A stretch of 64,000 nt of DNA, from assembly GCA_021787495.1 (NCBI GenBank), contig JAJYLX010000002.1, positions 53,455 through 117,454 of the forward strand. Reading direction: 5' to 3'. Below are positions 1 through 64,000 of the stretch, one piece after another. Numbering within the stretch: position 1 is the stretch's first letter; every line of letters starts with the position of its first letter. The position numbers and the translations under genes are program-made. The notes beneath the pieces are model-generated. The model searched no databases, had not been told where the DNA came from, and saw only the letters and a program-made list of their open reading frames with translations. The stretch comes from Microcaldota archaeon (GTDB lineage: Archaea; Micrarchaeota; Micrarchaeia; Micrarchaeales; Micrarchaeaceae).

Positions 1-509
1 ACGTACCTGTCGAGGTTGCCCGCCCGCGTCAGGACCCTCCTGCGGTCTATCTCCTCTGGTGCGGACAGCGTGATACCCCTCGGGTAGGGCCTCCTGCGGA
101 ACTGCAGGCGCGTAAGGTCGCTGAATGTCCCATCATCCAGCCTGTTGAACAGGTGGTACTCGTCGTAGAACAGGTGGAACCTCGAAATTATCAGCGCGCC
201 GCCGCGATAGTCCTGTATGACCAGCGCCGTCGGGACGCACTGGCCCAGAGAGGGATTCATGTCCATGTAGTCCCTGTAGATGCTGCTGGGCCTGCATCCG
301 GACGTTTCCGCGCTCCATGATGCCTTTATGGCACTCTCAAGCATATCGGTGGAGCATCCGAGGATCGGCCCCCTCAGGAACGGGAAGTCCCTGGCCTCGG
401 CCGCCCTGGCGATTTCGACCGGACCGCGGTCCGGCGTCCTGCCCGCTTCCATGCTGCCATCCAGCATCACAGCAGCCGCTATCATGGCTGCAGCCTTCCT
501 TGATTTCAT
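1..509 (-). CDS. YunG-like family protein, C-terminus off the window edge
   Basis: The frame opens at an ATG at 509 and stays open to base 1, so at least 169 residues are visible and the C-terminus is missing. The pattern resembles the YunG family: an ASWSAET-type N-terminal segment, then NPSLGQCVPTALV, a QDYRGGALI strand, FNRLDDG, and DLTRLQF. YunG proteins are small and poorly characterised and have a conserved Gly-Gln-Cys element recalling a papain-like or transglutaminase-like active site. That recognition is from memory of the pattern, not from a search. A lysine/alanine-rich stretch precedes the domain. It is the most distal visible gene of a minus-strand series. Confidence 0.6.
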   Translation of the reverse strand, partial: MKSRKAAAMIAAAVMLDGSMEAGRTPDRGPVEIARAAEARDFPFLRGPILGCSTDMLESAIKASWSAETSGCRPSSIYRDYMDMNPSLGQCVPTALVIQDYRGGALIISRFHLFYDEYHLFNRLDDGTFSDLTRLQFRRRPYPRGITLSAPEEIDRRRVLTRAGNLDRY

Positions 510-600
510 CACGGTATCACAGGTTTGTATGCTCCGATGTGATATCTACGGTTTGCGATGCGCGTGAAACCGGATAAAAAAGGAAAAGAAGCTAACCTAA

Positions 601-876
601 TCAGGCCGGCTCCCCTATGGCGAACCTCGCCTTTACCTCGCTTATCCTCACCTTGATTTCATCCCCCTGCTTTGCGCCCTTCACGAAGACCACGAACCCG
701 TCGACCTTTGCGATGCCGTCGCCCTTCTGCGCGACCGCCTCTATCTTCACGTCGATTACGTCCCCGACCTTCACTGGCTTGGGCATGAAGTAGTTCGGAC
801 GCATCTGCATCCCTTCCCTTCTGCCCCTCCCTTCCTCCCTTCCGTTCTCTTGTCTCTCTTCTTCGTCTCCGTCCAT
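601..876 (-). CDS. TRAM-domain RNA-binding protein
   Basis: A 91-residue protein: an acidic and arginine-rich N-terminal tail of about 35 residues, then a TRAM domain with the usual PVKVGDVIDVKIE, KGDGIAKVDGFVVFV and GDEIKVRI strands. Single-TRAM proteins in archaea bind RNA and have been linked to RNA chaperone activity. The frame is open further upstream to 948, but a TATA-like TTTTTAAGC lies at about 951-959, so transcription should begin near 925 and the ATG at 876 is the better start. Confidence 0.85.
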   Translation of the reverse strand: MDGDEEERQENGREEGRGRREGMQMRPNYFMPKPVKVGDVIDVKIEAVAQKGDGIAKVDGFVVFVKGAKQGDEIKVRISEVKARFAIGEPA

Positions 877-980
877 GGAATCTGTCCTTTTAATACGTAG
901 GATTAGCTGTGCAGCTTTTCTCGTATCTCTAGTATTTGCCCCGCTCAAGCTTAAAAAGCTTTGTATGTGGCTGCCATCGG

Positions 981-1592
981 TCAGCTCCTGACGGTCGCCA
1001 GGCTCCGGGACTGGTACCTGCCGCGCAGCTCTATGTCTGCGAGCCTCTCTTTCACCGGTCTGCTGTACTTCGCCGCAGAATCATAGCTGCGCATGAAAAC
1101 GGAGAACAGCTCCTTGTTCACAGAGCGCTTCATCAGCAGTAGGTCAATGGCCTTGTCCTCTATCGAATCGGTGAAGTACGAAAGCCCGAAGTCTATCACG
1201 TAGGCGGCCCCGCCCCAAACAATTATGTTCGCTGGAGTGAAGTCCCCGTGCGTTATGCCGCTGTCGTGCATTATCGCGAGCCAGCGCCCCGATTCAACCA
1301 GATACGCCTCGATGCCCTTTCCAACGGGCAGCGTGGAGAGCCTCCTGCCGTCTATGAAGTCCATGTAGATCGTGTCGGCGGTCACGGCCAGCACCCTTGG
1401 CATCTTTATCCTGCCGGAGAGCGCCAGCATGACCCTCGCCTCCACCTTGGTCCTGTGCGTCCGAAGATACATGTCCAGGCTCCCGATCCTGTACTCCTTC
1501 CTCACGCGGCGCTTCGCCACCGCGCGCATCCCGACGAAACTGCAGCTGTATATGTTCGCCTCCGCGCCTTCGGCAATCATTCTCATCTCCAT
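981..1592 (-). CDS. bud32: KEOPS complex kinase/ATPase Bud32
   Basis: A 203-residue small atypical kinase. It has a minimal N-lobe (GAEANIY glycine-rich turn, AVAKRRVRKEYR with the ATP-binding lysine), the catalytic loop HGDFTPANII and the metal-binding VIDFGLSY. Bud32 works with Kae1, Cgi121 and Pcc1 in making N6-threonylcarbamoyl-adenosine at tRNA position 37. The start ATG at 1592 overlaps the end of kae1 by 10 bases, implying translational coupling. In many archaea Kae1 and Bud32 are one fused polypeptide; here they are separate. The C-terminus ends in a basic tail as in other Bud32 proteins. Confidence 0.93.
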   Translation of the reverse strand: MEMRMIAEGAEANIYSCSFVGMRAVAKRRVRKEYRIGSLDMYLRTHRTKVEARVMLALSGRIKMPRVLAVTADTIYMDFIDGRRLSTLPVGKGIEAYLVESGRWLAIMHDSGITHGDFTPANIIVWGGAAYVIDFGLSYFTDSIEDKAIDLLLMKRSVNKELFSVFMRSYDSAAKYSRPVKERLADIELRGRYQSRSLATVRS

Positions 1593-2563
1593 GTTATGCG
1601 CACCGAATCTATCCTGTAGCGCTGGTTGATTCCGCAGTCCCCAATCGCGTACCGCTGCCCGGATTCGAGCATGCGCTCCGCGACAAGCGCTATCATCGCG
1701 CCATTGTCCGCGTTGTACTCGTTCGGCGCGAAGCCGAACCTTATCCCGTGGGCCTCGCACACCGAGAGCAGCATCTCCCTCAGCCTCTTGCTCTGCGCCA
1801 CCCCCCCGCAGACTATCAGCTCGCGCTTGTTCGTGAGCATGAGCGCCCTCTCAGTGGCCTCGCACAGCATGGAGAAGGCTGTCTCCTGCATCGAGAAGGC
1901 GACGTCTGCAACGCTGTGCTCATTCAGCTGCGCGACGGCGTTGGTCAGCAGACCTGTAAACGTGAAGTCCATGCCCTTTACTGTGTACGGCATCTGCACG
2001 TACCTACCTCCCTCAGCGGCTTTCGCGACCGTGGACCCCCACGACGGCACGAGCCCAGCCTTCCTGGCAAAGTTGTCGAGCATGTTGCCGACGCCGATGT
2101 CGAGCGTCTCCCCGTAGATGTGGTAATGCCGGAACGGCTCCCCCTCCATGCCTATGACCTGCGAGTTCCCCCCTGACACGTAGAGCGCGAGTGGATCCAC
2201 GAAGCCATTGATGTGCTTCGCGATCTCCAGATGCGCCACAGCGTGGTTCACCGGTAGCAGCGGCACTCCGTACTTCATCGAGAGTGACTTCGCCGCCAGG
2301 TTGCCGACGCCGAGGCACGGCCCGAGCCCGGGTCCCTTCGTGTACCCAACGGCCTCTATGTCCTCCAGTGAGACGCGCGCCTTCCTCAACGCCGAGGAGA
2401 TGGCCTTCCGCACGTTCCCGACGTGGAAGTCGGCGACCTTCGACGGTATGATCCCCTCATCAGTTATTGGGTACATCCGCATCTCGTTAGCGAGCACCCT
2501 CCCGTCCGCGACGACGCCCACTCCGAGCGTGTGGGCGCTGCTCTCTATGCCTATCACAGCCAT
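1583..2563 (-). CDS. kae1: KEOPS complex subunit Kae1 (tRNA threonylcarbamoyladenosine synthase)
   Basis: A 326-residue ASKHA-fold protein. It starts MAVIGIESSAHT and has the metal-binding HAVAHLE (HxxxH), the SGGNSQ loop, the DIGVGNMLDNFARK segment and a C-terminal GGVAQSKRLRE and DNGAMIA. It transfers the threonylcarbamoyl group to A37 of ANN-decoding tRNAs within KEOPS. The ATG at 2563 was chosen because the family starts directly with the first strand; the frame extends only three codons further. It forms an overlapping pair with bud32; Cgi121 lies about 35 kb away and Pcc1 is not in the window. Confidence 0.95.
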   Translation of the reverse strand: MAVIGIESSAHTLGVGVVADGRVLANEMRMYPITDEGIIPSKVADFHVGNVRKAISSALRKARVSLEDIEAVGYTKGPGLGPCLGVGNLAAKSLSMKYGVPLLPVNHAVAHLEIAKHINGFVDPLALYVSGGNSQVIGMEGEPFRHYHIYGETLDIGVGNMLDNFARKAGLVPSWGSTVAKAAEGGRYVQMPYTVKGMDFTFTGLLTNAVAQLNEHSVADVAFSMQETAFSMLCEATERALMLTNKRELIVCGGVAQSKRLREMLLSVCEAHGIRFGFAPNEYNADNGAMIALVAERMLESGQRYAIGDCGINQRYRIDSVRITWR

Positions 2564-2844
2564 GCAAAACAAGTTAGATTGTCGCGGCAGCTAGTTAATG
2601 ATTTCTGTGCGCGTTGTCCTGCGGTATACGCAAATCTATGAACTATATTTGACCTCTAAATCTGCTTCAGCAGCGCGCCTGATAGGCAACCCCATCCAAA
2701 TCTTCCTCCTGTGGGACCCGGTCATGAGGGAGGAAAGGGGGCGCAGGGCGTCTTCAATCCATGTCATCCAGGCGATTGAAGGCCCGAAATCGGTCAGCTC
2801 CGGGCGGTCGCGGCTAAGGCAGCCTGTCCAAACGCAGCCGCAAG
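2564..2844. other. Intergenic region, no supported gene
   Basis: The interval between kae1 and the eIF1 gene holds no convincing coding frame. A TATA-like AACTATATTT lies on the plus strand at about 2640-2649, and the sequence after it is GC-rich and may fold, including a GGAGGAAAG string. The conserved partners needed to call RNase P or SRP RNA were not found. No function is assigned. Confidence 0.4.
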
Positions 2845-3150
2845 CTACGTCGTGTCGATGTTGGACTCCTTGTAACCCATGCTTACGAGCGCCCTCTTTA
2901 CCTCGTTGACGTGCCTGCCCTGCAGTTCTATCATGCTGTCCTTGCTTGTGCCGCCGCACGCCAGCGCCCTCTTGAGGTTCTTCGTGGCGCTCTCCAGCTC
3001 GTCGGGGTTGATGCCGTCAACGACCGTCACAATCTTGTCGAACTTCGCCTTCTTCGTGTAGACCTTTATCTTGCCCTCCACCTCCTTGTCGAGGACAGAG
3101 CAGACACAAATCTCCTTGGGCAGCCCGCACCTCGGGCACATGTCAGGCAT
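2845..3150 (-). CDS. Translation initiation factor eIF1 (SUI1 family)
   Basis: A 101-residue SUI1/YciH-type protein. It has an N-terminal zinc-knuckle-like CPRCGLPKEICVC, a lysine-rich KIKVYTKKAKFDK strand, then VTVVDGI and the typical KRALACGGT and IELQGRH elements. eIF1 binds the 30S P-site region and enforces start-codon fidelity. Its ATG overlaps the stop codon of the uL29 gene (TAATG), so the two are translationally coupled. The uL29-eIF1 pairing is common in archaeal ribosomal clusters, although here the pair is separated from the main S10/spc block. Confidence 0.95.
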   Translation of the reverse strand: MPDMCPRCGLPKEICVCSVLDKEVEGKIKVYTKKAKFDKIVTVVDGINPDELESATKNLKRALACGGTSKDSMIELQGRHVNEVKRALVSMGYKESNIDTT

Positions 3151-3356
3151 TACTTCTTGGCACCCCTCTCGTTAAGGATAGTGTTAATTTGCGCGATGGT
3201 CCTCTTTATCGCCCTCACCTTTATGACCTTGCTCGACACGCCTGTTGAGGCAATCTTCCTCTTCTCTATCGACAGCTCGAGTGCGAGCTCATCCGCCCTC
3301 GCCTTTAGTGCGGAATCCTGCAGGCTCCTGAGTTCTTTGACGTTTATGCCAAACAC
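3150..3356 (-). CDS. Ribosomal protein uL29
   Basis: A 68-residue, highly helical, charged protein with the L29 pattern: an N-terminal VKELRSLQ, then LALELSIEKRK and a C-terminal VRAIKRTIAQINTILNER helix. uL29 sits near the polypeptide exit tunnel, where SRP and chaperones dock. A TATA-like GCTTTAATATTTT at about 3376-3388 lies the expected distance upstream, suggesting a short-leader or leaderless mRNA for the uL29-eIF1 pair. Confidence 0.92.
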   Translation of the reverse strand: MFGINVKELRSLQDSALKARADELALELSIEKRKIASTGVSSKVIKVRAIKRTIAQINTILNERGAKK

Positions 3357-3493
3357 CTTCTGTTCTTTACAGCGTGGAAAATATTAAAGCCTTTGCCCAA
3401 ATGTTGTGTGAAAGTTGGCACGATAAGGCTATTATAGGTTTTCGTGTCAATATTACCTGATTTGCTGCTTTCAGCTCTTCATAAGTTGATTGA

Positions 3494-3907
3494 ATGACGA
3501 ATGTGTACGAAGTGGACGCCTCAGAGCTTGTGCGCGCGACGGCCGCGAAGCTGAAGGGCGTCATAAAACAGCAGCCCGGCTACATGTACTACGTGAAGTC
3601 GGGAGCGAGCAAGGAGAGGCCGCCCCAGGATCCGGACTTCTGGTACGTCAGGAGCGCATCGCTGCTGCGCTACATATACACGAGCGGTCCCGTCGGTGTG
3701 TCGAGGCTTAAGGCAAAATACGGCTCGAGGAAGGAGCACGAGGTCCACAGGAAGCACCACGTCGACGCCGGCGGCAGCATAATAACCGACTCGCTCAACG
3801 CCCTCGAACAGGCCAGTCTCGTCAAGAAGACGAAGAAGGGCAGGGAGATAACGCCGAAGGGGCGCTCTTTCCTGGACAAGGTGGGCGGCGAGCTGTCGAA
3901 GAAGTGA
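3494..3907 (+). CDS. Ribosomal protein eS19
   Basis: A 137-residue protein. It matches archaeal S19e over its length: VDASELVRATAAKLK, PDFWYVRSASLLRYIY, GVSRLKAKYGSRK, GSIITDSLNALEQASLV and the C-terminal TPKGRSFLDKV. It is a small-subunit head protein. It heads the plus-strand cluster eS19-PDCD5-eL39-eL31-eIF6-eL20-PfdA-FtsY, a conserved archaeal gene order. It is divergent from uL29 with a 137-bp spacer that contains a TATA-like CTATTATAG at about 3428-3436. Confidence 0.96.
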   Translation: MTNVYEVDASELVRATAAKLKGVIKQQPGYMYYVKSGASKERPPQDPDFWYVRSASLLRYIYTSGPVGVSRLKAKYGSRKEHEVHRKHHVDAGGSIITDSLNALEQASLVKKTKKGREITPKGRSFLDKVGGELSKK

Positions 3908-3911
3908 GCCC

Positions 3912-4223
3912 GTGGCCGAGCAGCAGAACGGCGATGACTACGAGAAGAAGCTCAGGAAGCGCTACGAGGCCGCAGTAAGGCATATGCAGGAGGAGCAGCA
4001 GAAGAAGGAGCTCGCGAGGAGGCTGCTCGACGACGCTGCGTACGAACGCCTCATGAACGTGAGGAACGGCAACGAGGAGCTCTACAACCAGGTCCTCAAC
4101 CTGCTCATATCGTTCGTGCAGGCGCAGAGGCTGTCCGGCAAGATCACCGACACCGAGCTGCTCTCCATACTGAAGAAGGTGACGGCCCGCCACGAGCCCA
4201 CGATTTCGTTCAAGCATAAGTAA
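3912..4223 (+). CDS. PDCD5/TFAR19-family DNA-binding protein
   Basis: A 103-residue helical protein starting at a GTG four bases after the eS19 stop. The PDCD5 pattern is clear: a basic coiled N-terminal helix, ARRLLDDAAYERLMNVR, YNQVLNLLISFVQAQRL and a C-terminal TDTELLSILKKVT. Archaeal members bind DNA or nucleic acid non-specifically; the exact role is not established. Neighbouring eS19 is the standard archaeal context. Confidence 0.93.
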   Translation: MAEQQNGDDYEKKLRKRYEAAVRHMQEEQQKKELARRLLDDAAYERLMNVRNGNEELYNQVLNLLISFVQAQRLSGKITDTELLSILKKVTARHEPTISFKHK

Positions 4224-4233
4224 GGTGTCAAGG

Positions 4234-4392
4234 ATGTCGAAGAAGACGCGCTCCAAGAAAATGAGGCTTGGAAGGAAGCTGAAGCAGGCAAGGAGAATGC
4301 CGCTGCTGGCATCGGTGAGGACGCACAGGCGCGTCCAGCAAAACAGGCTGGCGAGGCAGTGGCGCAGGCAAAAGCTAAAACTGAGTGATTGA
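4234..4392 (+). CDS. Ribosomal protein eL39
   Basis: A 52-residue, strongly basic protein. It begins MSKKTRSKKMRLGR, has the conserved central RRMPLLASVRT and HRRVQQNRLARQWRRQKLKL. eL39 lines the exit tunnel of the large subunit. It lies between the PDCD5 and eL31 genes, spaced 10 bases from the first and 1 base from the second. It is short enough to be missed by ORF length cut-offs, but composition, length and context all fit. Confidence 0.93.
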   Translation: MSKKTRSKKMRLGRKLKQARRMPLLASVRTHRRVQQNRLARQWRRQKLKLSD

Positions 4393-4393
4393 C

Positions 4394-4750
4394 ATGGCCG
4401 AGAGACTGCTCACGATAAACATGAGGCGCTACCTAGTGGCGCAGCACAGGGGCAAGAGGGCCAGGAAGGCCGCAGGATACGTGCGCGACAGGGTCGCCCA
4501 CTACACCAAGACGCCTCTCGAGGGCGTGGCGCTCTCGAGGGAGCTCAACAACAGCATAGTCAAGCGCTACGCGAAGAGCATGGAGCCGCTCAGGCTGAAG
4601 GTCAGCATCGACAAAGGCGAGGCGAAGGTAGACTTCTTCAGGGAGTCGTCCCAGCAGCAGGCCAGGTCCGCCGAAGCCAAGGGGAAGGAGCCGAAGCCGC
4701 AGAAGGCGAAGCCCGAGCAGAAGCCGGCCCCTGTAAAGCAAACGAAATGA
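4394..4750 (+). CDS. Ribosomal protein eL31
   Basis: A 118-residue protein. Residues 1-80 are the eL31 domain (LTINMRRYLVAQHRGKRARKA, YVRDRVAHYTKT, LSRELNNSIVKRYAK, PLRLKVSID). The last 35 residues are a low-complexity lysine, glutamine and proline tail. eL31 sits at the rim of the exit tunnel. The ATG at 4394 immediately follows the eL39 stop, and its own stop overlaps the eIF6 start (ATGA). Confidence 0.92.
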   Translation: MAERLLTINMRRYLVAQHRGKRARKAAGYVRDRVAHYTKTPLEGVALSRELNNSIVKRYAKSMEPLRLKVSIDKGEAKVDFFRESSQQQARSAEAKGKEPKPQKAKPEQKPAPVKQTK

Positions 4751-5433
4751 TTGCGATGCGCGCTGTAAAGTACCTGCTGCGCGGCAGTGACTGCATAGGC
4801 GTCTTTGCCTCATCCACGGACGGCCACGTCTTCGTGGGCAACGGCCTGACGGAGCACGACCGCTCCGTGCTCTCCGACTCGCTCGGCGCGAAATGCGCCC
4901 CGGTCTCGATAGGTGGGTCGAACCTCGTCGGCATATTCATGCGCGCAAACTCGAAGGGCATGCTCCTCTCAAATCTCGCCACGGAAAGCGAGGTCTCGTA
5001 CCTAAGGAAGGAGTTCCCGGAGCTTCGCGTCCAGGTCCTCGACAGCCCGCTCAATGCCATTGGGAACAACGTCATAGCCAACGACCGCGTGGCCGTAGTG
5101 AACGCCGAGTATTCCGCTAAGGAGGCCGCCGCGATACATGATGCGCTCGATGTGGAGGTGATCAGGCACACCGTCGGGGATTTCAACACCGTGGGGGCGA
5201 ACAACATACTGACGAACAGAGGCCTCGTGATGAACAACCACTGTACCGAGAAGGAGAAGGAGGATCTCGATGCGGCCACGGGCTTCGACTCCGTTGTCAG
5301 CACGGCCAACACGGGCAGCGTCGGGATAGGCATATCGGTCGTCGCCAACTCCTCAGGGGCGGTAATAGGCGGGTCAACGACCGGATACGAATTCGCTAAG
5401 ATACTTGAGGGTCTCAACATCAATGTAAGGTGA
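4747..5433 (+). CDS. Translation initiation factor 6 (eIF6)
   Basis: A 228-residue pentein-fold protein with internal repeats of the eIF6 type: GVFASSTDGHVFVGNGL, LVGIFMRANSKGMLLSN, NAIGNNVIANDRVAVVN, ANNILTNRGLVMNN and GISVVANSSGAVIG. eIF6 binds the large subunit and prevents premature subunit joining. It is coupled to eL31 by a 4-base overlap. Its position between eL31 and eL20 is the usual archaeal arrangement. Confidence 0.95.
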   Translation: MIAMRAVKYLLRGSDCIGVFASSTDGHVFVGNGLTEHDRSVLSDSLGAKCAPVSIGGSNLVGIFMRANSKGMLLSNLATESEVSYLRKEFPELRVQVLDSPLNAIGNNVIANDRVAVVNAEYSAKEAAAIHDALDVEVIRHTVGDFNTVGANNILTNRGLVMNNHCTEKEKEDLDAATGFDSVVSTANTGSVGIGISVVANSSGAVIGGSTTGYEFAKILEGLNINVR

Positions 5434-5438
5434 ATAGG

Positions 5439-5606
5439 ATGGCAAAGTACACGGTCTCGGGCACGGTTGGGGGCAGGACGAAGTTCAGCATAGAGGTGGA
5501 GGCGAAGAGCGAGCGCCATGCGGAGAGGCTCGCCGTCACGAAGATGGGCAGCACACGGGGCGCGAAGGCCACCGCGATCTCCATAACTGGCGTCAAGAAG
5601 GGATGA
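5439..5606 (+). CDS. Ribosomal protein eL20 (LX/L18a)
   Basis: A 55-residue protein, MAKYTVSGTVGGRTKFSIE at the start and ERLAVTKMGSTRGAKATAI later, matching the small archaeal LX protein. It belongs to the large subunit. It begins five bases after the eIF6 stop and its stop codon overlaps the prefoldin alpha start. The family is short, so length is normal. Confidence 0.9.
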   Translation: MAKYTVSGTVGGRTKFSIEVEAKSERHAERLAVTKMGSTRGAKATAISITGVKKG

Positions 5607-6022
5607 CCTTGGCAGAGGATCCCAGGCAGAAGGAGATGGCGGGCATGCAGTACGCGCTGCAGCTCTACCAGGAGCGCTACGAATCCATGACCACGGGAAT
5701 AACCCGGCTGATGGAAGAGGTCTCATCGCTCCGCGATGTGGAGACCGCGCTCTCCAAGCTGCCGGACAGCGGCGGGAAGCGGGCGATGATAAACGCGGGC
5801 ATGGGCTTCATGCTCGACGCTAAGGTGGCGGAGGCCAGAACCGTCACGGTCGCGATAGGCGGCGGCATACTGGCGGAGAAGAGCGTAGAGGATGCGAAGG
5901 CGATAGCCGCCGGGAGGATAAGCGCGAGGGAGGAGGCGCTCAAGAAGCTGATGTCCGAGAGGAAGGAAATAGAGCGAGCGATGTACGACCTGTCCGCAAG
6001 GATGCAGGAAATGCTGGCGTGA
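5603..6022 (+). CDS. pfdA: Prefoldin alpha subunit
   Basis: A 139-residue protein with two long coiled-coil helices flanking a central beta hairpin region rich in glycine (INAGMGFMLDAKV, VTVAIGGGILAEKS). This is the prefoldin alpha architecture. It captures unfolded proteins together with prefoldin beta and hands them to the thermosome. Overlaps flank it on both sides (eL20 stop, FtsY start), so it is part of one tightly coupled operon. Confidence 0.93.
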   Translation: MTLAEDPRQKEMAGMQYALQLYQERYESMTTGITRLMEEVSSLRDVETALSKLPDSGGKRAMINAGMGFMLDAKVAEARTVTVAIGGGILAEKSVEDAKAIAAGRISAREEALKKLMSERKEIERAMYDLSARMQEMLA

Positions 6023-7296
6023 GCATGTTTGACGGTCTGAAGAAGAGGTTATCGAGCGTCATAAAGGCCTTCTCCAGCAAGGAGGAGAAGGAACTGGAGG
6101 AGCGCGGGGAAGAGGCTGATGTGGCGCCGCAGTCCGCCGAGCCCGCCGCAGAAATGAGGGAGCCCGAACCGGCAGGAGAAGCTCCTGCACAGCATGGGAA
6201 GGATGAGGGGGCGAAGAATGGGCCGCCGCGGACCGAGCCTCCGCGCATCCAGGCGCCCGAGCCGCCCAATCCGCATGCTACTGCGAGGCCCGAGGCCCGC
6301 GAGCCGCTGCAGTCAAACAAGTCAGAGCGCGGCCGAGAGCAACGGCCGCCGCAGCAGGTCCAGAGGCGGCCCAACAGGACGGAAGGGGGCATACATATAT
6401 CGGCAGCCACGAAGGTAAAGGGTGCGATATTCGGCAAGGTGAGGCTAAGCGAATCCGACATCGAGGGCTTCCTCGACACGCTCAGGATGTCGATGCTCGA
6501 GTCCGACGTCGCCTACGGCGACACCGAGGATTTCCTGTCAAGGCTCGAAGGCTCGCTGCGGGAGGAAAGGATAGGCGCGAAGGACATCCGGTCGGAGCTG
6601 ATGAGAAACGTCAGGGAGTCATTGCTCGCCGTCATATCCAAGACGCACGGCGTGAACCTCGAGGCCTTCGTAGCCCGGAGGATAGAGGCAGCAGAGATCC
6701 CGATAAAGATACTTTTCATAGGGCCTAACGGCACCGGCAAGACGACCACAATCGCGAAGGTTGCGCACCTGCTCAAGCAGAGGGGCGCGACGATCGCCAT
6801 ATCGGCGAGCGATACATTCCGCGCGGCCGCGATAGAGCAGACGGAATACCACGCGGCGGCTCTACGCGTGCCGGTCATAAAGAGCAAGTACGGCGCCGAC
6901 CCCGCCAGCGTCGCGTTCGATGCGGTGGCTTATGCGAAGGCGCACGGCCTGCAGGTCGTGCTCATCGATAGCGCCGGCCGCCAGGAGACGAACAAGAACC
7001 TCATAGGGGAACTGCAGAAGATGGAGAGGGTAATAAAGCCCGACCTGAATATATACGTCTGCGAGAGCACCGGGGGCAACGCGATAATAAGCCAGGTCAA
7101 GGAGTTCACGAAGCACATAAGGGTCGACGGCATCATACTCACGAAGCTGGACTGCGACGCCAAGGGCGGGGGTGCGATCTCCATAGCGAACGAGACAGGC
7201 ATCCCGATCCTTTTCCTCGGCACCGGCGAGAAGTACGCGGACCTGGTGCCCTACGACCCTCAGGTCATACTGGACGCGATGCTGCCGGGCAGCTAA
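6019..7296 (+). CDS. ftsY: Signal recognition particle receptor FtsY
   Basis: A 425-residue SRP GTPase. Residues 1-130 are an acidic, proline/arginine-rich tail that would contact membrane or translocon; then the NG domain: helical bundle, P-loop GPNGTGKTTT, SASDTFRAAAIEQ, the DSAGRQETN G3 box, TKLDCDAKGG (G4) and FLGTGEKYADLVPYDPQ at the end. The start is a GTG at 6019 overlapping pfdA, or an ATG two codons later. It is the last gene of the cluster. An 82-bp copy of its 3' end recurs at 8576-8657. Confidence 0.95.
   Translation: MSMFDGLKKRLSSVIKAFSSKEEKELEERGEEADVAPQSAEPAAEMREPEPAGEAPAQHGKDEGAKNGPPRTEPPRIQAPEPPNPHATARPEAREPLQSNKSERGREQRPPQQVQRRPNRTEGGIHISAATKVKGAIFGKVRLSESDIEGFLDTLRMSMLESDVAYGDTEDFLSRLEGSLREERIGAKDIRSELMRNVRESLLAVISKTHGVNLEAFVARRIEAAEIPIKILFIGPNGTGKTTTIAKVAHLLKQRGATIAISASDTFRAAAIEQTEYHAAALRVPVIKSKYGADPASVAFDAVAYAKAHGLQVVLIDSAGRQETNKNLIGELQKMERVIKPDLNIYVCESTGGNAIISQVKEFTKHIRVDGIILTKLDCDAKGGGAISIANETGIPILFLGTGEKYADLVPYDPQVILDAMLPGS
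7206..7287 (+). repeat. Copy 1 of the ftsY 3'-end duplication (inside ftsY)
   Basis: This 82-bp stretch encodes the FLGTGEKYADLVPYDPQ region of FtsY. It recurs at 8576-8657 with three mismatches. The twelve bases GGCAGCTAAGGT that follow it (7288-7299, including the FtsY stop) recur at 8695-8706. Confidence 0.95.
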
Positions 7297-7361
7297 GGTT
7301 TCCGGTCCTGCAGCTTTGGTCATCGAAGATGGATTCAACAATTGATGAAGCCATTAGAAAA

Positions 7362-7372
7362 CTATATATATG
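7362..7372 (+). promoter_or_regulatory. TATA-box promoter of the repeat-protein gene
   Basis: An ACTATATATAT-type A/T run lies just ahead of and overlapping the first possible ATG (7370). Archaeal transcription starts about 25 bases downstream of such a box, near 7395, so the first ATG would not be in the mRNA. This favours the start at 7403 or 7406 for the repeat protein. Confidence 0.55.
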
Positions 7373-7402
7373 AGGAACTATCTAGTATACTGCAGTGATG
7401 AT

Positions 7403-8497
7403 ATGATGATAGGGAAGAGTAATGACAAGAAGGCGGTCAGCGCACTCAGCGAGGAGGAAGCAGAAGCAATAATATCAATTTATATCGGAAATAGAGAGAA
7501 GATTAAGCAGTTAGGCATCCTGGTACACGAGGGCAACACGGCAGATACCACCAACGTGGCAACGCTATTCGGCCTGAAGCCCAAAGAGGTAAAACCAGAG
7601 GTCTTGAAGCAGTTAGGTAGCCTGGTACACGAGGGCAACACGACACGTGCCACCAACGCGGCAACGGAATTCGGCCTGAAGCCCGAAGAGGTAAAACCAG
7701 AGGTCTTGAAGCAGTTAGGCATCCTGGTACACGAGGGCAACACGACACGTGCCACCAACGCGGCAACGGTATTCGGCCTGAAGCCCGAAGAGGTAAAACC
7801 AGAGGTCTTGAAGCAATTAGGCAGCCTGGTACACGAGGGATACATGACACGTGCCACCAACGCGGTAACTACATTCGGCCTGAAGCCCGAAGAGGTAGAA
7901 CAGTTCAAGCCAGAGGTCTTGAAGCAGTTAGGCAGTCTGATACACGAGAGACACGAGGGCAACACGGTCCGTGCCGCTAACGTGGCAACGGTATTCGGCC
8001 TGAAGCCCAAAGAGGTAAAACCAGAGGTCTTAAAGCAGTTAGGCAGCCTGTTGTACGAGGGACACACGGCAGATGCCACCAATGCGGTAACTGCATTCGG
8101 CCTGAAGCCCGAAGAGGTAAAACCAGAGGTCTTGAAGCAGTTAGGCATCCTGGTACACGAGGGCAACACAATAGATGCCACCAACGTGGCAACGGCATTC
8201 GGCCTGAAGCCCGAAGAGGTAGAACAGTTCAAGCCAGAGGTCTTGGAGCAGGTAGGCATCCTGGTACACGATGGCAAAATGGAAGATGCCACCAATGCGG
8301 TAACTACATTCGGCCTGAAGCCCGAAGAGGTAGAACAGTTCAAGCCAGAGGTCTTGGAGCAGGTAGGCAGCATGGTACACGAGGGCAGCACGGCACGTGC
8401 CGTGTCCGCGGTGACCGCGTTTGCAATTACCAAAGAAGAGCTGATTAAAGTCCTAAAAGAGGAGCAGAAATTGCATGAAATGAAGCGCACTAACTGA
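7403..8497 (+). CDS. Tandem 33-residue-repeat protein, unknown function
   Basis: About 364 residues, almost wholly made of nine tandem units of roughly 33-37 residues. The consensus runs PEVLKQLGSLVHEG, then a variable NTTRATNAAT stretch, then FGLKPEEV; some units carry an extra EQF. The pattern predicts two helices per unit, hence an alpha-solenoid. At DNA level the units are nearly identical, pointing to recent amplification, while variation concentrates just after HEG (N, Y, H, K, S, then T or M, then T, A, V, I or E). There is no signal peptide or membrane segment. The last unit degenerates into a charged helix. The block lies between ftsY and a partial copy of the ftsY end. No family is recognised. 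Confidence 0.8.
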   Translation: MMIGKSNDKKAVSALSEEEAEAIISIYIGNREKIKQLGILVHEGNTADTTNVATLFGLKPKEVKPEVLKQLGSLVHEGNTTRATNAATEFGLKPEEVKPEVLKQLGILVHEGNTTRATNAATVFGLKPEEVKPEVLKQLGSLVHEGYMTRATNAVTTFGLKPEEVEQFKPEVLKQLGSLIHERHEGNTVRAANVATVFGLKPKEVKPEVLKQLGSLLYEGHTADATNAVTAFGLKPEEVKPEVLKQLGILVHEGNTIDATNVATAFGLKPEEVEQFKPEVLEQVGILVHDGKMEDATNAVTTFGLKPEEVEQFKPEVLEQVGSMVHEGSTARAVSAVTAFAITKEELIKVLKEEQKLHEMKRTN

Positions 8498-8575
8498 CTT
8501 GGTGCAACCAAAGTCTTACCAATGCGCCGCAGAAGAGCAGCGGCATAATCCTGGTACCTGACGAGATACCGTGCA

Positions 8576-8657
8576 GATCCTCTTCCTCGGCACCGGCGAG
8601 AAGTACGCGGACCTGGTGCCCTACGACCCTCAGGTCATACTTGACGCGATGCTACCG
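8576..8657 (+). repeat. Copy 2 of the ftsY 3'-end duplication (truncated gene fragment)
   Basis: Direct repeat of 7206-7287 with three mismatches (7212/8582, 7272/8642, 7284/8654). It has no start codon or upstream GTPase domain and is therefore a fragment. After a 37-bp interruption the former junction sequence GGCAGCTAAGGT reappears at 8695-8706. The simplest reading is that the repeat-protein block was inserted at the end of ftsY and the terminal part of the gene was duplicated. Confidence 0.92.
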
Positions 8658-8745
8658 TATCCGTGACAGCAGGGCGATTCCGCGCCTATGTCGAGGCAGC
8701 TAAGGTATTTAGCTTTGCCATGCAATTATCGCTCAGGATGTTGCG

Positions 8746-10062
8746 ATGGACGGGAAGTCTTACGACTTGGAGACGCAGGTGCTTAGGGAGCTGAAGGGCA
8801 GGTTCGTCTCCATATCGCTCGAGGACGAGAGGAAGGCGCTGATAGCCTCCACGGCCAGGAGGCTGAAGCCGAACGCCACCGACGAGGAGATCGCGGCCAT
8901 GACGACTGACATATTCGACCTCGGCCCTCTCAAATCCGCGCTGAACATGGAGACCGTCGAGGACATAATGGTCAACAACACGGAGAACATATTCGTCTAC
9001 GACTCGCAGACCGGTGAGAAAAAGCTCCCGGACAAGGTGCAGAGCAGGCGCGAGCTCGACCTGCTGGTCGACAAGCTGAAGCTCTTCGCCACCAACGAGA
9101 TAGCGGGCAACAACATACTCGACGTGCACATGCCGGACGGGAGCCGTGCCAACATCGTGACCTCGCCCGTCGGGTACAACGTCACGATAAGGAGGTTCAA
9201 ACAGAAGGCCATGAGCATCATCGATCTCATTAACTACGGCGAGCTCGACTACCAGATTGCCGCCAGGCTCTGGATCTATACCGACGGCTTCAGGGCCAGG
9301 CCGGCCAACATGCTCATAGGGGGCATGCCGGCGGCGGGCAAGACGACGCTGCTTAACGCGATGTTCTCGTTCTTCCGCCCCGAGGCCCGGATAATAACGA
9401 TAGAGGAGACGTACGAGCTCGACACCACCACGCAGGAGAACTGCGTCCGCCTCGAGACCAGCACCGACATGCCGATGGAGGAGCTCGTGAAGAACGCGCT
9501 CAGGATGAGGCCCGACATGATCGTGATAGGGGAGGTGAGGGGCATGGAGGCCAACGACATGATAACGGCCATGAACATCGGCAAGATATGCATAGGCACC
9601 ATCCACGCGTCCTCGGCAAGGGACATAGTGAACAGGCTGCAGCACTCGCCGATGAACGTGCCCAAGGACATCATACCGGTCATAGACAGCCTCATATCGC
9701 TCTCGCAGATCTACGAGGGCGGGAAGCCCGTCAGGAAGATAACGCAGATATCCGAGATATCGGGCATAGAGACGCAGATACTCCTCTCGGACCTGTACAA
9801 GTTCGACTACAAGACCCACAAGGCCGCGCCCATACTCTCGAGCGTCACCTACAGGGACACGATATGCGAGCTGCTCGGCGTGCCCCCTCCAGCCTTGCTG
9901 GCCGAGGAGGACGTGAGGGCGAACATACTCTACGCGATGAACAAGCAGGGCATGCGCGACATAGTCAGCATAAACAACATGGTCAAGGACTACTACGACA
10001 GCCCTGAGGCCACGCTCAAGAAGCTGGGCCTCGGCAACCTCTCCCCGTCGATAAGGATATGA
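8746..10062 (+). CDS. Type II/IV secretion system ATPase (TadA/FlaI/VirB11-like)
   Basis: A 438-residue secretion NTPase. An N-terminal helical domain with NMETVEDIMVNNTENIFVYD precedes the core: Walker A GGMPAAGKTT at about residue 193, the ITIEETYEL Asp-box region, Walker B MIVIGEVRG and the His-box GTIHASSA. Such ATPases power assembly of type IV pili, archaella or related surface filaments. No platform protein (TadC/FlaJ) or pilin lies next to it, so the filament type cannot be told. It ends four bases short of the convergent Top6A gene. Confidence 0.92.
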   Translation: MDGKSYDLETQVLRELKGRFVSISLEDERKALIASTARRLKPNATDEEIAAMTTDIFDLGPLKSALNMETVEDIMVNNTENIFVYDSQTGEKKLPDKVQSRRELDLLVDKLKLFATNEIAGNNILDVHMPDGSRANIVTSPVGYNVTIRRFKQKAMSIIDLINYGELDYQIAARLWIYTDGFRARPANMLIGGMPAAGKTTLLNAMFSFFRPEARIITIEETYELDTTTQENCVRLETSTDMPMEELVKNALRMRPDMIVIGEVRGMEANDMITAMNIGKICIGTIHASSARDIVNRLQHSPMNVPKDIIPVIDSLISLSQIYEGGKPVRKITQISEISGIETQILLSDLYKFDYKTHKAAPILSSVTYRDTICELLGVPPPALLAEEDVRANILYAMNKQGMRDIVSINNMVKDYYDSPEATLKKLGLGNLSPSIRI

Positions 10063-10065
10063 CGC

Positions 10066-11175
10066 TCACGGCAGGAACTCCTGCGCGCGCACCTTGTCGC
10101 GGATGTAGTCGCCTATGAACGTCAGCCTCGGCCCCTGGAGCGAGTCCTGCTCGAGCTTCGTCTTCGTCTGCATGACCTTCTTCAGCTCCGCCACCCACTC
10201 CTTGTGGCGGTTTATCCACGGGTAGGAGAGCATCTCCTGCGCGCGCTTCAGGTCCATCTCGTTCGCCTTCATGGTCAGCTTCTTCAGGAAGTCGTAGCGC
10301 TCGATGTCGGCCATCGTGACGCCCAAGAACCTCGCCTTCGGGGTAGCTATCTCGTTGCTGATGTAGGCGAGGTTCATGCTGCCCGTCTTTATCGTCCAGT
10401 AGATGTACCACCCCCATGCGTCGCAGTCGTTGAAGACGTAAACGGGGAGCCCCATGTCCGACAGCTTCCTTATCAGCCTCCTCGTGCCCCTCGACGCCTG
10501 GCCCTTCGGCGTTATGAGTATGCAGTTCTCCTTCTGCCAGAACCTGTCCTCGTTCAGCCTCTGCCATATGGCGTCCTTCTCCACAGAGAGGACGTACTTC
10601 GCCTTCACGTCCACGAACTCGATGTCGTTGTCAACGTCGCTCGGTATCGGCCAGCCGCCCCTCCCCTGCTTGGTCGCATCGATCTCCTGCCGCTCGTCCC
10701 CGAAGCTGTCCACAATGCGCATGTTGCCCGCGAGGAAGCCCTTCCTGTCCGCGCTCAGGTTGAGGTCCTCCCTCTTCACGCCGAGGGCGACCTCCAGGTC
10801 CTCTATCAGGGGATTGGACTCGCTCTGCTCCTCGAACAGGTTCTCGTCTACGTCCTCCCCGAGCGAGAACTTCAGCTGGTAGTAGAGGCCCCTTATCGAG
10901 GTGTGGAGGTTCTCGTTCAGGAACGTGTGGCACCTCGACGCGACCGCGATGGTCTGCATGAACTTCTTCGACTGCGCTATGTTGATGAAGCTGCGCTCCT
11001 CCTTCGCGGCGCCGAGCCTGAGCACGGCCTCCTTCTCGTCGTACTTTATGTTCGACCTCGACCTGGTGGGCGCCTCGAAGCTCGGGTTCCTGCCCCTGTA
11101 GATAGTGTCGACTATCCCGCCGCCGAAGGCCTTGAGCCTCGCAGCTGTCTCGTTGTCCTGCTTCCTGGCTGCCAC
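10066..11175 (-). CDS. top6A: DNA topoisomerase VI subunit A (Spo11-like)
   Basis: A 369-residue Top6A/Spo11 homologue. The winged-helix domain carries the presumed catalytic tyrosine in SIRGLYYQLKF; the Toprim domain shows VEKDAIWQRL (metal-binding Glu), LITPKGQASRGTRRLI, and the acidic FNDCDAWGWYIY, where most archaeal proteins read DGDPYG. It makes double-strand breaks for strand passage together with Top6B. The usual neighbour top6B is absent from this window. The divergent Toprim motif keeps both aspartates. Confidence 0.88.
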   Translation of the reverse strand: MAARKQDNETAARLKAFGGGIVDTIYRGRNPSFEAPTRSRSNIKYDEKEAVLRLGAAKEERSFINIAQSKKFMQTIAVASRCHTFLNENLHTSIRGLYYQLKFSLGEDVDENLFEEQSESNPLIEDLEVALGVKREDLNLSADRKGFLAGNMRIVDSFGDERQEIDATKQGRGGWPIPSDVDNDIEFVDVKAKYVLSVEKDAIWQRLNEDRFWQKENCILITPKGQASRGTRRLIRKLSDMGLPVYVFNDCDAWGWYIYWTIKTGSMNLAYISNEIATPKARFLGVTMADIERYDFLKKLTMKANEMDLKRAQEMLSYPWINRHKEWVAELKKVMQTKTKLEQDSLQGPRLTFIGDYIRDKVRAQEFLP

Positions 11176-11240
11176 CGAATCGCCTCAGATATCTCGCCGA
11201 GAAGTGTAATAAACCTTCTTGCCGAATCCATTACGGAAGC

Positions 11241-11325
11241 GCAGGGGTGGCGGAGCCAGGTCAAACGCGCAAGGCTTAGGACCTTGTTCCTTAGGGATGC
11301 GAGAGTTCGAATCTCTCCCCCTGCA
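11241..11325 (+). tRNA. tRNA-Leu(UAG), host gene of the integrated element
   Basis: An 85-nt class II tRNA: acceptor GCAGGGG pairs with CCCCTGC, D-stem GCG/CGC, anticodon stem CAAGG/CCTTG with loop CTTAGGA (anticodon TAG), a long variable arm, T-stem GAGAG/CTCTC with loop TTCGAAT, discriminator A. There is no intron. Its last 26 bases form attL of the integrated element, and the tRNA remains complete. Confidence 0.96.
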
Positions 11326-11326
11326 A
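11300..11326 (+). repeat. attL, left attachment site of the integrated element
   Basis: A 27-bp sequence covering the 3' end of tRNA-Leu(UAG), from the T-stem to the base after the discriminator. It recurs at 16547-16573 with a single difference (G at 11309, A at 16556). The int(C) frame reads through it as RVRISPPA. Confidence 0.93.
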
Positions 11327-12192
11327 ATCCAATTTGCGACGTCAAAGCAGGGTTCGGAAATCCGAAACGTAAATCTCCAAGGAAGGAAGATTTCGAGGAT
11401 TTCTCCGAAACCCTCAAGCAGGTGTCCATGAACATTTCATGGCACCAATTACAGAAACTGCAATCTGTATTACATAAAACGCAAACCAAGAGGTTTGCCG
11501 GAAAGAGGAAGACGCCGAAATATGGCTCAATCTCAAAGGCGTTTTCCGAGTCGCAGCTTCAAAGGTTCCTTCACGTAATAGACTCTGATAAGTTCCGCTT
11601 GCTATTCAGCTACCAAGCGCAGCTTGGGCTTAGAATAGGCGAGGCGGTCAGAGTCAATATCAACTCAATAGACTTAGAGACGAGGGAACTTACCTTGAAG
11701 ACCGAAAAGGCTCAGGTTATGGACTCGTTATTGATACCAATGCCCTTATTCAAGGATACCATAGCCTTCATCACTAAGCACAGAGCGGAGATTGAGAAGG
11801 CGCAGGGATTCCTGTTCTACGCTGACAAGCTGAGAACGAAAAGGCCAGAGCCTTACTTGGAGCAGAACTACGTAAGGCACATATTCAGGGAATACGTACG
11901 GATGGCTGGCTTGGACGAGGTGTATGACACCTCAGATGAATCAAGCCAAGACAGGAGCGTAAGGCAGCTTCACAGGCTTACAACGCATAGCCTTAGGCAT
12001 TACGCCATAACGGCCTTCGCAAAGCAGACTAACGGCAATCTGGTGCTGACAAGCAGGTTCGCTAGGCATAGCGATCCCAGCACCACGATGACCTACATAA
12101 GCACTAGGAAAGAGGAGCTTTACAAGGAGATAGACAACGCCTTCGGGCTGAACCAAGCAGTAAGCCTCAAAGCGCGCATCTCCGGCAATTAG
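11326..12192 (+). CDS. Tyrosine recombinase (integrase), C-terminal part int(C)
   Basis: The catalytic part of a tyrosine recombinase. Visible motifs are LGLRIGEAVRV (first Arg), LTTHSLRHYAITAF (HxxR) and FARHSDPSTTMTYI (His and the nucleophilic Tyr). The frame runs back through attL and the tRNA without a stop. Joined across the att core to the 28 codons at 16489-16572 it would give a 316-residue protein, normal for SSV-type integrases. In the integrated state it has lost its own start and promoter; internal starts at 11422 (GTG) or 11428 (ATG) could give a shorter protein lacking the first part. This is the known inactivation-by-integration design of SSV-type integrases. Confidence 0.92.
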   Translation, partial: NPICDVKAGFGNPKRKSPRKEDFEDFSETLKQVSMNISWHQLQKLQSVLHKTQTKRFAGKRKTPKYGSISKAFSESQLQRFLHVIDSDKFRLLFSYQAQLGLRIGEAVRVNINSIDLETRELTLKTEKAQVMDSLLIPMPLFKDTIAFITKHRAEIEKAQGFLFYADKLRTKRPEPYLEQNYVRHIFREYVRMAGLDEVYDTSDESSQDRSVRQLHRLTTHSLRHYAITAFAKQTNGNLVLTSRFARHSDPSTTMTYISTRKEELYKEIDNAFGLNQAVSLKARISGN

Positions 12193-12251
12193 CCGGGTTC
12201 CTGCCGGAAAGGTTTAAAATCATGAACTGCGTTATATTATTGTTGATTTAT

Positions 12252-12473
12252 ATGGGCGGCATACAGACACAGCAAACCATAAACAGGCAGCTAAACGCCA
12301 AGCTTGACAGGATAGCCAAGATGCTCAGCATAGTCATCGAGCGCATGGACGAGGCCGAGCCAGACAAAAAGATGATAAGCAGGATAGCGAAGGAGTGGAA
12401 GGCGATAGATTCAGGCAGGATGAAGGTTCACCACTATAAGAGCCTGGCTGATTTTGACAGAGCGATAGGCTGA
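12252..12473 (+). CDS. Putative antitoxin of a RelBE-like pair
   Basis: A 73-residue charged, helical protein directly ahead of a RelE-like toxin, separated by four bases. It begins MGGIQTQQTINRQLNAKLDRI and ends with a segment, HHYKSLADFDRAIG, of the kind antitoxins use to wrap their toxin. A TATA-like GGTTTAAAATC at 12209-12219 supports this ATG and not the earlier one at 12222. The function is inferred from size and context, not from a recognised fold. Confidence 0.7.
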   Translation: MGGIQTQQTINRQLNAKLDRIAKMLSIVIERMDEAEPDKKMISRIAKEWKAIDSGRMKVHHYKSLADFDRAIG

Positions 12474-12477
12474 TTTC

Positions 12478-12729
12478 ATGGCCTACAAACCTGCATTCAG
12501 CGACAAGATGCAGGAGGAGTTGGCGTACAGGAAGAAGCGTGACAGGGCATCGTACGAACAGGCCATGAAGAAGATAGCACTGGTTCTTGAAAATCCAGAC
12601 ATAGGCAAGCCGATGCGCGCACCGCTTCATGGCATACGCAGGTTCCACGTAGGTCATCTGGTCGTTACATACAGGATAAACGAAGAGGCGCACGAGGTAG
12701 TCTTCACCTCATTCGAGCATCACGAGTAA
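12478..12729 (+). CDS. RelE/ParE-superfamily toxin
   Basis: An 83-residue basic protein. The RelE-like core is visible: YEQAMKKIALVLENP, then GKPMRAPLHGIRRFHVGHLVVTYRI and VVFTSFEHHE, i.e. the four-stranded sheet with a terminal histidine-containing strand. Archaeal RelE toxins cut mRNA at the ribosome A site; ParE relatives instead act on gyrase, so the target is not certain. It pairs with the upstream antitoxin and probably stabilises the integrated element. Confidence 0.85.
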   Translation: MAYKPAFSDKMQEELAYRKKRDRASYEQAMKKIALVLENPDIGKPMRAPLHGIRRFHVGHLVVTYRINEEAHEVVFTSFEHHE

Positions 12730-12743
12730 GCAACTATCTACTT

Positions 12744-13040
12744 CTCTACACAGTTCATCTTTCTCTACACACCTAGTTAAATCCGTGTAGAGAACTGTTT
12801 CGAGGGAAACCCTTGTAAAAAGACCTTTTTCTCTCTACACTACTGCACAGCATTATAAGAGCTGTCCATGTAGAGTTTCGTGAAGAGACCTTGAACTAAA
12901 GACCTCCAAGCAACTAAAGACCCATAGCTGAAAAAGGTCTTTAGTAAGCCCTACGATGACAAGCTCTGAAACGACCTAGGATTTACGAGGGACTTCTAAC
13001 CATCAATAATACAGCATACCTCTTAAGTTGAGGTCTTTAA
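12744..13040. repeat. Iteron-like short repeats in the element's non-coding region
   Basis: Two families of short repeats fill an AT-rich stretch. Family 1, CTCTACAC, occurs at 12744, 12763 and 12833 and inverted at 12785, with a one-mismatch inverted copy at 12868. Family 2, AAAGACCT-like, occurs near 12819, 12885, 12896 and 12913 and inverted near 12935 and 13031. The copies at 12912-12921 and 12936-12945 are a perfect 10-bp inverted repeat. Such directly and inversely repeated motifs in a gene-free region are typical of plasmid origins, partition sites or operator clusters. Which of these applies is not shown by the sequence. Confidence 0.75.
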
Positions 13041-13059
13041 TAAGCCTCCTCCGCCTCAC

Positions 13060-13260
13060 TCCCTTCACCTGCTCTGGGCAGGTTCGGGCGTGCCGAACTT
13101 CGTTCGGACGGCGGCTACGGCTACCAGACCCAACGGGCAAGGCTGCTTCTGGGTGGGGGCAGAAGCAGCCGCAGAGGTTCCTTAAAGGCCAGAGGCCGCT
13201 GCTAGGTTGCTAGCTTAAAGCCAAGTTGTGGCGGCCCCCTCGTGAACTGCGAAAGATGGA
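13060..13260. ncRNA. GC-rich hairpin-forming segment, candidate structured RNA
   Basis: A markedly GC-rich island inside the otherwise AT-rich element and between its genes. It contains GTTCGG/CCGAAC (13081-13097 region), an overlapping CCGAA/TTCGG hairpin, and an 11-bp perfect stem GGCTGCTTCTG (13141-13151) with CAGAAGCAGCC (13160-13170) around an eight-base G-rich loop. The only ORF across it (13028-13213) has no protein-like pattern. Strand and boundaries are unknown. It may be a regulatory RNA, a replication-related structure or a recombination site. Confidence 0.4.
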
Positions 13261-13344
13261 GAGAGGCACGAACGACCATCTTGAGCTAGTGAACGAGCTG
13301 GGGTTTTTGAAAGGATTGCATTTATTTTAAGTTACAGGCAAAAA

Positions 13345-13358
13345 AAAAACAAATATAA
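13345..13358 (+). promoter_or_regulatory. TATA-like promoter of the beta-helix gene
   Basis: After a run of nine A residues the sequence AACAAATATAAACA provides a TATA-like element. The predicted transcript start lies about 25 bases downstream, shortly before the ATG at 13396, which supports that start over the TTG at 13381. Confidence 0.5.
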
Positions 13359-13395
13359 ACATTCATATTGCATATACCCCTTGTGCGTGATCTTC

Positions 13396-14613
13396 ATGGC
13401 AGCTTCTCAGCCCATCAGATGGATAATTGGCATCATAATAGTAGTGCTTGTAATCGTGGTTGCGATTGGCTATGTCGGCAAGCCGAGCAGCGGCCCATCA
13501 AGCACGAGCATATCGCAATTGCAGAACAGCACCACTACGGTAGCACAAGCCCCAGCAGAGCTGTACGTCAGCGTATTGGGATCAGACTCGGCGAATGGCG
13601 CCAGTTCAACTCCACTAAGAACGATAAACCGCGCAATAACACTAACCAAGCCGGGCCAGACCATAATAGTAGAACCAGGGACTTACAACGAGCAGATAAA
13701 CATAACATCCAGAGTCATAATTGAAGGCGAAGGCACCAATACTACGATAATAAACGCTTCGGGCCAGATGAACGGCATAAACATTATCGGGCCAGGGGCT
13801 AACGGCACCGTGGTAAGCAATCTCACAGTAGAAAACGCCGATAACCACGGAATATACGCTCAGGATGTTGGCAATGTAAAGATTGTAAATAACCTAGTAG
13901 AACGCAATGGCGTTAATGCCACAACCTGCCCGAGCCCTCCGGCAAAGCCTACCGGGCCGTGCATAAATGAAGATAAGCCAATAGCGCTTGTAGGAACTAG
14001 CAACGTTACTGTAGAGAACAACATAGTGACAAACAACCTGGCCGATGGAGGCATCAGCGTGGCAGATCTCGGATTCATAAATCCCGGAAGCCTCGTCGCT
14101 ACCGATATCTTAGTGAACGCTACGCACAACAGGATAATCAGGAACAGAGTCATGTATAACAAAGGCGGATGTGGCATAGTTGTCGCTTCTTACAACAAGG
14201 GCGTAATAGACAATATCGTGGAAGATAACTTCGTGGGCTTTGGTGTGGCAGGCATAGTTGTCGCTACCGATACACCGAATTCCACCGCGCTGAACAATCA
14301 AGTCATCAACAACACCGTTACAGAAAATTTCATACCTGGCATAATAGTGCATTCCAATGCGCCGGGGGATGTTCTGTCGAATACCACGGTAGAGTTAAAT
14401 AGGGTAAGCGGCAACGGCGCCGATGCGGAAGTAGGTGCGATGAACAAGACTGGCATTCTGGCCTCTGGAGATGTGATGCCCATATCGAATACTACAATAA
14501 AGTACAATAACGTAAGTAACGAGTATTATGGCATATGGCTGAGAAATGCGCCTGGTGCAAACATAGCGAACAACACTTTTGCAAATGTAACGGTAGCTAA
14601 CTACACCAAGTGA
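13396..14613 (+). CDS. Membrane-anchored right-handed beta-helix surface protein
   Basis: 405 residues. An N-terminal membrane segment (IIGIIIVVLVIVVAIGYVG, residues about 9-27) acts as signal anchor; a Ser/Thr/Gln-rich linker follows. From about residue 60 on there is a parallel beta-helix: YVSVLGSDSANG and TPLRTINRAI as in DUF1565 proteins, then repeated strands with INITSRVIIEGEG, NVKIVNNLVERNG, NVTVENNIVTNN, NTTVELNRVSGNG and NTTIKYNNVSN. Many N-x-S/T sequons suggest glycosylation outside the cell. Carbohydrate binding or cleavage is possible, but no catalytic residues can be assigned. It is cargo of the integrated element. Confidence 0.85.
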   Translation: MAASQPIRWIIGIIIVVLVIVVAIGYVGKPSSGPSSTSISQLQNSTTTVAQAPAELYVSVLGSDSANGASSTPLRTINRAITLTKPGQTIIVEPGTYNEQINITSRVIIEGEGTNTTIINASGQMNGINIIGPGANGTVVSNLTVENADNHGIYAQDVGNVKIVNNLVERNGVNATTCPSPPAKPTGPCINEDKPIALVGTSNVTVENNIVTNNLADGGISVADLGFINPGSLVATDILVNATHNRIIRNRVMYNKGGCGIVVASYNKGVIDNIVEDNFVGFGVAGIVVATDTPNSTALNNQVINNTVTENFIPGIIVHSNAPGDVLSNTTVELNRVSGNGADAEVGAMNKTGILASGDVMPISNTTIKYNNVSNEYYGIWLRNAPGANIANNTFANVTVANYTK

Positions 14614-14647
14614 GGTGCCTCGCATAATAAGAACGCGTGGAGATGAA

Positions 14648-15451
14648 GTGGCAAAATCGGAGAGCATAAGCTACGTAGCGGGCAACGATTCGATCGAAGC
14701 ATATCTCGCATATCCTGACGATGCAGAAAAGCATCCCGGAGTGGTACTGATACACGAGATATTCGGGCTTGATGACCATATCAGGAAAATCGCTGACAGG
14801 CTTGCAGGGGAGGGGTACGTAGTCTTGGCACCGCATCTCTTTTCCAGCAGCAAGCTGTCTAAGGTTCTTTCGCAGCAAAATATCTCCGCTGCAATGAAGT
14901 TTATGATGTCCATACCCGTGGAGAAGCAGAGGGATGAGGAGTACAGGTCCGAGGCGCTTGCAAAGCTCGGCGAACAGGAGAGAGACGTAGTATCAGGTGT
15001 AAATCAGCTGCTTTTTGCAAACAGGCCAACAGATCTGCTAACAGGATATCTGTCATACGGTGTAGACTACCTTAAAACACTGGAAAATGTTAGCGATAGG
15101 ATAGGCAGCGTTGGCTTTTGCTTCGGCGGCGGCATGTCAATAAATCTAAGTTGCACGGGCAAGATAGCAGCATGTGTTATATTCTACGGTGAGAACCCGA
15201 GCTCCATAGAAAAGATAAAGGACGTCAATGGCAGCATCATGGGCCTGTACGGCGGCGAGGACCGCAGAATAAACTCAGGATTGGGAGAGCTTGTAAAGGC
15301 TATGGTGGAATACAATAAACCATTTACTATACGGGTATTCCCCGGAGCGTACCACGGGTTCTTCAACAACGCACGACCTCAGACCTATAACAAGCAGGCA
15401 GCCGAAGAGGCTTGGGGCATGCTACTAGAGTTTTACAGGACTAACCTGTAG
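14648..15451 (+). CDS. Dienelactone hydrolase family alpha/beta hydrolase
   Basis: About 267 residues from the GTG at 14648, which has a GGAGATG Shine-Dalgarno-like element just ahead; the frame is also open from a GTG at 14615. The alpha/beta fold shows VVLIHEIFGLDDHI (oxyanion region), the nucleophile elbow GFCFGGG with a cysteine as in dienelactone hydrolases, the acid in YGGEDRRI and the histidine in FPGAYHGFFNN. The natural substrate is unknown; the family hydrolyses lactones and esters. It lies three bases or so from the beta-helix gene, perhaps as one transcription unit of the element. Confidence 0.88.
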   Translation: MAKSESISYVAGNDSIEAYLAYPDDAEKHPGVVLIHEIFGLDDHIRKIADRLAGEGYVVLAPHLFSSSKLSKVLSQQNISAAMKFMMSIPVEKQRDEEYRSEALAKLGEQERDVVSGVNQLLFANRPTDLLTGYLSYGVDYLKTLENVSDRIGSVGFCFGGGMSINLSCTGKIAACVIFYGENPSSIEKIKDVNGSIMGLYGGEDRRINSGLGELVKAMVEYNKPFTIRVFPGAYHGFFNNARPQTYNKQAAEEAWGMLLEFYRTNL

Positions 15452-15499
15452 CGAGCCTAACGGATACCATATTTATAACAGATATCCAGATTTGATCTT

Positions 15500-16363
15500 G
15501 TGATTGATAAAAAGCACAGACATTCGATGCAAGGCGCGATACCGCCAGATGCGAATGTGCGCGGAATGCATCTGCAAAGGGAGAGCATACAGAGCGGCTT
15601 TCCCCCTTATACAAGCCGTCTTCTGATTCAGAGTTTTCTTTTTGGGCTTATACCTCCTATCGCGCTAGTAGCCGCGATCATCCTAAAAAACCTAATGCTG
15701 TTGACCTACACGCATGTCATGTCGGCAGTGATGTGGACGGGCTTTGACCTCTTCATGGCGCTGATACTTGGGAGGGTGCTCAGGTCTCTTGACATAGCTG
15801 GGAGGGTGGAGGTGGCCAAAAGGCTCACTCCATCCACATTCTTCATACTGCCCTCGCTGGCGGCAACTACCATAACAGCAGGCATATACCTTGCAATGTC
15901 TCTTGGAGTCTTTAATCTCGCGTATTTTTGGATAGTGGCTGCATTGTTCATAGTCGCCATACTGACCGTCCAGGGCTTCGTCATTCTCATGCCGAACAGC
16001 ATGAGAATATTCATAGAGCTCGCGAAGTCAAATCCCAGCAAGGAGAGGATAGCGAAGCTCAACGGCATAAACATAAGACTCGCCGGCGTACAGGGAGCGT
16101 TCCAGATTGTAATAATCTTCATAATGGTGAACATATCGAACCTTCCTAGCGCCACAGCGCAACTGAACCTACCAATGATTCTATACTCGCTCATTGCTTT
16201 CGCAGCGCTGTTCTTGGGCGTATATCTATTCATATACAACGGCGCACGGTCAGATTACAAGAAGGGCGAGCTAGACGAAAAGGCAATCTACACGCTCAGG
16301 TTCGGACTATACGGCCACATAATCATATTCCTTATATTGGGGCTCACGCTACTGTTTGCATAG
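15500..16363 (+). CDS. Polytopic membrane protein of the integrated element
   Basis: 287 residues with about seven hydrophobic helices after a 40-residue soluble N-terminus. The second helix region HVMSAVMWTGFDLFMALILG has the His-x6-Trp-x-Gly/Asp pattern seen in heme-containing membrane families such as HemJ/CopD-like proteins; this resemblance is weak evidence only. A TATA-like ATATTTATAAC at 15469-15479 places the transcript start close to the GTG at 15500; an ATG at 15527 is the alternative. Function unknown. Confidence 0.75.
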   Translation: MIDKKHRHSMQGAIPPDANVRGMHLQRESIQSGFPPYTSRLLIQSFLFGLIPPIALVAAIILKNLMLLTYTHVMSAVMWTGFDLFMALILGRVLRSLDIAGRVEVAKRLTPSTFFILPSLAATTITAGIYLAMSLGVFNLAYFWIVAALFIVAILTVQGFVILMPNSMRIFIELAKSNPSKERIAKLNGINIRLAGVQGAFQIVIIFIMVNISNLPSATAQLNLPMILYSLIAFAALFLGVYLFIYNGARSDYKKGELDEKAIYTLRFGLYGHIIIFLILGLTLLFA

Positions 16364-16376
16364 CCTTATGAAAGTC

Positions 16377-16448
16377 CAGATTTCCAGAAATCTGAACGCT
16401 AGCTGCTTATATACCTTGCTCGGCTATTATTCATGGTTCAGATGAACC
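16377..16448 (+). promoter_or_regulatory. Integrase promoter region with two palindromes
   Basis: Between the membrane protein gene and int(N) lie a perfect inverted repeat CAGATTTC-CA-GAAATCTG (16377-16394), a TATA-like CTTATATACC (about 16406-16415) and a second palindrome GGTTCA-GA-TGAACC (16435-16448) where transcription should begin. The layout suggests a promoter for int(N), and for the whole integrase in the excised circle, flanked or covered by repressor sites. The first palindrome could also be a terminator hairpin. Confidence 0.55.
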
Positions 16449-16488
16449 TGCTTAAGCTTAGAAAAGTTTGTTTTGTTTGGTGTGAAAT

Positions 16489-16573
16489 ATGGCTAGGAAT
16501 ATAGGCGTGAAACAGCTAGGAAACACCCTCAAACCCTTAGCGCCTTCGAGAGTTCAAATCTCTCCCCCTGCAA
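16489..16573 (+). CDS. Integrase N-terminal part int(N), ending in attR
   Basis: ATG at 16489 opens a frame of 28 codons ending ...SRVQISPPA inside attR. The same residues in the same frame (RVRISPPA) are read through attL into the integrase body. The int start codon and promoter therefore stayed at the right end when the element integrated. Beyond 16573 the frame continues into host sequence to 16743 without meaning. Confidence 0.88.
16547..16573 (+). repeat. attR, right attachment site of the integrated element
   Basis: 27-bp copy of the tRNA-Leu(UAG) 3' end, identical to 11300-11326 except at 16556. The T-loop here reads TTCAAAT instead of TTCGAAT; both are legal T-loops. Bases immediately upstream (CCTTAG at about 16535-16540) also resemble the tRNA variable arm. 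No complete tRNA is present. Confidence 0.93.
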
Positions 16574-16633
16574 GCGGGAGGCCGGGATGGGCGCGCGCTA
16601 CCTTTCGCGATTATCTCGGAGCGGGCGCGGGGC

Positions 16634-17611
16634 TCAGAACCTGCCCACGTTGCTCCACTGCGGCACTATGTCCTCCTCTCTCGGCACTATCACGTCGTCG
16701 GCCGCCGGTATGTAGATGGACAGGGAGTAGACGAACAGCATGAGCGCCGCCAGGGAGGTGAGGCCTATCACCAGGTCGTAAAGGCTCGCCGAGCTGAGGT
16801 AGTCGTAGATGAAGATCGCCGAGGTGGTCGCGCCTATCGCCAGGCCGGGGAAGACCTTCCTGCTGCCCGCGAAGAGCCAGAGCCCGAGCATGAAGCTCAG
16901 CATCGTGGCCGCGCCCCCGATTAGCGGGAAGGCGTACTGGTAGACCGGGTTGTAGACGAACGGTATGAAGCCTATGGCCGCTATGTACGACACCGCGCTC
17001 GCCAGGGCGGCGTTGTAGGAGTATATGAATACGATTACCGGGATCAGGTACGCCCCTCCCGCGATGACGCTCACGTTCGAGGACTTGTTCGATGCGGTCT
17101 CCATCCTCGAGCGTATGGCCGTGTCCATGTCCTCGAGGCAGTAGTAGTTGCCGCGCTCCGCGACTATGTCCTCGAAGCAGAACGCCCTGTGGCAGTAGCT
17201 GCATATCGCGTAGGCCTGCCTCCACGGATGCCATATGCAGTTCAGCCCAGAGGCGCTCTCCCTTGCTATGACCTCCGACTTTGTCTCCCTCGCCTGCTTC
17301 GGCCTGTGCGCCTCGAAGCCGATCTCGGCCTTCTTCGCCCTCGCCTCCTCGGCCTCCTTGCGCCTCTCCTCGGAAACCGCAGCCTTCGCCTGCTCCTTCT
17401 CGGCCTTCGCCCTCGCGGCCTTGGCCTCGTGGGCCTCTATCTTGCTGCGAAGGTCATCCAGCATGTCCCTCTCATGCTTGGGCTTTGCCGCGGGTGCGGG
17501 CTTCGCCTGGGCCCTCTTTTCCTCCGCCTTCTGCGGCTCCGCCTTTTTCTCCTCCCCTCTCTCCATCCGTTCCTTGAATATCAGAAGCTCGTTCGGATCC
17601 ATCAGGCCCAT
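16634..17611 (-). CDS. Zinc-ribbon (B-box-like) multi-pass membrane protein
   Basis: 325 residues. Residues 1-110 are highly charged and probably coiled coil (KAEEKRAQAKPAPAAK, ARAKAEKEQAKAAVSEERRK). A cysteine/histidine-rich module follows (CIWHPWRQAYAICSYCHRAF, then DIVAERGNYYCLEDM), like a B-box zinc finger. The C-terminal half has about five membrane helices. B-box-type modules bind zinc and mediate protein contact; the function here is unknown. Its ATG overlaps the end of the eS26 gene by 10 bases. Confidence 0.8.
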   Translation of the reverse strand: MGLMDPNELLIFKERMERGEEKKAEPQKAEEKRAQAKPAPAAKPKHERDMLDDLRSKIEAHEAKAARAKAEKEQAKAAVSEERRKEAEEARAKKAEIGFEAHRPKQARETKSEVIARESASGLNCIWHPWRQAYAICSYCHRAFCFEDIVAERGNYYCLEDMDTAIRSRMETASNKSSNVSVIAGGAYLIPVIVFIYSYNAALASAVSYIAAIGFIPFVYNPVYQYAFPLIGGAATMLSFMLGLWLFAGSRKVFPGLAIGATTSAIFIYDYLSSASLYDLVIGLTSLAALMLFVYSLSIYIPAADDVIVPREEDIVPQWSNVGRF

Positions 17612-17835
17612 CTCTTGGAGCGCGATTCCGCCATCCTCTTCTTCCTCTCGAATATTCCCCTGTGTTTGGCGCAGCTTATGCAGTAGTAGATCTTCATGCG
17701 CTCGAAGAACCGCACGTCGTTGGCGTTCTTGAGCTCTGTGTTGAAGCTAACGTTCTTCTGGAAGCTCACAGCCTTGTTCCTCGGTACCTTCCTGCCGCAC
17801 TGCTCGCATATGACTATCGTCTCCTTTCCGCGCAA
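17602..17835 (-). CDS. Ribosomal protein eS26
   Basis: 77 residues, matching archaeal S26e: CEQCGRKVPRNKAVSF near the N-terminus, then YYCISCAKHRGIFERKKR and a basic tail. The two CxxC pairs bind zinc. The only start available in frame after the upstream TGA is a TTG at 17835. eS26 is a small-subunit protein near the mRNA exit. The gene is shorter at the N-terminus than in other archaea, which often have an extra basic arm. Confidence 0.85.
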   Translation of the reverse strand: MRGKETIVICEQCGRKVPRNKAVSFQKNVSFNTELKNANDVRFFERMKIYYCISCAKHRGIFERKKRMAESRSKRWA

Positions 17836-17918
17836 ACAATCAACTCAATCCAGATTATTGAACTGGGAAATATTAATAACCTGACGTGCGCGCCCGGGCA
17901 GGCGGGGGGCTCCAACAG

Positions 17919-17931
17919 TTATATATATTTT
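17919..17931 (+). promoter_or_regulatory. TATA box of the SecB-like gene
   Basis: GTTATATATATTT at 17919-17931 is a strong archaeal TATA element about 35 bases ahead of the ATG at 17962. It supports this start over the in-frame extension further upstream. Confidence 0.6.
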
Positions 17932-17961
17932 CCCAGCACAACCCCTACTGACAGTGGTGAA

Positions 17962-18384
17962 ATGATAACAGAGTTCACAATATCGAAAGTGGAGGGCAAG
18001 ATAAACTCGGTCAACGCCCTCGCCAAGCAGAGGTACCCGAAGATCAACGTGAACCTCGAGGAGGTCACCGGGCAGAATGACAAGCTTTCCGTGAAGTACA
18101 GCTTCGTCGCCAACTACCTCGACGGCGAGTCTAGCAGCTCCGAGAGCATAGGCGAGCTGAAGCTGACGGGCTCTGTGGAAGTCAAGGAGAGCAAGGACGA
18201 GATATCATCGATAATGAAGAGGTGGAACGACCAGCACACGCTCCCCACGCAGCTCGCAGAAGAAATAATGAACGGGCTGAACTTCAGGTGCAGCGCGACC
18301 GGGACGCTCGTCGCCTACTCGCTCGGATTGATACCCCCGCTGGGCATCAGCACCATAAAGATCCAGGAGCAGGAGAAGAAGTGA
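17962..18384 (+). CDS. SecB-like chaperone-fold protein
   Basis: 140 residues. The order of elements resembles the SecB superfamily: an N-terminal strand region, KLSVKYSFVANYLDGES, a GELKLTGSVEVKES strand, SSIMKRWNDQHTLP, then a C-terminal helix with EEIMNGLNFRCSATGTLVAYSLGLIPPLG. Proteins of this type occur in a few archaea and could act as export or stress chaperones. The assignment rests on pattern resemblance; no alignment was possible. Confidence 0.55.
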   Translation: MITEFTISKVEGKINSVNALAKQRYPKINVNLEEVTGQNDKLSVKYSFVANYLDGESSSSESIGELKLTGSVEVKESKDEISSIMKRWNDQHTLPTQLAEEIMNGLNFRCSATGTLVAYSLGLIPPLGISTIKIQEQEKK

Positions 18385-18394
18385 GGGCGATCAA

Positions 18395-18595
18395 TTGGGG
18401 CAGCTAATCCTGAAGTTCATCAGGGAAAAGGGCCTGAGGATTCCCGAGGAGTTCCAATCGAAGGATAGAGCGGAAGAGCTCAGGGCCGCGCTCACCTCAC
18501 CCGAAGCGAAGACGATAGCCAGGCGGAGCGAGCAATCGGCGAACCCGTCCGGCAAGAGATTCGGGCCCATTGCCAAGGCCAGGCGGGGCATATAG
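18395..18595 (+). CDS. Small basic protein, unknown
   Basis: 66 residues from a TTG start at 18395, eleven bases after the SecB-like gene. Charged and helical, with GLRIPEEFQSKDRAEELRAAL and a basic C-terminus RFGPIAKARRGI. No family recognised. Coding potential is supported by codon choice and operon-like spacing only. Confidence 0.5.
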   Translation: MGQLILKFIREKGLRIPEEFQSKDRAEELRAALTSPEAKTIARRSEQSANPSGKRFGPIAKARRGI

Positions 18596-18658
18596 TTTCC
18601 ATTGTCAATGGAAACTAGTTTACATTAGTAATGGATAAAAGTATCCAATTGTAATGGA
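18595..18658 (+). promoter_or_regulatory. Three related palindromes, operator cluster upstream of the AAA ATPase
   Basis: A perfect 10-bp-arm palindrome GTTTCCATTG-T-CAATGGAAAC spans 18595-18615. Related shorter ones follow: CATTA-G-TAATG (18623-18633) and the imperfect TCCA..TGGA element at 18644-18658. The TATA-like CTTTTAAATA (18661-18670) comes next, then the ATG at 18692. Three copies of a CCATT-type half-site in front of a promoter indicate a repressor or autoregulator. Confidence 0.65.
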
Positions 18659-18691
18659 AGCTTTTAAATAGCCTGACAAGGATAGCTCATC

Positions 18692-19936
18692 ATGATCCTG
18701 AAGGAGACGCTGCGCGCCATCGTTAGGTCGCAGCGGGCAGAATTCGAGTCGTACGATTACGGCGTGGACCGCGAGAAGTTGGGGTCTATAGACGTCGACG
18801 TCCCGTATGCCACCATAGTATCTGGGATAAGGAGATGCGGCAAAAGCACATTGATGCGCCAGGTATCAAGGTCATTGCAGTCCTTTTATTACCTCAGGTT
18901 CGAGGACATACGCCTGGCCGGCTTTGAGCCTTCAGACTTCGAAAAGCTTGATGATATCTTCCTGGAGGAATACGGACAGTCCGGGGTATACCTCCTCGAC
19001 GAGGTGCAGAACGTTGAAAAGTGGGAGCTGTTCGTCAGGTCCCGGCTCGACAGGCAGAGGAGGTTCGTAATCACAGGCTCCAATGCCTCGCTGTTGAGCA
19101 AGGAGCTCGGTACCAGGCTGACCGGGAGGCACATAAACGTGGAACTCTTCCCGTTCTCGTTTCTCGAAGCCCTCTCGTTCGAGAAGAAAAAAGCGTCGGC
19201 CTCACAGTTCTCACATTATCTAAGCTCCGGAGGGTTCCCGGAATACCTGAGGTATGGCAGGGTCGAGATTCTCAATGAGCTGCTGAACGACGTAATCCAG
19301 CGCGACATAATATCGAGGCACAATGTTAGGAATTCCAAGGCCCTAAAGGAGCTGGCGGTATACCTCTTGACCAACATAGGGAAGGAATTCTCGTACAACG
19401 GCCTGAAGGAGACATTCGGACTCGGATCGGTCACCACGGCGAGCGCCTTTGTCTCGTATTTCGAGGACGCTTACATGATATTCACGATTCCGAAATTCTC
19501 CTATTCCTTGAAGGAGCAGGCCGTAAACCAGAAAAAAGTGTACTGCGTCGACAACGGGCTTTCCGCGATAAACTCGGCTTCGTTCTCGTCGGACAACGGC
19601 GCCAAGCTGGAGAACATGGTCTTTATGCAGCTGCGCAGGGCGTACGACAAGATATTCTACTTCAAGGGGAACAATGAGTGCGATTTCATCGTGAAGGAGC
19701 GCGACAGGGTGAAAATGGCGGTGCAGGCGACCTACGAACTGCATGAGGGTAACAAAAAGAGGGAACTCAATGGACTGTCGGAGGCGATGCAAAAGCTAGG
19801 CCTCAGCGAAGGGTTGATACTCACTTACGACCAGGAAGACAACCTCGAGGTGGACGGTAGGGAAGTGAAAGTGAGGCCCTTCTGGAAATGGGCTGGCGAA
19901 GCCGCACTGCAGCGTGCTCACGCCTCTAAGGTGTAA
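18692..19936 (+). CDS. AAA-family ATPase with C-terminal DUF4143 nuclease-like domain
   Basis: 414 residues. P-loop SGIRRCGKSTLMRQ (about residues 44-57), Walker B YLLDEVQNVEKWELF, sensor VITGSNASLL, then LFPFSFLEAL and GGFPEYLR typical of AAA_14 proteins. The second half is the DUF4143 region (ERDIISRHNVRNSK-like, FSYSLKEQAVNQKKVYCVDNGL, LENMVFMQLRR, YFKGNNECDFIV). The D..N.ECDF pattern resembles a PD-(D/E)xK nuclease core. These ATPases are widespread and mobile in archaea, with unclear cellular role. Its 3' end overlaps the convergent phosphatase gene by 19 bases. Confidence 0.88.
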   Translation: MILKETLRAIVRSQRAEFESYDYGVDREKLGSIDVDVPYATIVSGIRRCGKSTLMRQVSRSLQSFYYLRFEDIRLAGFEPSDFEKLDDIFLEEYGQSGVYLLDEVQNVEKWELFVRSRLDRQRRFVITGSNASLLSKELGTRLTGRHINVELFPFSFLEALSFEKKKASASQFSHYLSSGGFPEYLRYGRVEILNELLNDVIQRDIISRHNVRNSKALKELAVYLLTNIGKEFSYNGLKETFGLGSVTTASAFVSYFEDAYMIFTIPKFSYSLKEQAVNQKKVYCVDNGLSAINSASFSSDNGAKLENMVFMQLRRAYDKIFYFKGNNECDFIVKERDRVKMAVQATYELHEGNKKRELNGLSEAMQKLGLSEGLILTYDQEDNLEVDGREVKVRPFWKWAGEAALQRAHASKV

Positions 19937-20481
19937 CTCCAACCAGGCCTCCAGCCGGCGTGGCCCCTCCTTCTCCAGTCCTCTTTGAAGGCCCTGCTCC
20001 ACGTCCTGCCCCTCAGCATGACTTCCAGAGCGAGCTGTGGCGCCTTGTGAGCGACTATTGCAACATGTTCGCCTGCGTGCTCCCTGCGAAGGTCGCCGAG
20101 GAAGCCCTTCATCCTCTTTTCGATGTCCTTGTAGCTCTCCCCTCCTGGAAAAGGCCTGGTTATGCACTTCGTAGCGAGCGCGTCCACGACCTTCGAATCC
20201 TTCCCGGTGTATTTGCCGTAATTGCACTCCCTGAGCCTCGTGTCCTTCACTATCTTTGCGTCCTTTCCGAATGTAAGTCTTGCAGAATCAACCGCCCTTA
20301 CCAGGTCAGAAGTGAATATGGCGTCGAATCTCTTGCCCCTTATAAGGCGTTTAAGCTCGATTGACTGGCGGGTCCCTAGCTTTGAGAGCTTCGTATTTTT
20401 CCATCCGGACGCGAGGCCCTTCTCGTTGTCTACCGTCGTCCCGTGCACGAAATAGGTTATCTTGACGGCTGCGTTCCCCAC
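19918..20481 (-). CDS. Histidine phosphatase superfamily protein with altered RHG motif
   Basis: 187 residues from a GTG at 20481, five bases after the aminotransferase stop. The phosphoglycerate-mutase-like core is visible: ITYFVHGTTVDNEKGLASGW, LSKLGTRQSIELKRL, FDAIFTSDLVRAVDSA, LRECNYGKYTGKD, FPGGESYKDIEKRM and HVAIVAHKAP with the second histidine. The usual N-terminal Arg-His-Gly reads Val-His-Gly, so the first phosphate-clamping arginine is missing. It is probably co-transcribed with the aminotransferase and the acyl-CoA synthetase genes. Substrate unknown. Confidence 0.85.
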   Translation of the reverse strand: MGNAAVKITYFVHGTTVDNEKGLASGWKNTKLSKLGTRQSIELKRLIRGKRFDAIFTSDLVRAVDSARLTFGKDAKIVKDTRLRECNYGKYTGKDSKVVDALATKCITRPFPGGESYKDIEKRMKGFLGDLRREHAGEHVAIVAHKAPQLALEVMLRGRTWSRAFKEDWRRRGHAGWRPGWSYTLEA

Positions 20482-20485
20482 AGTC

Positions 20486-21781
20486 TCACCTGCCCGCGTT
20501 CGCCGCCTTGACCGCGTCCTCGAATATGTCCATGCCCCTCTCCAGCGAGGCATGGCTTATCGTGAGCGGCGGTATGAGCCTTATCGTCGACTCCCCGGCC
20601 GGGAGCAGCAGCAGCCCGTTTTTGAAGCAGTAGTCGAGTATCCTCTGTTTCTCCCTGACGGCGGGTTCCTTCCCCTCCTTGGTCTTGACGAACTCGACCC
20701 CTATCGAGAGTCCTATGCCCCTGACGTCGCCGACAATCTCGTAGCTCTCCTTCATACTCTCGAGCCTCTTCGTTATGGCCCTTCCCTTCTCCCTCGTCAT
20801 GGCCGAGAGCTTCGCCCTGTTCCTCATGACGTGCCTCACCGCCGCGAGCGCGGCCGCTACCGCGACGAGGTTGCCGCCGAACGTGTTCGCGTGGCTTCCC
20901 GAGGGTATGTCCCCGAGGCTCCTCCTCGTGACGGTCACGCCCATCGGCAGGCCGCCCCCGACGGACTTCGCCATCGTGTAGATGTCGGCCGTGACGCCGA
21001 AGTTGTCGAGCGCCAGGAACTTTCCGGTGCGCATGTACCCGGACTGCACCTCGTCCGCCACGAGCAGCGCGCCGCTGTCGTCGCATATCTTCCTCACCTC
21101 CTTGACGAACTCCTTGGGCGGCACGACGTAGCCGCCCTCGCCCTGTATCGGCTCCATGAACACCGCGGCGAACTCCCTGCCGCTCGCGTCCTTGCTCATC
21201 GTGTACTTCCTGATGTAGTCGGCGCAGGCTATGCCGCAGTCAGGGTACTTCAGCTTCAGCGGGCACCTGTAGCAGTAGGCGAACGGCGCGTGCACGACAT
21301 TGGGGAACGGCCCGAAGTGCTCCCTCTGCACCGCCTTCGAGGCCGTCATGCCGAGCGAGCCCATGGTGCGGCCGTGGAACGCGTTGTAGAACGCGAGGAA
21401 GTACTGCCTCTTCGTGAACAGCCTCGAGAACTTCATCGCGGCCTCGTTCGCCTCAGTGCCGGAATTCGAGAGGAAGAACCTTCCGAAGCCCCTAGGCAGC
21501 AGCTTGAGCATCTCCTCGGCGAACTGCACGGGCAGCTCGGCGTAGAAGTCGGTGAAGGCGGCATGCATGAGCCTGTCTATCTGCCTCTTGGCGGCGTTGC
21601 GTATCTCCGCGTTGCCGTTGACGCCGAGGTTGTACACGGATATGAAGCTGGAGAAATCTATGTACCTCCTCCCGTTGGCGTCGTACGCGAAGTCTCCCTC
21701 GCCGTGGTCGGCGACGAAGTTATAGTCCTCCCTGGTGGTGGTGAGGAAAAGCCCCTTGTCCCTCCTTATGGTCCTGCTCAC
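20486..21781 (-). CDS. Class III aminotransferase (4-aminobutyrate/ornithine type)
   Basis: 431 residues of fold-type I PLP enzyme. Visible are LSNSGTEANEAAMKF (phosphate loop), YNAFHGRTMGSLGMT, MEPIQGEGGYVVPP, LLVADEVQSGYMRTGKF and the PLP lysine in YTMAKSVGGGLPMG. These features match the GabT/4-aminobutyrate group; ornithine or lysine aminotransferases are alternatives. It would funnel amine nitrogen to 2-oxoglutarate and produce a semialdehyde. Its start overlaps the stop of acdA, forming one operon acdB-acdA-aminotransferase-phosphatase. Confidence 0.9.
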   Translation of the reverse strand: MSRTIRRDKGLFLTTTREDYNFVADHGEGDFAYDANGRRYIDFSSFISVYNLGVNGNAEIRNAAKRQIDRLMHAAFTDFYAELPVQFAEEMLKLLPRGFGRFFLSNSGTEANEAAMKFSRLFTKRQYFLAFYNAFHGRTMGSLGMTASKAVQREHFGPFPNVVHAPFAYCYRCPLKLKYPDCGIACADYIRKYTMSKDASGREFAAVFMEPIQGEGGYVVPPKEFVKEVRKICDDSGALLVADEVQSGYMRTGKFLALDNFGVTADIYTMAKSVGGGLPMGVTVTRRSLGDIPSGSHANTFGGNLVAVAAALAAVRHVMRNRAKLSAMTREKGRAITKRLESMKESYEIVGDVRGIGLSIGVEFVKTKEGKEPAVREKQRILDYCFKNGLLLLPAGESTIRLIPPLTISHASLERGMDIFEDAVKAANAGR

Positions 21782-23175
21782 TTTGTCTTCCGTATCGCTC
21801 CCCTCGTCTTCGAGTACTTGTACAGCGCCGCGAGCGCCCTCGCCGCCTGCTCCGGCGACGAATAAACTGGGACGTTCGAGCTCTCCATCATGCGCCTGTG
21901 CGCCTGCGTGTACGACCCGCCAGAACTGACCACGACGAGCGGCTTCGTTATGCCCGCCTTGTAGTTTATGATGCTGGCCGCGACCGCAGAGTCAGCGCCC
22001 GGCGTCTGGAAGAGCGCGATGGTTATTATCATGTCCACGTTCGGGTCGCCCCCTATCGCGTTCAGCGCGGCCTCGAACCTCTTGTCGTCTGCGTCGCCCG
22101 CCATGTCCAGCGGGAGCCGTATGTTGACTATCGGCGGCATCGCCTTCCTGAGCGTAGCTGCGGTCTCCTTTTCCAGCTCCGGCATGACGAGCCTGTTGTC
22201 GTATATCGAGTCGGTGGCGAGCACGCCCGCCCCTCCCCCATTCGTTATGACCGCGACCGACGGCCCCTTGGAGAGTGGCTCGGTCTCGAATATCTTCGCG
22301 TAGTCCAACAGGTCGTCAAGGCTGTCGGCCTGCACTATGCCCGACTGCCTGAACGCGGCCTCGTAGGCCTGGTAGCTGCCGGCAAGGGATGCGGTGTGCG
22401 AGCGCACGGCGCTCGCCCCCGCCGGGCTCATTCCCCCCTTTATCACTACCACCGGCTTGACCTTCGTGGTCCTCTTCGCCGCCTCGAGGAACTCGCGCCC
22501 GCGCTTCACGCCCTCCAGGTAAAAGATTATCACGCGGGTGTCCGGGTCGTGCGCGAGGTAGTCCAGTATGTCCACCTCGTCGAGGTCGACCGCGTTGCCA
22601 TACGATATGAACTTGGCTATCCCGAACCCCTCGTTCGAGACCATGTCGAGCACCGTGCTTCCAACGGCCCCGCTCTGCGACGCGAAGCTGACCCCGCCGA
22701 GCTTGGGCGAGTCGAACTTGTAGAGCGGGAGGAACATGGTGTTGACGTGGTTGCGCATGTTCATGACCCCGAGGCAGTTCGGCCCGAGCAGCGCGAACCC
22801 GTACTTCTTGGCCTTGTCTGCCAGCTGCCTCTGCAGCTCCACGCTCCCCACCTCGGCGAACCCTCCGCTGACCACCACGACAGACTTCGACTTCGCCGCC
22901 CCGCAGTCGTCCAGGACGCTCGGAACGACCTCCGCCGGGACAGCGATGACCACGAAGTCCACGCTCTCCCCTATGTCCCTCAGGCTCTTGTAGGACTTCA
23001 GTCCCGCTATCCTTCCCGTGCTGTTTATGTTGACCGGGTAGATCTTCCCGGCGTAGCCCATGTCGATGAAGTTCTGCAGTATTATGTGCCCGACCTTCTT
23101 CGGGTTGTCCGAGGCCCCGACCACCGCGACGGACCTCGGCTCCATCATGAACTTGAAGCTTGAGTAGTGCGACAT
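21778..23175 (-). CDS. ADP-forming acyl-CoA synthetase, alpha subunit
   Basis: 465 residues. CoA-binding Rossmann domain (PRSVAVVGASDNPKKVG), succinyl-CoA-ligase-like domain (FASQSGAVGSTVLDM, FISYGNAVDLDEVDIL) and third domain. The conserved SHTASLAGS carries the histidine that is phosphorylated in acetyl-CoA synthetase (ADP-forming). With the beta subunit it converts acyl-CoA, ADP and phosphate into acid, CoA and ATP. That is the usual substrate-level phosphorylation step in fermentative archaea. Its start lies five bases after the beta-subunit stop. Confidence 0.93.
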   Translation of the reverse strand: MSHYSSFKFMMEPRSVAVVGASDNPKKVGHIILQNFIDMGYAGKIYPVNINSTGRIAGLKSYKSLRDIGESVDFVVIAVPAEVVPSVLDDCGAAKSKSVVVVSGGFAEVGSVELQRQLADKAKKYGFALLGPNCLGVMNMRNHVNTMFLPLYKFDSPKLGGVSFASQSGAVGSTVLDMVSNEGFGIAKFISYGNAVDLDEVDILDYLAHDPDTRVIIFYLEGVKRGREFLEAAKRTTKVKPVVVIKGGMSPAGASAVRSHTASLAGSYQAYEAAFRQSGIVQADSLDDLLDYAKIFETEPLSKGPSVAVITNGGGAGVLATDSIYDNRLVMPELEKETAATLRKAMPPIVNIRLPLDMAGDADDKRFEAALNAIGGDPNVDMIITIALFQTPGADSAVAASIINYKAGITKPLVVVSSGGSYTQAHRRMMESSNVPVYSSPEQAARALAALYKYSKTRGAIRKTK

Positions 23176-23179
23176 TCGT

Positions 23180-23818
23180 TCACCTCAGTATCCTAAGGTC
23201 GACGGCGCTGTACGTGTCGCCGTGCAGTATGACTGGATTCAGGTCCAGCTCCCTCACGCCACTGTTCTCCGTAAGCATCTTAGACGCCCTGAGCAGCAGG
23301 TCCACTATCATCCTCCTCGACCTCTCGTCCTTCGCCATCACGTGCCCAGACTTGAGGTCGTCTATCATGCTCTCTGCGTCCTCCCTCGTTATAGGGCAGA
23401 TCCTGAGCGAGAAGTCCCTGAACGCCTCGACGTATATCCCGCCAAGGCCGAGCAGCACCATCTTGCCGAACTGCGCGTCCTCGTTGCCGCCCACTATTAT
23501 CTCGACGTTGTCCTCCGAGAAAGGCACCATCTGCTGCGCCAGCAGCTTGTACGGCCTGTACCTCTCGGCCTTCCTCCTCAGCGACGAGAACGCCCTGCCT
23601 ATCTCCTCCTTCCCGTCCACGCCTAGCGCGACCAGGCCGCTCTTCGACTTGTGCAGCGCCTTGGGGGACAGCGCCTTCATCACTATCGGCTTCCCGGAGG
23701 CGAACCTCACCGCCTCGTCGGCGCTTCCGACGTACCTGCCAGGGACGGTGCGTATGCCGTAGCTGGAGACGAGCCTATAGGCGTCCATGTAGTCCATCAA
23801 GCCGCTCCTTCCCTCCAT
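23180..23818 (-). CDS. ADP-forming acyl-CoA synthetase, beta subunit (ATP-grasp)
   Basis: 212 residues of ATP-grasp_5 type: YGIRTVPGRYVGSADEAVRF, PIVMKALSPKALHKSKSGLV, LAQQMVPFSEDNVEIIVGGN, DAQFGKMVLLGLGGIYVE and the C-terminal VRELDLNPVIL. It binds the adenine nucleotide and completes the acdA product. Alpha and beta are separate here, as in Pyrococcus-type enzymes, and not fused as in many other archaea and bacteria. It is the first gene of the four-gene operon. Confidence 0.93.
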   Translation of the reverse strand: MEGRSGLMDYMDAYRLVSSYGIRTVPGRYVGSADEAVRFASGKPIVMKALSPKALHKSKSGLVALGVDGKEEIGRAFSSLRRKAERYRPYKLLAQQMVPFSEDNVEIIVGGNEDAQFGKMVLLGLGGIYVEAFRDFSLRICPITREDAESMIDDLKSGHVMAKDERSRRMIVDLLLRASKMLTENSGVRELDLNPVILHGDTYSAVDLRILR

Positions 23819-23830
23819 CCGACCAACTCA

Positions 23831-24493
23831 TCACGGCAGGCTGATTATGTGCAGCTGCCAAAGCGCGAATATCGCCACCACTATCGCGACTATCACGATG
23901 ACCGCTATGACCATGGGCTTGGACGACCTCTGCTCCGGCTGCAGCTCCTGCTTCACGGTCTCGCCCATCTGCTGCGCCACCTGCCCGGCCTGGTCGACCG
24001 CGCCCGCCTGCTGCACCATGGGCGCCGCCGCGCTCGGCATACCTGCCTTCGCCTGCATGAATCCCTTCTCGGTAAGCGACATGCTGAGGTTGCCGTTCCT
24101 GAACTCGGCGGATATGAAGCCCTGCGACTGCATCTTGTAGATGTGCATGGCGAGGTCCCTAGGCGTTATGTTCATCGAGGTCGAAAGGTCGTTCGGGCTC
24201 CTGCTGCCGCTGGACAGCTGCGTCAACACGGAAAGGTCCAGGTGATCGAACGGCTCTGCTGCCTTGGCGCCCGCCTCGTCCAGCAGCCTCTTCCCCTCGT
24301 CGGTTATGGTTATCGCGTTCTGGTTGCCGAACAGCGTCGTGAAGTCTATCAGCTTCTTTATCTTCAAGCCTCCCAGTATGTTAGATGCGTCGAAGAAGGA
24401 GGAGTTTATGGAACTCCCGAACCTCTCCACGACCGAATCGGGCGTTATCTTTGTCAGTGCGTACAGGTCCAAGAATGTCGGTTCGTCGCTCAT
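23831..24493 (-). CDS. Tail-anchored winged-helix protein
   Basis: 220 residues from the ATG at 24493. Two winged-helix-like segments are visible (around ILGGLKIKKLIDFTT and LTQLSSGSRSPNDLSTSMNI to GNLSMSLTEKGF). A Gln/Ala-rich linker (MGETVKQELQPEQRSSK region) and a single C-terminal membrane helix (VIAVIVIVAIVVAIFALW) follow. The topology puts a DNA- or protein-binding head in the cytoplasm. It could be a membrane-tethered regulator. No specific family recognised. Confidence 0.7.
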   Translation of the reverse strand: MSDEPTFLDLYALTKITPDSVVERFGSSINSSFFDASNILGGLKIKKLIDFTTLFGNQNAITITDEGKRLLDEAGAKAAEPFDHLDLSVLTQLSSGSRSPNDLSTSMNITPRDLAMHIYKMQSQGFISAEFRNGNLSMSLTEKGFMQAKAGMPSAAAPMVQQAGAVDQAGQVAQQMGETVKQELQPEQRSSKPMVIAVIVIVAIVVAIFALWQLHIISLP

Positions 24494-24641
24494 TGCATCA
24501 TCTATGGGTCGCCTAAAGTAATTACCTATCCGCATGATATCTTTTTATTGGTTTTTCTCGGACGGACGAAGTACCAACATCTATTAAGCTGCGTGAGCAT
24601 AGTTTATCAGGCGATGCAGTTTTCGCATTTCTAGTGGTTCA

Positions 24642-25895
24642 TTGATATTCAAGTTCTACGGCGGCGCGCGTGAGGTGGGCAGGTCCTCAATCTTCATGAG
24701 GGACGAGCGCTCGATAATGATGGACTTCGGCGTGAAGCTCGACGGGAAGAACGAGTATCCCATCGAGGTGCCGAAGATAGACGCATTCATCCTCAGCCAC
24801 GCGCACCTCGACCACAGCGGCTACGCCCCCGCGCTATATGAGACGTCGCACGCCCCCACGTTCGGCACGCGCCCCACCCTCGAGCTATCCACCCTCCTGC
24901 TGGAGGACTCGCTCAGCATAGCGAGGAAGGAGCACTTCAAGCCCCCGTTCCACAGGAGGCAGCTCAACCTCTTCAGGAACGACTTCGTGCCGGTCAACTA
25001 CAACAAAGCTGTGACGTTCGGCAACTACAACATAACGATGAGCGACGCTGGGCACATCAGCGGCTCCGCGGTGACGCTGATAGAGCGCCAGAGGGCAAAG
25101 GAGAACAGGAGGGTCGTCTATACTGGCGACTTCAAGCTGGAGCCGCAGACGCTGCACAGGGGCGCCGAGGTGGTCAAGAGTGACGTCCTAATAACGGAGG
25201 CGACCTATGCCGGAAGGGAGCACCCTGACCGCAACAAGGAGATCGCGAGGCTCATAGACGAGGTGGAAGAGGTCCTGGGCCGCGGAGGCAACGCGCTCAT
25301 ACCGGTATTCGCGGTCGGGAGGGCGCAGGAGATGCTCGCAATCCTATACCAGAACGGCCTGGCGGGGAGCACGTATGTCGATGGCATGGCGCGCGAGGCA
25401 ACAAAGATAGTGGCGAGGAACCCGAAATTCATAGACAACGCGAGCACCCTCACGAAGGCGATAGAGGAGGCGGAGTTCGTCCAGGCGAGGGAGCGTCCTT
25501 CGGTAATGAAGGGACCGAGTATTATACTCACCACAGCAGGCATGCTGCAGGGGGGCCCCGTACTGAACTACATCCACAAGCTGAACGCGAATTCGAAGAT
25601 ATTCATAACCGGATACCAGGCGGAGGACACGAATGGCCGCTCACTCGTCGAGAACGGCCACATAAGCACCGAGGACGGCAAGGTTCGGATAGGCACCCCG
25701 GTGAGCGTCTATGACTTTAGCGCGCATGCCGGGAACTCCGACCTGCTGAAGTACGTCAGGGAGAGCGCCCCGAACACCGTAATCTGCGTGCATTCGGATG
25801 AGGAGTGCGCAACCGCCTTCGTCGAGGAGGTGAAGGGCGAGGGCTTCGATGCATTCGCACCGGAGATAGGGGAGACGATAAAGCTTAACGACTAG
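24642..25895 (+). CDS. Beta-CASP metallo-beta-lactamase ribonuclease (aCPSF2-like)
   Basis: 417 residues, starting at a TTG with MIFKFYGGAREVGRSS. Metallo-beta-lactamase motif 2 is SHAHLDHSG, motif 3 DAGHISGS, motif 4 YTGDFKLEP; the beta-CASP domain has GGNALIPVFAVGRAQEML and the terminal DFSAHAG and VHSDEE motifs. No N-terminal KH domains are present, so it is the short archaeal type (aCPSF2/aRNase J-related), acting in mRNA 3'-end processing or exonucleolytic decay. Confidence 0.92.
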   Translation: MIFKFYGGAREVGRSSIFMRDERSIMMDFGVKLDGKNEYPIEVPKIDAFILSHAHLDHSGYAPALYETSHAPTFGTRPTLELSTLLLEDSLSIARKEHFKPPFHRRQLNLFRNDFVPVNYNKAVTFGNYNITMSDAGHISGSAVTLIERQRAKENRRVVYTGDFKLEPQTLHRGAEVVKSDVLITEATYAGREHPDRNKEIARLIDEVEEVLGRGGNALIPVFAVGRAQEMLAILYQNGLAGSTYVDGMAREATKIVARNPKFIDNASTLTKAIEEAEFVQARERPSVMKGPSIILTTAGMLQGGPVLNYIHKLNANSKIFITGYQAEDTNGRSLVENGHISTEDGKVRIGTPVSVYDFSAHAGNSDLLKYVRESAPNTVICVHSDEECATAFVEEVKGEGFDAFAPEIGETIKLND

Positions 25896-25900
25896 CCGCC

Positions 25901-26575
25901 TTATCTGGTCTCCAGCTTGGCCTCGAAGTCGTCGATTTTGTACTGGAACTCCTCGTTCGACTTTATGGATCCGCGCTCCCTCATTACTTCTCTCGATAGG
26001 AGATAGTAGACGAACGCCAGCGAGCGCCTTCCGCGGTTGTTCACCGGTATGATGAAGTCGACGAACTTGGTCAGGTTGTCCGTGTCGGAGAGGGCCATGA
26101 CCGTTATGCTGCTCTTGCTGGCCTCGTTGACGGCTTGCTTCTCGTTCCTCGAATCGCTTATGAATATAAGCTCAGGTTCCATGAACTCCTTCCTATTCGG
26201 GTTCGTGAATACGCCGGGCTCCACCCTTCCCTTGATGAACTTCGCGTTGATGAGCGTAGCAAACTTCTCTGCAGCGAAAATTGCGTAGGTCCTCGACGCC
26301 GTTACCACTATCTTCGACGGGTCGTATCTTGCGAGCATCTTCGCCGCAATCCTTATGCGTTCGTCTATGGCAGCGATGTCCAAAAGGAACAGGCCATCCT
26401 CCCTCACCTTGTAGACGAACCTCTCCATGCCCTGGGCCTTCACCTTCGTCGCTATGTGTATACCCTCCTCAAGGTACTCGTTCTGGTTGACCAGCATCTG
26501 CGGCTGCTGCTGTTCGGCCTGGTGCCCCTCCTCTTGTTTAAGCTCTTCCATTCCAACACTTTCTTTTTCAGTCAT
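25901..26575 (-). CDS. Ribosomal protein uS2
   Basis: 224 residues. A Glu/Gln-rich extension of about 25 residues precedes the S2 core: YLEEGIHIATKVKAQGMERF, VYKVREDGLFLLDIAAIDERI, IVVTASRTYAIFAAEKFA, FIKGRVEPGVFTNP, LIFISDSRNEKQAV, then PVNNRGRRSLAFVYYLL. The ATG at 26575 is only one base after the 3' end of tRNA-Pro; an ATG eight codons later (26551) is an alternative. tRNA 3' processing would leave a practically leaderless mRNA. Confidence 0.95.
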   Translation of the reverse strand: MTEKESVGMEELKQEEGHQAEQQQPQMLVNQNEYLEEGIHIATKVKAQGMERFVYKVREDGLFLLDIAAIDERIRIAAKMLARYDPSKIVVTASRTYAIFAAEKFATLINAKFIKGRVEPGVFTNPNRKEFMEPELIFISDSRNEKQAVNEASKSSITVMALSDTDNLTKFVDFIIPVNNRGRRSLAFVYYLLSREVMRERGSIKSNEEFQYKIDDFEAKLETR

Positions 26576-26576
26576 G

Positions 26577-26665
26577 TGGGGCCGCCGAGATTTTCAGCAT
26601 TGTCCTTTTGAACTCGGATCGCTGCCACCCCAAGGCAGAAGCATGCCAGGTTAGCACACGGCCCC
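26577..26665 (-). tRNA. tRNA-Pro(GGG) with a 16-nt intron in the T-loop
   Basis: Acceptor GGGGCCG pairs perfectly with CGGCCCC, discriminator A. The anticodon stem CTGCC/GGCAG holds loop TTGGGGT, giving anticodon GGG. The T-stem CCGAG/CTCGG encloses 23 bases instead of 7; removing the 16 bases at 26591-26606 gives a normal TTCAAAT loop. Mature length is 73. It sits between rpoN (40-bp gap) and uS2 (1-bp gap). A TATTAAT-like element at about 26688-26694 is at a suitable distance for its own promoter. Confidence 0.93.
26591..26606 (-). other. Intron of tRNA-Pro(GGG), T-loop position 59/60
   Basis: A bulge-helix-bulge motif is complete: the T-stem, then a 4-bp central helix TTCA/TGAA, a 3-base bulge AAA on the 5' strand and AAT on the 3' strand. 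Cutting after the second base of each bulge yields exactly TTCAAAT. The inner helix is weak, i.e. a relaxed BHB. Non-canonical tRNA introns of this type are known from Thermoproteales and ARMAN-type archaea. Confidence 0.88.
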
Positions 26666-26705
26666 ACAAACATATTTTTATCGCAAGATTAATAATAACG
26701 ACAAT

Positions 26706-26909
26706 TTACACCTTGTTGCCGATGCTTATGAACTCGTCTATAAGTTCAGGGTTGCTTATGAGCATGCGCCTGCAGCAGTAGCGCCTCACCTTCATCTCAT
26801 CGAGCACCTTGCCCGCATCCTCGTGGTTCTTGTTGACGCGCCTGTCATACTCCTCCCACTTGTCCGCCACTACAGCGCCGCAACTGAAACAACGCACCGG
26901 TATCATCAT
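26706..26909 (-). CDS. rpoN: DNA-directed RNA polymerase subunit N (Rpb10)
   Basis: 67 residues: MIPVRCFSCGAVVADKWEEY with the CxxC pair, VRRYCCRRMLISNPELID with the adjacent cysteines; all four cysteines bind zinc as in Rpb10. Subunit N joins D and L in the assembly platform of archaeal RNA polymerase. It follows uS9 with four bases between, in the typical archaeal order eL18-uL13-uS9-N. Confidence 0.95.
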   Translation of the reverse strand: MMIPVRCFSCGAVVADKWEEYDRRVNKNHEDAGKVLDEMKVRRYCCRRMLISNPELIDEFISIGNKV

Positions 26910-26913
26910 GGTA

Positions 26914-27459
26914 TCACCTGTAGCTCGTCTGCGTCCTCGCCCTCGCCTTCGGGCCGTCGAACTTCTTTGGCTCGACCCTCCTCGAGTCGTCGATTATCAT
27001 GCTCCTGTCATGCCTTAGGTACTCCTTCCTTATTATGTCATTGCCAGCGAAGCCCGCGAGCGCCTTTGCGATCGCGCCGCGAACCGCTTCCGCCCGCGCC
27101 GTGGACCCGCCTCCCATGACCGTGACCTTTATGTCAACGCTCCCCGCCAGGCTCCTCGTGGACTCAGACACGCCGATGGGCTCAAGCATCAGCATCCTGA
27201 GTTCCTCCGGCTGCACGACGTCGATGAGCGAGCGGTTGACGCTGATCCTGCCGTCGCCGCTCCTTATGCTCGCCCTCGCCACCGCAGACTTGCGCCTGCT
27301 CTTGACGAGCACGACTCTGACCTCCTTCTTGGCTGGCCTCTTGGCCGCGACCGCCTTCCTCCTTGGCCTTTTCTCCTGCCTAGTTTCCGCCTGAGCGGGC
27401 TTGGTCTCCCCTGCCGCGACTGTCTCCGCCTCCTGTTTCTGTTCCTCCATGATTGTCAT
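26914..27459 (-). CDS. Ribosomal protein uS9
   Basis: 181 residues. The first 48 are a low-complexity Glu/Ala/Lys/Arg extension. The S9 domain follows: VKSRRKSAVARASIRSGDG, INRSLID-like strand (SVNRSLIDVV), VDIKVTVMGGGSTARAEAVR, IAKALAGF and the terminal DSRRVEPKKFDGPKARA with the tail reaching the P-site tRNA. The start overlaps the end of uL13; an ATG three codons on is possible. Confidence 0.94.
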   Translation of the reverse strand: MTIMEEQKQEAETVAAGETKPAQAETRQEKRPRRKAVAAKRPAKKEVRVVLVKSRRKSAVARASIRSGDGRISVNRSLIDVVQPEELRMLMLEPIGVSESTRSLAGSVDIKVTVMGGGSTARAEAVRGAIAKALAGFAGNDIIRKEYLRHDRSMIIDDSRRVEPKKFDGPKARARTQTSYR

Positions 27460-27902
27460 CTCTCGTAGCCCAGGAGCCCAGAAAGCTCCTTCAGGCTCGT
27501 CTTCCTGACGTACATCTCGCGCACGTCCTTCCTCTCTATCGCGAGCGGCTTAATACCATCGAACTCCTTCGGGACCCCGGAAAAGACGCGCAGCCTCTTG
27601 TACGCGTCCTTGCCCTTCGGCAGCCTGTATGGGAGCATGCCCCTGACTATGCGCTTGAACAGCATGTCGGACCTCCTCGGCCAGTACGGCGAGTGCTCTG
27701 GATTGGCCTTGTCCTGCAGGTTCAGTCTCGTCCTGTACCTCTTCACCATAACCCTCTTGTCGCCGCTTACCATCGCCGCGTCGGCATTTATGACAACGAT
27801 GCTCTTGCCTTCTATGAGCATCTTCGCGGTAATGCTCGCCACCCTGCCGAGCACCTGCCTGTCGGCGTCGATTACAGAGTAGTCCTTTGATTCGATTCTC
27901 AT
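27456..27902 (-). CDS. Ribosomal protein uL13
   Basis: 148 residues from the ATG at 27902: VIDADRQVLGRVASITAKML, IVVINADAAMVSGDK, RSDMLFKRIVRGMLPYR and KGKDAYKRLRVFSGVP are L13 signatures. The frame is open upstream but that part has no protein-like content and overlaps eL18. It begins five bases after the eL18 stop. Confidence 0.95.
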   Translation of the reverse strand: MRIESKDYSVIDADRQVLGRVASITAKMLIEGKSIVVINADAAMVSGDKRVMVKRYRTRLNLQDKANPEHSPYWPRRSDMLFKRIVRGMLPYRLPKGKDAYKRLRVFSGVPKEFDGIKPLAIERKDVREMYVRKTSLKELSGLLGYER

Positions 27903-27907
27903 GACCG

Positions 27908-28273
27908 TCACTTTATTATCTTCACGCTCGCCTTGCCCCTGCCGAGATCGGCGTACGCGTCGCTGAGCTTCACGATGCTGCACTTCGCCCTTTCGAGCTC
28001 CTCCAGCGCCCCCTTCGAGTACTCCAATGCGGTTATCTTGACCCTGTGGTCCATGCTCCCTATGCCGAGCACCTTGCCCGGCACTATCACGTGGTCGCCC
28101 TCCTTGGAGAAGCGGTTTATCTTGTTGATGTTGACGTCGACCCTCCTGCGCCTCGGGACCGCAACGATGCTGTTTATCTTCGCCCACATCTTCCCGTGCA
28201 GCTCAGCCCGCTTCGCCCCGCCGGTGGTGGACACCCATTCCTTTACGTTCTTCTTCTCGGCGTTTATCTTCAT
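27908..28273 (-). CDS. Ribosomal protein eL18
   Basis: 121 residues: WAKINSIVAVPRRRRVDVNI, INRFSKEGDHVIVPGKVLGIG, VKITALEYSKGALEELER and CSIVKLSDAYA match archaeal L18e. It starts twelve bases after tRNA-Leu(GAG), within the rpoD-tRNA-eL18-uL13-uS9-rpoN-tRNA-uS2 series. Confidence 0.95.
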   Translation of the reverse strand: MKINAEKKNVKEWVSTTGGAKRAELHGKMWAKINSIVAVPRRRRVDVNINKINRFSKEGDHVIVPGKVLGIGSMDHRVKITALEYSKGALEELERAKCSIVKLSDAYADLGRGKASVKIIK

Positions 28274-28285
28274 AGCATCACCATA

Positions 28286-28372
28286 TGCGGGGGGTGAGAT
28301 TTGAACTCACGCAGCCACTAAAGACACAGGAGCCTCAGTCCTGCGCATTTGACCTTGCTCTGCCACCCCCGC
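28286..28372 (-). tRNA. tRNA-Leu(GAG)
   Basis: 87-nt class II tRNA. Acceptor GCGGGGG/CCCCCGC, D-stem GCA/TGC, anticodon stem CAGGA/TCCTG with loop CTGAGGC (anticodon GAG), long variable arm, T-stem GTGAG/CTCAC with loop TTCAAAT, discriminator A. No intron. It lies between rpoD and eL18 with gaps of 8 and 12 bases and is probably part of their transcript. Confidence 0.95.
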
Positions 28373-28380
28373 GCACAACA

Positions 28381-28950
28381 TCATTTCTTCGCCTCCTTTT
28401 TTAGCTCTTTCATCTCGTCCTTTATCGTATCTACCGCCCTTGCGACGATGTCGCGCGGCGCCAGCTGCCCAAACGTTTCGACGTAGAAGTCGAACGTCCC
28501 CTCCTTTCCCTCCTCGAACGTGACGAGCCCCGCCTGGAACTTCGCGTGCCTGTATCCGATGCCCAGCACGGCCTTCGCGTCTATCCTGATTGACTGGCCA
28601 TCAATCAGCTTGATGATCGGTATGTTGTCGTTCGCGACCCTGACCTCCTTGTCGGAGCTCTTCAGGTCCCTGGAGTAGACGGTGCACGGCCCCTGGGCCT
28701 CGCAGGTGAAGAGCACTTCCTCGTCTTGGCTGTGCCTGCCCGTGCTGTTTATCGGCACCAGCCCTATCCTGTGAGCTATGTACTCGTCGAACATGGTGCT
28801 CGTGTTCTCGTAGAACGTCACCTTGTCTATCGCGAAGCAGTCAATCCTACTCATCGCGGTGCGGCGCAGCGCATTGGCGAAGCCGGTGTCGGCCCCGCTG
28901 AGCTCGAACCTGAACACCTTGTCGTCGTTCTCCTTCACGTCGATTTTCAT
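28381..28950 (-). CDS. rpoD: DNA-directed RNA polymerase subunit D (Rpb3-like)
   Basis: 189 residues from the ATG at 28950 (MKIDVKENDD). Motifs: FRFELSGADTGFANALRRTAM, then FAIDKVTFYENTSTMFDEYIAHRIGLVPI. The middle domain has FTCEAQGPCTVYSRDL and the C-terminal part FYVETFGQLAPRDIVARAV. The cysteines expected for an Fe-S or zinc cluster in some archaeal D subunits are mostly missing, giving a short middle domain. The frame extends upstream to 29538 only as antisense-like noise. Confidence 0.95.
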   Translation of the reverse strand: MKIDVKENDDKVFRFELSGADTGFANALRRTAMSRIDCFAIDKVTFYENTSTMFDEYIAHRIGLVPINSTGRHSQDEEVLFTCEAQGPCTVYSRDLKSSDKEVRVANDNIPIIKLIDGQSIRIDAKAVLGIGYRHAKFQAGLVTFEEGKEGTFDFYVETFGQLAPRDIVARAVDTIKDEMKELKKEAKK

Positions 28951-29118
28951 GCATTCACTCGAGACCGCGCAGGATGCACTGCGGTAGCGGCACTGCGCGG
29001 ACACTGTACAAACAGCCGTTATAGTATTGCTCACGAATATTTTTAAAGTGATAGGTGCGCCGTCTGCGCCAAGCCAGGAGCAGAAATATAGAAATAAATA
29101 TTTCCCAAGAGAGGGACT

Positions 29119-29790
29119 GTGCGTGGTTTTGTGGACAAAAGCAAGGTCAAAAGCGGGGACGTGACCACCCTTTCGGCGGGCATCTATGTGAGGCAGGCAT
29201 ACCAGGCGGTGAGAATACTGTATCAGGAGAGCAATGCCGACAAGGACGCCCAACTCATGCGGTTCGCCATAGAGATGGCGGACGACAGATACAACCCAAA
29301 GTACAGACGAGGGCTGGTCCTCGAAGTGAGAGAGGGGGCCGGACGCTATGTCGGTGACGATGGCCCTGGGACAGGCAGCAGATATGTGACAGCCGACGTC
29401 GAAATCGGCACGCAGCTGCAGCTCGGCCACACCTCGTTCGCGCACGGGGTTGAAATTGGCAACAACACAATTTCGAAGATAGTGGACCACATGGCGGACG
29501 ATCATTACGACCAAGTCCCGTATCTGGAAGCGATGCATTCTGACGAGCTCAGTCCGCTTGAGAAGCTCGCCGACATCTCCGAGACGCTCATGTTCAAGTA
29601 TCTGGCGGAACTCAACTCCACGACAAACAACGTAGATCGCGCGACCATGCCGCGGAAGCTGGTGCTCATAGCCGGTATCTCGGCCGCGGCCAGGGAGGCG
29701 CTCAAGGGCGAGAGGTTGGAAGGCCGGAACAAAGAGGATATCCTAAGGAGGGCGAAGGATAAGGTGGATGCAGAAGCAGCCAAGTGGTGA
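29119..29790 (+). CDS. Hypothetical protein
   Basis: 223 residues from a GTG at 29119, with a TATA-like AAATAAATATTT at about 29092-29103. It is soluble and acidic, with VREGAGRYVGDDGPGTGSRY and a run of polar histidines and aspartates (HMADDHYDQVPYLEAMHSDE). The C-terminus is helical and charged. No family is recognised. It is divergent from rpoD and followed by a HAD pseudogene 24 bases downstream. Confidence 0.65.
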   Translation: MRGFVDKSKVKSGDVTTLSAGIYVRQAYQAVRILYQESNADKDAQLMRFAIEMADDRYNPKYRRGLVLEVREGAGRYVGDDGPGTGSRYVTADVEIGTQLQLGHTSFAHGVEIGNNTISKIVDHMADDHYDQVPYLEAMHSDELSPLEKLADISETLMFKYLAELNSTTNNVDRATMPRKLVLIAGISAAAREALKGERLEGRNKEDILRRAKDKVDAEAAKW

Positions 29791-29814
29791 GGTAGCACCG
29801 TGTGAGTGATAATT

Positions 29815-30138
29815 ATGAAGGCCGTCATATTTGACATGGACGGAGTAATCTCGGACACCTAGTTGCTCGCGGCGAGCGTCGAATTGGATGTCCTTAAGTC
29901 TTACGGCATCGACCTCAGCCCCGAACAGGTCACCAAGAGGTATGCCGGGACGAGGCACAGCGCCATGTTCGAGAAGGTGTTTGCCGAGCATGGGATACCG
30001 GCGGACGTGAATGAAGCCGTGGACAGGACGTGGAAGGAGATATTCTCTTCGGAGTACCCGGCTGACGCAACCGTCAGACGCCTCAGTGAGGTGCCTGCCA
30101 TGCTCCAGAAGATGAAGGGCCGAACCCGTTCCGTCTGA
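29815..30138 (+). pseudogene. HAD-superfamily phosphatase, disrupted
   Basis: The ATG at 29815 opens with KAVIFDMDGVISDT, the HAD motif 1 with both catalytic aspartates, then a TAG at 29860-29862. After that the same frame continues LLAASVELDVLKSYGIDLSP, RYAGTRHSAMFEKVF and ends at 30138. Beta-phosphoglucomutase-like HAD proteins are about 210-230 residues; motifs 2 to 4 are absent. Both an early stop and a C-terminal truncation point to a pseudogene. Confidence 0.85.
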
Positions 30139-30154
30139 GACCTCTCCGCGTCCT

Positions 30155-30706
30155 TCACTGCCAGCCGCGCAGCCTGACCTCGTGCAGCCTGGTGTAGAAC
30201 GGCCCGGACGGGGTGAGCACGCTGGACTCGAGCCAGAAAGAGCCGCACATGAAGCTGCCCGCCAGCCTGTTCAGGGAGGCTTTCACGAACTCCCTCAGCT
30301 TCGAATCGCACTTCGACAGGTCGCTTATCCTGCCTACCGTCATGTGCGGCAGGAACCTCCTGTCCTCGAGCGCAATCCCCGAGGCCGAGCAGGCCTCGCG
30401 TACAGCGCTGCTCAATGTGGAGAGCGCATCCGCCCCGGTTTCCACGCTCGCGTGCAGCACCGCATGGCCGTGCGATCCAATCAGCCCGGCGCCCCTGAAC
30501 GAGACCTCGAACGGATAGAGCCTTATCGCGTCCAGCCTCTCCTCCAGCGCCCCGAGCCTGCCACGCTCCACATCGCCCAGGAAGGCGAGCGTTATGTGCA
30601 CCACCCTCTCATCCAGGGCCCTGACGCCGCGCATCTCAGGAAGAGAGGAGAGGAGGGAGCGCTTCAGTTCCTCAGGAAGCTCGACTGCGACGAACGCCCT
30701 GACCAT
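30155..30706 (-). CDS. thpR: RNA 2',3'-cyclic phosphodiesterase (ThpR, 2H family)
   Basis: 183 residues. Two HxT/S motifs, VVHITLAFLGD and FLPHMTVGRI, define the 2H phosphoesterase fold. The N-terminus VRAFVAVELPEELKRSL is typical of ThpR/LigT. It hydrolyses RNA 2',3'-cyclic phosphate ends; some members also ligate tRNA halves in vitro. The ATG at 30706 was preferred to one nine codons earlier. It partly overlaps the end of the flippase frame region but not its coding sequence beyond its own start. Confidence 0.92.
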   Translation of the reverse strand: MVRAFVAVELPEELKRSLLSSLPEMRGVRALDERVVHITLAFLGDVERGRLGALEERLDAIRLYPFEVSFRGAGLIGSHGHAVLHASVETGADALSTLSSAVREACSASGIALEDRRFLPHMTVGRISDLSKCDSKLREFVKASLNRLAGSFMCGSFWLESSVLTPSGPFYTRLHEVRLRGWQ

Positions 30707-30710
30707 AGTA

Positions 30711-32291
30711 TTACCTCGAGAAGTAGGTGGCATAGGCCGTCAGCCCCCTGACGAGCGCCCCTATCCCGGGTATCCTGCCGGTCATGTCGTTCAGCAGCTC
30801 CACATCCCTCCTGTTTATCCCGCCGACCATGTAAAGTATCGGCGGGTAAGCCACGAAGACCAGCGCCGCAGCCGCTATGATCGAGATGAAGCTATTGCCC
30901 AGCAGCAGCATGTCTGGCACCAGTATCGCAGCCATGATCGCGTTCGCGACGCTCGCCCTTGTCAGCTTGCCTGACCACAGGCTGATGCCGAAGTCCTTCC
31001 ACACAGCGTACATGAAGAGTATGTCGGTCAGGAGCGGCGTTATAAGATAGAGCAGCACTATCGCCCCGATTCCGCCGAATGGGAGTATCAGCAGCGGCAT
31101 GAGGGCGAGCTGTATTGCAATCTCTATGACTGTGTACTTTATTATCTCCTTGACCTTGCCCGCGCTTATGAGCAGCTGCGGCGCATACACGCCGAATATG
31201 CTGAGCAACAGGCCGAACGAGAAGATTGCGACATATGTCGGCGCGAGCGTGTACGTGCCGGAGAACGCGGTGATGGCGACCGGCACGGCGAGCATGACGA
31301 CTGCTATGAACACAGGCGCGAGGAGAACGAAGGACAGGTGCACCGAATACGAATAATAGCCGCCTACCTGCCTCTTCGACTCGCCGCGCGCGAAGCTGCC
31401 GGCAAAGCTTGGCAGGATCGCCAGGCTGACCGACCCTATCACGATGTCCATGAGGTACGAAACTTTGGACACGACCCCGAAGTTGCCGAGCACGAACGCC
31501 GTCGCCACCGTGCCTAGCAGTATCGGGACGAGGTTTGTCACCATGGAATTGAGCACTCCTGACAGGCCCAGCGGCCAGGAGAACGAGAATATTTTCCTCA
31601 TCCCACCGAGCGTGGGCCTGGCGAACCTCAGCCTCCTTTTTGCGTATATGAAGAACAGGCAGACCACGAACCCGATCGCATAGGCTGCGATGAGTGCCTC
31701 AAGCGGCGCGTAGGCTCCGAATCCCATGAGCGCGAGTGCTATCGCCAGGCTCGACTGCACCATTGTCATGGCGACGGTCGCCCAGGCGTACTGGCTGCCA
31801 CTGCCCAGCCCGATGAGCGCGTTCGTCCCAGCGCCGAAGAGGATGGTCAGCACGACCACGAGCGACGCCAGTGCTATTACGGGCGCATATGCCGGGTTGC
31901 TCATGTCAGAGGCGAGCGCGCCGCTGACCAGGAACGCCGCGACCGTCAGGATGGCGCCTATCACGAGCAACAGCGCGAAGCTGTCGGACAGCGTCTTCTC
32001 GACCCCGGGCCTGTTCTTCCTTGCGAGGTGCTCCGGGAGGAATTTCGTTATCGCGGTGCTGACCCCGAGGCCGCCTATCGCGCCGAAGAACCCCGCGACG
32101 GCTATCGCGACGGTGTATATGCCGTAGACGCTCGGACCGAGGATCCTGACGACAACCAGGAACGCGGCGGCGAGCATTACGAACGAGACGATCTTCGCGA
32201 TCATTATCGCGCCGACCATGCCCGCGGCCCTGCGGCCCGACTCCAGCTTGACGTTCCGCTTGGACGATGGCCTATTGTGCGAAGATGTCAT
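30711..32291 (-). CDS. Polysaccharide/oligosaccharide flippase (MATE-like, Wzx type)
   Basis: 526 residues with about 14 membrane helices. After a basic N-terminus comes MVGAIMIAKIVSFVMLAAAF, VVRILGPSVYGIYTVAIAVAG and GGLGVSTAITKFLPEHLA, the signature region of polysaccharide biosynthesis flippases. It should move lipid-linked glycans across the membrane for surface glycosylation. Two GT2 glycosyltransferases and a GT-C-like membrane protein lie next to it. Confidence 0.88.
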   Translation of the reverse strand: MTSSHNRPSSKRNVKLESGRRAAGMVGAIMIAKIVSFVMLAAAFLVVVRILGPSVYGIYTVAIAVAGFFGAIGGLGVSTAITKFLPEHLARKNRPGVEKTLSDSFALLLVIGAILTVAAFLVSGALASDMSNPAYAPVIALASLVVVLTILFGAGTNALIGLGSGSQYAWATVAMTMVQSSLAIALALMGFGAYAPLEALIAAYAIGFVVCLFFIYAKRRLRFARPTLGGMRKIFSFSWPLGLSGVLNSMVTNLVPILLGTVATAFVLGNFGVVSKVSYLMDIVIGSVSLAILPSFAGSFARGESKRQVGGYYSYSVHLSFVLLAPVFIAVVMLAVPVAITAFSGTYTLAPTYVAIFSFGLLLSIFGVYAPQLLISAGKVKEIIKYTVIEIAIQLALMPLLILPFGGIGAIVLLYLITPLLTDILFMYAVWKDFGISLWSGKLTRASVANAIMAAILVPDMLLLGNSFISIIAAAALVFVAYPPILYMVGGINRRDVELLNDMTGRIPGIGALVRGLTAYATYFSR

Positions 32292-32360
32292 GCAAAGATA
32301 TTGCCAACGAAACGTTAAAAATACCAGTTGGCAGCCGCATTTCCGCGCGGCCTCCCCGCG

Positions 32361-32556
32361 TCAGGGTATGTTGTACCCAGTAGTCCACGTCCCGTTGAAA
32401 GCGATGCCTGTGGGAACCCCATTGTTGTTGTTTCCAGAGTGGTCGTTCGTGTCTCCGTTGAGCGGCCACCACCCCACGAGGTACTGCGGCTCCACCGGCA
32501 CACCACCTATTCCCTCCTGGTAGGTAAGAATTTTAGGTGCAGCCCTAAGTGATACA
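32361..32556 (-). pseudogene. Remnant of a LamG/concanavalin-like secreted protein
   Basis: An open stretch ending in a TGA at 32361-32363 reads YAVSLRAAPKIL, then YLVGWWPLNGDTNDHSGNNN and TGIAFNGTWTTGYNIP. The GWWPLNGDTNDHSGN pattern is characteristic of LamG-type concanavalin domains found at the end of archaeal pilin-like or surface proteins. No start codon, signal peptide or rest of the domain precedes it, because the frame runs into the neighbouring glycosyltransferase gene. It is probably a gene fragment. Confidence 0.6.
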
Positions 32557-32563
32557 GCATAGC

Positions 32564-33262
32564 CTATCTCAGGACCGATCTCAGCGCATCGGCGATGCGC
32601 GCAGGCCTGAGCTTGGATTTGCCATACTTTCTTGCGTGGAACGTGGAGTACGGCACCTCCGACATCCTTATTCCTGAACCATCCATGCGCAGTATATCAA
32701 GGAGCACCTTGTAGCCTGGCATGACAAAGCCATCCCTGCGGCTCTTGATTAGTCTCTTGAAGAGTTTTGTTCTTATGCCGAAGAACCCCGACATCATGTC
32801 GCTGACTACAGGTCTGCGCCTGAGCTTGAATACGATGGTTGAAAATACAATTATGCCTCTTGACATAAACCTCCTGTAGGCGCTCCAGCCCATCACCTTT
32901 GTCCTCACCGCGATTGCAAGGTCAGCGCCACCGAGCAGTTTCCTATAAAGCTCGCCCACAACCTCGGGGGGGTGCTGGAAGTCAGCGTCCATCACGATGA
33001 TATAATCGGTCCTTGCGCGGAGTGCAGCGTCAACGACGCTGGCCGTCAGGCCGTGGACAGCCGCGCGCCTCCTGTCAAGGAAAAGCACATCGGCCGTGCC
33101 CATGCACTTGGCGACCTCCTCCCTTGTGCGGTCCCTGGAGCCGTCGTCGGCCACTATTATATGCACGCGCCCATACCGCGCCGCGAGGATTCTGACGAGC
33201 CTGCCTATGTTGCCCCCCTCGTTCAACGTTGGGATTATTATTGTGAGGTCGCCGTAGTCCAT
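32564..33262 (-). CDS. Family 2 glycosyltransferase (dolichyl-phosphate mannosyltransferase-like)
   Basis: 232 residues from the ATG at 33262. GT-A core: LTIIIPTLNEGGNIGRLVRI, IIVADDGSRDRT, YIIVMDADFQHPPEVV and the DMMSGFFGIRTKLF region, as in DPM1-type enzymes, which charge polyprenol phosphate with a sugar. No C-terminal membrane helices. It is divergent from a second GT2 gene with a 113-bp shared promoter region. Confidence 0.9.
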   Translation of the reverse strand: MDYGDLTIIIPTLNEGGNIGRLVRILAARYGRVHIIVADDGSRDRTREEVAKCMGTADVLFLDRRRAAVHGLTASVVDAALRARTDYIIVMDADFQHPPEVVGELYRKLLGGADLAIAVRTKVMGWSAYRRFMSRGIIVFSTIVFKLRRRPVVSDMMSGFFGIRTKLFKRLIKSRRDGFVMPGYKVLLDILRMDGSGIRMSEVPYSTFHARKYGKSKLRPARIADALRSVLR

Positions 33263-33375
33263 ACTGCTATATTGCTGGAAAACGCTAAAAAATGCAGGCA
33301 TGGCCCATGCAAAGAATAAAATACCTGCACGGCAAAGTCATAATCAAAGACCATATAATTGCGGGCAGTGTTGGG

Positions 33376-34068
33376 ATGAGTGCGAGACGGGGTTTCAGCG
33401 TCATAATGCCGGTGTACAACGAGGAACGCACCTCCCACAGAATAATAAGGAGGGTGCTCGCGCGAAAGGAGGTCGACCGCCTCATAATCGTGTACGATAC
33501 TAGGTCGAGCGACGGCACCCTACCGGAGATAGCGAGGGCGATAAAGGGAGACGGCAGGGTGCTGCTGCTTAAGAGGAGGCTGCACGGCAAGGGCAGCAAC
33601 ATAAGGCTGGGCATAGGGCGCGTCAGGTCAGGTCCGATAATAATACAGGACGCGGACGAGGAGTACTACCCGGAGGACTATCCGAAGCTGCTCCGCGAGC
33701 TGAGGAATGGACAGCCCGTCTTCGGATACAGGAGGCTGGCGTACGGCCGCGACTACGGCTACAGGCTTGGCAACGTCGTCAACCGCGTGACTAGCTCGGC
33801 GTTCGACCTGCTCTTCGGCCAGCGGGTCCGCGACGTGAACGTCTGCTACAAGGCATTCACGAAGGAGATGCTCGGCGGCAGGAGGCTGGACGAGGACGGC
33901 TTCACCATAGAAATAGAGATTGCGGCCGCGCTCGCGAAGAACGGCTACAGGATAGCGAACGTGCCAATCAGATACAATGGCAGGTCGTGGGAGGAGGGAA
34001 AGAAGATAGCCTGGCGCGACGGCGTTGCGCTGTTCCTTGCGGTCTTCAAGGAGCGCCTACTGCCGTGA
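33376..34068 (+). CDS. Family 2 glycosyltransferase
   Basis: 230 residues from the ATG at 33376; a TATA-like CCATATAATT at about 33350-33359 is 25 bases upstream, suggesting a leaderless mRNA. FSVIMPVYNEERTSHRIIRR, LIIVYDTRSSDGT, IIIQDADEEYYPEDYPKLL and VRDVNVCYKAFTKEML give the GT2 fold with a D-x-D-like DAD. The C-terminal part (IPIRYNGRSWEEGKKI-like) is shared with polyprenyl-phosphate glycosyltransferases. Confidence 0.88.
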   Translation: MSARRGFSVIMPVYNEERTSHRIIRRVLARKEVDRLIIVYDTRSSDGTLPEIARAIKGDGRVLLLKRRLHGKGSNIRLGIGRVRSGPIIIQDADEEYYPEDYPKLLRELRNGQPVFGYRRLAYGRDYGYRLGNVVNRVTSSAFDLLFGQRVRDVNVCYKAFTKEMLGGRRLDEDGFTIEIEIAAALAKNGYRIANVPIRYNGRSWEEGKKIAWRDGVALFLAVFKERLLP

Positions 34069-34134
34069 CTCGCATCCGCTCGGCAGTGTATTAAAGACTT
34101 GCGGCGAAAACAGGTATCAAAGATTGTTGATCCG

Positions 34135-36402
34135 ATGGCGAAGGGAGGTGAAAGGTGGTATGCGTCCGCGCTGGCCAGCGCCCGCTCATCAGTAAGGGCC
34201 AATGCCCCGGTGTACGCCGCCCTCTTCGTCATATTCCTTGCCATAGCCGTGGTGGTCTTCTCGCCCGTCGCGGCGAACATCACCACTATCGTGCCCGGCA
34301 CCGGCGGCGACGTATACCAGAACCTCTGGGACATATGGTGGGTGGGCTACTCGACGTTCACGCTCCACTCCAGCATCTGGTACACGAACCTCGTGTTCCC
34401 GCCGATAGGAGCGAGCCTGGCATTCCAGACCATGATGCCGATAGGATCGCTGCTGTCCACTCCCTTTCAGGGCGTCAGCCTCGCCTTCGCCTACAACGTG
34501 GTGTTCTTCGTCTCGTTCGCCGTGTCTGGCATCACGATGTTCGCGCTGGCCCGCTACCTGACGAAGAGCGGCTACGCGGCGTTCATAGCGGGGCTCGCGT
34601 TCTCTTTCAGCGCGTTCCACTTCATGCAGGCGATCGCCCACATAGACTGGCTCTTCATAGCGTGGCTGCCCCTTTCCGCATATTTCTTCATAAGGATTGC
34701 CAGGGGCGACGGCGGCAGGCTGCAGCCCGTGGGCCTCGGCCTCTCAGTAGTGCTAACCATATTCATGGGGGACTTCGAGCAGGGCATAATGCTGATGCTG
34801 CTCCTCCTTGCGCTGTTCTTCGCCTACCTGGTGTTCAGGCGCGCCCGCATTCTCAGGAGGGCGTTCTGGGCCGATATCGGCATAGCGGCCGCGGTCACTC
34901 TGGCGGTTGGATCGTTCGGGTTCGCTCCAGTGATCGGGTCGCTGCTGCAGCCGGGCGCCATCTCATCGATAAACCAGTACAACACCGTGCAGAGCTTGCA
35001 GTCATGGAGCGACAACCTGCTTTCGTTCTTCGTTCCGGGGCCGTTCAATACGCTGTTCGCGGTCCCGGGCTCGTCTTCCTACGTGTTCGGCTATGATCCG
35101 ACCGAGACCACCGCGTATGTGGGCTACGTGGCGCTGGCGCTTTCGCTGTACGCGGTGTACAGGGACAGGAAGCGCGCGGCATTATGGGCGGTCGTCGCGC
35201 TGCTGTTCGGCTGGCTCGCGATAGGGCCGAACCTAACTGTCGGCACGGTAAACACCGGCATACCGGGCATATACTCGGCGTACATCAGGATACCTGGGCT
35301 CAACGTGATCCGCGAGGCCGGCAGGTTCGATCTTGTGGTGAGCATGGCCACCTCGATCCTGGCAGCTCTCGGCATGTCGCTGGTCCTTTCGGACGGCCGC
35401 ATGAAGAGGCACGCGCTGGCTGTCACCGCAGTCCTTGGCGCCCTGATAGTTCTCGAGGGGAGCGGCATGATGACCGGCGCCCTCGCCGCAGCCACCACCA
35501 CTAAGATAAGCGTGCCGGCGGTCTACTATAGCATCGCTGGCACGGCCGGCAACTTCAGCGTACTCAACTTGCCGTTGCTGCCGGACCAGAGCTCGCCATA
35601 CCCGCAGCTCTATGGGGGCAAGGCGCTGCTCTACACCGCGATTACGCGCAAGCCTGCTGTCGGCGCCTACCTGACGCGCTGGAACTCAAGCGAGCAGGCC
35701 TACCTGCTCAACATGCCGCTCATAGTCCAGGCGTACAACCTGCAGCTTTCGGGCAACATGGTGTACTCCTCGCCGATACAAGAGAACTACACCGCGCAGA
35801 CCCTGCTCACCATGTTCAACTACAACGTGGGCGTAGTGGCGCTCGACGGCACGGCATACAATCAGAGCTCGCTCAACCAAATCACAGGCTATCTGAATTC
35901 CATGTTCGGAACGCCCGTGCTGTCCAATTCCACCTTGGTCTACACGACGACGAAGGCCATGGGCTCCTCGCTCTTCAAGAACTACGTCTCATACCCCGTG
36001 CTGTCTGACTGGAGCCCAAAGTATGCGGTGATCAACGGCAGCTTTAGGACCGTCTGGATACCCCTCGGCTACGGCGCCGTGGTTACGTACGCCCCGTTTG
36101 CCAACTACACAGACGCGCAGCGCAAGGTGCTTTCCGGGTACTCTGACGACATAAACACCACCATCTCGTTCCAGGCAGAGTACACCGGCGGCCCCGTGAC
36201 GATATATCTGGAGAGCCTCGACCAGTACGGGCACGTACACCAGATCACGCAGATCCCGCTCACGGGCGCGATGACGACCTACACGGCCAATGTCGTGCTG
36301 ACCTCCGGCCCGCGCCTGCCGAACACGCTCTTCTTCGCCCCCGTCGCATCATACAATTCGAGCTACGCGCTGATAAGCAACATAACATTCAGCAGGCGGT
36401 GA
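34135..36402 (+). CDS. Large multi-pass membrane protein, GT-C/YfhO-like
   Basis: 755 residues. About 11-12 membrane helices in the first 400 residues, with an extracytoplasmic loop containing VPGTGGDVYQNLWDIWW; the acidic GGDVYQNLWD is the kind of catalytic loop seen in GT-C enzymes. The C-terminal 300 residues are soluble, rich in N-x-S/T sequons and beta strands, and face outside. It probably transfers glycans or modifies surface polymers using polyprenyl-linked sugars made by the two neighbouring GT2 enzymes. Start chosen downstream of the TATTAAAG element at 34090. Confidence 0.75.
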   Translation: MAKGGERWYASALASARSSVRANAPVYAALFVIFLAIAVVVFSPVAANITTIVPGTGGDVYQNLWDIWWVGYSTFTLHSSIWYTNLVFPPIGASLAFQTMMPIGSLLSTPFQGVSLAFAYNVVFFVSFAVSGITMFALARYLTKSGYAAFIAGLAFSFSAFHFMQAIAHIDWLFIAWLPLSAYFFIRIARGDGGRLQPVGLGLSVVLTIFMGDFEQGIMLMLLLLALFFAYLVFRRARILRRAFWADIGIAAAVTLAVGSFGFAPVIGSLLQPGAISSINQYNTVQSLQSWSDNLLSFFVPGPFNTLFAVPGSSSYVFGYDPTETTAYVGYVALALSLYAVYRDRKRAALWAVVALLFGWLAIGPNLTVGTVNTGIPGIYSAYIRIPGLNVIREAGRFDLVVSMATSILAALGMSLVLSDGRMKRHALAVTAVLGALIVLEGSGMMTGALAAATTTKISVPAVYYSIAGTAGNFSVLNLPLLPDQSSPYPQLYGGKALLYTAITRKPAVGAYLTRWNSSEQAYLLNMPLIVQAYNLQLSGNMVYSSPIQENYTAQTLLTMFNYNVGVVALDGTAYNQSSLNQITGYLNSMFGTPVLSNSTLVYTTTKAMGSSLFKNYVSYPVLSDWSPKYAVINGSFRTVWIPLGYGAVVTYAPFANYTDAQRKVLSGYSDDINTTISFQAEYTGGPVTIYLESLDQYGHVHQITQIPLTGAMTTYTANVVLTSGPRLPNTLFFAPVASYNSSYALISNITFSRR

Positions 36403-36408
36403 TGTCAG

Positions 36409-37050
36409 GTGGGGCCGTCCGTCATAGTGGATAGCCGCGAGAGGAACTCCGAGCTGATAGAGTCCCTGATCGAGAGCGGCGCGTCGGTCGAGGTGCGGAC
36501 GCTTCCAGTAGGCGACTACCTAATCTCCGACCGGGTCTGCATAGAGCGCAAGACCGTTAGCGACTTCGAGAGCTCGCTCGTAAGCACGAGGCTGTTCGAC
36601 CAGGCGGAGCGGCTGAAGGAGCACTACTCCGCGCCGATAGTCGTGATAGAGGGCCCTAGGGACTTCATGCTATCGGCCAACGTAATCACGGGCGCGATAG
36701 CGCACCTCTACATAGACGTTGGGGTGCAGGTCATCATGTCTGAGGGCGTGCGTGACACCGCCCGCATAATAACGGCGCTCGCAAGGCACGAGCAGCGCGG
36801 CGAGAGGCGCGAGCTCTCGCCGAAGGGCGGGGCGAGGGCGCATACGGACGCGCAGTACCGGGAGTACGTCATAGGCAACCTTCCAGGGATCGGCGCCAAG
36901 ACGGCACGGCTGCTGCTCACACATTTCGGCAGCATCACGAACGTCGCAAACGCCACGGAGAAGAAGCTTGCCGAGGTCGACGGGATAGGTAAGAAGAAGG
37001 CCGCCAGGATACGCGAGATAATGTCGGAAAACTACGCATCAGAGATCTAG
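36409..37050 (+). CDS. XPF/ERCC4-family structure-specific nuclease
   Basis: 213 residues from a GTG at 36409. ERCC4 nuclease domain: SVIVDSRERNSELIESL, LPVGDYLISDRVCIERKTVSDFESSL, the ERKT catalytic motif included. A tandem helix-hairpin-helix domain follows (IGNLPGIGAKTARLLLTHFG, EVDGIGKKKAARIREIM). There is no helicase domain, so it is the short crenarchaeal-like form, not Hef. Such enzymes cut 3' flaps and forks during repair. Its end overlaps convergent cgi121 by twelve bases. Confidence 0.92.
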   Translation: MGPSVIVDSRERNSELIESLIESGASVEVRTLPVGDYLISDRVCIERKTVSDFESSLVSTRLFDQAERLKEHYSAPIVVIEGPRDFMLSANVITGAIAHLYIDVGVQVIMSEGVRDTARIITALARHEQRGERRELSPKGGARAHTDAQYREYVIGNLPGIGAKTARLLLTHFGSITNVANATEKKLAEVDGIGKKKAARIREIMSENYASEI

Positions 37051-37521
37051 CCTTGACTGGGCCATCCTCGCCAGTATCTCATGCTCGTCGGGGATCCTTC
37101 CCCTGAAGCCGAGCCTCCTCGCGGCCTCCATGGCGTGCTCCCGTGTGCCTGCGAACCTCGCGAGCTTTGCGATCTTGCCGAACCTCCTCATCGACTCGGC
37201 GTTGTCCGAGAACGCGACGAACCCCCTCGTGCTCTTAATGCCGCAGACGCGTATCGCGTCGCCTATCTGCCTTGTCATCGCGGCGAACAGCAGCATCTCG
37301 ATGTGCCGCTCCTTGGCGATGTTCGACTTGTCGTCGAACGCTAGGAGCGTGTTGACATACGCCGCCTTGAGGTGCGCCTCTCCCATCACGCTGTCGTAGC
37401 CGAAGACCTGGAACAGCCTTTTCTTGGAGTTCTCCAGCTCGACGAACCCGAGCACCTCCTCGACGCTTGCGCCGCTGGCCGCGGCCTTAATCACGGAATT
37501 CGATGCGTTGAGGTCTGCCAT
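37039..37521 (-). CDS. cgi121: KEOPS complex subunit Cgi121
   Basis: 160 residues. The Cgi121/TPRKB pattern is visible: a short beta/alpha N-terminus, EAHLKAAYVNTLLAFDDKSNIA, then KERHIEMLLFAAMTRQIGDAI, VCGIKSTRGFVAFS and a C-terminal helical part. Cgi121 binds Bud32 and recruits the tRNA CCA end in KEOPS. It is separated from kae1-bud32 at 1-2.6 kb. It follows an SGNH hydrolase gene by two bases. Confidence 0.85.
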   Translation of the reverse strand: MADLNASNSVIKAAASGASVEEVLGFVELENSKKRLFQVFGYDSVMGEAHLKAAYVNTLLAFDDKSNIAKERHIEMLLFAAMTRQIGDAIRVCGIKSTRGFVAFSDNAESMRRFGKIAKLARFAGTREHAMEAARRLGFRGRIPDEHEILARMAQSRLDL

Positions 37522-37523
37522 GT

Positions 37524-38252
37524 TCAGTACCTCGGGAACATCTCGCCCCTCCTGGTCGACTTGATGTAGAGTTCCGGATCGAACCCTATTCCGAAGCCCT
37601 TCTCGAGCACTATCTTCGCGATGTATGCGTTGCCGAGCTGGTTAGGGTGCACGAAGTCCGTGTCGCCTGGCTTGAGCCTTAGGAACGGATTGCCTTCTGA
37701 CTTGAAGGTGAAGAACCTGCTCAGGTCGTACTTGGCGTACTCTGAGAATGTGTCTATGAACGTGATACCCCTCCCGAACCTCATGCCGCGCACAGCCTCG
37801 GCGTAACCAGCGATGCGCTTGTTGTATTCCCTTTTGTTTCCGGCAATCGAATTGCAAACTATTACGTGCCTGCACGCCTTCAGCAGGCCGCCGACCAGCA
37901 TGGAGACGTTCCTGCTGTGCTGCCGCGGGGTGAAATCGTAATGGATCTCGTTCGTGTTCTCAAGATATATGGCAATGTAAGGTTCGACGCGCAGCATGTC
38001 GCCCAGCCTGTCGAGCAGGTCCGTGGTGGTGGAGCCGTCGAAGCCGAAGTTGAAGCACCTTATCCCCCACGAAGGTATCCTCCAGCTTCCCTCGCCGACC
38101 GCTCTGGTCAACTCCTCCTTCAGCACGTATTCGATTATTTCGCGCCAGTTGGGGTGAACCCATTCCGTTGAAGTGATGCTGTCGCCGAGGAAGACGACAT
38201 TGATCTTCTTGCCGGATAAGAGCTCCCTCTTGAGCTCCTGCATTATGCGCAT
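37524..38252 (-). CDS. SGNH/GDSL-type hydrolase
   Basis: 242 residues. Block I VVFLGDSITSTEW (nucleophilic Ser), block II glycine region FNFGFDGSTTTDLLDRL, block III YLENTNEIHYDF and block V DTDFVHPNQLGNAYIA (Asp and His of the triad). No signal peptide, so probably cytoplasmic. SGNH hydrolases deacylate or deacetylate lipids and glycans; the substrate is unknown. A TATA-like TTTATAACTT lies at about 38276-38285 on this strand. Confidence 0.88.
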   Translation of the reverse strand: MRIMQELKRELLSGKKINVVFLGDSITSTEWVHPNWREIIEYVLKEELTRAVGEGSWRIPSWGIRCFNFGFDGSTTTDLLDRLGDMLRVEPYIAIYLENTNEIHYDFTPRQHSRNVSMLVGGLLKACRHVIVCNSIAGNKREYNKRIAGYAEAVRGMRFGRGITFIDTFSEYAKYDLSRFFTFKSEGNPFLRLKPGDTDFVHPNQLGNAYIAKIVLEKGFGIGFDPELYIKSTRRGEMFPRY

Positions 38253-38321
38253 GCGAACACACAGGATTCGCTTGAAAAGTTATAAAAGGTTCGTTAGCGT
38301 AATAACGGAACGGGTGTTTCA

Positions 38322-39935
38322 TTGCGACCGAAGTTCACCAACGAGTTCACGTATCGACGCTTCCTCGAATCCGGCAGGGAGGGAGAGTTCGACAGGCTGT
38401 TCGATTCAGCGGTGGAAAAGCTGCGCCGCAACATGGGCCGCATCTACCCGATATACATCGACGGAAAGGATACCTATTCGACGACGAAGCTGGTCGAAAG
38501 GTCGCCGATAGACGGTTCCGTGATAGGCACATTCCAGAAGGGCGGCAGGGCGCACGCGCAGGAGGCGATAGATGCGGCCATGAAGGCGTTCGCGTCGTGG
38601 CAGCACTCGGACTACAGGGAGCGCGCCTCGGTATTCAGGAAGTTCGCCGACCTCGCTTCTAGAGATAAGTTCGAGCTCGCGGCGATACTCAGCATGGAGA
38701 ACGGCAAGTCGAGGTACGAGTCTGTCGGGGAGGTCGACGAGGCGATAGACTTCGCGCGCTACTATGCGGATGAGCTTGAGGCGAACAAGGGATATGCGGC
38801 CAAGAGGAGGCTGGCCGGCACGTCGACCGTAAAGGAGGGGTTCCAGGGCGCTCCCGCCCCCAGCGAGAGGATAACGCTCTCGATGCGCCCGTACGGCGTG
38901 TTCGGCGTGCTTGCGCCGTTCAACTTCCCGGTCTCGATATCCGCGGGCATGAGCATCGGTGCGATGATAACCGGGAACACCGTGGTATTCAAGCCATCGT
39001 GCACGGACAACATGACAATGATGACAGGGCTCAAGCTCTACAGGCTGTTCAGCGAGGCCGGGGTGCCGCCCGGGGTCATCAACTTCGTTACCGGCCCGGG
39101 CAGCGAGGTCGGCGACGAGCTGGTGAAGAACAAGGGCGTGTCCGGGATAGTCTTCACCGGGTCGCGCTCCACAGGAATCGGGATGATAAGAGAGACCTAC
39201 TCCGCAGGAATGCAGAAGGCGTTCATAGTAGAAATGGGTGGGAAGAACCCTGCAATCGTATCGAAGACGTGCGACCTCGACGCCGCAGCCTCGGGGACGG
39301 TCAGCGCCGCGTTCGGCTACGCCGGCCAGAAGTGCAGCGCGCTGTCTAGGGTCTACGTCCACGAGTCCGTGAAGGAGATCTTCGTCAGCAAGGCCGTCGA
39401 GAGGATGCGCGCGCTGAAGATCGGCGACCCGCTCAAGAAGGACGTCTTCATAGGCCCGCTCATGGGCGAGAAGTCGCTCAAGCGCTACACCGAGAGCGTC
39501 GAGAAGATCAAGGTTTCCGGCCGCCTCCTCTATGGGGGAGAGAGGATTGACGCCGCGCTTAACGGGTTGTACGTCGAGCCGGTGCTGGCGGAGCTCCGCC
39601 AGTCGCACGAGCTGGTCCACGAGGAGCTCTTCCTCCCGATACTGCTGCTGATACCATACAGGGATTTCTCCGAGGCGGTGGCGATGGCGAACGATACAGA
39701 ATATGGGCTGACAGCTGGGCTCTACTCGAAGAACAGAAAGGAGGTGGAGGAGTTCTCGAGGCGCATAGAGGCCGGCGTGGTGTATGTGAACAGGGCTGTC
39801 AGCGCCACTACTGGCGCGATAGTCGGCGCCCACACCTTCGTCGGATGGAAGGGCAGCGGACTCACGGGGAAGGGCACGGGCAGCAGGTTCTACCTGGAGC
39901 AGTTCATGAGGGAGCAGAGCCTGTCGGTGCAGTAG
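38322..39935 (+). CDS. Aldehyde dehydrogenase, 1-pyrroline-5-carboxylate dehydrogenase-like
   Basis: 537 residues starting at a TTG; a TATA element TTATAAAAGG lies at about 38280-38289. NAD-dependent ALDH fold: VLAPFNFPVSISAGMSIG (catalytic Asn), FTGSRSTGIGMI, VEMGGKNPAIV (Glu) and FGYAGQKCSALSRVYVH with the catalytic Cys. The GQKCSA.SR block and the N-terminal length are characteristic of P5C dehydrogenases, which oxidise glutamate semialdehyde. It may process semialdehydes made by the class III aminotransferase at 20.5-21.8 kb. Confidence 0.9.
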   Translation: MRPKFTNEFTYRRFLESGREGEFDRLFDSAVEKLRRNMGRIYPIYIDGKDTYSTTKLVERSPIDGSVIGTFQKGGRAHAQEAIDAAMKAFASWQHSDYRERASVFRKFADLASRDKFELAAILSMENGKSRYESVGEVDEAIDFARYYADELEANKGYAAKRRLAGTSTVKEGFQGAPAPSERITLSMRPYGVFGVLAPFNFPVSISAGMSIGAMITGNTVVFKPSCTDNMTMMTGLKLYRLFSEAGVPPGVINFVTGPGSEVGDELVKNKGVSGIVFTGSRSTGIGMIRETYSAGMQKAFIVEMGGKNPAIVSKTCDLDAAASGTVSAAFGYAGQKCSALSRVYVHESVKEIFVSKAVERMRALKIGDPLKKDVFIGPLMGEKSLKRYTESVEKIKVSGRLLYGGERIDAALNGLYVEPVLAELRQSHELVHEELFLPILLLIPYRDFSEAVAMANDTEYGLTAGLYSKNRKEVEEFSRRIEAGVVYVNRAVSATTGAIVGAHTFVGWKGSGLTGKGTGSRFYLEQFMREQSLSVQ

Positions 39936-39936
39936 T

Positions 39937-40341
39937 GTGCGCATGATGCTGGAATGGCTGCAGAAGAGGCAGCGTTATAGGACCGTCATGGTAACGGCAA
40001 ACGGGTCCAGGCTGCGCGCCATGGTGGCCGACACGCCGGTCAAGCGTATGCTGGGGCTCATGTACAGGCCCTCAATCAAGGACGATGCGGGAATGCTCTT
40101 CATCTTTGCGCGCGAGGGCTACCATTCCCTCTGGATGAAGAATATGCGCTTCGACATAGACGTGCTCTGGCTGGACCGCTCCCTCAAGATAGTGGACATG
40201 AAGGAAAGGCTGCGCCCCTGCGGTTCATTGCTGGGCTGCAGGACCTACTCACCGATGCGCCCCGCGCTTTACGTGCTCGAAGGCAAATCCGGGCTCATCA
40301 GTGCCAAGAGACTCAAAAAAGGGATGCGACTGTCGATGTGA
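39937..40341 (+). CDS. DUF192 family protein
   Basis: 134 residues. The DUF192 core is clear: VMVTANGSRLRAMVADTPVKR, MLGLMYRPSIKDDAGMLFIF, YHSLWMKNMRFDIDVLWLD, KIVDMKERLRPC and YVLEGKSGLI. DUF192 proteins are small beta-barrels of unknown function, often exported. No signal peptide is visible here. The start GTG/ATG lies one base after the dehydrogenase stop, implying co-transcription. Confidence 0.88.
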   Translation: MRMMLEWLQKRQRYRTVMVTANGSRLRAMVADTPVKRMLGLMYRPSIKDDAGMLFIFAREGYHSLWMKNMRFDIDVLWLDRSLKIVDMKERLRPCGSLLGCRTYSPMRPALYVLEGKSGLISAKRLKKGMRLSM

Positions 40342-40360
40342 CAGACAGGAAAGAGAAGGA

Positions 40361-40585
40361 TTATCTCCTTCCCCTCCTGTTCATCTTCGACCTTGCGACA
40401 TAGCCCTTCTTGTCTATGAAATACAGATATCCCTCTTCCCTCCTTACGCGCTCGCTTCCGATCTTGGCCTTGCGTCCGCGCTTGTTCGACCTCATCGGCG
40501 TCCTCCACACAAATCCGTCCTTTCCGAGGTAGTACAGGTATCCGTCCTCCCTCTCTATAGCTTCGCTTCCGATTCTTTCGGCCAT
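40361..40585 (-). CDS. Small basic two-repeat protein
   Basis: 74 residues from the ATG at 40585, consisting of two similar halves: GSEAIEREDGYLYYLGKDGF with WRTPM, and GSERVRREEGYLYFIDKKGY with ARSKM, each followed by a basic linker. A TATA-like TTTAAATATTTATC at about 40617-40630 supports the start. Such E-GYLYFIDK-GYV repeats occur in small proteins of several DPANN and candidate-phylum genomes as far as I recall; no function is known. Confidence 0.75.
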   Translation of the reverse strand: MAERIGSEAIEREDGYLYYLGKDGFVWRTPMRSNKRGRKAKIGSERVRREEGYLYFIDKKGYVARSKMNRRGRR

Positions 40586-40724
40586 GCTTATCACAAGCCA
40601 CATATCTGAAGGCAGCTTTAAATATTTATCGTCTATTTTCCGTCGTAAAATTACACAGCCCCAGGCTTTTAAACCGGAAATGCTTAAATATCTGATGTGC
40701 ATCCTCCATCGTCAAATATGGGGT

Positions 40725-40740
40725 TTCACGACGGTGAAAG
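40725..40740 (-). terminator. Hairpin downstream of the secreted-protein gene
   Basis: TTTCAC-GACG-GTGAAA (40725-40740) is a perfect 6-bp stem with a four-base loop two bases beyond the stop codon of the gene at 40742-41415. It may end that transcript. No long T run follows on the minus strand. Confidence 0.4.
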
Positions 40741-40741
40741 C

Positions 40742-41415
40742 TCACTGGCACTGCATTACGTAGCAGTCGCTGCCCGAGCAGACGTCGAGGTCTTCACCGC
40801 TGTGCACCGAAGCGGCCGTGGTGAAATTAAGGCGATGCATGCTGTACGGGGCAAAGCCGCTGCGGTTGAGCAGCGCCGAGACGAGGTCCGGGTAGCCGTG
40901 CGCAGACACGGTTGGAGAATTCAGCGCCGAGATTGAGAGTATGGGGCCGGAAACATTGATCGGCACGTAATAGAATTCAATGCTGTTCCCGTTGCATGTT
41001 GCCCAGTCAGCCACGAAGCTGACAGGAGGCGTGACGTCGGATGCTTGGGCGCCGCCGGTCACCTCGCCGATCGAGTCGAGCCTCACGCTGTACTGGCCTG
41101 CGTAGCCGCTAAGCGTCCTCGGATACCCGTGCTGCGTGTCGAGGCAAAGGCTGAATCTGACCGTCCTACCAACCACCAGGCCGACCTTTGACAGCAGGCC
41201 TTGCAGTATGGTGCCGCCGTACTCCCCGGCGAATGCCCTGTAAGTCACCACAATGTTCTGCGTGTCGGCGAACCTGGAGTAATCCGCCTCGAACCTCTGG
41301 AGCGCCGGATTCCCGGCCGGCGAGCCGACAGCCTGCCCAACTGCGTACCCTGCCGTGCATGCGACGGCGATGCTGCCGCCGCGGCGAACAGTGCAACGCG
41401 CCCGTTACCCCGCAT
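40742..41415 (-). pseudogene. Secreted protein gene with a frameshift in the signal peptide
   Basis: The ATG at 41415 starts MRGNGRVALFAAAAA, the first part of a signal peptide. The remaining frame that reads IAVACTAGYAVGQAVGSPAG and continues as a soluble domain to 40742 is shifted by one base near 41370. A TATA element TTTTTATATAGTT at 41440-41452 is at the correct distance from 41415, supporting this start. The mature part (about 200 residues) contains FADTQNIVVTYRAFAG, TLSGYAGQYSVRL and a disulphide-like CSGSDCYVMQC end. Either one base is missing from the sequence or the gene is inactive. Function unknown. Confidence 0.65.
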
Positions 41416-41478
41416 GCGACCTCTGTCCTATCCGCATAACTATATAAAAAGCTATCACTGAATACTACTACTGATTCC

Positions 41479-42216
41479 ATGATAGAGATAAAGACGCTCA
41501 AGAAGGTCGATATGACGGGATGCACGTTCATCGAAGGGTTCCCAGGCGCGGGCCTGGTCGGCCCGATGAGCATAAGCTACATGGTCAACAAGCTCGGCAT
41601 GGACTACATCGGCTACATAGTCGGCACGGCCTTCCCGCCGCTGGTCTCGATACACGGCGACGTGCCGCTTCCCCCATGCAGGCTCTACTACTCGAAGAAG
41701 TACAGGATCGTCGCGCTGTTCGCAGAAGCGAACGTCGTGTCCGAAACTGCAATCTACGAGATGTCCGAGAAGCTGCGCGATTTCATAAAGGCCGGGAAGA
41801 TGTCCCAGATAATCTCTCTCAGCGGGGTCCCTGTGGAGAACCCTAACAACCAGGACGTGTTCGCCCTGGCGTCGAAGAAGGGGACCGTGGACAGGCTGAA
41901 GGGCTTCGGCATGAAGAGCATAGGCGAGGGCGTCGCAGCGGGGATAGGGGCCCTCATGCTGATGTACGCCTCGATGGACGGGATGGACGACGTCAACATA
42001 CTCGTGCCCGTGAACCCGCAGATGATAGACCCGCGCTACGCGGAGCTCGCGATAAAGAGTATAAACAAGCTGCTCAAGCTCAACATAGATACCGACGAGC
42101 TTGAGAAGGAGGCGAGCGTGGTGGAGGAGCGCATAAAGAGCATACTGAAGAAGAGTAAGGAGACGAAGGACGGCGTGAACGGGAGCAAGGAGGCCGGCCC
42201 TTCGATGTACGCTTAA
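41479..42216 (+). CDS. PAC2-family protein (proteasome assembly chaperone-like)
   Basis: 245 residues. The PAC2 fold is indicated by FIEGFPGAGLVGPMSISYMV, MDYIGYIVGTAFPPLVSI, RIVALFAEANVVSETAIYEM, IISLSGVPVENPNN and AGIGALMLMYA. A charged C-terminal helix follows. Archaeal PAC2 homologues resemble eukaryotic proteasome assembly chaperones, but their role is not established. Its stop codon lies one base before tRNA-Leu(UAA). Confidence 0.9.
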   Translation: MIEIKTLKKVDMTGCTFIEGFPGAGLVGPMSISYMVNKLGMDYIGYIVGTAFPPLVSIHGDVPLPPCRLYYSKKYRIVALFAEANVVSETAIYEMSEKLRDFIKAGKMSQIISLSGVPVENPNNQDVFALASKKGTVDRLKGFGMKSIGEGVAAGIGALMLMYASMDGMDDVNILVPVNPQMIDPRYAELAIKSINKLLKLNIDTDELEKEASVVEERIKSILKKSKETKDGVNGSKEAGPSMYA

Positions 42217-42217
42217 C

Positions 42218-42320
42218 GCAGGGGTAGCAAAGTCTGGTTTGGCCTCGGCCACAGAAAAATGCGCAGGACTTAAGATCCTGTGGTCTAGCACCTTCGTGAG
42301 TTCGAATCTCACCCCCTGCA
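42218..42320 (+). tRNA. tRNA-Leu(UAA) with a 19-nt intron in the D-loop
   Basis: Acceptor GCAGGGG/CCCCTGC, anticodon stem CAGGA/TCCTG with loop CTTAAGA (anticodon TAA), variable arm, T-stem GTGAG/CTCAC with loop TTCGAAT, discriminator A. The D-arm GCA/TGC encloses 30 bases; removing 42239-42257 leaves an 11-base D-loop with the invariant GG and a mature tRNA of 84. It is packed one base after the PAC2 gene. Confidence 0.93.
42239..42257 (+). other. Intron of tRNA-Leu(UAA), D-loop
   Basis: A full bulge-helix-bulge: central helix TCTG (42233-42236) with CAGA (42252-42255), a 3-base bulge GTT on the 5' strand, a 3-base bulge AAA on the 3' strand, and an inner helix TGGCC/GGCCA closing a two-base loop. 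Cutting after the second base of each bulge removes 19 bases. Confidence 0.88.
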
Positions 42321-42422
42321 CATGTTAAGCCGCTGGCGCGTACCCAGCGGAAAGCCGCCCTGCGAAAGGGATAAATACGTGAATATCGCAGAGTGGATGG
42401 TCTAGACGTTTTGGGGATTGGC

Positions 42423-43022
42423 ATGGCAAAAACCGTTCAGGCGAAGGTGGACGACACCGAGATGGTGCGCACCACGCACGAGGAGCGTACTGACAGGGGC
42501 GGCCTCTACGCGATGAGGCATGAGTATAGGGCTGCGCTCGCATCGATAGACCGGCCGGAAAGGCAGAGCATGGTCCGGTTCACGGTCGACTTCGCCTCGG
42601 GGTTCATGCCCGACCGCGACAGCAATGCCTTCAAGACCGTGAGCTCGGAGAAGCCGCACGAGATCGTCAACTCCCTCGGCTCCGTCGCCTACCACACTGT
42701 GGGCAGTGTGGATGACCGCCGCCTCGCCGTGCTGGCCGCGGCAAGCTTGATATACACCGCCTCGGAGCATGGCATGTTCTGGGGAATCCCTTCCGCCATA
42801 AGCGAGGCCGCAAGGTCATCGAACGATGCCAAGCAGGTGACCTCCCTGTTCAGGCTGCTGGAGAAGCTGCCTGAGTCCAGGTGGCCCGATGCGCTCGGCA
42901 GCCTTTCCCGCCTTCCGTATTCCGGAGGGGGCCGTTCGGAGGCCCTGGACCGCCTGATGCTGAAGTTCGGCCTCATGGAAAGGAGAGGCGAGCGCGACCG
43001 CGGGCTGCGCCAAGGCACGTGA
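42423..43022 (+). CDS. Hypothetical protein
   Basis: 199 residues from the ATG at 42423, with a TATA-like GGGATAAATACG at about 42367-42378. Soluble and mostly helical, with RPERQSMVRFTVDFASGFMP, a hydrophobic LAVLAAASLIYTASEHGMFW and SLFRLLEKLPESRWPDALG. No known domain recognised. The gene stands alone between tRNA-Leu(UAA) and geranylgeranyl reductase. Confidence 0.65.
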   Translation: MAKTVQAKVDDTEMVRTTHEERTDRGGLYAMRHEYRAALASIDRPERQSMVRFTVDFASGFMPDRDSNAFKTVSSEKPHEIVNSLGSVAYHTVGSVDDRRLAVLAAASLIYTASEHGMFWGIPSAISEAARSSNDAKQVTSLFRLLEKLPESRWPDALGSLSRLPYSGGGRSEALDRLMLKFGLMERRGERDRGLRQGT

Positions 43023-43097
43023 TAGGCACCGCACAGAATAAATACCTGTTGCTCCAATATTTCTGTGATTAGGCGAGCTGATTGTCGAGTGCTTTTC

Positions 43098-44543
43098 ATG
43101 CAAAACAGCAAGGAATATGACCTCATAGTCGCCGGGGCAGGCATGTCCGGGTCGCTCGCTGCAGCAATGGCCGCGAAGCAGGGCCTCAACGTGCTCCTGT
43201 TGGACAGGAACACCCCCCAGGAGGCCGGAAAGAAGACCAACTGGGGATGGGTCTGCGGGGATGCGGTCGCGAAGAGCCACCTAGACTTCATCAAGGGGCA
43301 CTTGGGGCTGGAGTTCTCGTACCCGGAGCTCGAGAAAAAGGTCAGGGGCGTTTACGCGCTCTCACCAGACCTGAAGTCCAAGTTCTTGTTCGAGGGCGAG
43401 GGCTACGTGCTGAACAGGCCCGCATTCGAGCGCAAGCTCCTCGCGAAGGCTACCAAGGACGGCGCAGAATGCGTGCACGAGTTCGAGGTCGAGGGCCCGA
43501 TAATAGAGGACGGGTTCGTCAAGGGCGTGTTCGGCAGGGACAGGCAGCACAACCAGGTGCGCCTACGCGCGAAGGTCACGATCGACGCCCTAGGGGTGGC
43601 CACAAACCTGAGGAGGAAGCTGCCCGAGAACCCGTATGTCGACCGTCAGGTCAGCATAGATGACGTCGAGTCGACAGGCCGGTACATCTGCAGCTTCGAG
43701 CCGGACCACAAGGACGAGCTGTTCTACGACCCCGACAACGCGCTCATACACCTCAATCAGGAGCTGGCGCCCGGCGGCTACGGCTGGGTCTTCCCGAAGG
43801 AGGGGAACCGGGTCAACATAGGCCTGGGCGTGCAGAGGAGGAGCCTCGAGATACGCAACAAGAAACTCAACAAAACAGACACGCTCCACACGCTAATCGA
43901 CAACTACATCAGGTCCAACCCCGTCGTCAAGAATATAAAGATAGATGAAACCGACAGGAACGGTAAGGGCTACTGGTCGGTCGCCGTGCGCAGGCAGATG
44001 GAGAGCCTCGTGTACAACGGCTACATGGGCGCAGGGGACAGCATGGCGATGCCGAACCCGATAAGCGCGGGAGGCATAGGGCCCGCGCTCATAGCCGGTA
44101 TCCTTTCTGGCGAGGCTGCGGTCAAGGCCGTGCGCGACAACGACTTCAGCGTCAGGGGCCTGTGGCACTACAACCTCGCGTTCAACGAGGAATATGGCAA
44201 GAAGACCGCTGGCCTGGAGGTCTTCAGGATATACCTGCAGTCGCTGAACAACGACATCATCAACTACGGCATGAGGACATTCCTGTCGGCAAAGGAGGCC
44301 GAGGACCTGAGCTACGGGCGTGTGCCCAAACTCTCGATAGCGTCGAAGTTCAAGATGATACTCAAGGGCGCCAGCAACGTCAACGCGTTCGCGAACCTCC
44401 TCTATGTCGTCAAGAAGATGAAGGCGCTGAACGGGATATACGAAGGCTATCCTAAGGACCCATCGGCGTTCCCCCAGTGGAAGGCCATGGTGCTCAAGGA
44501 GATGGAGGAGGCGAAGGAGCGCTTCCAGCCCAATCCGATATGA
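43098..44543 (+). CDS. Geranylgeranyl reductase family flavoprotein
   Basis: 481 residues from the ATG at 43098. FAD-binding DLIVAGAGMSGSLAAAMAAK (GxGxxG), a KTNWGWVCGD segment, the YVLNRPAFERKLLAKA strand-helix, VTIDALGVATNLRRKL and the second FAD motif GYMGAGDSMAMPNPISAGGI. This matches archaeal digeranylgeranylglycerophospholipid reductases, which saturate isoprenoid lipid chains. The last 90 residues form a helical C-terminal part. It is followed at ten bases by rpoK. Confidence 0.9.
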   Translation: MQNSKEYDLIVAGAGMSGSLAAAMAAKQGLNVLLLDRNTPQEAGKKTNWGWVCGDAVAKSHLDFIKGHLGLEFSYPELEKKVRGVYALSPDLKSKFLFEGEGYVLNRPAFERKLLAKATKDGAECVHEFEVEGPIIEDGFVKGVFGRDRQHNQVRLRAKVTIDALGVATNLRRKLPENPYVDRQVSIDDVESTGRYICSFEPDHKDELFYDPDNALIHLNQELAPGGYGWVFPKEGNRVNIGLGVQRRSLEIRNKKLNKTDTLHTLIDNYIRSNPVVKNIKIDETDRNGKGYWSVAVRRQMESLVYNGYMGAGDSMAMPNPISAGGIGPALIAGILSGEAAVKAVRDNDFSVRGLWHYNLAFNEEYGKKTAGLEVFRIYLQSLNNDIINYGMRTFLSAKEAEDLSYGRVPKLSIASKFKMILKGASNVNAFANLLYVVKKMKALNGIYEGYPKDPSAFPQWKAMVLKEMEEAKERFQPNPI

Positions 44544-44553
44544 CGCTGATTCC

Positions 44554-44727
44554 ATGGAGTACACAAAATACGAGGAGGCGAGGATAATTGGCGCGAGGGC
44601 GCTCGAGCTCGCTTACGGGGCCCCGCCGCTAATCAAGGTGCCGGAGGGTACGGTCGACCCGATAAGGCTCGCGGAGCTCGAGTTCGAGAAGAACGTGATA
44701 CCGATAACGATTCTCGGGAAGGAGTGA
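44554..44727 (+). CDS. rpoK: DNA-directed RNA polymerase subunit K (Rpb6)
   Basis: 57 residues: YTKYEEARIIGARALELAYG, PPLIKVPEGTVDPIRLAELE and the C-terminal NVIPITILGKE match archaeal RpoK. Subunit K clamps the largest RNAP subunits. The gene is too short for usual ORF thresholds. Its 3' half overlaps, antisense, the tail of the convergent phosphoesterase frame. Confidence 0.93.
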   Translation: MEYTKYEEARIIGARALELAYGAPPLIKVPEGTVDPIRLAELEFEKNVIPITILGKE

Positions 44728-45475
44728 CCCCGCGCCCTGCGGCGGCCCTGCTTCGCGGCGATATGAGTTCACCGCGCAGCGTATAGAATCTGCAGTTCCT
44801 ATAGCCGAACAGCCTGTTCCTCAGCAGGGGGCTGGTGTTCGGGTCGCGCATGTCCCGCGCCTCCGGCCCTAGGATGAGGTCGTTGAACGCCGGCATTATC
44901 ACGAGCTTTATCCCTCTGTTGAACGATCCGTACCTCTTCGCCGCAGCCCTCGCGTCCATGCCGCACACGGCCCAAGCCTTCTCTTTGTACGTGCCGACCC
45001 TGTCGGTATACGATATAGCGAGGTGGTTATGCGCCGTTAGAATATAGTCCTTCCCCATGGCCTCCTCGCTCGGCCATCTGTTGCCATGCAGCAGGGCGAA
45101 CCTGTCGAAGAGCAGCTCGTCGACAAGATTGTGCTTCACGGCGTCCTCCAGGTATGCGTCGTGATTGCCCCTGACGAGCACCAGCTCGTAGCCCCTCAGG
45201 TCGTAGAAGAACCTCTGCAGCGCGTTCCTCTCAGACGTGTCGGGCCTCATTATGGTGTCCTTTATGTCGCCCAGGAGCACGATCTTCCTTATGCCAAACT
45301 CATCTGCAATCCCCTTCAGGCTGTTCGCCGTGTGTTCCGTGGCGCTATACAGCCTTATACCCTCCTTGATGAGCTTCCTCTCGATGCCGACATGCACGTC
45401 CCCGGCGACAAGCAGGCCGCGCCTGCCATCGCCTATCACCGCGGCGGGCCTGTCATACACGAATCTGAGCTCCAC
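44633..45475 (-). CDS. Calcineurin-like metallophosphoesterase with antisense-overlapping tail
   Basis: 280 residues. Metal-binding motifs: LLVAGDVHVGIERKLIKEGI, KIVLLGDIKDT, LVLVRGNHDAYLED and YILTAHNHLAI, as in the archaeal MJ0037-like phosphoesterases. Residues from about 240 to 280 are arginine/serine/proline-rich and lie across rpoK on the other strand, so this tail is probably non-conserved read-through. The GTG at 45475 lies about 27 bases from a TATA element and should be leaderless. Substrate unknown. Confidence 0.85.
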   Translation of the reverse strand: MELRFVYDRPAAVIGDGRRGLLVAGDVHVGIERKLIKEGIRLYSATEHTANSLKGIADEFGIRKIVLLGDIKDTIMRPDTSERNALQRFFYDLRGYELVLVRGNHDAYLEDAVKHNLVDELLFDRFALLHGNRWPSEEAMGKDYILTAHNHLAISYTDRVGTYKEKAWAVCGMDARAAAKRYGSFNRGIKLVIMPAFNDLILGPEARDMRDPNTSPLLRNRLFGYRNCRFYTLRGELISPRSRAAAGRGVTPSRESLSVSRSSRTRAPRALSGRPYPPAP

Positions 45476-45497
45476 GCAAACCCCGTTGATACCTTAT

Positions 45498-45508
45498 TAC
45501 TTATAAAT
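45498..45508. promoter_or_regulatory. Shared TATA element between divergent genes
   Basis: ACTTATAAATG at 45498-45508 is nearly symmetrical around TTATAA. It sits about 27 bases from the GTG of the phosphoesterase gene (minus) and about 33 bases from the ATG of the protease gene (plus), so it could serve both. AATAAATAAAG at 45515-45525 is an alternative for the plus strand. Confidence 0.4.
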
Positions 45509-45536
45509 GCTCGGCAATAAATAAAGTTGGATTCGG

Positions 45537-46628
45537 ATGGCTGACCTGTCTCCATATATCGGCAGCATACTCGGGATAAAGGTGCAGCTGCACTGGACGT
45601 TCGTGGCCCTGATGCTGCTCGCGCTGCTGGCAGCTTTTGCGTTCGGCCTCTACTACTTCTTCACGCTGATAGTGCTGCTCTTCGTGTGCGTTTTCATACA
45701 CGAGCTCTTCCACTCCGTCACGGCGAGGCACAACCGCGTTGTCATAAAGAAGATAGTGCTGTTGCCGCTGGGCGGCGCTTCCGTCATGGACGAGTCGAAG
45801 CCCGTCGATCCGGGCATCGAGTTCAGGATAGCGGCAGTCGGCCCTATTGCCAGCATATTGCTAGGGATAATCTTCGGCATCGCCGCGGTCTACTCGCCCG
45901 CAGGCATCATCAGGGAGTCGATGCAGTTCCTGTTCGAGATCAACATACTTCTCGGCGTCTTCAACATCATGCCAGGATTCCCGCTCGACGGCGGGCGCAT
46001 GCTGCGCAGCTACCTGCAGAGGAGGAACAGCCTGATAGACGCTACGAGGAAGGCGGTCAGGGTCGGCAACATCTTCCTCGCCCTGTTCATCGCCGCAACG
46101 ATAGCCTACGCGGCCCTGGCGCCGAACTATGACCTCTCCAGCCGCGAACTCATAATCTTCTGGGATCTCATAATAGCGATGTTCCTCTACGACGGCGCCA
46201 AGTCGGAGCTGCAGAGCACCTACATGAAGCACTACGCCTCGGGATTGCCGGTCAATGCGGCGCTCAGCAGGAACTATGTCCTAGTGGACGCGGATTCTAA
46301 GATAGAGTCGCTGTACGGGAGGCTCGTCAGGGCGCACACCCACATAATACTCGCCAGGTCGGGAAAGGAGCTCATGGTCGTCAAGAGGATACCCACGCAG
46401 CAGGAATACGCCAGGCGCAAGTACTATACTGTGCGCGACATATCGGAGAGGCTGCACACGATAGGCCCGAACAGGTCGCTCTACGACGCGATAACGACGA
46501 TGAGCTCGGCCAACGTCGGCATACTGGCGGTCGTAGACAGGGGCAGGCTGAAGGGCATACTCCTGGCGCAGCACGTCGAGTACATAGTGGCGCTCAAGGC
46601 GCAACTGATAGCTTCGGAGAGGGCCTGA
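45537..46628 (+). CDS. Site-2 protease (M50 family) with CBS domains
   Basis: 363 residues. Six or so membrane helices; the zinc-binding VFIHELFHSVTAR (HExxH) lies in the second hydrophobic segment and the third ligand in NIMPGFPLDGGRML. A cytoplasmic pair of CBS-like units follows (SRNYVLVDADSKIESLYGRL, and VRDISERLHTIGPNRSLYDA with ANVGILAVVDRGRLKGIL). Such proteases cleave membrane-spanning regulators; CBS modules sense adenine nucleotides. It may act with the neighbouring signal peptidase in membrane protein turnover, but the context does not prove this. Confidence 0.92.
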   Translation: MADLSPYIGSILGIKVQLHWTFVALMLLALLAAFAFGLYYFFTLIVLLFVCVFIHELFHSVTARHNRVVIKKIVLLPLGGASVMDESKPVDPGIEFRIAAVGPIASILLGIIFGIAAVYSPAGIIRESMQFLFEINILLGVFNIMPGFPLDGGRMLRSYLQRRNSLIDATRKAVRVGNIFLALFIAATIAYAALAPNYDLSSRELIIFWDLIIAMFLYDGAKSELQSTYMKHYASGLPVNAALSRNYVLVDADSKIESLYGRLVRAHTHIILARSGKELMVVKRIPTQQEYARRKYYTVRDISERLHTIGPNRSLYDAITTMSSANVGILAVVDRGRLKGILLAQHVEYIVALKAQLIASERA

Positions 46629-46773
46629 ACGCCATCGCGGCGCATTGGCGCATAGGCCGCGGAGGCCTCGGGATTCACGGCGGTTTTTCGGTCTTGCGGC
46701 CGGCCTCAGAATCGTGGCATCACCAACGGCTAAAAGCCTTTTCTTCCATATCATTACAGGCGACGGTGTACTG

Positions 46774-49700
46774 ATGCTGCGAATAGACAGGGTAGTGATC
46801 CACAACTTCAAGTCCTTCAGGCATGCGAGCATAGGATTCAGCGGCGGATTCAACTGCATTGCCGGGCCGAACGGCTCCGGCAAGTCGAACGTCTGCGATT
46901 CGCTGCTCTTCGCATTGGGGGAGCAGTCCCTGAGGAGGATGAGGGTATCGACGGCCGCGCAGCTCGTCAACGATTCCGGCAGCAACTCCGACAGGCACAC
47001 CTACGTCAAGGTCGCGTTCGACGGTGACCGCCAGATGGAAGTCTCTAGGGAGATACGCAACGGCAACATAGTCTACAGGCTGGATGGCAAGGCGATAACA
47101 AGGCAGGAGATGGTCGACACCCTAAGGGACAGCCACTGCGACATAAACGAGACGAACACGATAACGCAGGGCGAGACGGCGAGGCTGCTCTCGCTCAACC
47201 CGCGTGAGAGGAGGGAGCTGATAGACATCGCAGCCGGGATAAGGGAATTCGACATCAAGAAGGAGGAGGCGAAGAAGGAGCTCGAGAGGGTCGAGAGCAA
47301 GATGGGCAACGCCCAGGTCCTGCTCAACGAGCGTGCGGGGTTCCTGCAGGAGCTGGAGAAGGAGAAGGAGCAGGCCGAGCTGTACACCAAGACGCAGGAA
47401 TCGCTCCGCAACATGAACTACACGCTCCTGAAGCTCAAGGAGGAGCAGCTCGGCAAGGAGTACGAGAGGAGGTTCGAGGCCTTCAAGTCCAACCAGGATT
47501 CAAAGCAGAAGTGCGAGAAGGGCGTGACCGAGATAGACGCGGAGGTGCTCTCGCTCTCGTCGCAGAAGGAGCAGTTCGCCAAGAGGCTGAACGAGAGCTC
47601 GCTGGACGCGTCAGCGAACACGCGCTCGATGGAGCAGCTCGGCAAGGAGATAGCGCTCGGGGAGTCGAAACTGGAAGCGATAGCCTCCGGCAAGTCCGGC
47701 CTCTCGGAGCGCGAACGGAAGCTGCACTCCGAGCGCGAGAAGCTCTCGCTGAAGCACGATGAGAACAGGAAGCTCATATCGATAACCGAGGCGGACCTTT
47801 CCAGGATGGACGTCGGCGACCCCGTCACCGACGAGGAGGCCGGGAAGCTCGCCTCTTCATATAAGGATTCGCAGGACAAGCTGGCCGAGCTGTCTGCGAG
47901 GAGGGACTCGCTGGAGAAGGACCATTCGCAGATAGCCTTCGACGTCTCGAACACCGACAAGGAGGCGGAGCGGCTGCGCTCCGAACTGTCGGGCAATGCC
48001 GGCTCGCTCACAAAGCTTGAGGCAGCGCATGCCGCCGTGCGGGAGAGGCTCTCGAAGATAAGGGGGGAGGCGTCATCGCTATCCTCGGAAGTGTCGAGGC
48101 TGCAGAAGTCCGCGGCCGGAACCCGCGATGCGCTCTCAAGGCTCGAGGCCGAGAGCATAAACGTGAGGGAGCAGCTCGCGATGTACGGGAACTCGGACAG
48201 GGTTTCGCTGCTGCTGTCTTCCGCTATAAGGTCTGGATTCCACGGCCGCGCCGGCGACCTCTGCACGTACGAGCAGAGGTATGCGCTGGCGGTGCAGGCG
48301 GCCGCAGGATCGCGCTTCAACTACATAATCGTCGACTCCATGAAGGTCGCAGAGCAGGCGATAAAGGTGCTGAAGGAGAAGGGGGCAGGCCGCGCCACTT
48401 TTATACCGCTCAATGAGGTCATGGTGCAGCAGCAGCGCGAGAAGGGAGGGGCGAGGACCGCGTTGTCGTGCATCAAGTTCGACGCGAAGTTCAGGAAGGC
48501 ATTCGAGTACATATTCTCGAACACATATGTCGTCGCCTCGATAGACGAGGCGAAGGCGCAGGGGATCGGCACCGCGCGGTATGCCACCATGTCAGGCGAG
48601 ATCGTCGAGGCGTCGGGCATAGTCTCGGGGGGCAGCAGCAAGGCCCAGCCGAATGCGATGAGCCTAAATGCCAAGCTGAACGAGGTGAACGCCATGATGG
48701 CCGAGGCGAGGAAGTCGCTGCAGGCGTCCGACGATGCGGTTGCGGAGGCCAGGAAGAGGCTCTCCGCATCAGAGGCAGAGATGGTGAAGGCCGAGATAGA
48801 GGAGAGGTACGCCTCCGAGGAGCTCGGCAGGGCCAAGTCTACGTCATCATCGCTCGCATCGAGGCTGAAGGAGGCCGAGGCGTCATCGCTCAAGCTTGCG
48901 AACGTCATGGAGAAGCTGACTGCGGAGCTAGATGCCGCAGTATCGGAGCTCAATGCCGAAAGGGCGAGGAACTCGAGGCTGTCTGGCGACCTGACGAAGC
49001 TGCTTGTCGGCGGAAGCACCTCGCAGGATGACGCTGCCCGCGCGAGGACCGCGAGAAAGGAGGCGGAACAGTGCAGAGTGAGGCTCGCCGAGCTCAACAA
49101 GGAGAACAGCATGATAAACGCGAGGCTCGCCGAAATGGAGTCAGAGCTGTTCGACATAGGGGTAAACTCCGACAAGCTCTCGGCGGACGAGAAGAGGGTC
49201 CATGCCGAAGTGCTCGCGAAGTCTAACGCCCTCGCGGCGCTGAAGGAGAAGACCAAGACGTATGACAAGGACACGCAGGGGCTCTACTCGATGATGAAGG
49301 GCCTCGACGACAGGATAGCCTCAAAGGCGATGGAGAAGGGCAGGCTGCAGGGCGCGCTCGAGAGGCTCAACCGTGACATACTGGAGAACGAGACCGCGAA
49401 GGCGCAGATAGAGGTGAGGCTCGGGGACATAAGGGCCGAGCTGCCTTCCTACCAGAACGCCTCGATGGTCGCCATGAAGGCCGACAGCCTAGAGCAGGAG
49501 ATAGCGATCTCGCGCAGGAAGCTCGAGGAGCTCGGCATGGTCAACCTGAAGGCGCCGGAGCTGTACGGCAGGAAGAAGAGGGACGTGGAGGAGGCGCAGG
49601 CGCAGATCTCCGTGCTCGAGAACGAGAAGTCGTCGATACTCGCGATGATGGACGAGATAGAGTCGAAGAAGCTCAACGTCTTCATGCAGACGTTCTCGCT

Positions 49701-50118
49701 GGTGGGCAAGAACTTCAGGGAGCTGTACGGCCACGTCTTCGAAGGCGACGCGGAGCTCAGCCTCGAGAAGCCGGGCGACCCGTTCAACTCCGGGCTGGTG
49801 ATAGGCATGACCGAGGGCAAGCACCGCAGGCACCTCGACAGGCTGTCCGGGGGGGAGAAGACGCTCGTGATGATGATGCTGCTCTTCGCGATACAGATGA
49901 TGCACCCGATGGGCTTCTACATATTCGACGAGATCGACGCGTCGCTCGACAAGGAGAACTCGAAGAAGCTCTCCACGCTCATAAGGGAGCTGAGCTCCAA
50001 GTCCCAGTTCATCGTGGTCACGCACAACGACTCCATGATAACAAGCGCGGCCACGGGCATAGGCATCGCCATGCAGGGCAGGGAGTCCCGCGCCATAGGG
50101 ATAGCAATCAACAGGTGA
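46774..50118 (+). CDS. smc: Chromosome segregation ATPase SMC
   Basis: 1114 residues from the ATG at 46774. N-terminal ATPase half: VIHNFKSFRHASIGFSGG, Walker A IAGPNGSGKSN, QGETARLLSLNPRERRELID. Two long coiled coils surround a hinge at about residues 490-640 (SGFHGRAGDLCTYEQRYALA, RYATMSGEIVEASGIVSGG). The C-terminal half has the signature DRLSGGEKTLVMMMLLFAI and Walker B GFYIFDEIDASLDKEN. It compacts and orients chromosomes, usually with ScpA/ScpB, which are not in the window. In-frame sequence upstream to 46645 lacks SMC-like content. Confidence 0.97.
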   Translation: MLRIDRVVIHNFKSFRHASIGFSGGFNCIAGPNGSGKSNVCDSLLFALGEQSLRRMRVSTAAQLVNDSGSNSDRHTYVKVAFDGDRQMEVSREIRNGNIVYRLDGKAITRQEMVDTLRDSHCDINETNTITQGETARLLSLNPRERRELIDIAAGIREFDIKKEEAKKELERVESKMGNAQVLLNERAGFLQELEKEKEQAELYTKTQESLRNMNYTLLKLKEEQLGKEYERRFEAFKSNQDSKQKCEKGVTEIDAEVLSLSSQKEQFAKRLNESSLDASANTRSMEQLGKEIALGESKLEAIASGKSGLSERERKLHSEREKLSLKHDENRKLISITEADLSRMDVGDPVTDEEAGKLASSYKDSQDKLAELSARRDSLEKDHSQIAFDVSNTDKEAERLRSELSGNAGSLTKLEAAHAAVRERLSKIRGEASSLSSEVSRLQKSAAGTRDALSRLEAESINVREQLAMYGNSDRVSLLLSSAIRSGFHGRAGDLCTYEQRYALAVQAAAGSRFNYIIVDSMKVAEQAIKVLKEKGAGRATFIPLNEVMVQQQREKGGARTALSCIKFDAKFRKAFEYIFSNTYVVASIDEAKAQGIGTARYATMSGEIVEASGIVSGGSSKAQPNAMSLNAKLNEVNAMMAEARKSLQASDDAVAEARKRLSASEAEMVKAEIEERYASEELGRAKSTSSSLASRLKEAEASSLKLANVMEKLTAELDAAVSELNAERARNSRLSGDLTKLLVGGSTSQDDAARARTARKEAEQCRVRLAELNKENSMINARLAEMESELFDIGVNSDKLSADEKRVHAEVLAKSNALAALKEKTKTYDKDTQGLYSMMKGLDDRIASKAMEKGRLQGALERLNRDILENETAKAQIEVRLGDIRAELPSYQNASMVAMKADSLEQEIAISRRKLEELGMVNLKAPELYGRKKRDVEEAQAQISVLENEKSSILAMMDEIESKKLNVFMQTFSLVGKNFRELYGHVFEGDAELSLEKPGDPFNSGLVIGMTEGKHRRHLDRLSGGEKTLVMMMLLFAIQMMHPMGFYIFDEIDASLDKENSKKLSTLIRELSSKSQFIVVTHNDSMITSAATGIGIAMQGRESRAIGIAINR

Positions 50119-50204
50119 AGTGAACGGCATCAAAGGCAAGGAAGGGGAGGCATTCCGCCAGGCCGGCCGCAAAGCAGAGGGCCAAGCAGATAGCGACGTG
50201 GCCC

Positions 50205-51140
50205 ATGTACCTGCTGCTGCTGGCCTTCTTCGCGCTCTACATAGTCTACCAGGGCAGCGCGTTCTCCATAATATTCGGGGCGCTCGCGTTCCTCATACTC
50301 ATAGTGCTGCTCGTCATGGAGTTCGTCATATCTGGGAAGCAGGAGGGCTATGGCAAGAGCCTGCTCGAGATAGCGATAGCGATCGCCATAATAGGAGGCC
50401 TGTGGATCACGATGGTGTACGCTCTCAACACGAGCGACCCGCTCGACGTCGTGCCGAGCTGCAGCATGCTGCCGGCCCTGGACAGGGGTGACCTGATAAT
50501 CCTGCACGGCGTCAGCCCGGCGGCCCTGCGCGCCCCGGTGGTCAACATCTCCAGATCGTCGTTCGATTCGATGGTCGGCGACATGCCCAGCGAGGCGCTC
50601 GTCTGCCTGTACTACGCACGCGGTCAGAACGGGCAGGGCCAGGTCAGCCAGTACGAGCAGCCGGGTTCCGCTTTGGGCCTCTTCAGGTTCACCGGCACCG
50701 CGTACGAGCAGGTGCAGAGCCAGCCCTCGACCAACCTTGTGCAGTACGAGTGCGGCGCTCAGCCCGTGCGCACCCCGACCGGGATAGTGAACGAGGCCTA
50801 CACGAAGTCCATAACGATAAACGGCACCACGGTCGGCGAGGACCTGAACAACTCGATAATAGTCTACAGGACCGTGCCGCAGGACTACTTCTACTCACTG
50901 GGGGACGCGTTCGTCGTGCACCGCGTCTACGCGCTCCTTAACGTTTCGGGGAGCTACTACGCCCTGACGAAGGGCGACAACAACCCGGGCCTGGACATGC
51001 AGTACCTCAACTACCCGATATCGGCGAACGACATCTCCGGCACGACCATATTCAGCATACCTTATCTCGGCTATCTAAAGATAGTCGTCAGCGGCCAGCT
51101 CTCCCAGCCGTCAGGGTGCAATACCACCGTCATACATTGA
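50205..51140 (+). CDS. Archaeal signal peptidase I with large insertion
   Basis: 311 residues. Three N-terminal membrane helices, then the catalytic serine in DVVPSCSMLPALDRGDLIIL, the histidine in YSLGDAFVVHRVYALL (His replaces the bacterial Lys, as in Sec11) and the aspartate region YALTKGDNNPGLDMQY. Between the serine and histidine is an insertion of about 130 residues with glutamine-rich and N-glycosylation-like stretches. It removes signal peptides at the outer face of the membrane. No start codon exists in frame between an upstream TGA and this ATG. Confidence 0.88.
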   Translation: MYLLLLAFFALYIVYQGSAFSIIFGALAFLILIVLLVMEFVISGKQEGYGKSLLEIAIAIAIIGGLWITMVYALNTSDPLDVVPSCSMLPALDRGDLIILHGVSPAALRAPVVNISRSSFDSMVGDMPSEALVCLYYARGQNGQGQVSQYEQPGSALGLFRFTGTAYEQVQSQPSTNLVQYECGAQPVRTPTGIVNEAYTKSITINGTTVGEDLNNSIIVYRTVPQDYFYSLGDAFVVHRVYALLNVSGSYYALTKGDNNPGLDMQYLNYPISANDISGTTIFSIPYLGYLKIVVSGQLSQPSGCNTTVIH

Positions 51141-51231
51141 CGGCCCCGAATAGTCAGGATTATATATGTTTTCCTACAGATTAATAACGAATTCAGCCTT
51201 TTCCTGCTGAAAGGCAGTGAGGCGGTTTTAA

Positions 51232-51537
51232 ATGGCAGAGACATCGAGCGAGATACGGCTAGCCGTCGACAGCGGCGAGACAGCCATCGGTGTGCGCAGC
51301 GTCATACGTTCCATACGCAGCGACAGCGCCAAGCTCGTAATAATCGCGTCCAAGAACAAGGAGTCAAACAGGAGCAATGTGGAGCATCTCGCGAAGGTGT
51401 CCGGCATCAGGACATACGAGTACAACGGCACCCCCGCCGATTTGGGAACCCTCTGCGGGAAGCCCTTTTCCGTGTCAATGCTTTCGATAATAAGTGCGGG
51501 CAACTCCAAGATACTGGAGCAGCGGAGTGGTGAATGA
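51232..51537 (+). CDS. Ribosomal protein eL30
   Basis: 101 residues: IRLAVDSGETAIGVRSVIRS, SAKLVIIASKNKESNRSNVE, VSGIRTYEYNGTPADLGTLC and GKPFSVSMLSIISAGNS match archaeal L30e, an L7Ae-fold protein. A TATA-like ATTATATATG is at about 51159-51168. It heads the eL30-uS12-uS7-EF-2 group; NusA, often next to it, is missing. Confidence 0.94.
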   Translation: MAETSSEIRLAVDSGETAIGVRSVIRSIRSDSAKLVIIASKNKESNRSNVEHLAKVSGIRTYEYNGTPADLGTLCGKPFSVSMLSIISAGNSKILEQRSGE

Positions 51538-51966
51538 ATGCCGAACGGCGAATTTGCTGCAAGGAAACTCGTAAGGCAGAGAAAGAGGCAGCGCATGCTC
51601 AAGAAGTGGCTGAAGAGGAAGGTGCTGAAGCTCAAGGAGAAGTATGACCCGATGGGGACCGTCCCCAGGGCCACCGGCCTCGTGCTGCAGAAGTTCGCCG
51701 TGGAGCAGAAGCAGCCCCACTCTGGGCAGATAAAGTGCGTCCGCGTCCAGCTGGTCAAGAACAACAAGGTCGTGGGCGCATTCGTGCCCGGAGACGGTTC
51801 CGTCAACTTCATTGATGAGCACGACGAGGTCACCATAGAGGGCCTCGGGGGCTCCCAGAGGGGGCAGATGGGCTGCATACCCGGCATGAAGTACAAGGTC
51901 GTCGAGGTCAACGGCGCGGACATGGACCTCGTGAGGAAGGGCAAGATAGAGAAGCCGAAGAGATGA
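51538..51966 (+). CDS. Ribosomal protein uS12
   Basis: 142 residues: QRMLKKWLKRKVLKLKEKYD, the accuracy-centre KQPHSGQIKCVRVQLVKN (usually KQPNSA.RKC.R), FVPGDGSVNFIDEHDEV, EGLGGSQRGQMGCIPGMKYK. It controls decoding fidelity. Positions usually AIRKC read GQIKC here, a modest deviation. It starts immediately after eL30. Confidence 0.95.
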   Translation: MPNGEFAARKLVRQRKRQRMLKKWLKRKVLKLKEKYDPMGTVPRATGLVLQKFAVEQKQPHSGQIKCVRVQLVKNNKVVGAFVPGDGSVNFIDEHDEVTIEGLGGSQRGQMGCIPGMKYKVVEVNGADMDLVRKGKIEKPKR

Positions 51967-52718
51967 CGTTCATGGAGGAGAAGCCTACAGCCATTGTTGA
52001 GAGCGCCCTGCAGGCGCCCGCCGCACAGCCCGCCGCAGAGCAGAAGCCGAAGCGCGCCGCAAGGAAGGCGCTGCCGAAGGCGGAGAAGCAGCAAGACGAG
52101 ACGGATGGCAGCCCCTCAGCGATCATGCTCTTCGGCAAGTACAGCTATGACGTCACGGTCGAGGACCTTAGCCTGAAGAACTACATCAACCTCAAGCCCA
52201 TGGAATACCCGAGCACGTTCAGGAGGGAGAACAACAGGCCGTTCTCCAAGTCTGGCATAAACGTCGTGGAGCGCCTTGAGAATGCCCTGATGAAGGGCGG
52301 CACGGGGAGCAAGATCGGCGGGAAGGTGATAAGGACGAAGGGCAGGCTTCAGGGAAAGAAGATCAAGGTCATGCATTCCATAGAGCAGGCGTTCGACCAC
52401 ATAAGCGACCAGACGCACGACAACCCGCTGCAGGTGCTCGTCAGGGCGCTGGAGAACAGCGCGCCAATAGAGGACACGACAAGGGTAAGGTACGGTGGCA
52501 TAATATCGAACGTCGCGGTCGACGTAAGCGCGAGCAGGAGGCTGGACATAGCGCTCAGGAACATCGCCATGGCGGCAATAATCGGCGCATTCCGCAACAA
52601 GAGGACGCTTGTCGATTCCATAACTAACGAGCTGGTGCTCGCCTCTAAGGGGGATGTCAACAGCTACGCGATAAAGCGCAAGAACGAGATTGAGCGCATG
52701 GCGAGGAGCGCCAAGTAG
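51963..52718 (+). CDS. Ribosomal protein uS7
   Basis: 251 residues. A 55-residue Ala/Pro/Lys-rich extension precedes the S7 core: IMLFGKYSYDVTVEDLSLKN, RENNRPFSKSGINVVERLEN, NPLQVLVRALENSAPIEDTT, RYGGIISNVAVDVSASRRLD and the end KRKNEIERMARSAK. It organises the 30S head. The start overlaps the uS12 stop. Confidence 0.95.
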   Translation: MTFMEEKPTAIVESALQAPAAQPAAEQKPKRAARKALPKAEKQQDETDGSPSAIMLFGKYSYDVTVEDLSLKNYINLKPMEYPSTFRRENNRPFSKSGINVVERLENALMKGGTGSKIGGKVIRTKGRLQGKKIKVMHSIEQAFDHISDQTHDNPLQVLVRALENSAPIEDTTRVRYGGIISNVAVDVSASRRLDIALRNIAMAAIIGAFRNKRTLVDSITNELVLASKGDVNSYAIKRKNEIERMARSAK

Positions 52719-52726
52719 TGATTCTG

Positions 52727-54919
52727 ATGGTAAGGAAAGAGTACGTCGTAGAGGAGATTACCAAGATAATGGGCAATCTCGACAACATACGCAATATAGC
52801 GATTATAGCGCACGTCCACCACGGGAAGACGAGCCTGACCGATTCCCTGCTCGCCAAGGCGGGGCTGATCCCGAGGAGCTCTGCGGGCGATCTGCTCTAT
52901 ACAAACTACGAGGCCGTCGAGAAGGACAGGCGCATGACCGTCAAGTCGGCTTACATCTCGCTCGCGTTCGACTATGGGGGTAAGGACTACCTGGTCAACC
53001 TCATAGATACGCCGGGCCACGTCGACTTCGGAGGGGACGTGACGAGAGCGATGAGGGCTGTGGATGGCGTCGTGCTCGTTGTGGATCCCGTAGAGGGGAT
53101 CATGCCACAGACGGAGACGGTGCTACGCCAGGCCATGAAGGAGAAGGCGAGGCCCATCCTGTTCGTCAACAAGGTTGATAGGCTGCTGAACGAGCTTAGG
53201 CTCACGCCGGAGCAGACGCAGGAGAGGCTGCTCGACCTGATAGTGAACATAAACAAGCTGATAAGCGACTACGCCCCCGAGGAGTTTGCCGAGGAGTGGA
53301 AGGTCAGCGTCGAGAACGGAAGCGTCGCCTTCGGCAGCGCGACGAACAGGTGGGCGGTGTCCGTGGACACGATGAAGGCGAAGAACATATCGTTCAGGCA
53401 GATATTCGAGTATACGGCCAACGGGGACGAGGCGAAGCTCGAGCAGATAGCCCCGGTGGAGGACGCGATACTGCCGATGATAGCGAAGCACCTGCCCAGC
53501 CCCAAGGAGGCACAGCGGTACAGGATACCGCAGATATGGAAGGGCGACGTCAACAGCGAGGACGGCAAGGCGATGCTCACTACGGACGCGAAGGCCAAGG
53601 CGGACATAGTCATATTCAAGATAATGAACGATCCGCACAGCGGGGAGGTCGCGATCGGCAGGATCTTCTCCGGTACGGTAAAGAAGGGCATGGAGTTCTA
53701 CCTGTCCGGGCACAACGGCCTGCAGAGGCTGCAGCAGGTGGCGCTCTACATGGGCCCAGAGAAGATCGTCGTGGACGAGATACCGGCCGGGAACATAGCC
53801 GCCCTGATAGGGCTGAAGGATCCTGCTGTCGGGGACACGATGAGCGAGAACGTGATAGACCCGTTCGAGCAGATCGTCCACTTCTCCAAACCCGTCGTCA
53901 CCAAAGCGATCGAGCCGAAGGACCCGAAGGACACCACGAAGCTCGTGGAGGCATTGAGGAAGCTCCAGAAGGAGGATCCGACGATGCAGGTCGTAATCAA
54001 CCAGGAAACTGGGGAGCACCTTATAAGCGGGATGGGCGAGCTCCACCTCGAGATCAAGGAGACGAAGCTCAAGGACGACTTCGGCATACCGATAGTCACG
54101 AGCGAGCCAATCGTGCTCTACACCGAGACGATAGAGGGGCAGGCCGGCCCGGTTGTCGGCAAGTCCGCGAACAAGCACAACAAGTTCTACATAAACGTGG
54201 GCGTCGTCCCGGAACTCTTCCAGAAGGCGTTCGACGAGGGCGAGATCCGCGAAGGCAAGCCGAAGGGCCAGGCCGCCATAGAGGCGATGATAAAGGCCGG
54301 AATGGATCGCCCGACGGCCAAGGGCGTCGTGCAGGTCACGAACAAGAACGTGCTGGTCGACGCGACGCACGGGGTGCAGGGCCTCAACGACGTGATGGAA
54401 CTGCTGATAGAGGGGTTCAACAACGCGGTGAAGGACGGGCCGCTCGCGAGGGAGAAGGTCACGGGCGTCATGGTCAGCATCGTAGACGCTACCATACACG
54501 AGGATCCCGTTCACAGGGGGCCGGCGCAGATAATACCAGCCATACGCAACGCGATCTATGCGGGCATGCTCACCACCGGAGTCAGCCTGCTGGAGCCCAA
54601 GCAGAACTTCACGATAAATATACCCCAGGACACGATGTCCGGCGTCATATCGTTCCTGCAGAGCAAGCGCGGTCAGGTAACGAGCGTGAACCAGGAAAGG
54701 GAGCAGGTCACCATACTCGCGAAGATGCCGGTATCAGAGGTCATAAAAGGATTCTCGAACGACCTGAGAGGGCTGACGCAGGGCAGGGCAATCTGGTATA
54801 CCGAGTTCGCGGGATATGAGAAGCTTCCCAGGGAGCTCCAGAACAAGGTCGTCAGGGAGATCCGAACAAGGAAGGGCCAGAACCCGGAGCCGCCGACGCC
54901 GGAGCAGTTCCTCGAATGA
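52727..54919 (+). CDS. Elongation factor 2
   Basis: 730 residues. G1 reads IIAHVHHGKTSLTDSLL, with His where EF-2 usually has Asp (AHVDHGKT); G2/switch RRMTVKSAYISL; G3 LIDTPGHVDFGGDV; G4 FVNKVDRL. Domain IV ends with the diphthamide loop IVDATIHEDPVHRGPAQIIP, containing the histidine modified in archaea. It drives translocation. It begins nine bases after uS7. The GTPase core is intact apart from the G1 change. Confidence 0.96.
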   Translation: MVRKEYVVEEITKIMGNLDNIRNIAIIAHVHHGKTSLTDSLLAKAGLIPRSSAGDLLYTNYEAVEKDRRMTVKSAYISLAFDYGGKDYLVNLIDTPGHVDFGGDVTRAMRAVDGVVLVVDPVEGIMPQTETVLRQAMKEKARPILFVNKVDRLLNELRLTPEQTQERLLDLIVNINKLISDYAPEEFAEEWKVSVENGSVAFGSATNRWAVSVDTMKAKNISFRQIFEYTANGDEAKLEQIAPVEDAILPMIAKHLPSPKEAQRYRIPQIWKGDVNSEDGKAMLTTDAKAKADIVIFKIMNDPHSGEVAIGRIFSGTVKKGMEFYLSGHNGLQRLQQVALYMGPEKIVVDEIPAGNIAALIGLKDPAVGDTMSENVIDPFEQIVHFSKPVVTKAIEPKDPKDTTKLVEALRKLQKEDPTMQVVINQETGEHLISGMGELHLEIKETKLKDDFGIPIVTSEPIVLYTETIEGQAGPVVGKSANKHNKFYINVGVVPELFQKAFDEGEIREGKPKGQAAIEAMIKAGMDRPTAKGVVQVTNKNVLVDATHGVQGLNDVMELLIEGFNNAVKDGPLAREKVTGVMVSIVDATIHEDPVHRGPAQIIPAIRNAIYAGMLTTGVSLLEPKQNFTINIPQDTMSGVISFLQSKRGQVTSVNQEREQVTILAKMPVSEVIKGFSNDLRGLTQGRAIWYTEFAGYEKLPRELQNKVVREIRTRKGQNPEPPTPEQFLE

Positions 54920-54956
54920 TTTTTGTCAGGGCCGGCCTCTTCCCGCGATTGGAATA

Positions 54957-54968
54957 CTTATAAAAGAT
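54957..54968 (+). promoter_or_regulatory. TATA element at the start of the gene-poor interval
   Basis: ACTTATAAAAGA at 54957-54968 is a good archaeal TATA box. Transcription would begin near 54990, right at the ATG of the small frame below. Confidence 0.5.
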
Positions 54969-54994
54969 TCCATGGCAAATCAATATCATTCTGG

Positions 54995-55150
54995 ATGGAT
55001 GCTGCCTATTATCCGACCGTGACGGGGAATTGCCCCTCTATATTCGGAGGCTTTGGACTTGGCTCGGCAAACTCACAACTGCCTTATGGCTGCCGCTCAG
55101 CGTCAAAAATAAAGTGCATGGCAGATGCCATGCACCTTTGGGTTGGGTGA
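54995..55150 (+). other. Small leaderless ORF or ncRNA with a perfect 10-bp hairpin
   Basis: An ATG at 54995 opens a 51-codon frame (PTVTGNCPSIFGGFGLGSAN, then MADAMHLWVG at the end) at leaderless distance from the TATA box. The same DNA contains the perfect hairpin GTGCATGGCA-GA-TGCCATGCAC at 55114-55135. The peptide has no recognised family. The frame and the hairpin overlap, so either a small protein or an RNA is possible. Confidence 0.4.
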
Positions 55151-55404
55151 GAAAAAGTCAGGGGATGTGATTGATAGTGTTTGAGCACTATGCAGTTTCA
55201 CTCCCCAACATCCTCATGGTATATATGGACAAACTAATATTTATACCATTTCTTGGATTATCATATATTATCTATCGGCCTTCTCCCAAAAATTGCTAAA
55301 TATGGCACTTTATGCTTAATTTTAGATTTTGTGTCCTCATAGTAAATAAAATCTAAAACAAAATATAGTTCACAAAGGCTTATATATTTTAGATAAAGCT
55401 TGCC
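55151..55404. other. AT-rich interval with inverted repeats
   Basis: No coding frame is supported. The stretch is strongly AT-rich against a GC-rich chromosome. It has TAGTG/CACTA around 55178-55193 and an 11-bp inverted pair TTTTAGATTTT (about 55320-55330) and AAAATCTAAAA (about 55348-55358), with a further TTTTAGAT at 55387-55394. TATA-like elements occur on both strands (minus ATAAATATTAG at about 55233-55243; plus TTATATATTTT at 55380-55390). Confidence 0.5.
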
Positions 55405-55623
55405 CGCGGCGATGCCCTGCACGGTCACCAGATGCCATCAACCTCATGCCGCGCAAAGCCCGTCCGGGTCTTTGATGCCGATGCGACCAGTGTCAAAGCC
55501 CTGCCGACTTTGCCATCAGCAACGTATAATAATGTTGCAGGACAAATCCTATTGCCCTATGGGCGTGGCCTAACTATCTTCAATGGCCGTGCCCGATGAG
55601 GGGCGAAAAAGAAGGCGTGTTTT
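55405..55623 (+). promoter_or_regulatory. Long structured 5' leader of the eL8/L7Ae gene (candidate)
   Basis: From the TATA box at 55380-55390 the transcript would run about 210 bases before the ATG at 55624. The leader can form several hairpins: CAAAG/CTTTG at 55454-55458 and 55470-55474 with CCG/CGG inside, CAAAG/CTTTG again at 55494-55498 and 55508-55512, GCAAC/GTTGC at 55519-55523 and 55534-55538, and GGGC..GGCC with GGCC..GCCC at 55561-55570 and 55585-55594. A CCGATGAGGGG string precedes the gene. Other mRNAs in the window seem leaderless or short-leadered. L7Ae is known in some archaea to repress its own mRNA through a kink-turn, so this is a reasonable candidate. Confidence 0.45.
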
Positions 55624-55983
55624 ATGCCATACCAGAAATTCGAGGTTTCAGATGAAGTTGCGGCGAAGACCTATGAGGCCCTGCAGCAGGCTAAGCGCTC
55701 CGGTTCGATAAGGAAGGGCGTGAACGAGGTCACGAAGAGCATAGAGCGCGGCCTTGCCACTTTCGTGGTCATAGCAGGGGATGTGACTCCTGAGGAGGTC
55801 GTCATGCACATCCCGACGCTGTGCGAGCAGAAGAAGATTCCGTTCTCGTACGTGCCGAAGAAGCTCGACCTCGGCAAGGCCATAGGGCTGAACGTCCCTT
55901 GCACCGCGATAGCGGTCGAGAAGGCGGGCCAGGCGGGCCAGGCGATAAAGGACATAGTGTCGATGGTAACGGGCAAGAAGTAA
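55624..55983 (+). CDS. Ribosomal protein eL8 / L7Ae (kink-turn-binding protein)
   Basis: 119 residues: RSGSIRKGVNEVTKSIERGL (RNA-binding KGxNExTK motif), ATFVVIAGDVTPEEVVMHIP, CEQKKIPFSYVPKKLDLGKA and IGLNVPCTAIAVE. L7Ae binds kink-turns in rRNA, box C/D and H/ACA sRNAs and RNase P. It is followed by eS28 and eL24, the conserved archaeal order. Confidence 0.96.
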   Translation: MPYQKFEVSDEVAAKTYEALQQAKRSGSIRKGVNEVTKSIERGLATFVVIAGDVTPEEVVMHIPTLCEQKKIPFSYVPKKLDLGKAIGLNVPCTAIAVEKAGQAGQAIKDIVSMVTGKK

Positions 55984-55991
55984 GGGATTGA

Positions 55992-56270
55992 ATGGAAGCG
56001 CCGCAAAAACCACAGCCTCCCGCAACGCAGCAGCCACAGCAGTCGTGGCAGCCCGGAAGATTCTCAGGGTTCCTGGCCGAGATCGTGGAGATAAACCGCA
56101 AGAGGCGCACCGGCATTTACGGCGAGATATACTTCGTCAGCTGCAGGATACTCGAGGGCAGGGACAAGGACCGCGTCATAAGGCGCACCATGGTGGGCCC
56201 CGCCAAGGTCGGCGATGTCATAAGGTTGCCGGACACAAACAGAGAGGCGAAGGAGATACGCGTCAAGTGA
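55992..56270 (+). CDS. Ribosomal protein eS28 with Pro/Gln-rich N-terminal extension
   Basis: 92 residues. Residues 1-25 are a proline- and glutamine-rich tail; the S28e domain follows (FLAEIVEINRKRRTGIYGEI, VSCRILEGRDKDRVIRR, TMVGPAKVGDVIRLPDTNRE). Usual S28e length is about 70, so the extension is unusual. Part of the eL8-eS28-eL24 operon. Confidence 0.92.
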   Translation: MEAPQKPQPPATQQPQQSWQPGRFSGFLAEIVEINRKRRTGIYGEIYFVSCRILEGRDKDRVIRRTMVGPAKVGDVIRLPDTNREAKEIRVK

Positions 56271-56274
56271 TGCC

Positions 56275-56448
56275 ATGAAATGCTCATACTGCTCCGGCGA
56301 CATAAGGAAAGGCGCCGGCATGATGTACGTCCACAACAGCGGCGTCATAAGGTACTACTGCTCGAGCCGCTGCTACAAGAACGACGCGGTGCTGGGTAGG
56401 ACGTTCAACGCGAAGGAGAGGAAGGCCAAGAAAGAGCAGCACAAGTGA
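56275..56448 (+). CDS. Ribosomal protein eL24
   Basis: 57 residues: MKCSYCSGDIRKGAGMMYV, GVIRYYCSSRCYKNDAVLGR and a basic tail. The four cysteines (CxxC and CxxxC) bind zinc. It bridges subunits in the archaeal ribosome. Starts four bases after eS28; it was located by reading the sequence because of its short length. Confidence 0.93.
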   Translation: MKCSYCSGDIRKGAGMMYVHNSGVIRYYCSSRCYKNDAVLGRTFNAKERKAKKEQHK

Positions 56449-56452
56449 AAAA

Positions 56453-56644
56453 TTACTTCCTCTGTGCGAGGATGTCGAAGTCCCGTATTTCAAACCCCCT
56501 CGGTCCGGACCCGGACTTCACTCTCTTTATCCTGTAATATGGCCCCCTTTCCTAGTGACTCTCGCTACCCCCTTCACATTTGTAATAGAGCTCGTATACA
56601 TCTTTTGCCATCTGGGCGCACCCCTGCCTTCAGCATCTCCGCGT
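56453..56644 (-). other. Short interrupted frame between ftsZ and eL24
   Basis: The minus strand downstream of ftsZ shows protein-like pieces in different frames: MAKDVYELYYKCEGG (stopped by TAG), NVKGVARVTRKG, and YYRIKRVKSGSGPRGFEIRD ending in a TAA at 56453-56455. They could be one small broken gene. In many archaea secE and spt5 follow ftsZ, but nothing here resembles them. Weak evidence. Confidence 0.3.
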
Positions 56645-57724
56645 TCACACCTCGTCTAGGTCGAGATCCCTCCCGTCGAGGTCCTCCAACTGCTGCTTTA
56701 TGCCGCGCTCGGTATATTCCGGAAAGCCCACCCCCCCGACGACTATCATGACCTTTATGGAGTCCTTCTTGAGCGAGTCATCTATCCTAGCGCCCCATTT
56801 GAGCATCGCGTCCCCGCCTATCCTGTTAGAGACCTCCTGGAAGACCATCTCCGCTTCCCTCAGCGTGAGGTTCGGCCCGCCTATTATATTCACGAGAGCC
56901 TTCTTCGCGGTCGACATGTCGACCTCCAGGAGCGGGCTGTTTATCGCGTTCTCGAGCGCTATCCTGACACGGTCCCCTCCGGCCGCGCTGTTCACCGCCT
57001 CGCCGCTGCCGATGACCGCATAGCCGGAATCCCTCAGCACCGCCCTCAGGTCGGCGAAGTCTATGTTGACCAGCCCAGGCCTAGTCACCATCTCTATGAT
57101 CCCCTTGGCGGAACTCGCTAGTATCTCGTCGGACACGCGGAACGCCATGTTGAGAGGGAGATCCGGCGCGACCTTAAGCAGTTTGTCGTTGTGTATGACT
57201 ATGACCGTATCAGCTACCTTCCTTATCTTGTCAAGGCCGGACAGCGCGTTCTTCATCCTCGCGACGCCCTCGCTGCTGAATGGCAGCGTCACTATCGCGA
57301 CCGTGAGCGCCCCCGCCTCCTTGGCCTCGTGGAGCGCCGTAGATATCGAGCCCGTCCCGGTCCCGCCTCCGAGGCCGCATGTGGCGAAGACGAGCTGCGA
57401 GTTGCCTATCAGGTGCCGTATCTCGTCCTTGCTCTCGATGGCAGCCTCCTCACCTATCTTGATGTCGCTGCCGGCACCCAGCCCTTTCGTAGCCTTCTTG
57501 CCGAGCAGGACCTTCCTCTCGGCCCTCGTCCTGACAAGGTGCGCGGCATCCGTGTTCATCGCGACCAGCGTCGCGCCGTCGACCTTTATCTCGCTGAGCC
57601 TGTTTATCGTGTTGCTGCCGCTGCCGCCCAGGCCCACGACGTAGATCTTTGGCTTCGATGTCTCTATGAATCTGAGTATCTCCTCATCATCCGGGCTGAT
57701 TGCGGCCACAGCTTCATCGGTCAT
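56645..57724 (-). CDS. ftsZ: Cell division GTPase FtsZ
   Basis: 359 residues: IYVVGLGGSGSNTINRLSEI, VAMNTDAAHL, the tubulin signature VFATCGLGGGTGTGSISTAL, LPFSSEGVARMKNALSGLDK and the T7 loop NIDFADLRAVL. C-terminal tail acidic and short. It forms the cytokinetic ring. Divergent from the deoxyhypusine synthase gene with a 70-bp spacer. Confidence 0.97.
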   Translation of the reverse strand: MTDEAVAAISPDDEEILRFIETSKPKIYVVGLGGSGSNTINRLSEIKVDGATLVAMNTDAAHLVRTRAERKVLLGKKATKGLGAGSDIKIGEEAAIESKDEIRHLIGNSQLVFATCGLGGGTGTGSISTALHEAKEAGALTVAIVTLPFSSEGVARMKNALSGLDKIRKVADTVIVIHNDKLLKVAPDLPLNMAFRVSDEILASSAKGIIEMVTRPGLVNIDFADLRAVLRDSGYAVIGSGEAVNSAAGGDRVRIALENAINSPLLEVDMSTAKKALVNIIGGPNLTLREAEMVFQEVSNRIGGDAMLKWGARIDDSLKKDSIKVMIVVGGVGFPEYTERGIKQQLEDLDGRDLDLDEV

Positions 57725-57794
57725 AAAATCACTGGTCTCTCATATATCACCGCGAAGGGATAAAAAGGTTGTCGCGAAAAAGGTGATTGATACA

Positions 57795-58760
57795 ATGGCA
57801 GCAGATTCCGCAAAAGCGATCAGGGAGAGGATGCTCAGCAGAGCAGTTAAGGACATACGCGTGCGCAAGGGGATGAGGGTCTCGGAGCTCATGGACAGCA
57901 TGTCCGCAATGGGCGGATTCTCAGGGCAGCACCTCTACAACGGGATAGAGATAACTAGGGCAATGCTCGGTGACAGGAGTTCGTTCAACTTCCTCTCGTT
58001 CCCCGCAGACATAGTCTCTACAGGGCTGAGGGGCGTCCTGGCGGATATGGTCAAGCACTTCGATGCGATAATAACGACGGGGGGCATGCTCGACCACGAC
58101 ATAGCAAGGAGCTTCGGGGGCAGGTACTGCGTCGGCGAGTTCAACGCGGACGATGCCTACCTGCACAGGCTCGGCATATACAGGCTGGGCAACGTCTTCA
58201 TAGAGCAGAAGGAGTACGGCGGCAAGGTGGAGGACGCCTTCACGGACGTAATGGGCAGACTCTACAAGTCCAAAGGCTACAAGAAGGAGTACAGCGCCAG
58301 CGAGCTCGCCTCAGAGTTCGGGCGCGAGATCAGGGACGAGCACTCGATACTGCGCCAGGCCTACCTGCACAAGGTGCCCATATTCAACCCGGGCATACTC
58401 GACGGCGCGTTCGGCACGCAGCTCACCATATTCTCGCAGACGCACGACTTCAGGCTCAATCTCATAAGGGACGAGCTCGCGCTGAGCAACATCGCGTTCG
58501 ACAACAAGGTCACCGGGGCGCTCATGATAGGCGGTGGGATAAGCAAACACCACGTGATCTGGTGGAACCAGTTCAAGGGAGGACTCGACTACGCGGTCTA
58601 TATGACAACAGCCACGCAGTTCGACGGCAGCCTTTCTGGCGCTCGCCTCACAGAAGCGGTATCCTGGGGCAAGGTCAAGGAGAAGGCGAAGTACGTGACC
58701 ATAGACGGCGATGCCACGATAATACTGCCCGTGATGGCCGCCGCGCTCGACCTGGAATAA
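57795..58760 (+). CDS. Deoxyhypusine synthase
   Basis: 321 residues from the ATG at 57795: GGFSGQHLYNGIEITRAMLG, SFPADIVSTGLRGVLADMVK, AIITTGGMLDHDIARSFGG, IFNPGILDGAFGTQLTIFSQ, TGALMIGGGISKHHVIWWNQ and the catalytic lysine in EAVSWGKVKEKAKYV. It transfers aminobutyl from spermidine to a lysine of aIF5A. Archaeal aIF5A is not in the window. The sequence is complete in all catalytic blocks. Confidence 0.95.
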   Translation: MAADSAKAIRERMLSRAVKDIRVRKGMRVSELMDSMSAMGGFSGQHLYNGIEITRAMLGDRSSFNFLSFPADIVSTGLRGVLADMVKHFDAIITTGGMLDHDIARSFGGRYCVGEFNADDAYLHRLGIYRLGNVFIEQKEYGGKVEDAFTDVMGRLYKSKGYKKEYSASELASEFGREIRDEHSILRQAYLHKVPIFNPGILDGAFGTQLTIFSQTHDFRLNLIRDELALSNIAFDNKVTGALMIGGGISKHHVIWWNQFKGGLDYAVYMTTATQFDGSLSGARLTEAVSWGKVKEKAKYVTIDGDATIILPVMAAALDLE

Positions 58761-58766
58761 GAACAA

Positions 58767-60203
58767 TCAATAGGTCCTGCCGAATATGGTTAGCTTACCG
58801 GTCTGCTTGCCGCAGACTATGCACCTGCCATCCCTCTCTTCTGCAGTGAGGGTGCCGACCGCCTCGACGCTCGGTGCTATCGCACTTATCTTGTCATAGC
58901 ACTCCTTGCCCTCGCACCAGTTGGCCTTTGCAACGCCGTTTTCGGTCACCCACCTTCCGGCCTCTCCAAGGTCGCTGAAATACCTTATCTTCTTCGCGTA
59001 GAACTCCTCGGCTTTCCCGAACATCGTTTCCGGTATGTCGGTTTCGAGGAGCCTCTTTATCGTTGCGGTGAGGTCCGCATCCGCCACTTGGATCTTTTTG
59101 GCGGTGTCGCGCCTGAATATGGTGTATTTCTCACCTTCGAGTTCCTTAATACCAACCTCTATCCTCAGCGGTACGCCCTTGAGCTCCCACACGTTGAATT
59201 TCTCGCCCGGGGTGATGGGAGAGCTATCGAGCGTGACGGAGAGACCAGAGGAAGCGAGCCTCTCCATAAGCTTCCTTGCACCCTCCTCTATCCTTCCTTT
59301 CGTCTCCGACTTGATTATCGGTATTATGACCACCTGCACCGGTGCAATCCTCGGCGGCACGACCAGTCCTTTGTCATCTCCGTGTATGGATATTACAGCT
59401 GAAATGAATCTCTCACCGTTGCCCGTGCAGACCTGCCAGACGTACGACTTCTTGCCGTCGGGATCTGAGTACTGCAGGTCGAACTTCTTCGCATAAGCCT
59501 GCCCAAGGTTGTTCACCGACCCGTTCTCGAGCAGCCTCCCGTCCGGCAGTATAGTGTAGAACTCGAATGCGAAATCAGCGCCAGCGAACACCTCATACGG
59601 GGGCTTAGAAACGCATATTGGGGGTATCTTAAGTATATCCTTCCAGACGCGCTCGTAGAACGACTTGTGAAGCATGGCCTCCTTCGCGGCTTCATCCCTG
59701 GTCTTATGCACAGTGTGTATCTCGTGCCAGTAGGTAATTTCGCGGTCACGTATCATGGTGTGTGTCGTCTTGCTCTCGTTCCTGTACGAAGAAACGGTCT
59801 CATAAACCCTTATCGGGAGCATGCCCTTCCTTATCCATATCTTGAAAATCGGGTACATGGCAGGCTCGCCGGTAGGGCGGAGTATCAGCTCATTCTCTGA
59901 GGTGTAGAACGCCTCGTCCCTGAAGCTGTTGAACCACTTGTCATTCTGTTTGGCGAACTCAAACGGCACGAGCAGCGGGAATGCAACCTCCTCTATGCCA
60001 CTCTCCTTGAACATCAAGTCAAGATGCCTGACCAGGGCCTTCATCATGCTTAGGCCGTACGGCATCCAGACGAACGTGCCCTTGACCGGGTAGCTGCGGT
60101 CCACTATGCCTGCAAGCTCCAGCACGGTGTTGTACCACACTATGTGGTCATCACGATTAGGCAGGCGCTCTGCCTTCACCAATCCTTGTCCTTTGCCGTC
60201 CAC
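58767..60203 (-). CDS. proS: Prolyl-tRNA synthetase (archaeal/eukaryotic type)
   Basis: 478 residues. Class II motif 1 VKGTFVWMPYGLSMMKALVR region, motif 2 YETVSSYRNESKTTHTMIRD, a TYWHEIHTVHKTRDEA block and motif 3 near VISIHGDDKGLVVPP. Anticodon-binding domain follows (PVQVVIIPIIKSETKGRIEE, VPLRIEVGIKELEGEKYTI) and a C-terminal zinc domain (CEGKEC, CIVCGKQTG). Archaeal ProRS of this type lacks the bacterial editing insertion. It charges tRNA-Pro such as the intron-bearing GGG gene here. Confidence 0.96.
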   Translation of the reverse strand: MDGKGQGLVKAERLPNRDDHIVWYNTVLELAGIVDRSYPVKGTFVWMPYGLSMMKALVRHLDLMFKESGIEEVAFPLLVPFEFAKQNDKWFNSFRDEAFYTSENELILRPTGEPAMYPIFKIWIRKGMLPIRVYETVSSYRNESKTTHTMIRDREITYWHEIHTVHKTRDEAAKEAMLHKSFYERVWKDILKIPPICVSKPPYEVFAGADFAFEFYTILPDGRLLENGSVNNLGQAYAKKFDLQYSDPDGKKSYVWQVCTGNGERFISAVISIHGDDKGLVVPPRIAPVQVVIIPIIKSETKGRIEEGARKLMERLASSGLSVTLDSSPITPGEKFNVWELKGVPLRIEVGIKELEGEKYTIFRRDTAKKIQVADADLTATIKRLLETDIPETMFGKAEEFYAKKIRYFSDLGEAGRWVTENGVAKANWCEGKECYDKISAIAPSVEAVGTLTAEERDGRCIVCGKQTGKLTIFGRTY

Positions 60204-60281
60204 AGTAATCCTTCTCTAATTCCACATCATATTCACAGAATGGGTATTTAAGCTTTCGAGGGCTCTGTTACAGTGTTTTCC

Positions 60282-61097
60282 ATGAAAGCAGCACTGTTCG
60301 CCGCGCTCGCCATGGCCGTTCTGATAGGCTCCAGTTCCGCGCTGACCGTCACGCTGACGGGCACGTGCAAGGGGATTTATCAGAACAACTCTGTGGATTA
60401 CGTGGAGTTCGTGCTCAACAACTCCGGCAACGGGCCGGCCACAAACCTGAGCTTTATACCGGCGAGCCTGGGGATAAACCTGAGCGCCCGGAACGGAACG
60501 CTTCCCGTGCTGTACCCGGGCAACACCTCTACGACCAGGTTCGACGTGACGAACGCCACGTACAACGGAACTTACGCCTTCGGGATGTACGTCTCGTACC
60601 TCCAGGGAGGGCAGACCTTCGTGGTGACCTTTCCATGCCTCGTCAGCCTTGGAAAGCCTAGCGTCCAGTTCGCCTACATATCCAACATGTCGATAAGTAA
60701 CGGAAGGCTCTCCACAGAGATAACCAGCATATACGGGAAGAGGCTCCCGGTCATGCTATACTTCATTGCCCCTCCCGCGTTCACGATAAGCCCCAAGAGC
60801 ACCACCATCTACATGAACGGCAGCTCTGTGAACGAGGTTAACGCGAGCATAGACGAGGGCAGGGCCTTCAACGGGCAGGTAACGCTGACAGGTGTCATAT
60901 CGTATGTCATAGCGAATAGGAGCTACGCCTCCCTCTACACGCTGCCCGTCTCGCTGTCGCAATCGGGCGGCCAAGGCATAGACCTGACCTGGATGGCGCT
61001 GGGCGCGGTCGTCGCGCTCATCATCGCGCTGATAGTGGCGTCCATCGTGCTCAAAAGGAGAAGGCCCAAGACTGGCGTGGAGGGTGCTGCCGCTTGA
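60282..61097 (+). CDS. Secreted, C-terminally membrane-anchored surface protein
   Basis: 271 residues. Signal peptide MKAALFAALAMAVLIGSSSA, an outside domain of beta type with many N-x-S/T sequons (NNSGNGPATNLSF, NATYNGTYAF), and a C-terminal membrane helix (MALGAVVALIIALIVASIVL) followed by KRRRPK. The fold recalls immunoglobulin-like or NEW3-type domains; no family certain. The glycosyltransferase gene next to it overlaps its stop codon. Confidence 0.78.
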   Translation: MKAALFAALAMAVLIGSSSALTVTLTGTCKGIYQNNSVDYVEFVLNNSGNGPATNLSFIPASLGINLSARNGTLPVLYPGNTSTTRFDVTNATYNGTYAFGMYVSYLQGGQTFVVTFPCLVSLGKPSVQFAYISNMSISNGRLSTEITSIYGKRLPVMLYFIAPPAFTISPKSTTIYMNGSSVNEVNASIDEGRAFNGQVTLTGVISYVIANRSYASLYTLPVSLSQSGGQGIDLTWMALGAVVALIIALIVASIVLKRRRPKTGVEGAAA

Positions 61098-61762
61098 ACA
61101 GGATAAGCATAGTGATACCGACGCTCAACGAGGAGAAGAACATCGGCGCTGCCATCGGCGAGGTGAAGAGGGTGCTCCGCGGCTACGACTACGAGATAAT
61201 AGTTGTCGACGGGCATTCAAGGGACTCGACCGTAGGAATCGCCAAGAGGGCTGGCGCGCGGGTGATTTATGATGACTATGGCAAGGGGTCCGCTCTGATA
61301 AAAGGGATGCACGCCGCAAGGGGCGGAATAATAATCTCCATGGACGCCGACATGTCGAACAAGCCTGAGGAGCTGAAGCTGCTCATTGCCGGCATAGAGG
61401 CGGGGTATGACGTGTGCGTCGGTTCCAGGTTCCTCGTCGGCGGGGGGTCGGACGACATGCCGCTGGTCAGGAAGTTCGGGAACAAGGTCTTCGTCATGCT
61501 CGTCAACCTCCTCTACGGCTCAAGGTACACTGACCTCTGCTACGGCTACAGGAGCTTCTCCAGGAGGGCCGTGAGGGAGCTGAGGCTGAGGGAGAAGGGC
61601 TTCGGCATAGAGACAGAGATGAACATCCTCGCGCAGAAGAAGCACATGAGGATATTGGAGGTCCCGAGCTACGAGAAGAGGAGGGCGAACGGCGAGGGCA
61701 AGCTGCAGAGCCTCTCGGACGGCTGGCGAATACTCAAGACGATAGTCAGGAACATAAGCTGA
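61094..61762 (+). CDS. Family 2 glycosyltransferase
   Basis: 222 residues from a TTG at 61094 that overlaps the previous stop. ISIVIPTLNEEKNIGAAIGE, IIVVDGHSRDSTVGIAKRAG, IIISMDADMSNKPEELKLLI (DxD-like) and the YGYRSFSRRAVREL segment typify polyprenyl-phosphate GT2 enzymes. No membrane helices. It is probably co-expressed with the surface protein and may make a polyprenyl-linked sugar for the GT-C protein at 62.1-63.9 kb. Confidence 0.9.
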   Translation: MNRISIVIPTLNEEKNIGAAIGEVKRVLRGYDYEIIVVDGHSRDSTVGIAKRAGARVIYDDYGKGSALIKGMHAARGGIIISMDADMSNKPEELKLLIAGIEAGYDVCVGSRFLVGGGSDDMPLVRKFGNKVFVMLVNLLYGSRYTDLCYGYRSFSRRAVRELRLREKGFGIETEMNILAQKKHMRILEVPSYEKRRANGEGKLQSLSDGWRILKTIVRNIS

Positions 61763-61803
61763 TTAGTTTTATGTGCCAATATATGCCAAAGCTACGTGCG
61801 GAA

Positions 61804-62142
61804 ATGATCACAAGGCAGTATATTAACAGGGAGGTCAAGCGGTGGAATAGGCTCATGGGCTGGCTCAAAGAGGAAGTAAAGGATAGATACAGGAACCTAA
61901 CCAAAAAGGCCTCGCAGCTCTATTATGGGATAGCTACGAGCCACTAATTTGAGGATGGAAACAAGAGGACTGCGTTCATAGCCCCAGAGATTTTCCTCAA
62001 GAAGAATGGGAGACCAATACGGGACAGGTGCCTTGCGGAGCACGTATCCAATTCCCTTTCCTTTCTGGTGGCTGACAGTAAGGCTGACGTCGAAGAAGCG
62101 GAATCGATGATTAAGAAGCTGACCAAGAGCGAGGTCAGCTAG
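61804..62142 (+). pseudogene. Fic/Doc-family gene with a stop codon inside the active-site motif
   Basis: The ATG at 61804 gives 47 codons ending LYYGIATSH, then TAA at 61945-61947, then in the same frame FEDGNKRTAFIAPEIFLKKN and 45 further residues to a TAG at 62140-62142. The junction reconstructs the Fic motif HxFxDGNKR with the x codon replaced by TAA. Fic proteins transfer AMP or phosphate to targets, often as toxins. The size fits a Doc-type toxin. Its end overlaps the convergent membrane protein gene by eight bases. Confidence 0.88.
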
Positions 62143-63874
62143 AGTTCACTCCTGTTATCCTGTAGAGCCCGTACAGGTTGCCGCTCGCGTTGTCCTTCGC
62201 GGTCGCTATCGCGACGGTGTTGTACTCCCTCATCACGTTGGTGCACTGCGCCCTCATGTCGGACGTGGTATAGCACCAGAACCCGTAGTCTATGACAAGG
62301 CACGGGTATGTTGAGCTGTAGTACCTGTACTGCGGCGTCGACGGCCCGGTGAGGTTGAAGAACTGCGTCGAAGTGCGGCCGTTTATATTGAATAGGGTGG
62401 GATCGAAGCTGAACACGGCGCACGAGCTTGGTATCAGTTGTGCGTTGCTGTACACGAAGTTCTCATAGAACCTCGCGGTCTGCGCCTGTGTTATGTTCCG
62501 TGGGTTTATGGCGAGCTGCGGCGCCATGGACAGCGTCGAGTAGGTTATGACCGCTATCGCAATCACGGCGACCGCCCCGGCAGCGATGGAAGACCTGCGC
62601 GTACCCCTTGCGATCCTGATCCCCTCTCCGACGGCATAGCCTCCGAGGAGGCTCGTCACAGGGATCAGGGCCAGCATGAACCTCCAGTCGACCCCGAACA
62701 GGACGGAACCCGCGTAGAACGCGGTGTAGATGAGGAAGATGGCACCAAACCAGAGCGAGAGCGCCGCCCATTCCCTCTTCCTGTACGCGGCCAGAAGCGC
62801 CAGCCCGATTACAGCCAGCAGGGTGAAGAGCATCGGCTGCATTATCGGGTAGTTAGTCTGCAAAGATGAGTAAGCATTGACCCAGAACAGGGCGTTGGAG
62901 CAGATGTTCGCCCCGAAGTTCTGCAGGTTTATCGTGCCGGTCACGTTCATGTATCCGGTGCCGCACGTGTTCTGTATCTGCGTGCCTATCGCACCGTAGG
63001 TATCGTTCGCCGCTATCGTGGTGACGTACAGCACCTCCGGCAGCACGACCAGCAGCGCAATCAGCGCGACCACCAGCAGCTTGGTGTTGAGCAGGTTCCC
63101 CCTTATGAGGCGGAGGTTAGATTTCACAGAGTCGGCGACAGACTTCCCGTCAAGGACGAGGTACATGAGCGGGAACAGGACGAGGTACGCCCCCGCGTCG
63201 ACCTTCGTATAGGCGACGAATGCGAGCGAGAACGCGAAGAACGCCAGCGTCCACGCCCTCTTCCTCCTTATGAACAGGAGCATCGCGACCAGCGCGACAA
63301 CCGAGTAGAACATCATCAGCATGTCCGAGGTCGTGGGGGCGGCCCACACTAGTATTATTGGGGAGAGCGCCATGAGCAGCTCGGAGAAGAGCGAGTGCCA
63401 GAACCTGCCGAAGAGCAGGAACGCGGCGAAGAACGTCACTAGCACGGCGAGCGCCGATACCAGTATGTACTCGTTGAAAACGACAGCCCTACTGACCCCG
63501 AACAGACCGAATCCGAGCGCGATGTTGAACGACGTGCCGACGGGCTCGTGGAAGATCTGCCCGGCGAAGCACTGCACGGGGGTGCCGTAGTTGCACATCC
63601 ATGCCTGCCCGCTGTGGAGCAGCGCCTGTGCGCCCCCCTGGTATATTGCGTCGTCGAAGAAGAGCTGCTGGGTCGGCTTCACGAGCGACAGCTCGACCGC
63701 GAGGAAGAGTGCCATGACGATGAGCGCATAGCCGATATAGGCCTTCCTGAATCCTCGAGACCTGAACACGGAGAGGATGTCCCTCCGCGACATGGCAATG
63801 GAAACGAGCATGCCGATGAACGAGAGCAGTATGCCGATCGTGAAAAGGTACTCCTCAGTGCCGACGTCAATCAT
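62135..63874 (-). CDS. GT-C-type membrane glycosyltransferase (PMT/ArnT-like)
   Basis: 579 residues with about 12 membrane helices. The first extracytoplasmic loop contains FFDDAIYQGGAQALLHSGQA, where the DD is placed as the catalytic acid of GT-C enzymes. A soluble C-terminal part of about 120 residues contains cysteine pairs and N-glycosylation sequons and lies outside. It should use a polyprenyl-phosphate sugar donor to modify proteins or lipids. It lies near a GT2 gene and a carbamoyltransferase. Confidence 0.82.
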   Translation of the reverse strand: MIDVGTEEYLFTIGILLSFIGMLVSIAMSRRDILSVFRSRGFRKAYIGYALIVMALFLAVELSLVKPTQQLFFDDAIYQGGAQALLHSGQAWMCNYGTPVQCFAGQIFHEPVGTSFNIALGFGLFGVSRAVVFNEYILVSALAVLVTFFAAFLLFGRFWHSLFSELLMALSPIILVWAAPTTSDMLMMFYSVVALVAMLLFIRRKRAWTLAFFAFSLAFVAYTKVDAGAYLVLFPLMYLVLDGKSVADSVKSNLRLIRGNLLNTKLLVVALIALLVVLPEVLYVTTIAANDTYGAIGTQIQNTCGTGYMNVTGTINLQNFGANICSNALFWVNAYSSLQTNYPIMQPMLFTLLAVIGLALLAAYRKREWAALSLWFGAIFLIYTAFYAGSVLFGVDWRFMLALIPVTSLLGGYAVGEGIRIARGTRRSSIAAGAVAVIAIAVITYSTLSMAPQLAINPRNITQAQTARFYENFVYSNAQLIPSSCAVFSFDPTLFNINGRTSTQFFNLTGPSTPQYRYYSSTYPCLVIDYGFWCYTTSDMRAQCTNVMREYNTVAIATAKDNASGNLYGLYRITGVNSS

Positions 63875-63885
63875 GCGCGCTTACC

Positions 63886-64000
63886 TCACTTGACACCCAG
63901 CCTGTTCTCGATAAAGAGGCCGTCCATGAACATGTAGCGCGTCTTCGTCGCCTTCATGGTCTGTATGGCGTCCTCAGGGGTCATCACTATCGGCTGACCG
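63886..64000 (-). CDS. Carbamoyltransferase (NodU/CmcH-like), C-terminal end
   Basis: The last 37 codons are visible: GQPIVMTPEDAIQTMKATKT and YMFMDGLFIENRLGVK. The PIV.TPEDAI..M..T....Y...G.F.. pattern is the end of NodU-type carbamoyltransferases, which carbamoylate sugars. The bulk of the gene lies beyond the window. Confidence 0.65.
   Translation of the reverse strand, partial: GQPIVMTPEDAIQTMKATKTRYMFMDGLFIENRLGVK

Follow-up and report, generated by a model that had tools for sequence, protein, structure and literature searches.

The window analysed here, a 64,000-nucleotide stretch of DNA from a Micrarchaeota archaeon, raises the question of whether a tRNA-Leu(UAG) gene has received a small mobile insert whose own integrase gene was cut in two by the insertion and, if so, what kind of integrase does this and how such an insert could move again. 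The boundaries are set by two 27-nt direct repeats that differ at one position (96% identity) and are spaced 5247 bp apart, the left one being the 3' end of the tRNA gene (Table 1), which reproduces what the first-pass annotation had described. The 3' part of the tRNA gene, the target of the insertion, is restored on integration, and this gene gives the sole Rfam match within positions 11000-17000. Between the repeats the GC content is ~48% (47-50%), compared with about 57-63% outside. It is thus well supported that bases 11327-16573 are a small integrative element whose integrase gene was split by integration into tRNA-Leu(UAG).

Table 1. Features of the element and its target gene, in window coordinates.
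Feature	Position	Strand	Basis
tRNA-Leu(UAG), target gene, intact in the integrated state	11241..11325	+	ARAGORN; Rfam RF00005, 57.4 bits
attL core repeat, 3' end of the tRNA gene	11300..11326	+	direct repeat
CCCTGCA, predicted strand-exchange region	11319..11325	+	centre of the 19-nt gap from T-loop GTTCGAAT to ATTTGCGAC
int(C), codons 29-316 of tyrosine recombinase	11326..12192	+	joined ORF, profile search, alignment
att right-arm DNA motif TTTGCGACGTCAAA (consensus TTTNCGACGACAAA), +28 from T-loop	11333..11346	+	comparison of 61 loci
small ORF upstream of toxin, antitoxin candidate	12252..12473	+	ORF list; without convincing family match
ParE/RelE-type toxin	12478..12729	+	PF05016, 1.6e-07; phrog_1213
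block A, non-coding six-box module, CTCTACA/TGTAGAG at fixed spacing	12736..12890	+	sequence comparison
block B, ~420-bp non-coding stretch	12894..13320	+	sequence comparison
right-handed beta-helix protein with N-terminal hydrophobic segment (DUF1565/NosD-like)	13396..14613	+	profile search
dienelactone hydrolase family protein	14615..15451	+	PF01738, 2.5e-49
hydrophobic putative membrane protein, cargo	15500..16363	+	ORF list, profile search; homologous cassette in L185
int promoter region: TCTGAAC (16391-16397), TATA-like TTATATA (16407-16413), GTTCAGA (16436-16442)	16391..16442	+	comparison of elements
int(N), codons 1-28 and first base of codon 29, running into attR	16489..16573	+	ORF list; joined frame; leader comparison
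attR core repeat	16547..16573	+	direct repeat

The two parts of the gene fit together as that annotation had claimed. Int(N) opens with an ATG at 16489, behind an upstream stop at 16483, and reads MARNIGVKQLGNTLKPLAPSRVQISPPA up to the end of attR; its frame and the frame that leaves attL are in the same codon phase, and joining them yields a stop-free open reading frame of 316 residues in which codon 23 is Arg or Gln, depending on the repeat copy used. The attP site therefore lies inside the integrase coding sequence, and integration leaves int(N) and int(C) in phase with each other. Int(C) carries the catalytic residues Arg131, Lys156, His249-x2-Arg252, His276 and Tyr285 (TAC, 12094-12096). 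It also contains an in-frame GTG at 11422 and an ATG at 11428 as possible internal starts, which would yield a protein of ~255 residues and would suit a classical pNOB8-like integrase gene that starts after the tRNA and stays intact on integration, the in-phase frame at 16489 being a coincidence. This reading is contradicted by 19 elements, inserted into tRNA genes of several kinds, whose attR end has a conserved in-phase leader and a conserved upstream region, and we regard it as very hard to credit; homologues beginning past codon 28, which had been named as a finding that would speak against the split, were not what we encountered, as many relatives have a conserved leader that keeps the phase.

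This comparison rests on 22 intervals (1.8-9 kb, mostly poorer in GC than their flanks) from the loci of a GTDB genome scan and from the window's own genome, each delimited by a tRNA and the downstream copy of its 3' end. In 19 of them, the window included, an ATG-led int(N) with a conserved leader runs in phase with int(C), the leader peptides of the family beginning MARNIGVKQLGNTLKPL- or M[KE]LE-. Because a tRNA adjoining int(C), a downstream copy of its 3' end and such a leader occur together in these 19 intervals, the arrangement is not due to chance, which bears out the earlier proposal of an integrase split by integration into a tRNA gene. The layout of the promoter region is similar in most of the 19 elements listed: elements of the Leu, Glu and Val types conserve the inverted arrangement of TCTGAAC and GTTCAGA around a TATA-like box, and most of the remaining ones have it in recognisable form. 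Since this region sits at the int(N) end, integration separates the promoter from the catalytic part of the gene.

The same kind of integrase is widespread. The joined protein matches 106 of the 164 genomes of the order, the highest load being 13 matches apiece in three members of a single genus, and the GTDB scan confirmed 112 relatives, of which the 80 kept are nearly all titled as Micrarchaeota, although some MAGs were labelled Marsarchaeota or bacterium by their submitters. Neither the joined integrase nor our alignment A1 found a relative in the viral contigs searched, and the phage records searched gave none. The targets called by ARAGORN are tRNA-Leu (UAG, CAG, GAG), Glu, Val, Ala, Gln, Lys, Pro, Ser, Asn, Tyr and Arg, a few of which calls may mislabel degraded tRNA genes; tRNA-Leu(UAA) was recognised by eye as the target in L073/L056 and L086, and some family members have no ARAGORN-detected tRNA at the integrase gene. 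Target choice follows the integrase tree, with 13 changes against a mean of 35.3 after shuffling and none of 200 shuffles as low. Taken together, these elements apparently form a family of tRNA-inserting, self-splitting elements throughout Micrarchaeota that is undescribed in the literature searched. Two more homologues lie in the same 852-kb genome. One is a second split case of ~7.0 kb (G000:C5, locus L009, 1643-8749, minus strand), in which the catalytic part adjoins tRNA-Glu(UUC), a copy of the 3' half of this tRNA lies 7,032 bp away with the in-phase leader MKLENDDKAGQGRGAFNPETQVQIPMGA, the att identity extends through the anticodon arm and the cargo includes a Schlafen-type helicase ORF. 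The other (G000:C6, L010, 7650-8639, plus strand) is without a recognisable adjoining tRNA and may be a relic or have a different target. Within the window itself, a tRNA-Leu(UAA)-like gene at 42218-42320 (plus strand) has an enlarged D-loop region and was missed by ARAGORN; its counterpart is the integration target in the relatives L073 and L086. In four further loci (L112, L115, L119 and L123) a family integrase has tRNA-Pro(CGG) ~280 bp upstream with a small conserved ORF between them, and these may represent a non-split or rearranged subgroup.

Comparison of 61 loci reveals what the att site is made of. The motif TTTNCGACGACAAA stands at +28 or +29 from the T-loop, counted from the G of GTTC, in 53 of the 61, whatever the tRNA, and at +39, about one helical turn further, in three Ala-type loci; its mean match is 10.1 of 13, compared with 6.7 in shuffled flanks. 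Among members it is read in all three codon phases (for example as CDVK, TRTK or RRQ), so the constraint acts on the DNA and not on the protein, and the N-terminus of the integrase is for the most part att-site DNA that is translated incidentally. The first-pass annotation had placed attP at codons 20-28, which holds for the repeat by itself, but the conserved site reaches at least to the motif at codons 31-35. The T-loop and the motif flank a nearly constant gap, whose centre in the window is CCCTGCA, and we predict that strand exchange takes place near this point; in L072 and L081 the last mismatch between attL and attR falls 8 nt before the tRNA end, which would independently place the exchange there if the mismatches predate integration. 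A second T-arm-like sequence, GGGTTCRRA, follows the motif in most members (11346-11365 in the window, and equivalents). The idea that it covaries with the T-loop of the target tRNA was dropped, the association not being significant (isotype permutation, 0.10).

As to the kind of integrase, PF00589 is matched by all 15 aligned members, and in alignment A1 R131, K156, H249, H276 and Y285 are invariant and R252 nearly so. PF16795 (Phage_integr_3), the family to which a 2021 review ties the self-splitting integrases of SSV, pTN3-like and pT26-2-like elements with a single origin (PMC8371274), was found in 0 of the 15 members at E<=10 and in 0 of the 164 genomes of the order, while the control search was positive in Sulfolobus acidocaldarius, Methanosarcina acetivorans and Thermotoga maritima. 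Sequence matches in the PDB are weak and to XerA-like enzymes, and the AlphaFold model of int(C) (pLDDT 77, pTM 0.64) is closest to XerA among the 50 structural matches listed, which include no SSV1 integrase entry. The label 'SSV-type' given at first is thus apt for the gene architecture but not for the protein family. Since the architecture is shared and PF16795 is missing, a second origin of self-splitting outside the PF16795 superfamily is likely; that the lineage belongs to another phylum and reaches 13 matches per genome speaks for it as well.

The explanation that we favor, at a probability of roughly 90%, is a small integrative element that carries attP in the 5' coding region of int, so that integration separates the promoter from the catalytic part. 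In the circular form, an uninterrupted int would be read from its own promoter, with attP within the first ~110 bp of the gene. The integrase would recognize the T-loop of tRNA-Leu and the motif 28 nt further, and exchange strands between them, near CCCTGCA at the tRNA 3' end. Integration would then restore the tRNA, leave the catalytic part behind it at attL and carry the promoter and 28 codons to the far end at attR, a split expected to shut off int and stabilize the insert. Excision could follow through a related integrase acting in trans, through tandem insertion that rejoins promoter and gene, or through low expression of Int(C). Selection on the gene bears on these routes: against 15 Leu-group relatives, int(C) has dN of 0.06-0.11 and dS of 0.47-0.89, giving dN/dS of 0.08-0.15, which points to purifying selection. 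Such values are unlike those of a usually dead fragment, and suggest that the enzyme must work often, whether in the circle or after integration.

This selection would also suit a split that is not suicidal, in which what is lost, 28 residues, is a leader and att-encoded linker and Int(C) is a nearly complete enzyme capable of excision, started at the GTG at 11422, at the ATG at 11428 or inside the tRNA. The att-encoded residues are read in any frame, so that their peptide sequence hardly matters, and the predicted fold of int(C) begins after the att-coded part, its first 15 residues having pLDDT below 50. The promoter region, however, lies with int(N) and not with int(C), and the leader peptide is itself conserved. 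All 16 Leu-group genes that cover this stretch retain the GTG and ATG codons, but complete identity is seen at 41 of 168 conserved codons, so a conserved GTG is not unusual, and beyond this group there is no conservation of start codons behind the tRNA. We therefore rejected a conserved internal start of Int(C), which in the Leu group is not distinguishable from general codon conservation and elsewhere is absent, and consider an autonomous Int(C) rather improbable.

The equivalent locus could be compared in G080, the only genome of the same genus with both flanks. The order of topoisomerase VI subunit A, tRNA-Leu(UAG) and the right-flank gene is kept there, with ~1.1 kb between tRNA and flank gene, and the 5.25-kb element is absent, so that close relatives sharing the whole region without repeats, which had been named as evidence against integration, were not seen in this genome. 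The uninterrupted locus that had been suggested as a check was found in part, in that G080 is free of this element, but its site is not clean: it holds a different insert, in which a Fic-domain-like ORF (L052, 4549-5466; the Fic label comes from reading the sequence) lies between the tRNA and AAACTCTCCCCGCAA, a degraded stretch that resembles att. Across the family, the right-flank gene led to no clean empty site, synteny being lost outside the genus in the loci read. Searches with the N-terminal leader revealed junctions in G129, G048, G152 and G130 at which two insertions share one tRNA and the int(N) of the later leads into the beginning of the int(C) left by the earlier, and tandem insertion is a plausible route of escape from the split. 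No full-length, undamaged int gene was found, and the tandem junctions read are decayed, every one of them, those of L075, L107 and L120 included, stopping early. This decay, the split of int and the failure to find a complete Leu-group helper integrase in this genome would fit a remnant that was once mobile and is now fixed without current activity. Against this, both parts of int are open, a single base distinguishes the repeats, close relatives vary in their cargo and in whether they have the element, and int(C) is under the selection described above; we hold a dead remnant to be somewhat unlikely.

The cargo of the element is given in Table 1. The beta-helix, hydrolase and hydrophobic proteins recur together in L185, beside another copy of the block A module. 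The cargo differs in other elements, where restriction-modification genes, an AbiU/AIPR protein, a Schlafen-type helicase, a ParA-like ATPase or a GajA-like ATPase beside a type IIG enzyme were recognized; PADLOC gave no match on the cargo of the window's element. Block B is 83-88% identical between elements whose integrases are ~54-85% identical. Block A (~150 bp) lies behind int; its six boxes keep a fixed spacing and are accompanied by an AT-rich stretch that is likewise conserved; TGTAGAG occurs at 1.23 per kb in the 1.5 kb after int and at 0.13 elsewhere. An Rfam search of the non-coding blocks gave no match. A natural guess is that block A is an origin or a site recognized by a helper. 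An element mobilised like a satellite, by a plasmid or virus recognizing block A, would be compatible with our explanation and has to do with the replication and movement of the circle. Among the cargo proteins scanned, none was recognized as a virion component, a transfer protein or a replication initiator, and a three-box pattern of block A has 34 matches in 28 of the 164 genomes (reversed control, 0), mostly directly behind a family integrase. No helper was found, though, the pattern is absent from the viral contigs searched, and the many unannotated cargo ORFs could encode a replication protein; mobilisation of this kind is a real possibility to which we give somewhat less than even odds. 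Block A also occurs away from family integrases, in genomic islands (L182, L183, L185, L187, L188, L190 and L191). For several kb behind the module, L183 and L191 have ORFs that look identical although their genomes, G017 and G157, belong to two different families, which would reflect either recent transfer or binning contamination.

Among known systems, SSV-type (type I, suicidal) integrases have been described in archaea from SSV1/SSV2, pTN3 and pT26-2 (PMC8371274), and in Thaumarchaeota from NitEve-E3 (PMC6563490). They are presented as an archaeal speciality whose persistence is paradoxical, and excision in trans by related integrases has been discussed for pTN3 and SSV2 (PMC8371274). The Micrarchaeota family shares with them a tyrosine recombinase, attP in its own 5' coding sequence, the split into int(N) and int(C) and a restored tRNA (the tRNA target applying to SSV), and differs in the absence of PF16795, an int(N) of only ~28 codons, the use of many tRNA isotypes within one protein family, an att site read in different frames and small cargo elements. 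In the PDB, XerA and other Xer-type recombinases come closest both in sequence and in fold (4a8e, 5hxy), but identity in structural alignments is only ~15-18%, and the context is not that of a dif-site resolvase. Tycheposons and 'hitchers' (PMC11389934) are small tRNA-integrated cargo elements that need helpers; in broad terms, they share the tyrosine recombinase, the tRNA target, defence or other cargo and a lack of recognized transfer machinery, whereas the element reported here is archaeal and has a self-splitting integrase. The pNOB8-type (type II) elements likewise integrate into tRNA genes and keep the integrase beside the restored tRNA, but there the integrase gene stays intact (PMC8371274, PMC3293823).

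The family constitutes a large natural data set on target switching and on escape from trapping, its frame-independent att site separates the needs of the DNA from those of the protein, and it opens up the mobilome of DPANN symbionts, almost untreated in the literature searched. We tentatively suggest, with confidence a little short of even, that Micrarchaeota independently evolved self-splitting integrases in which the att site extends over the beginning of the gene and serves as an expendable linker readable in any frame, and which spread small, helper-dependent cargo elements, often defensive, into many tRNA genes. On the sequences compared, the family appears to converge on the SSV-type architecture, representing a known kind of split in a different protein lineage.
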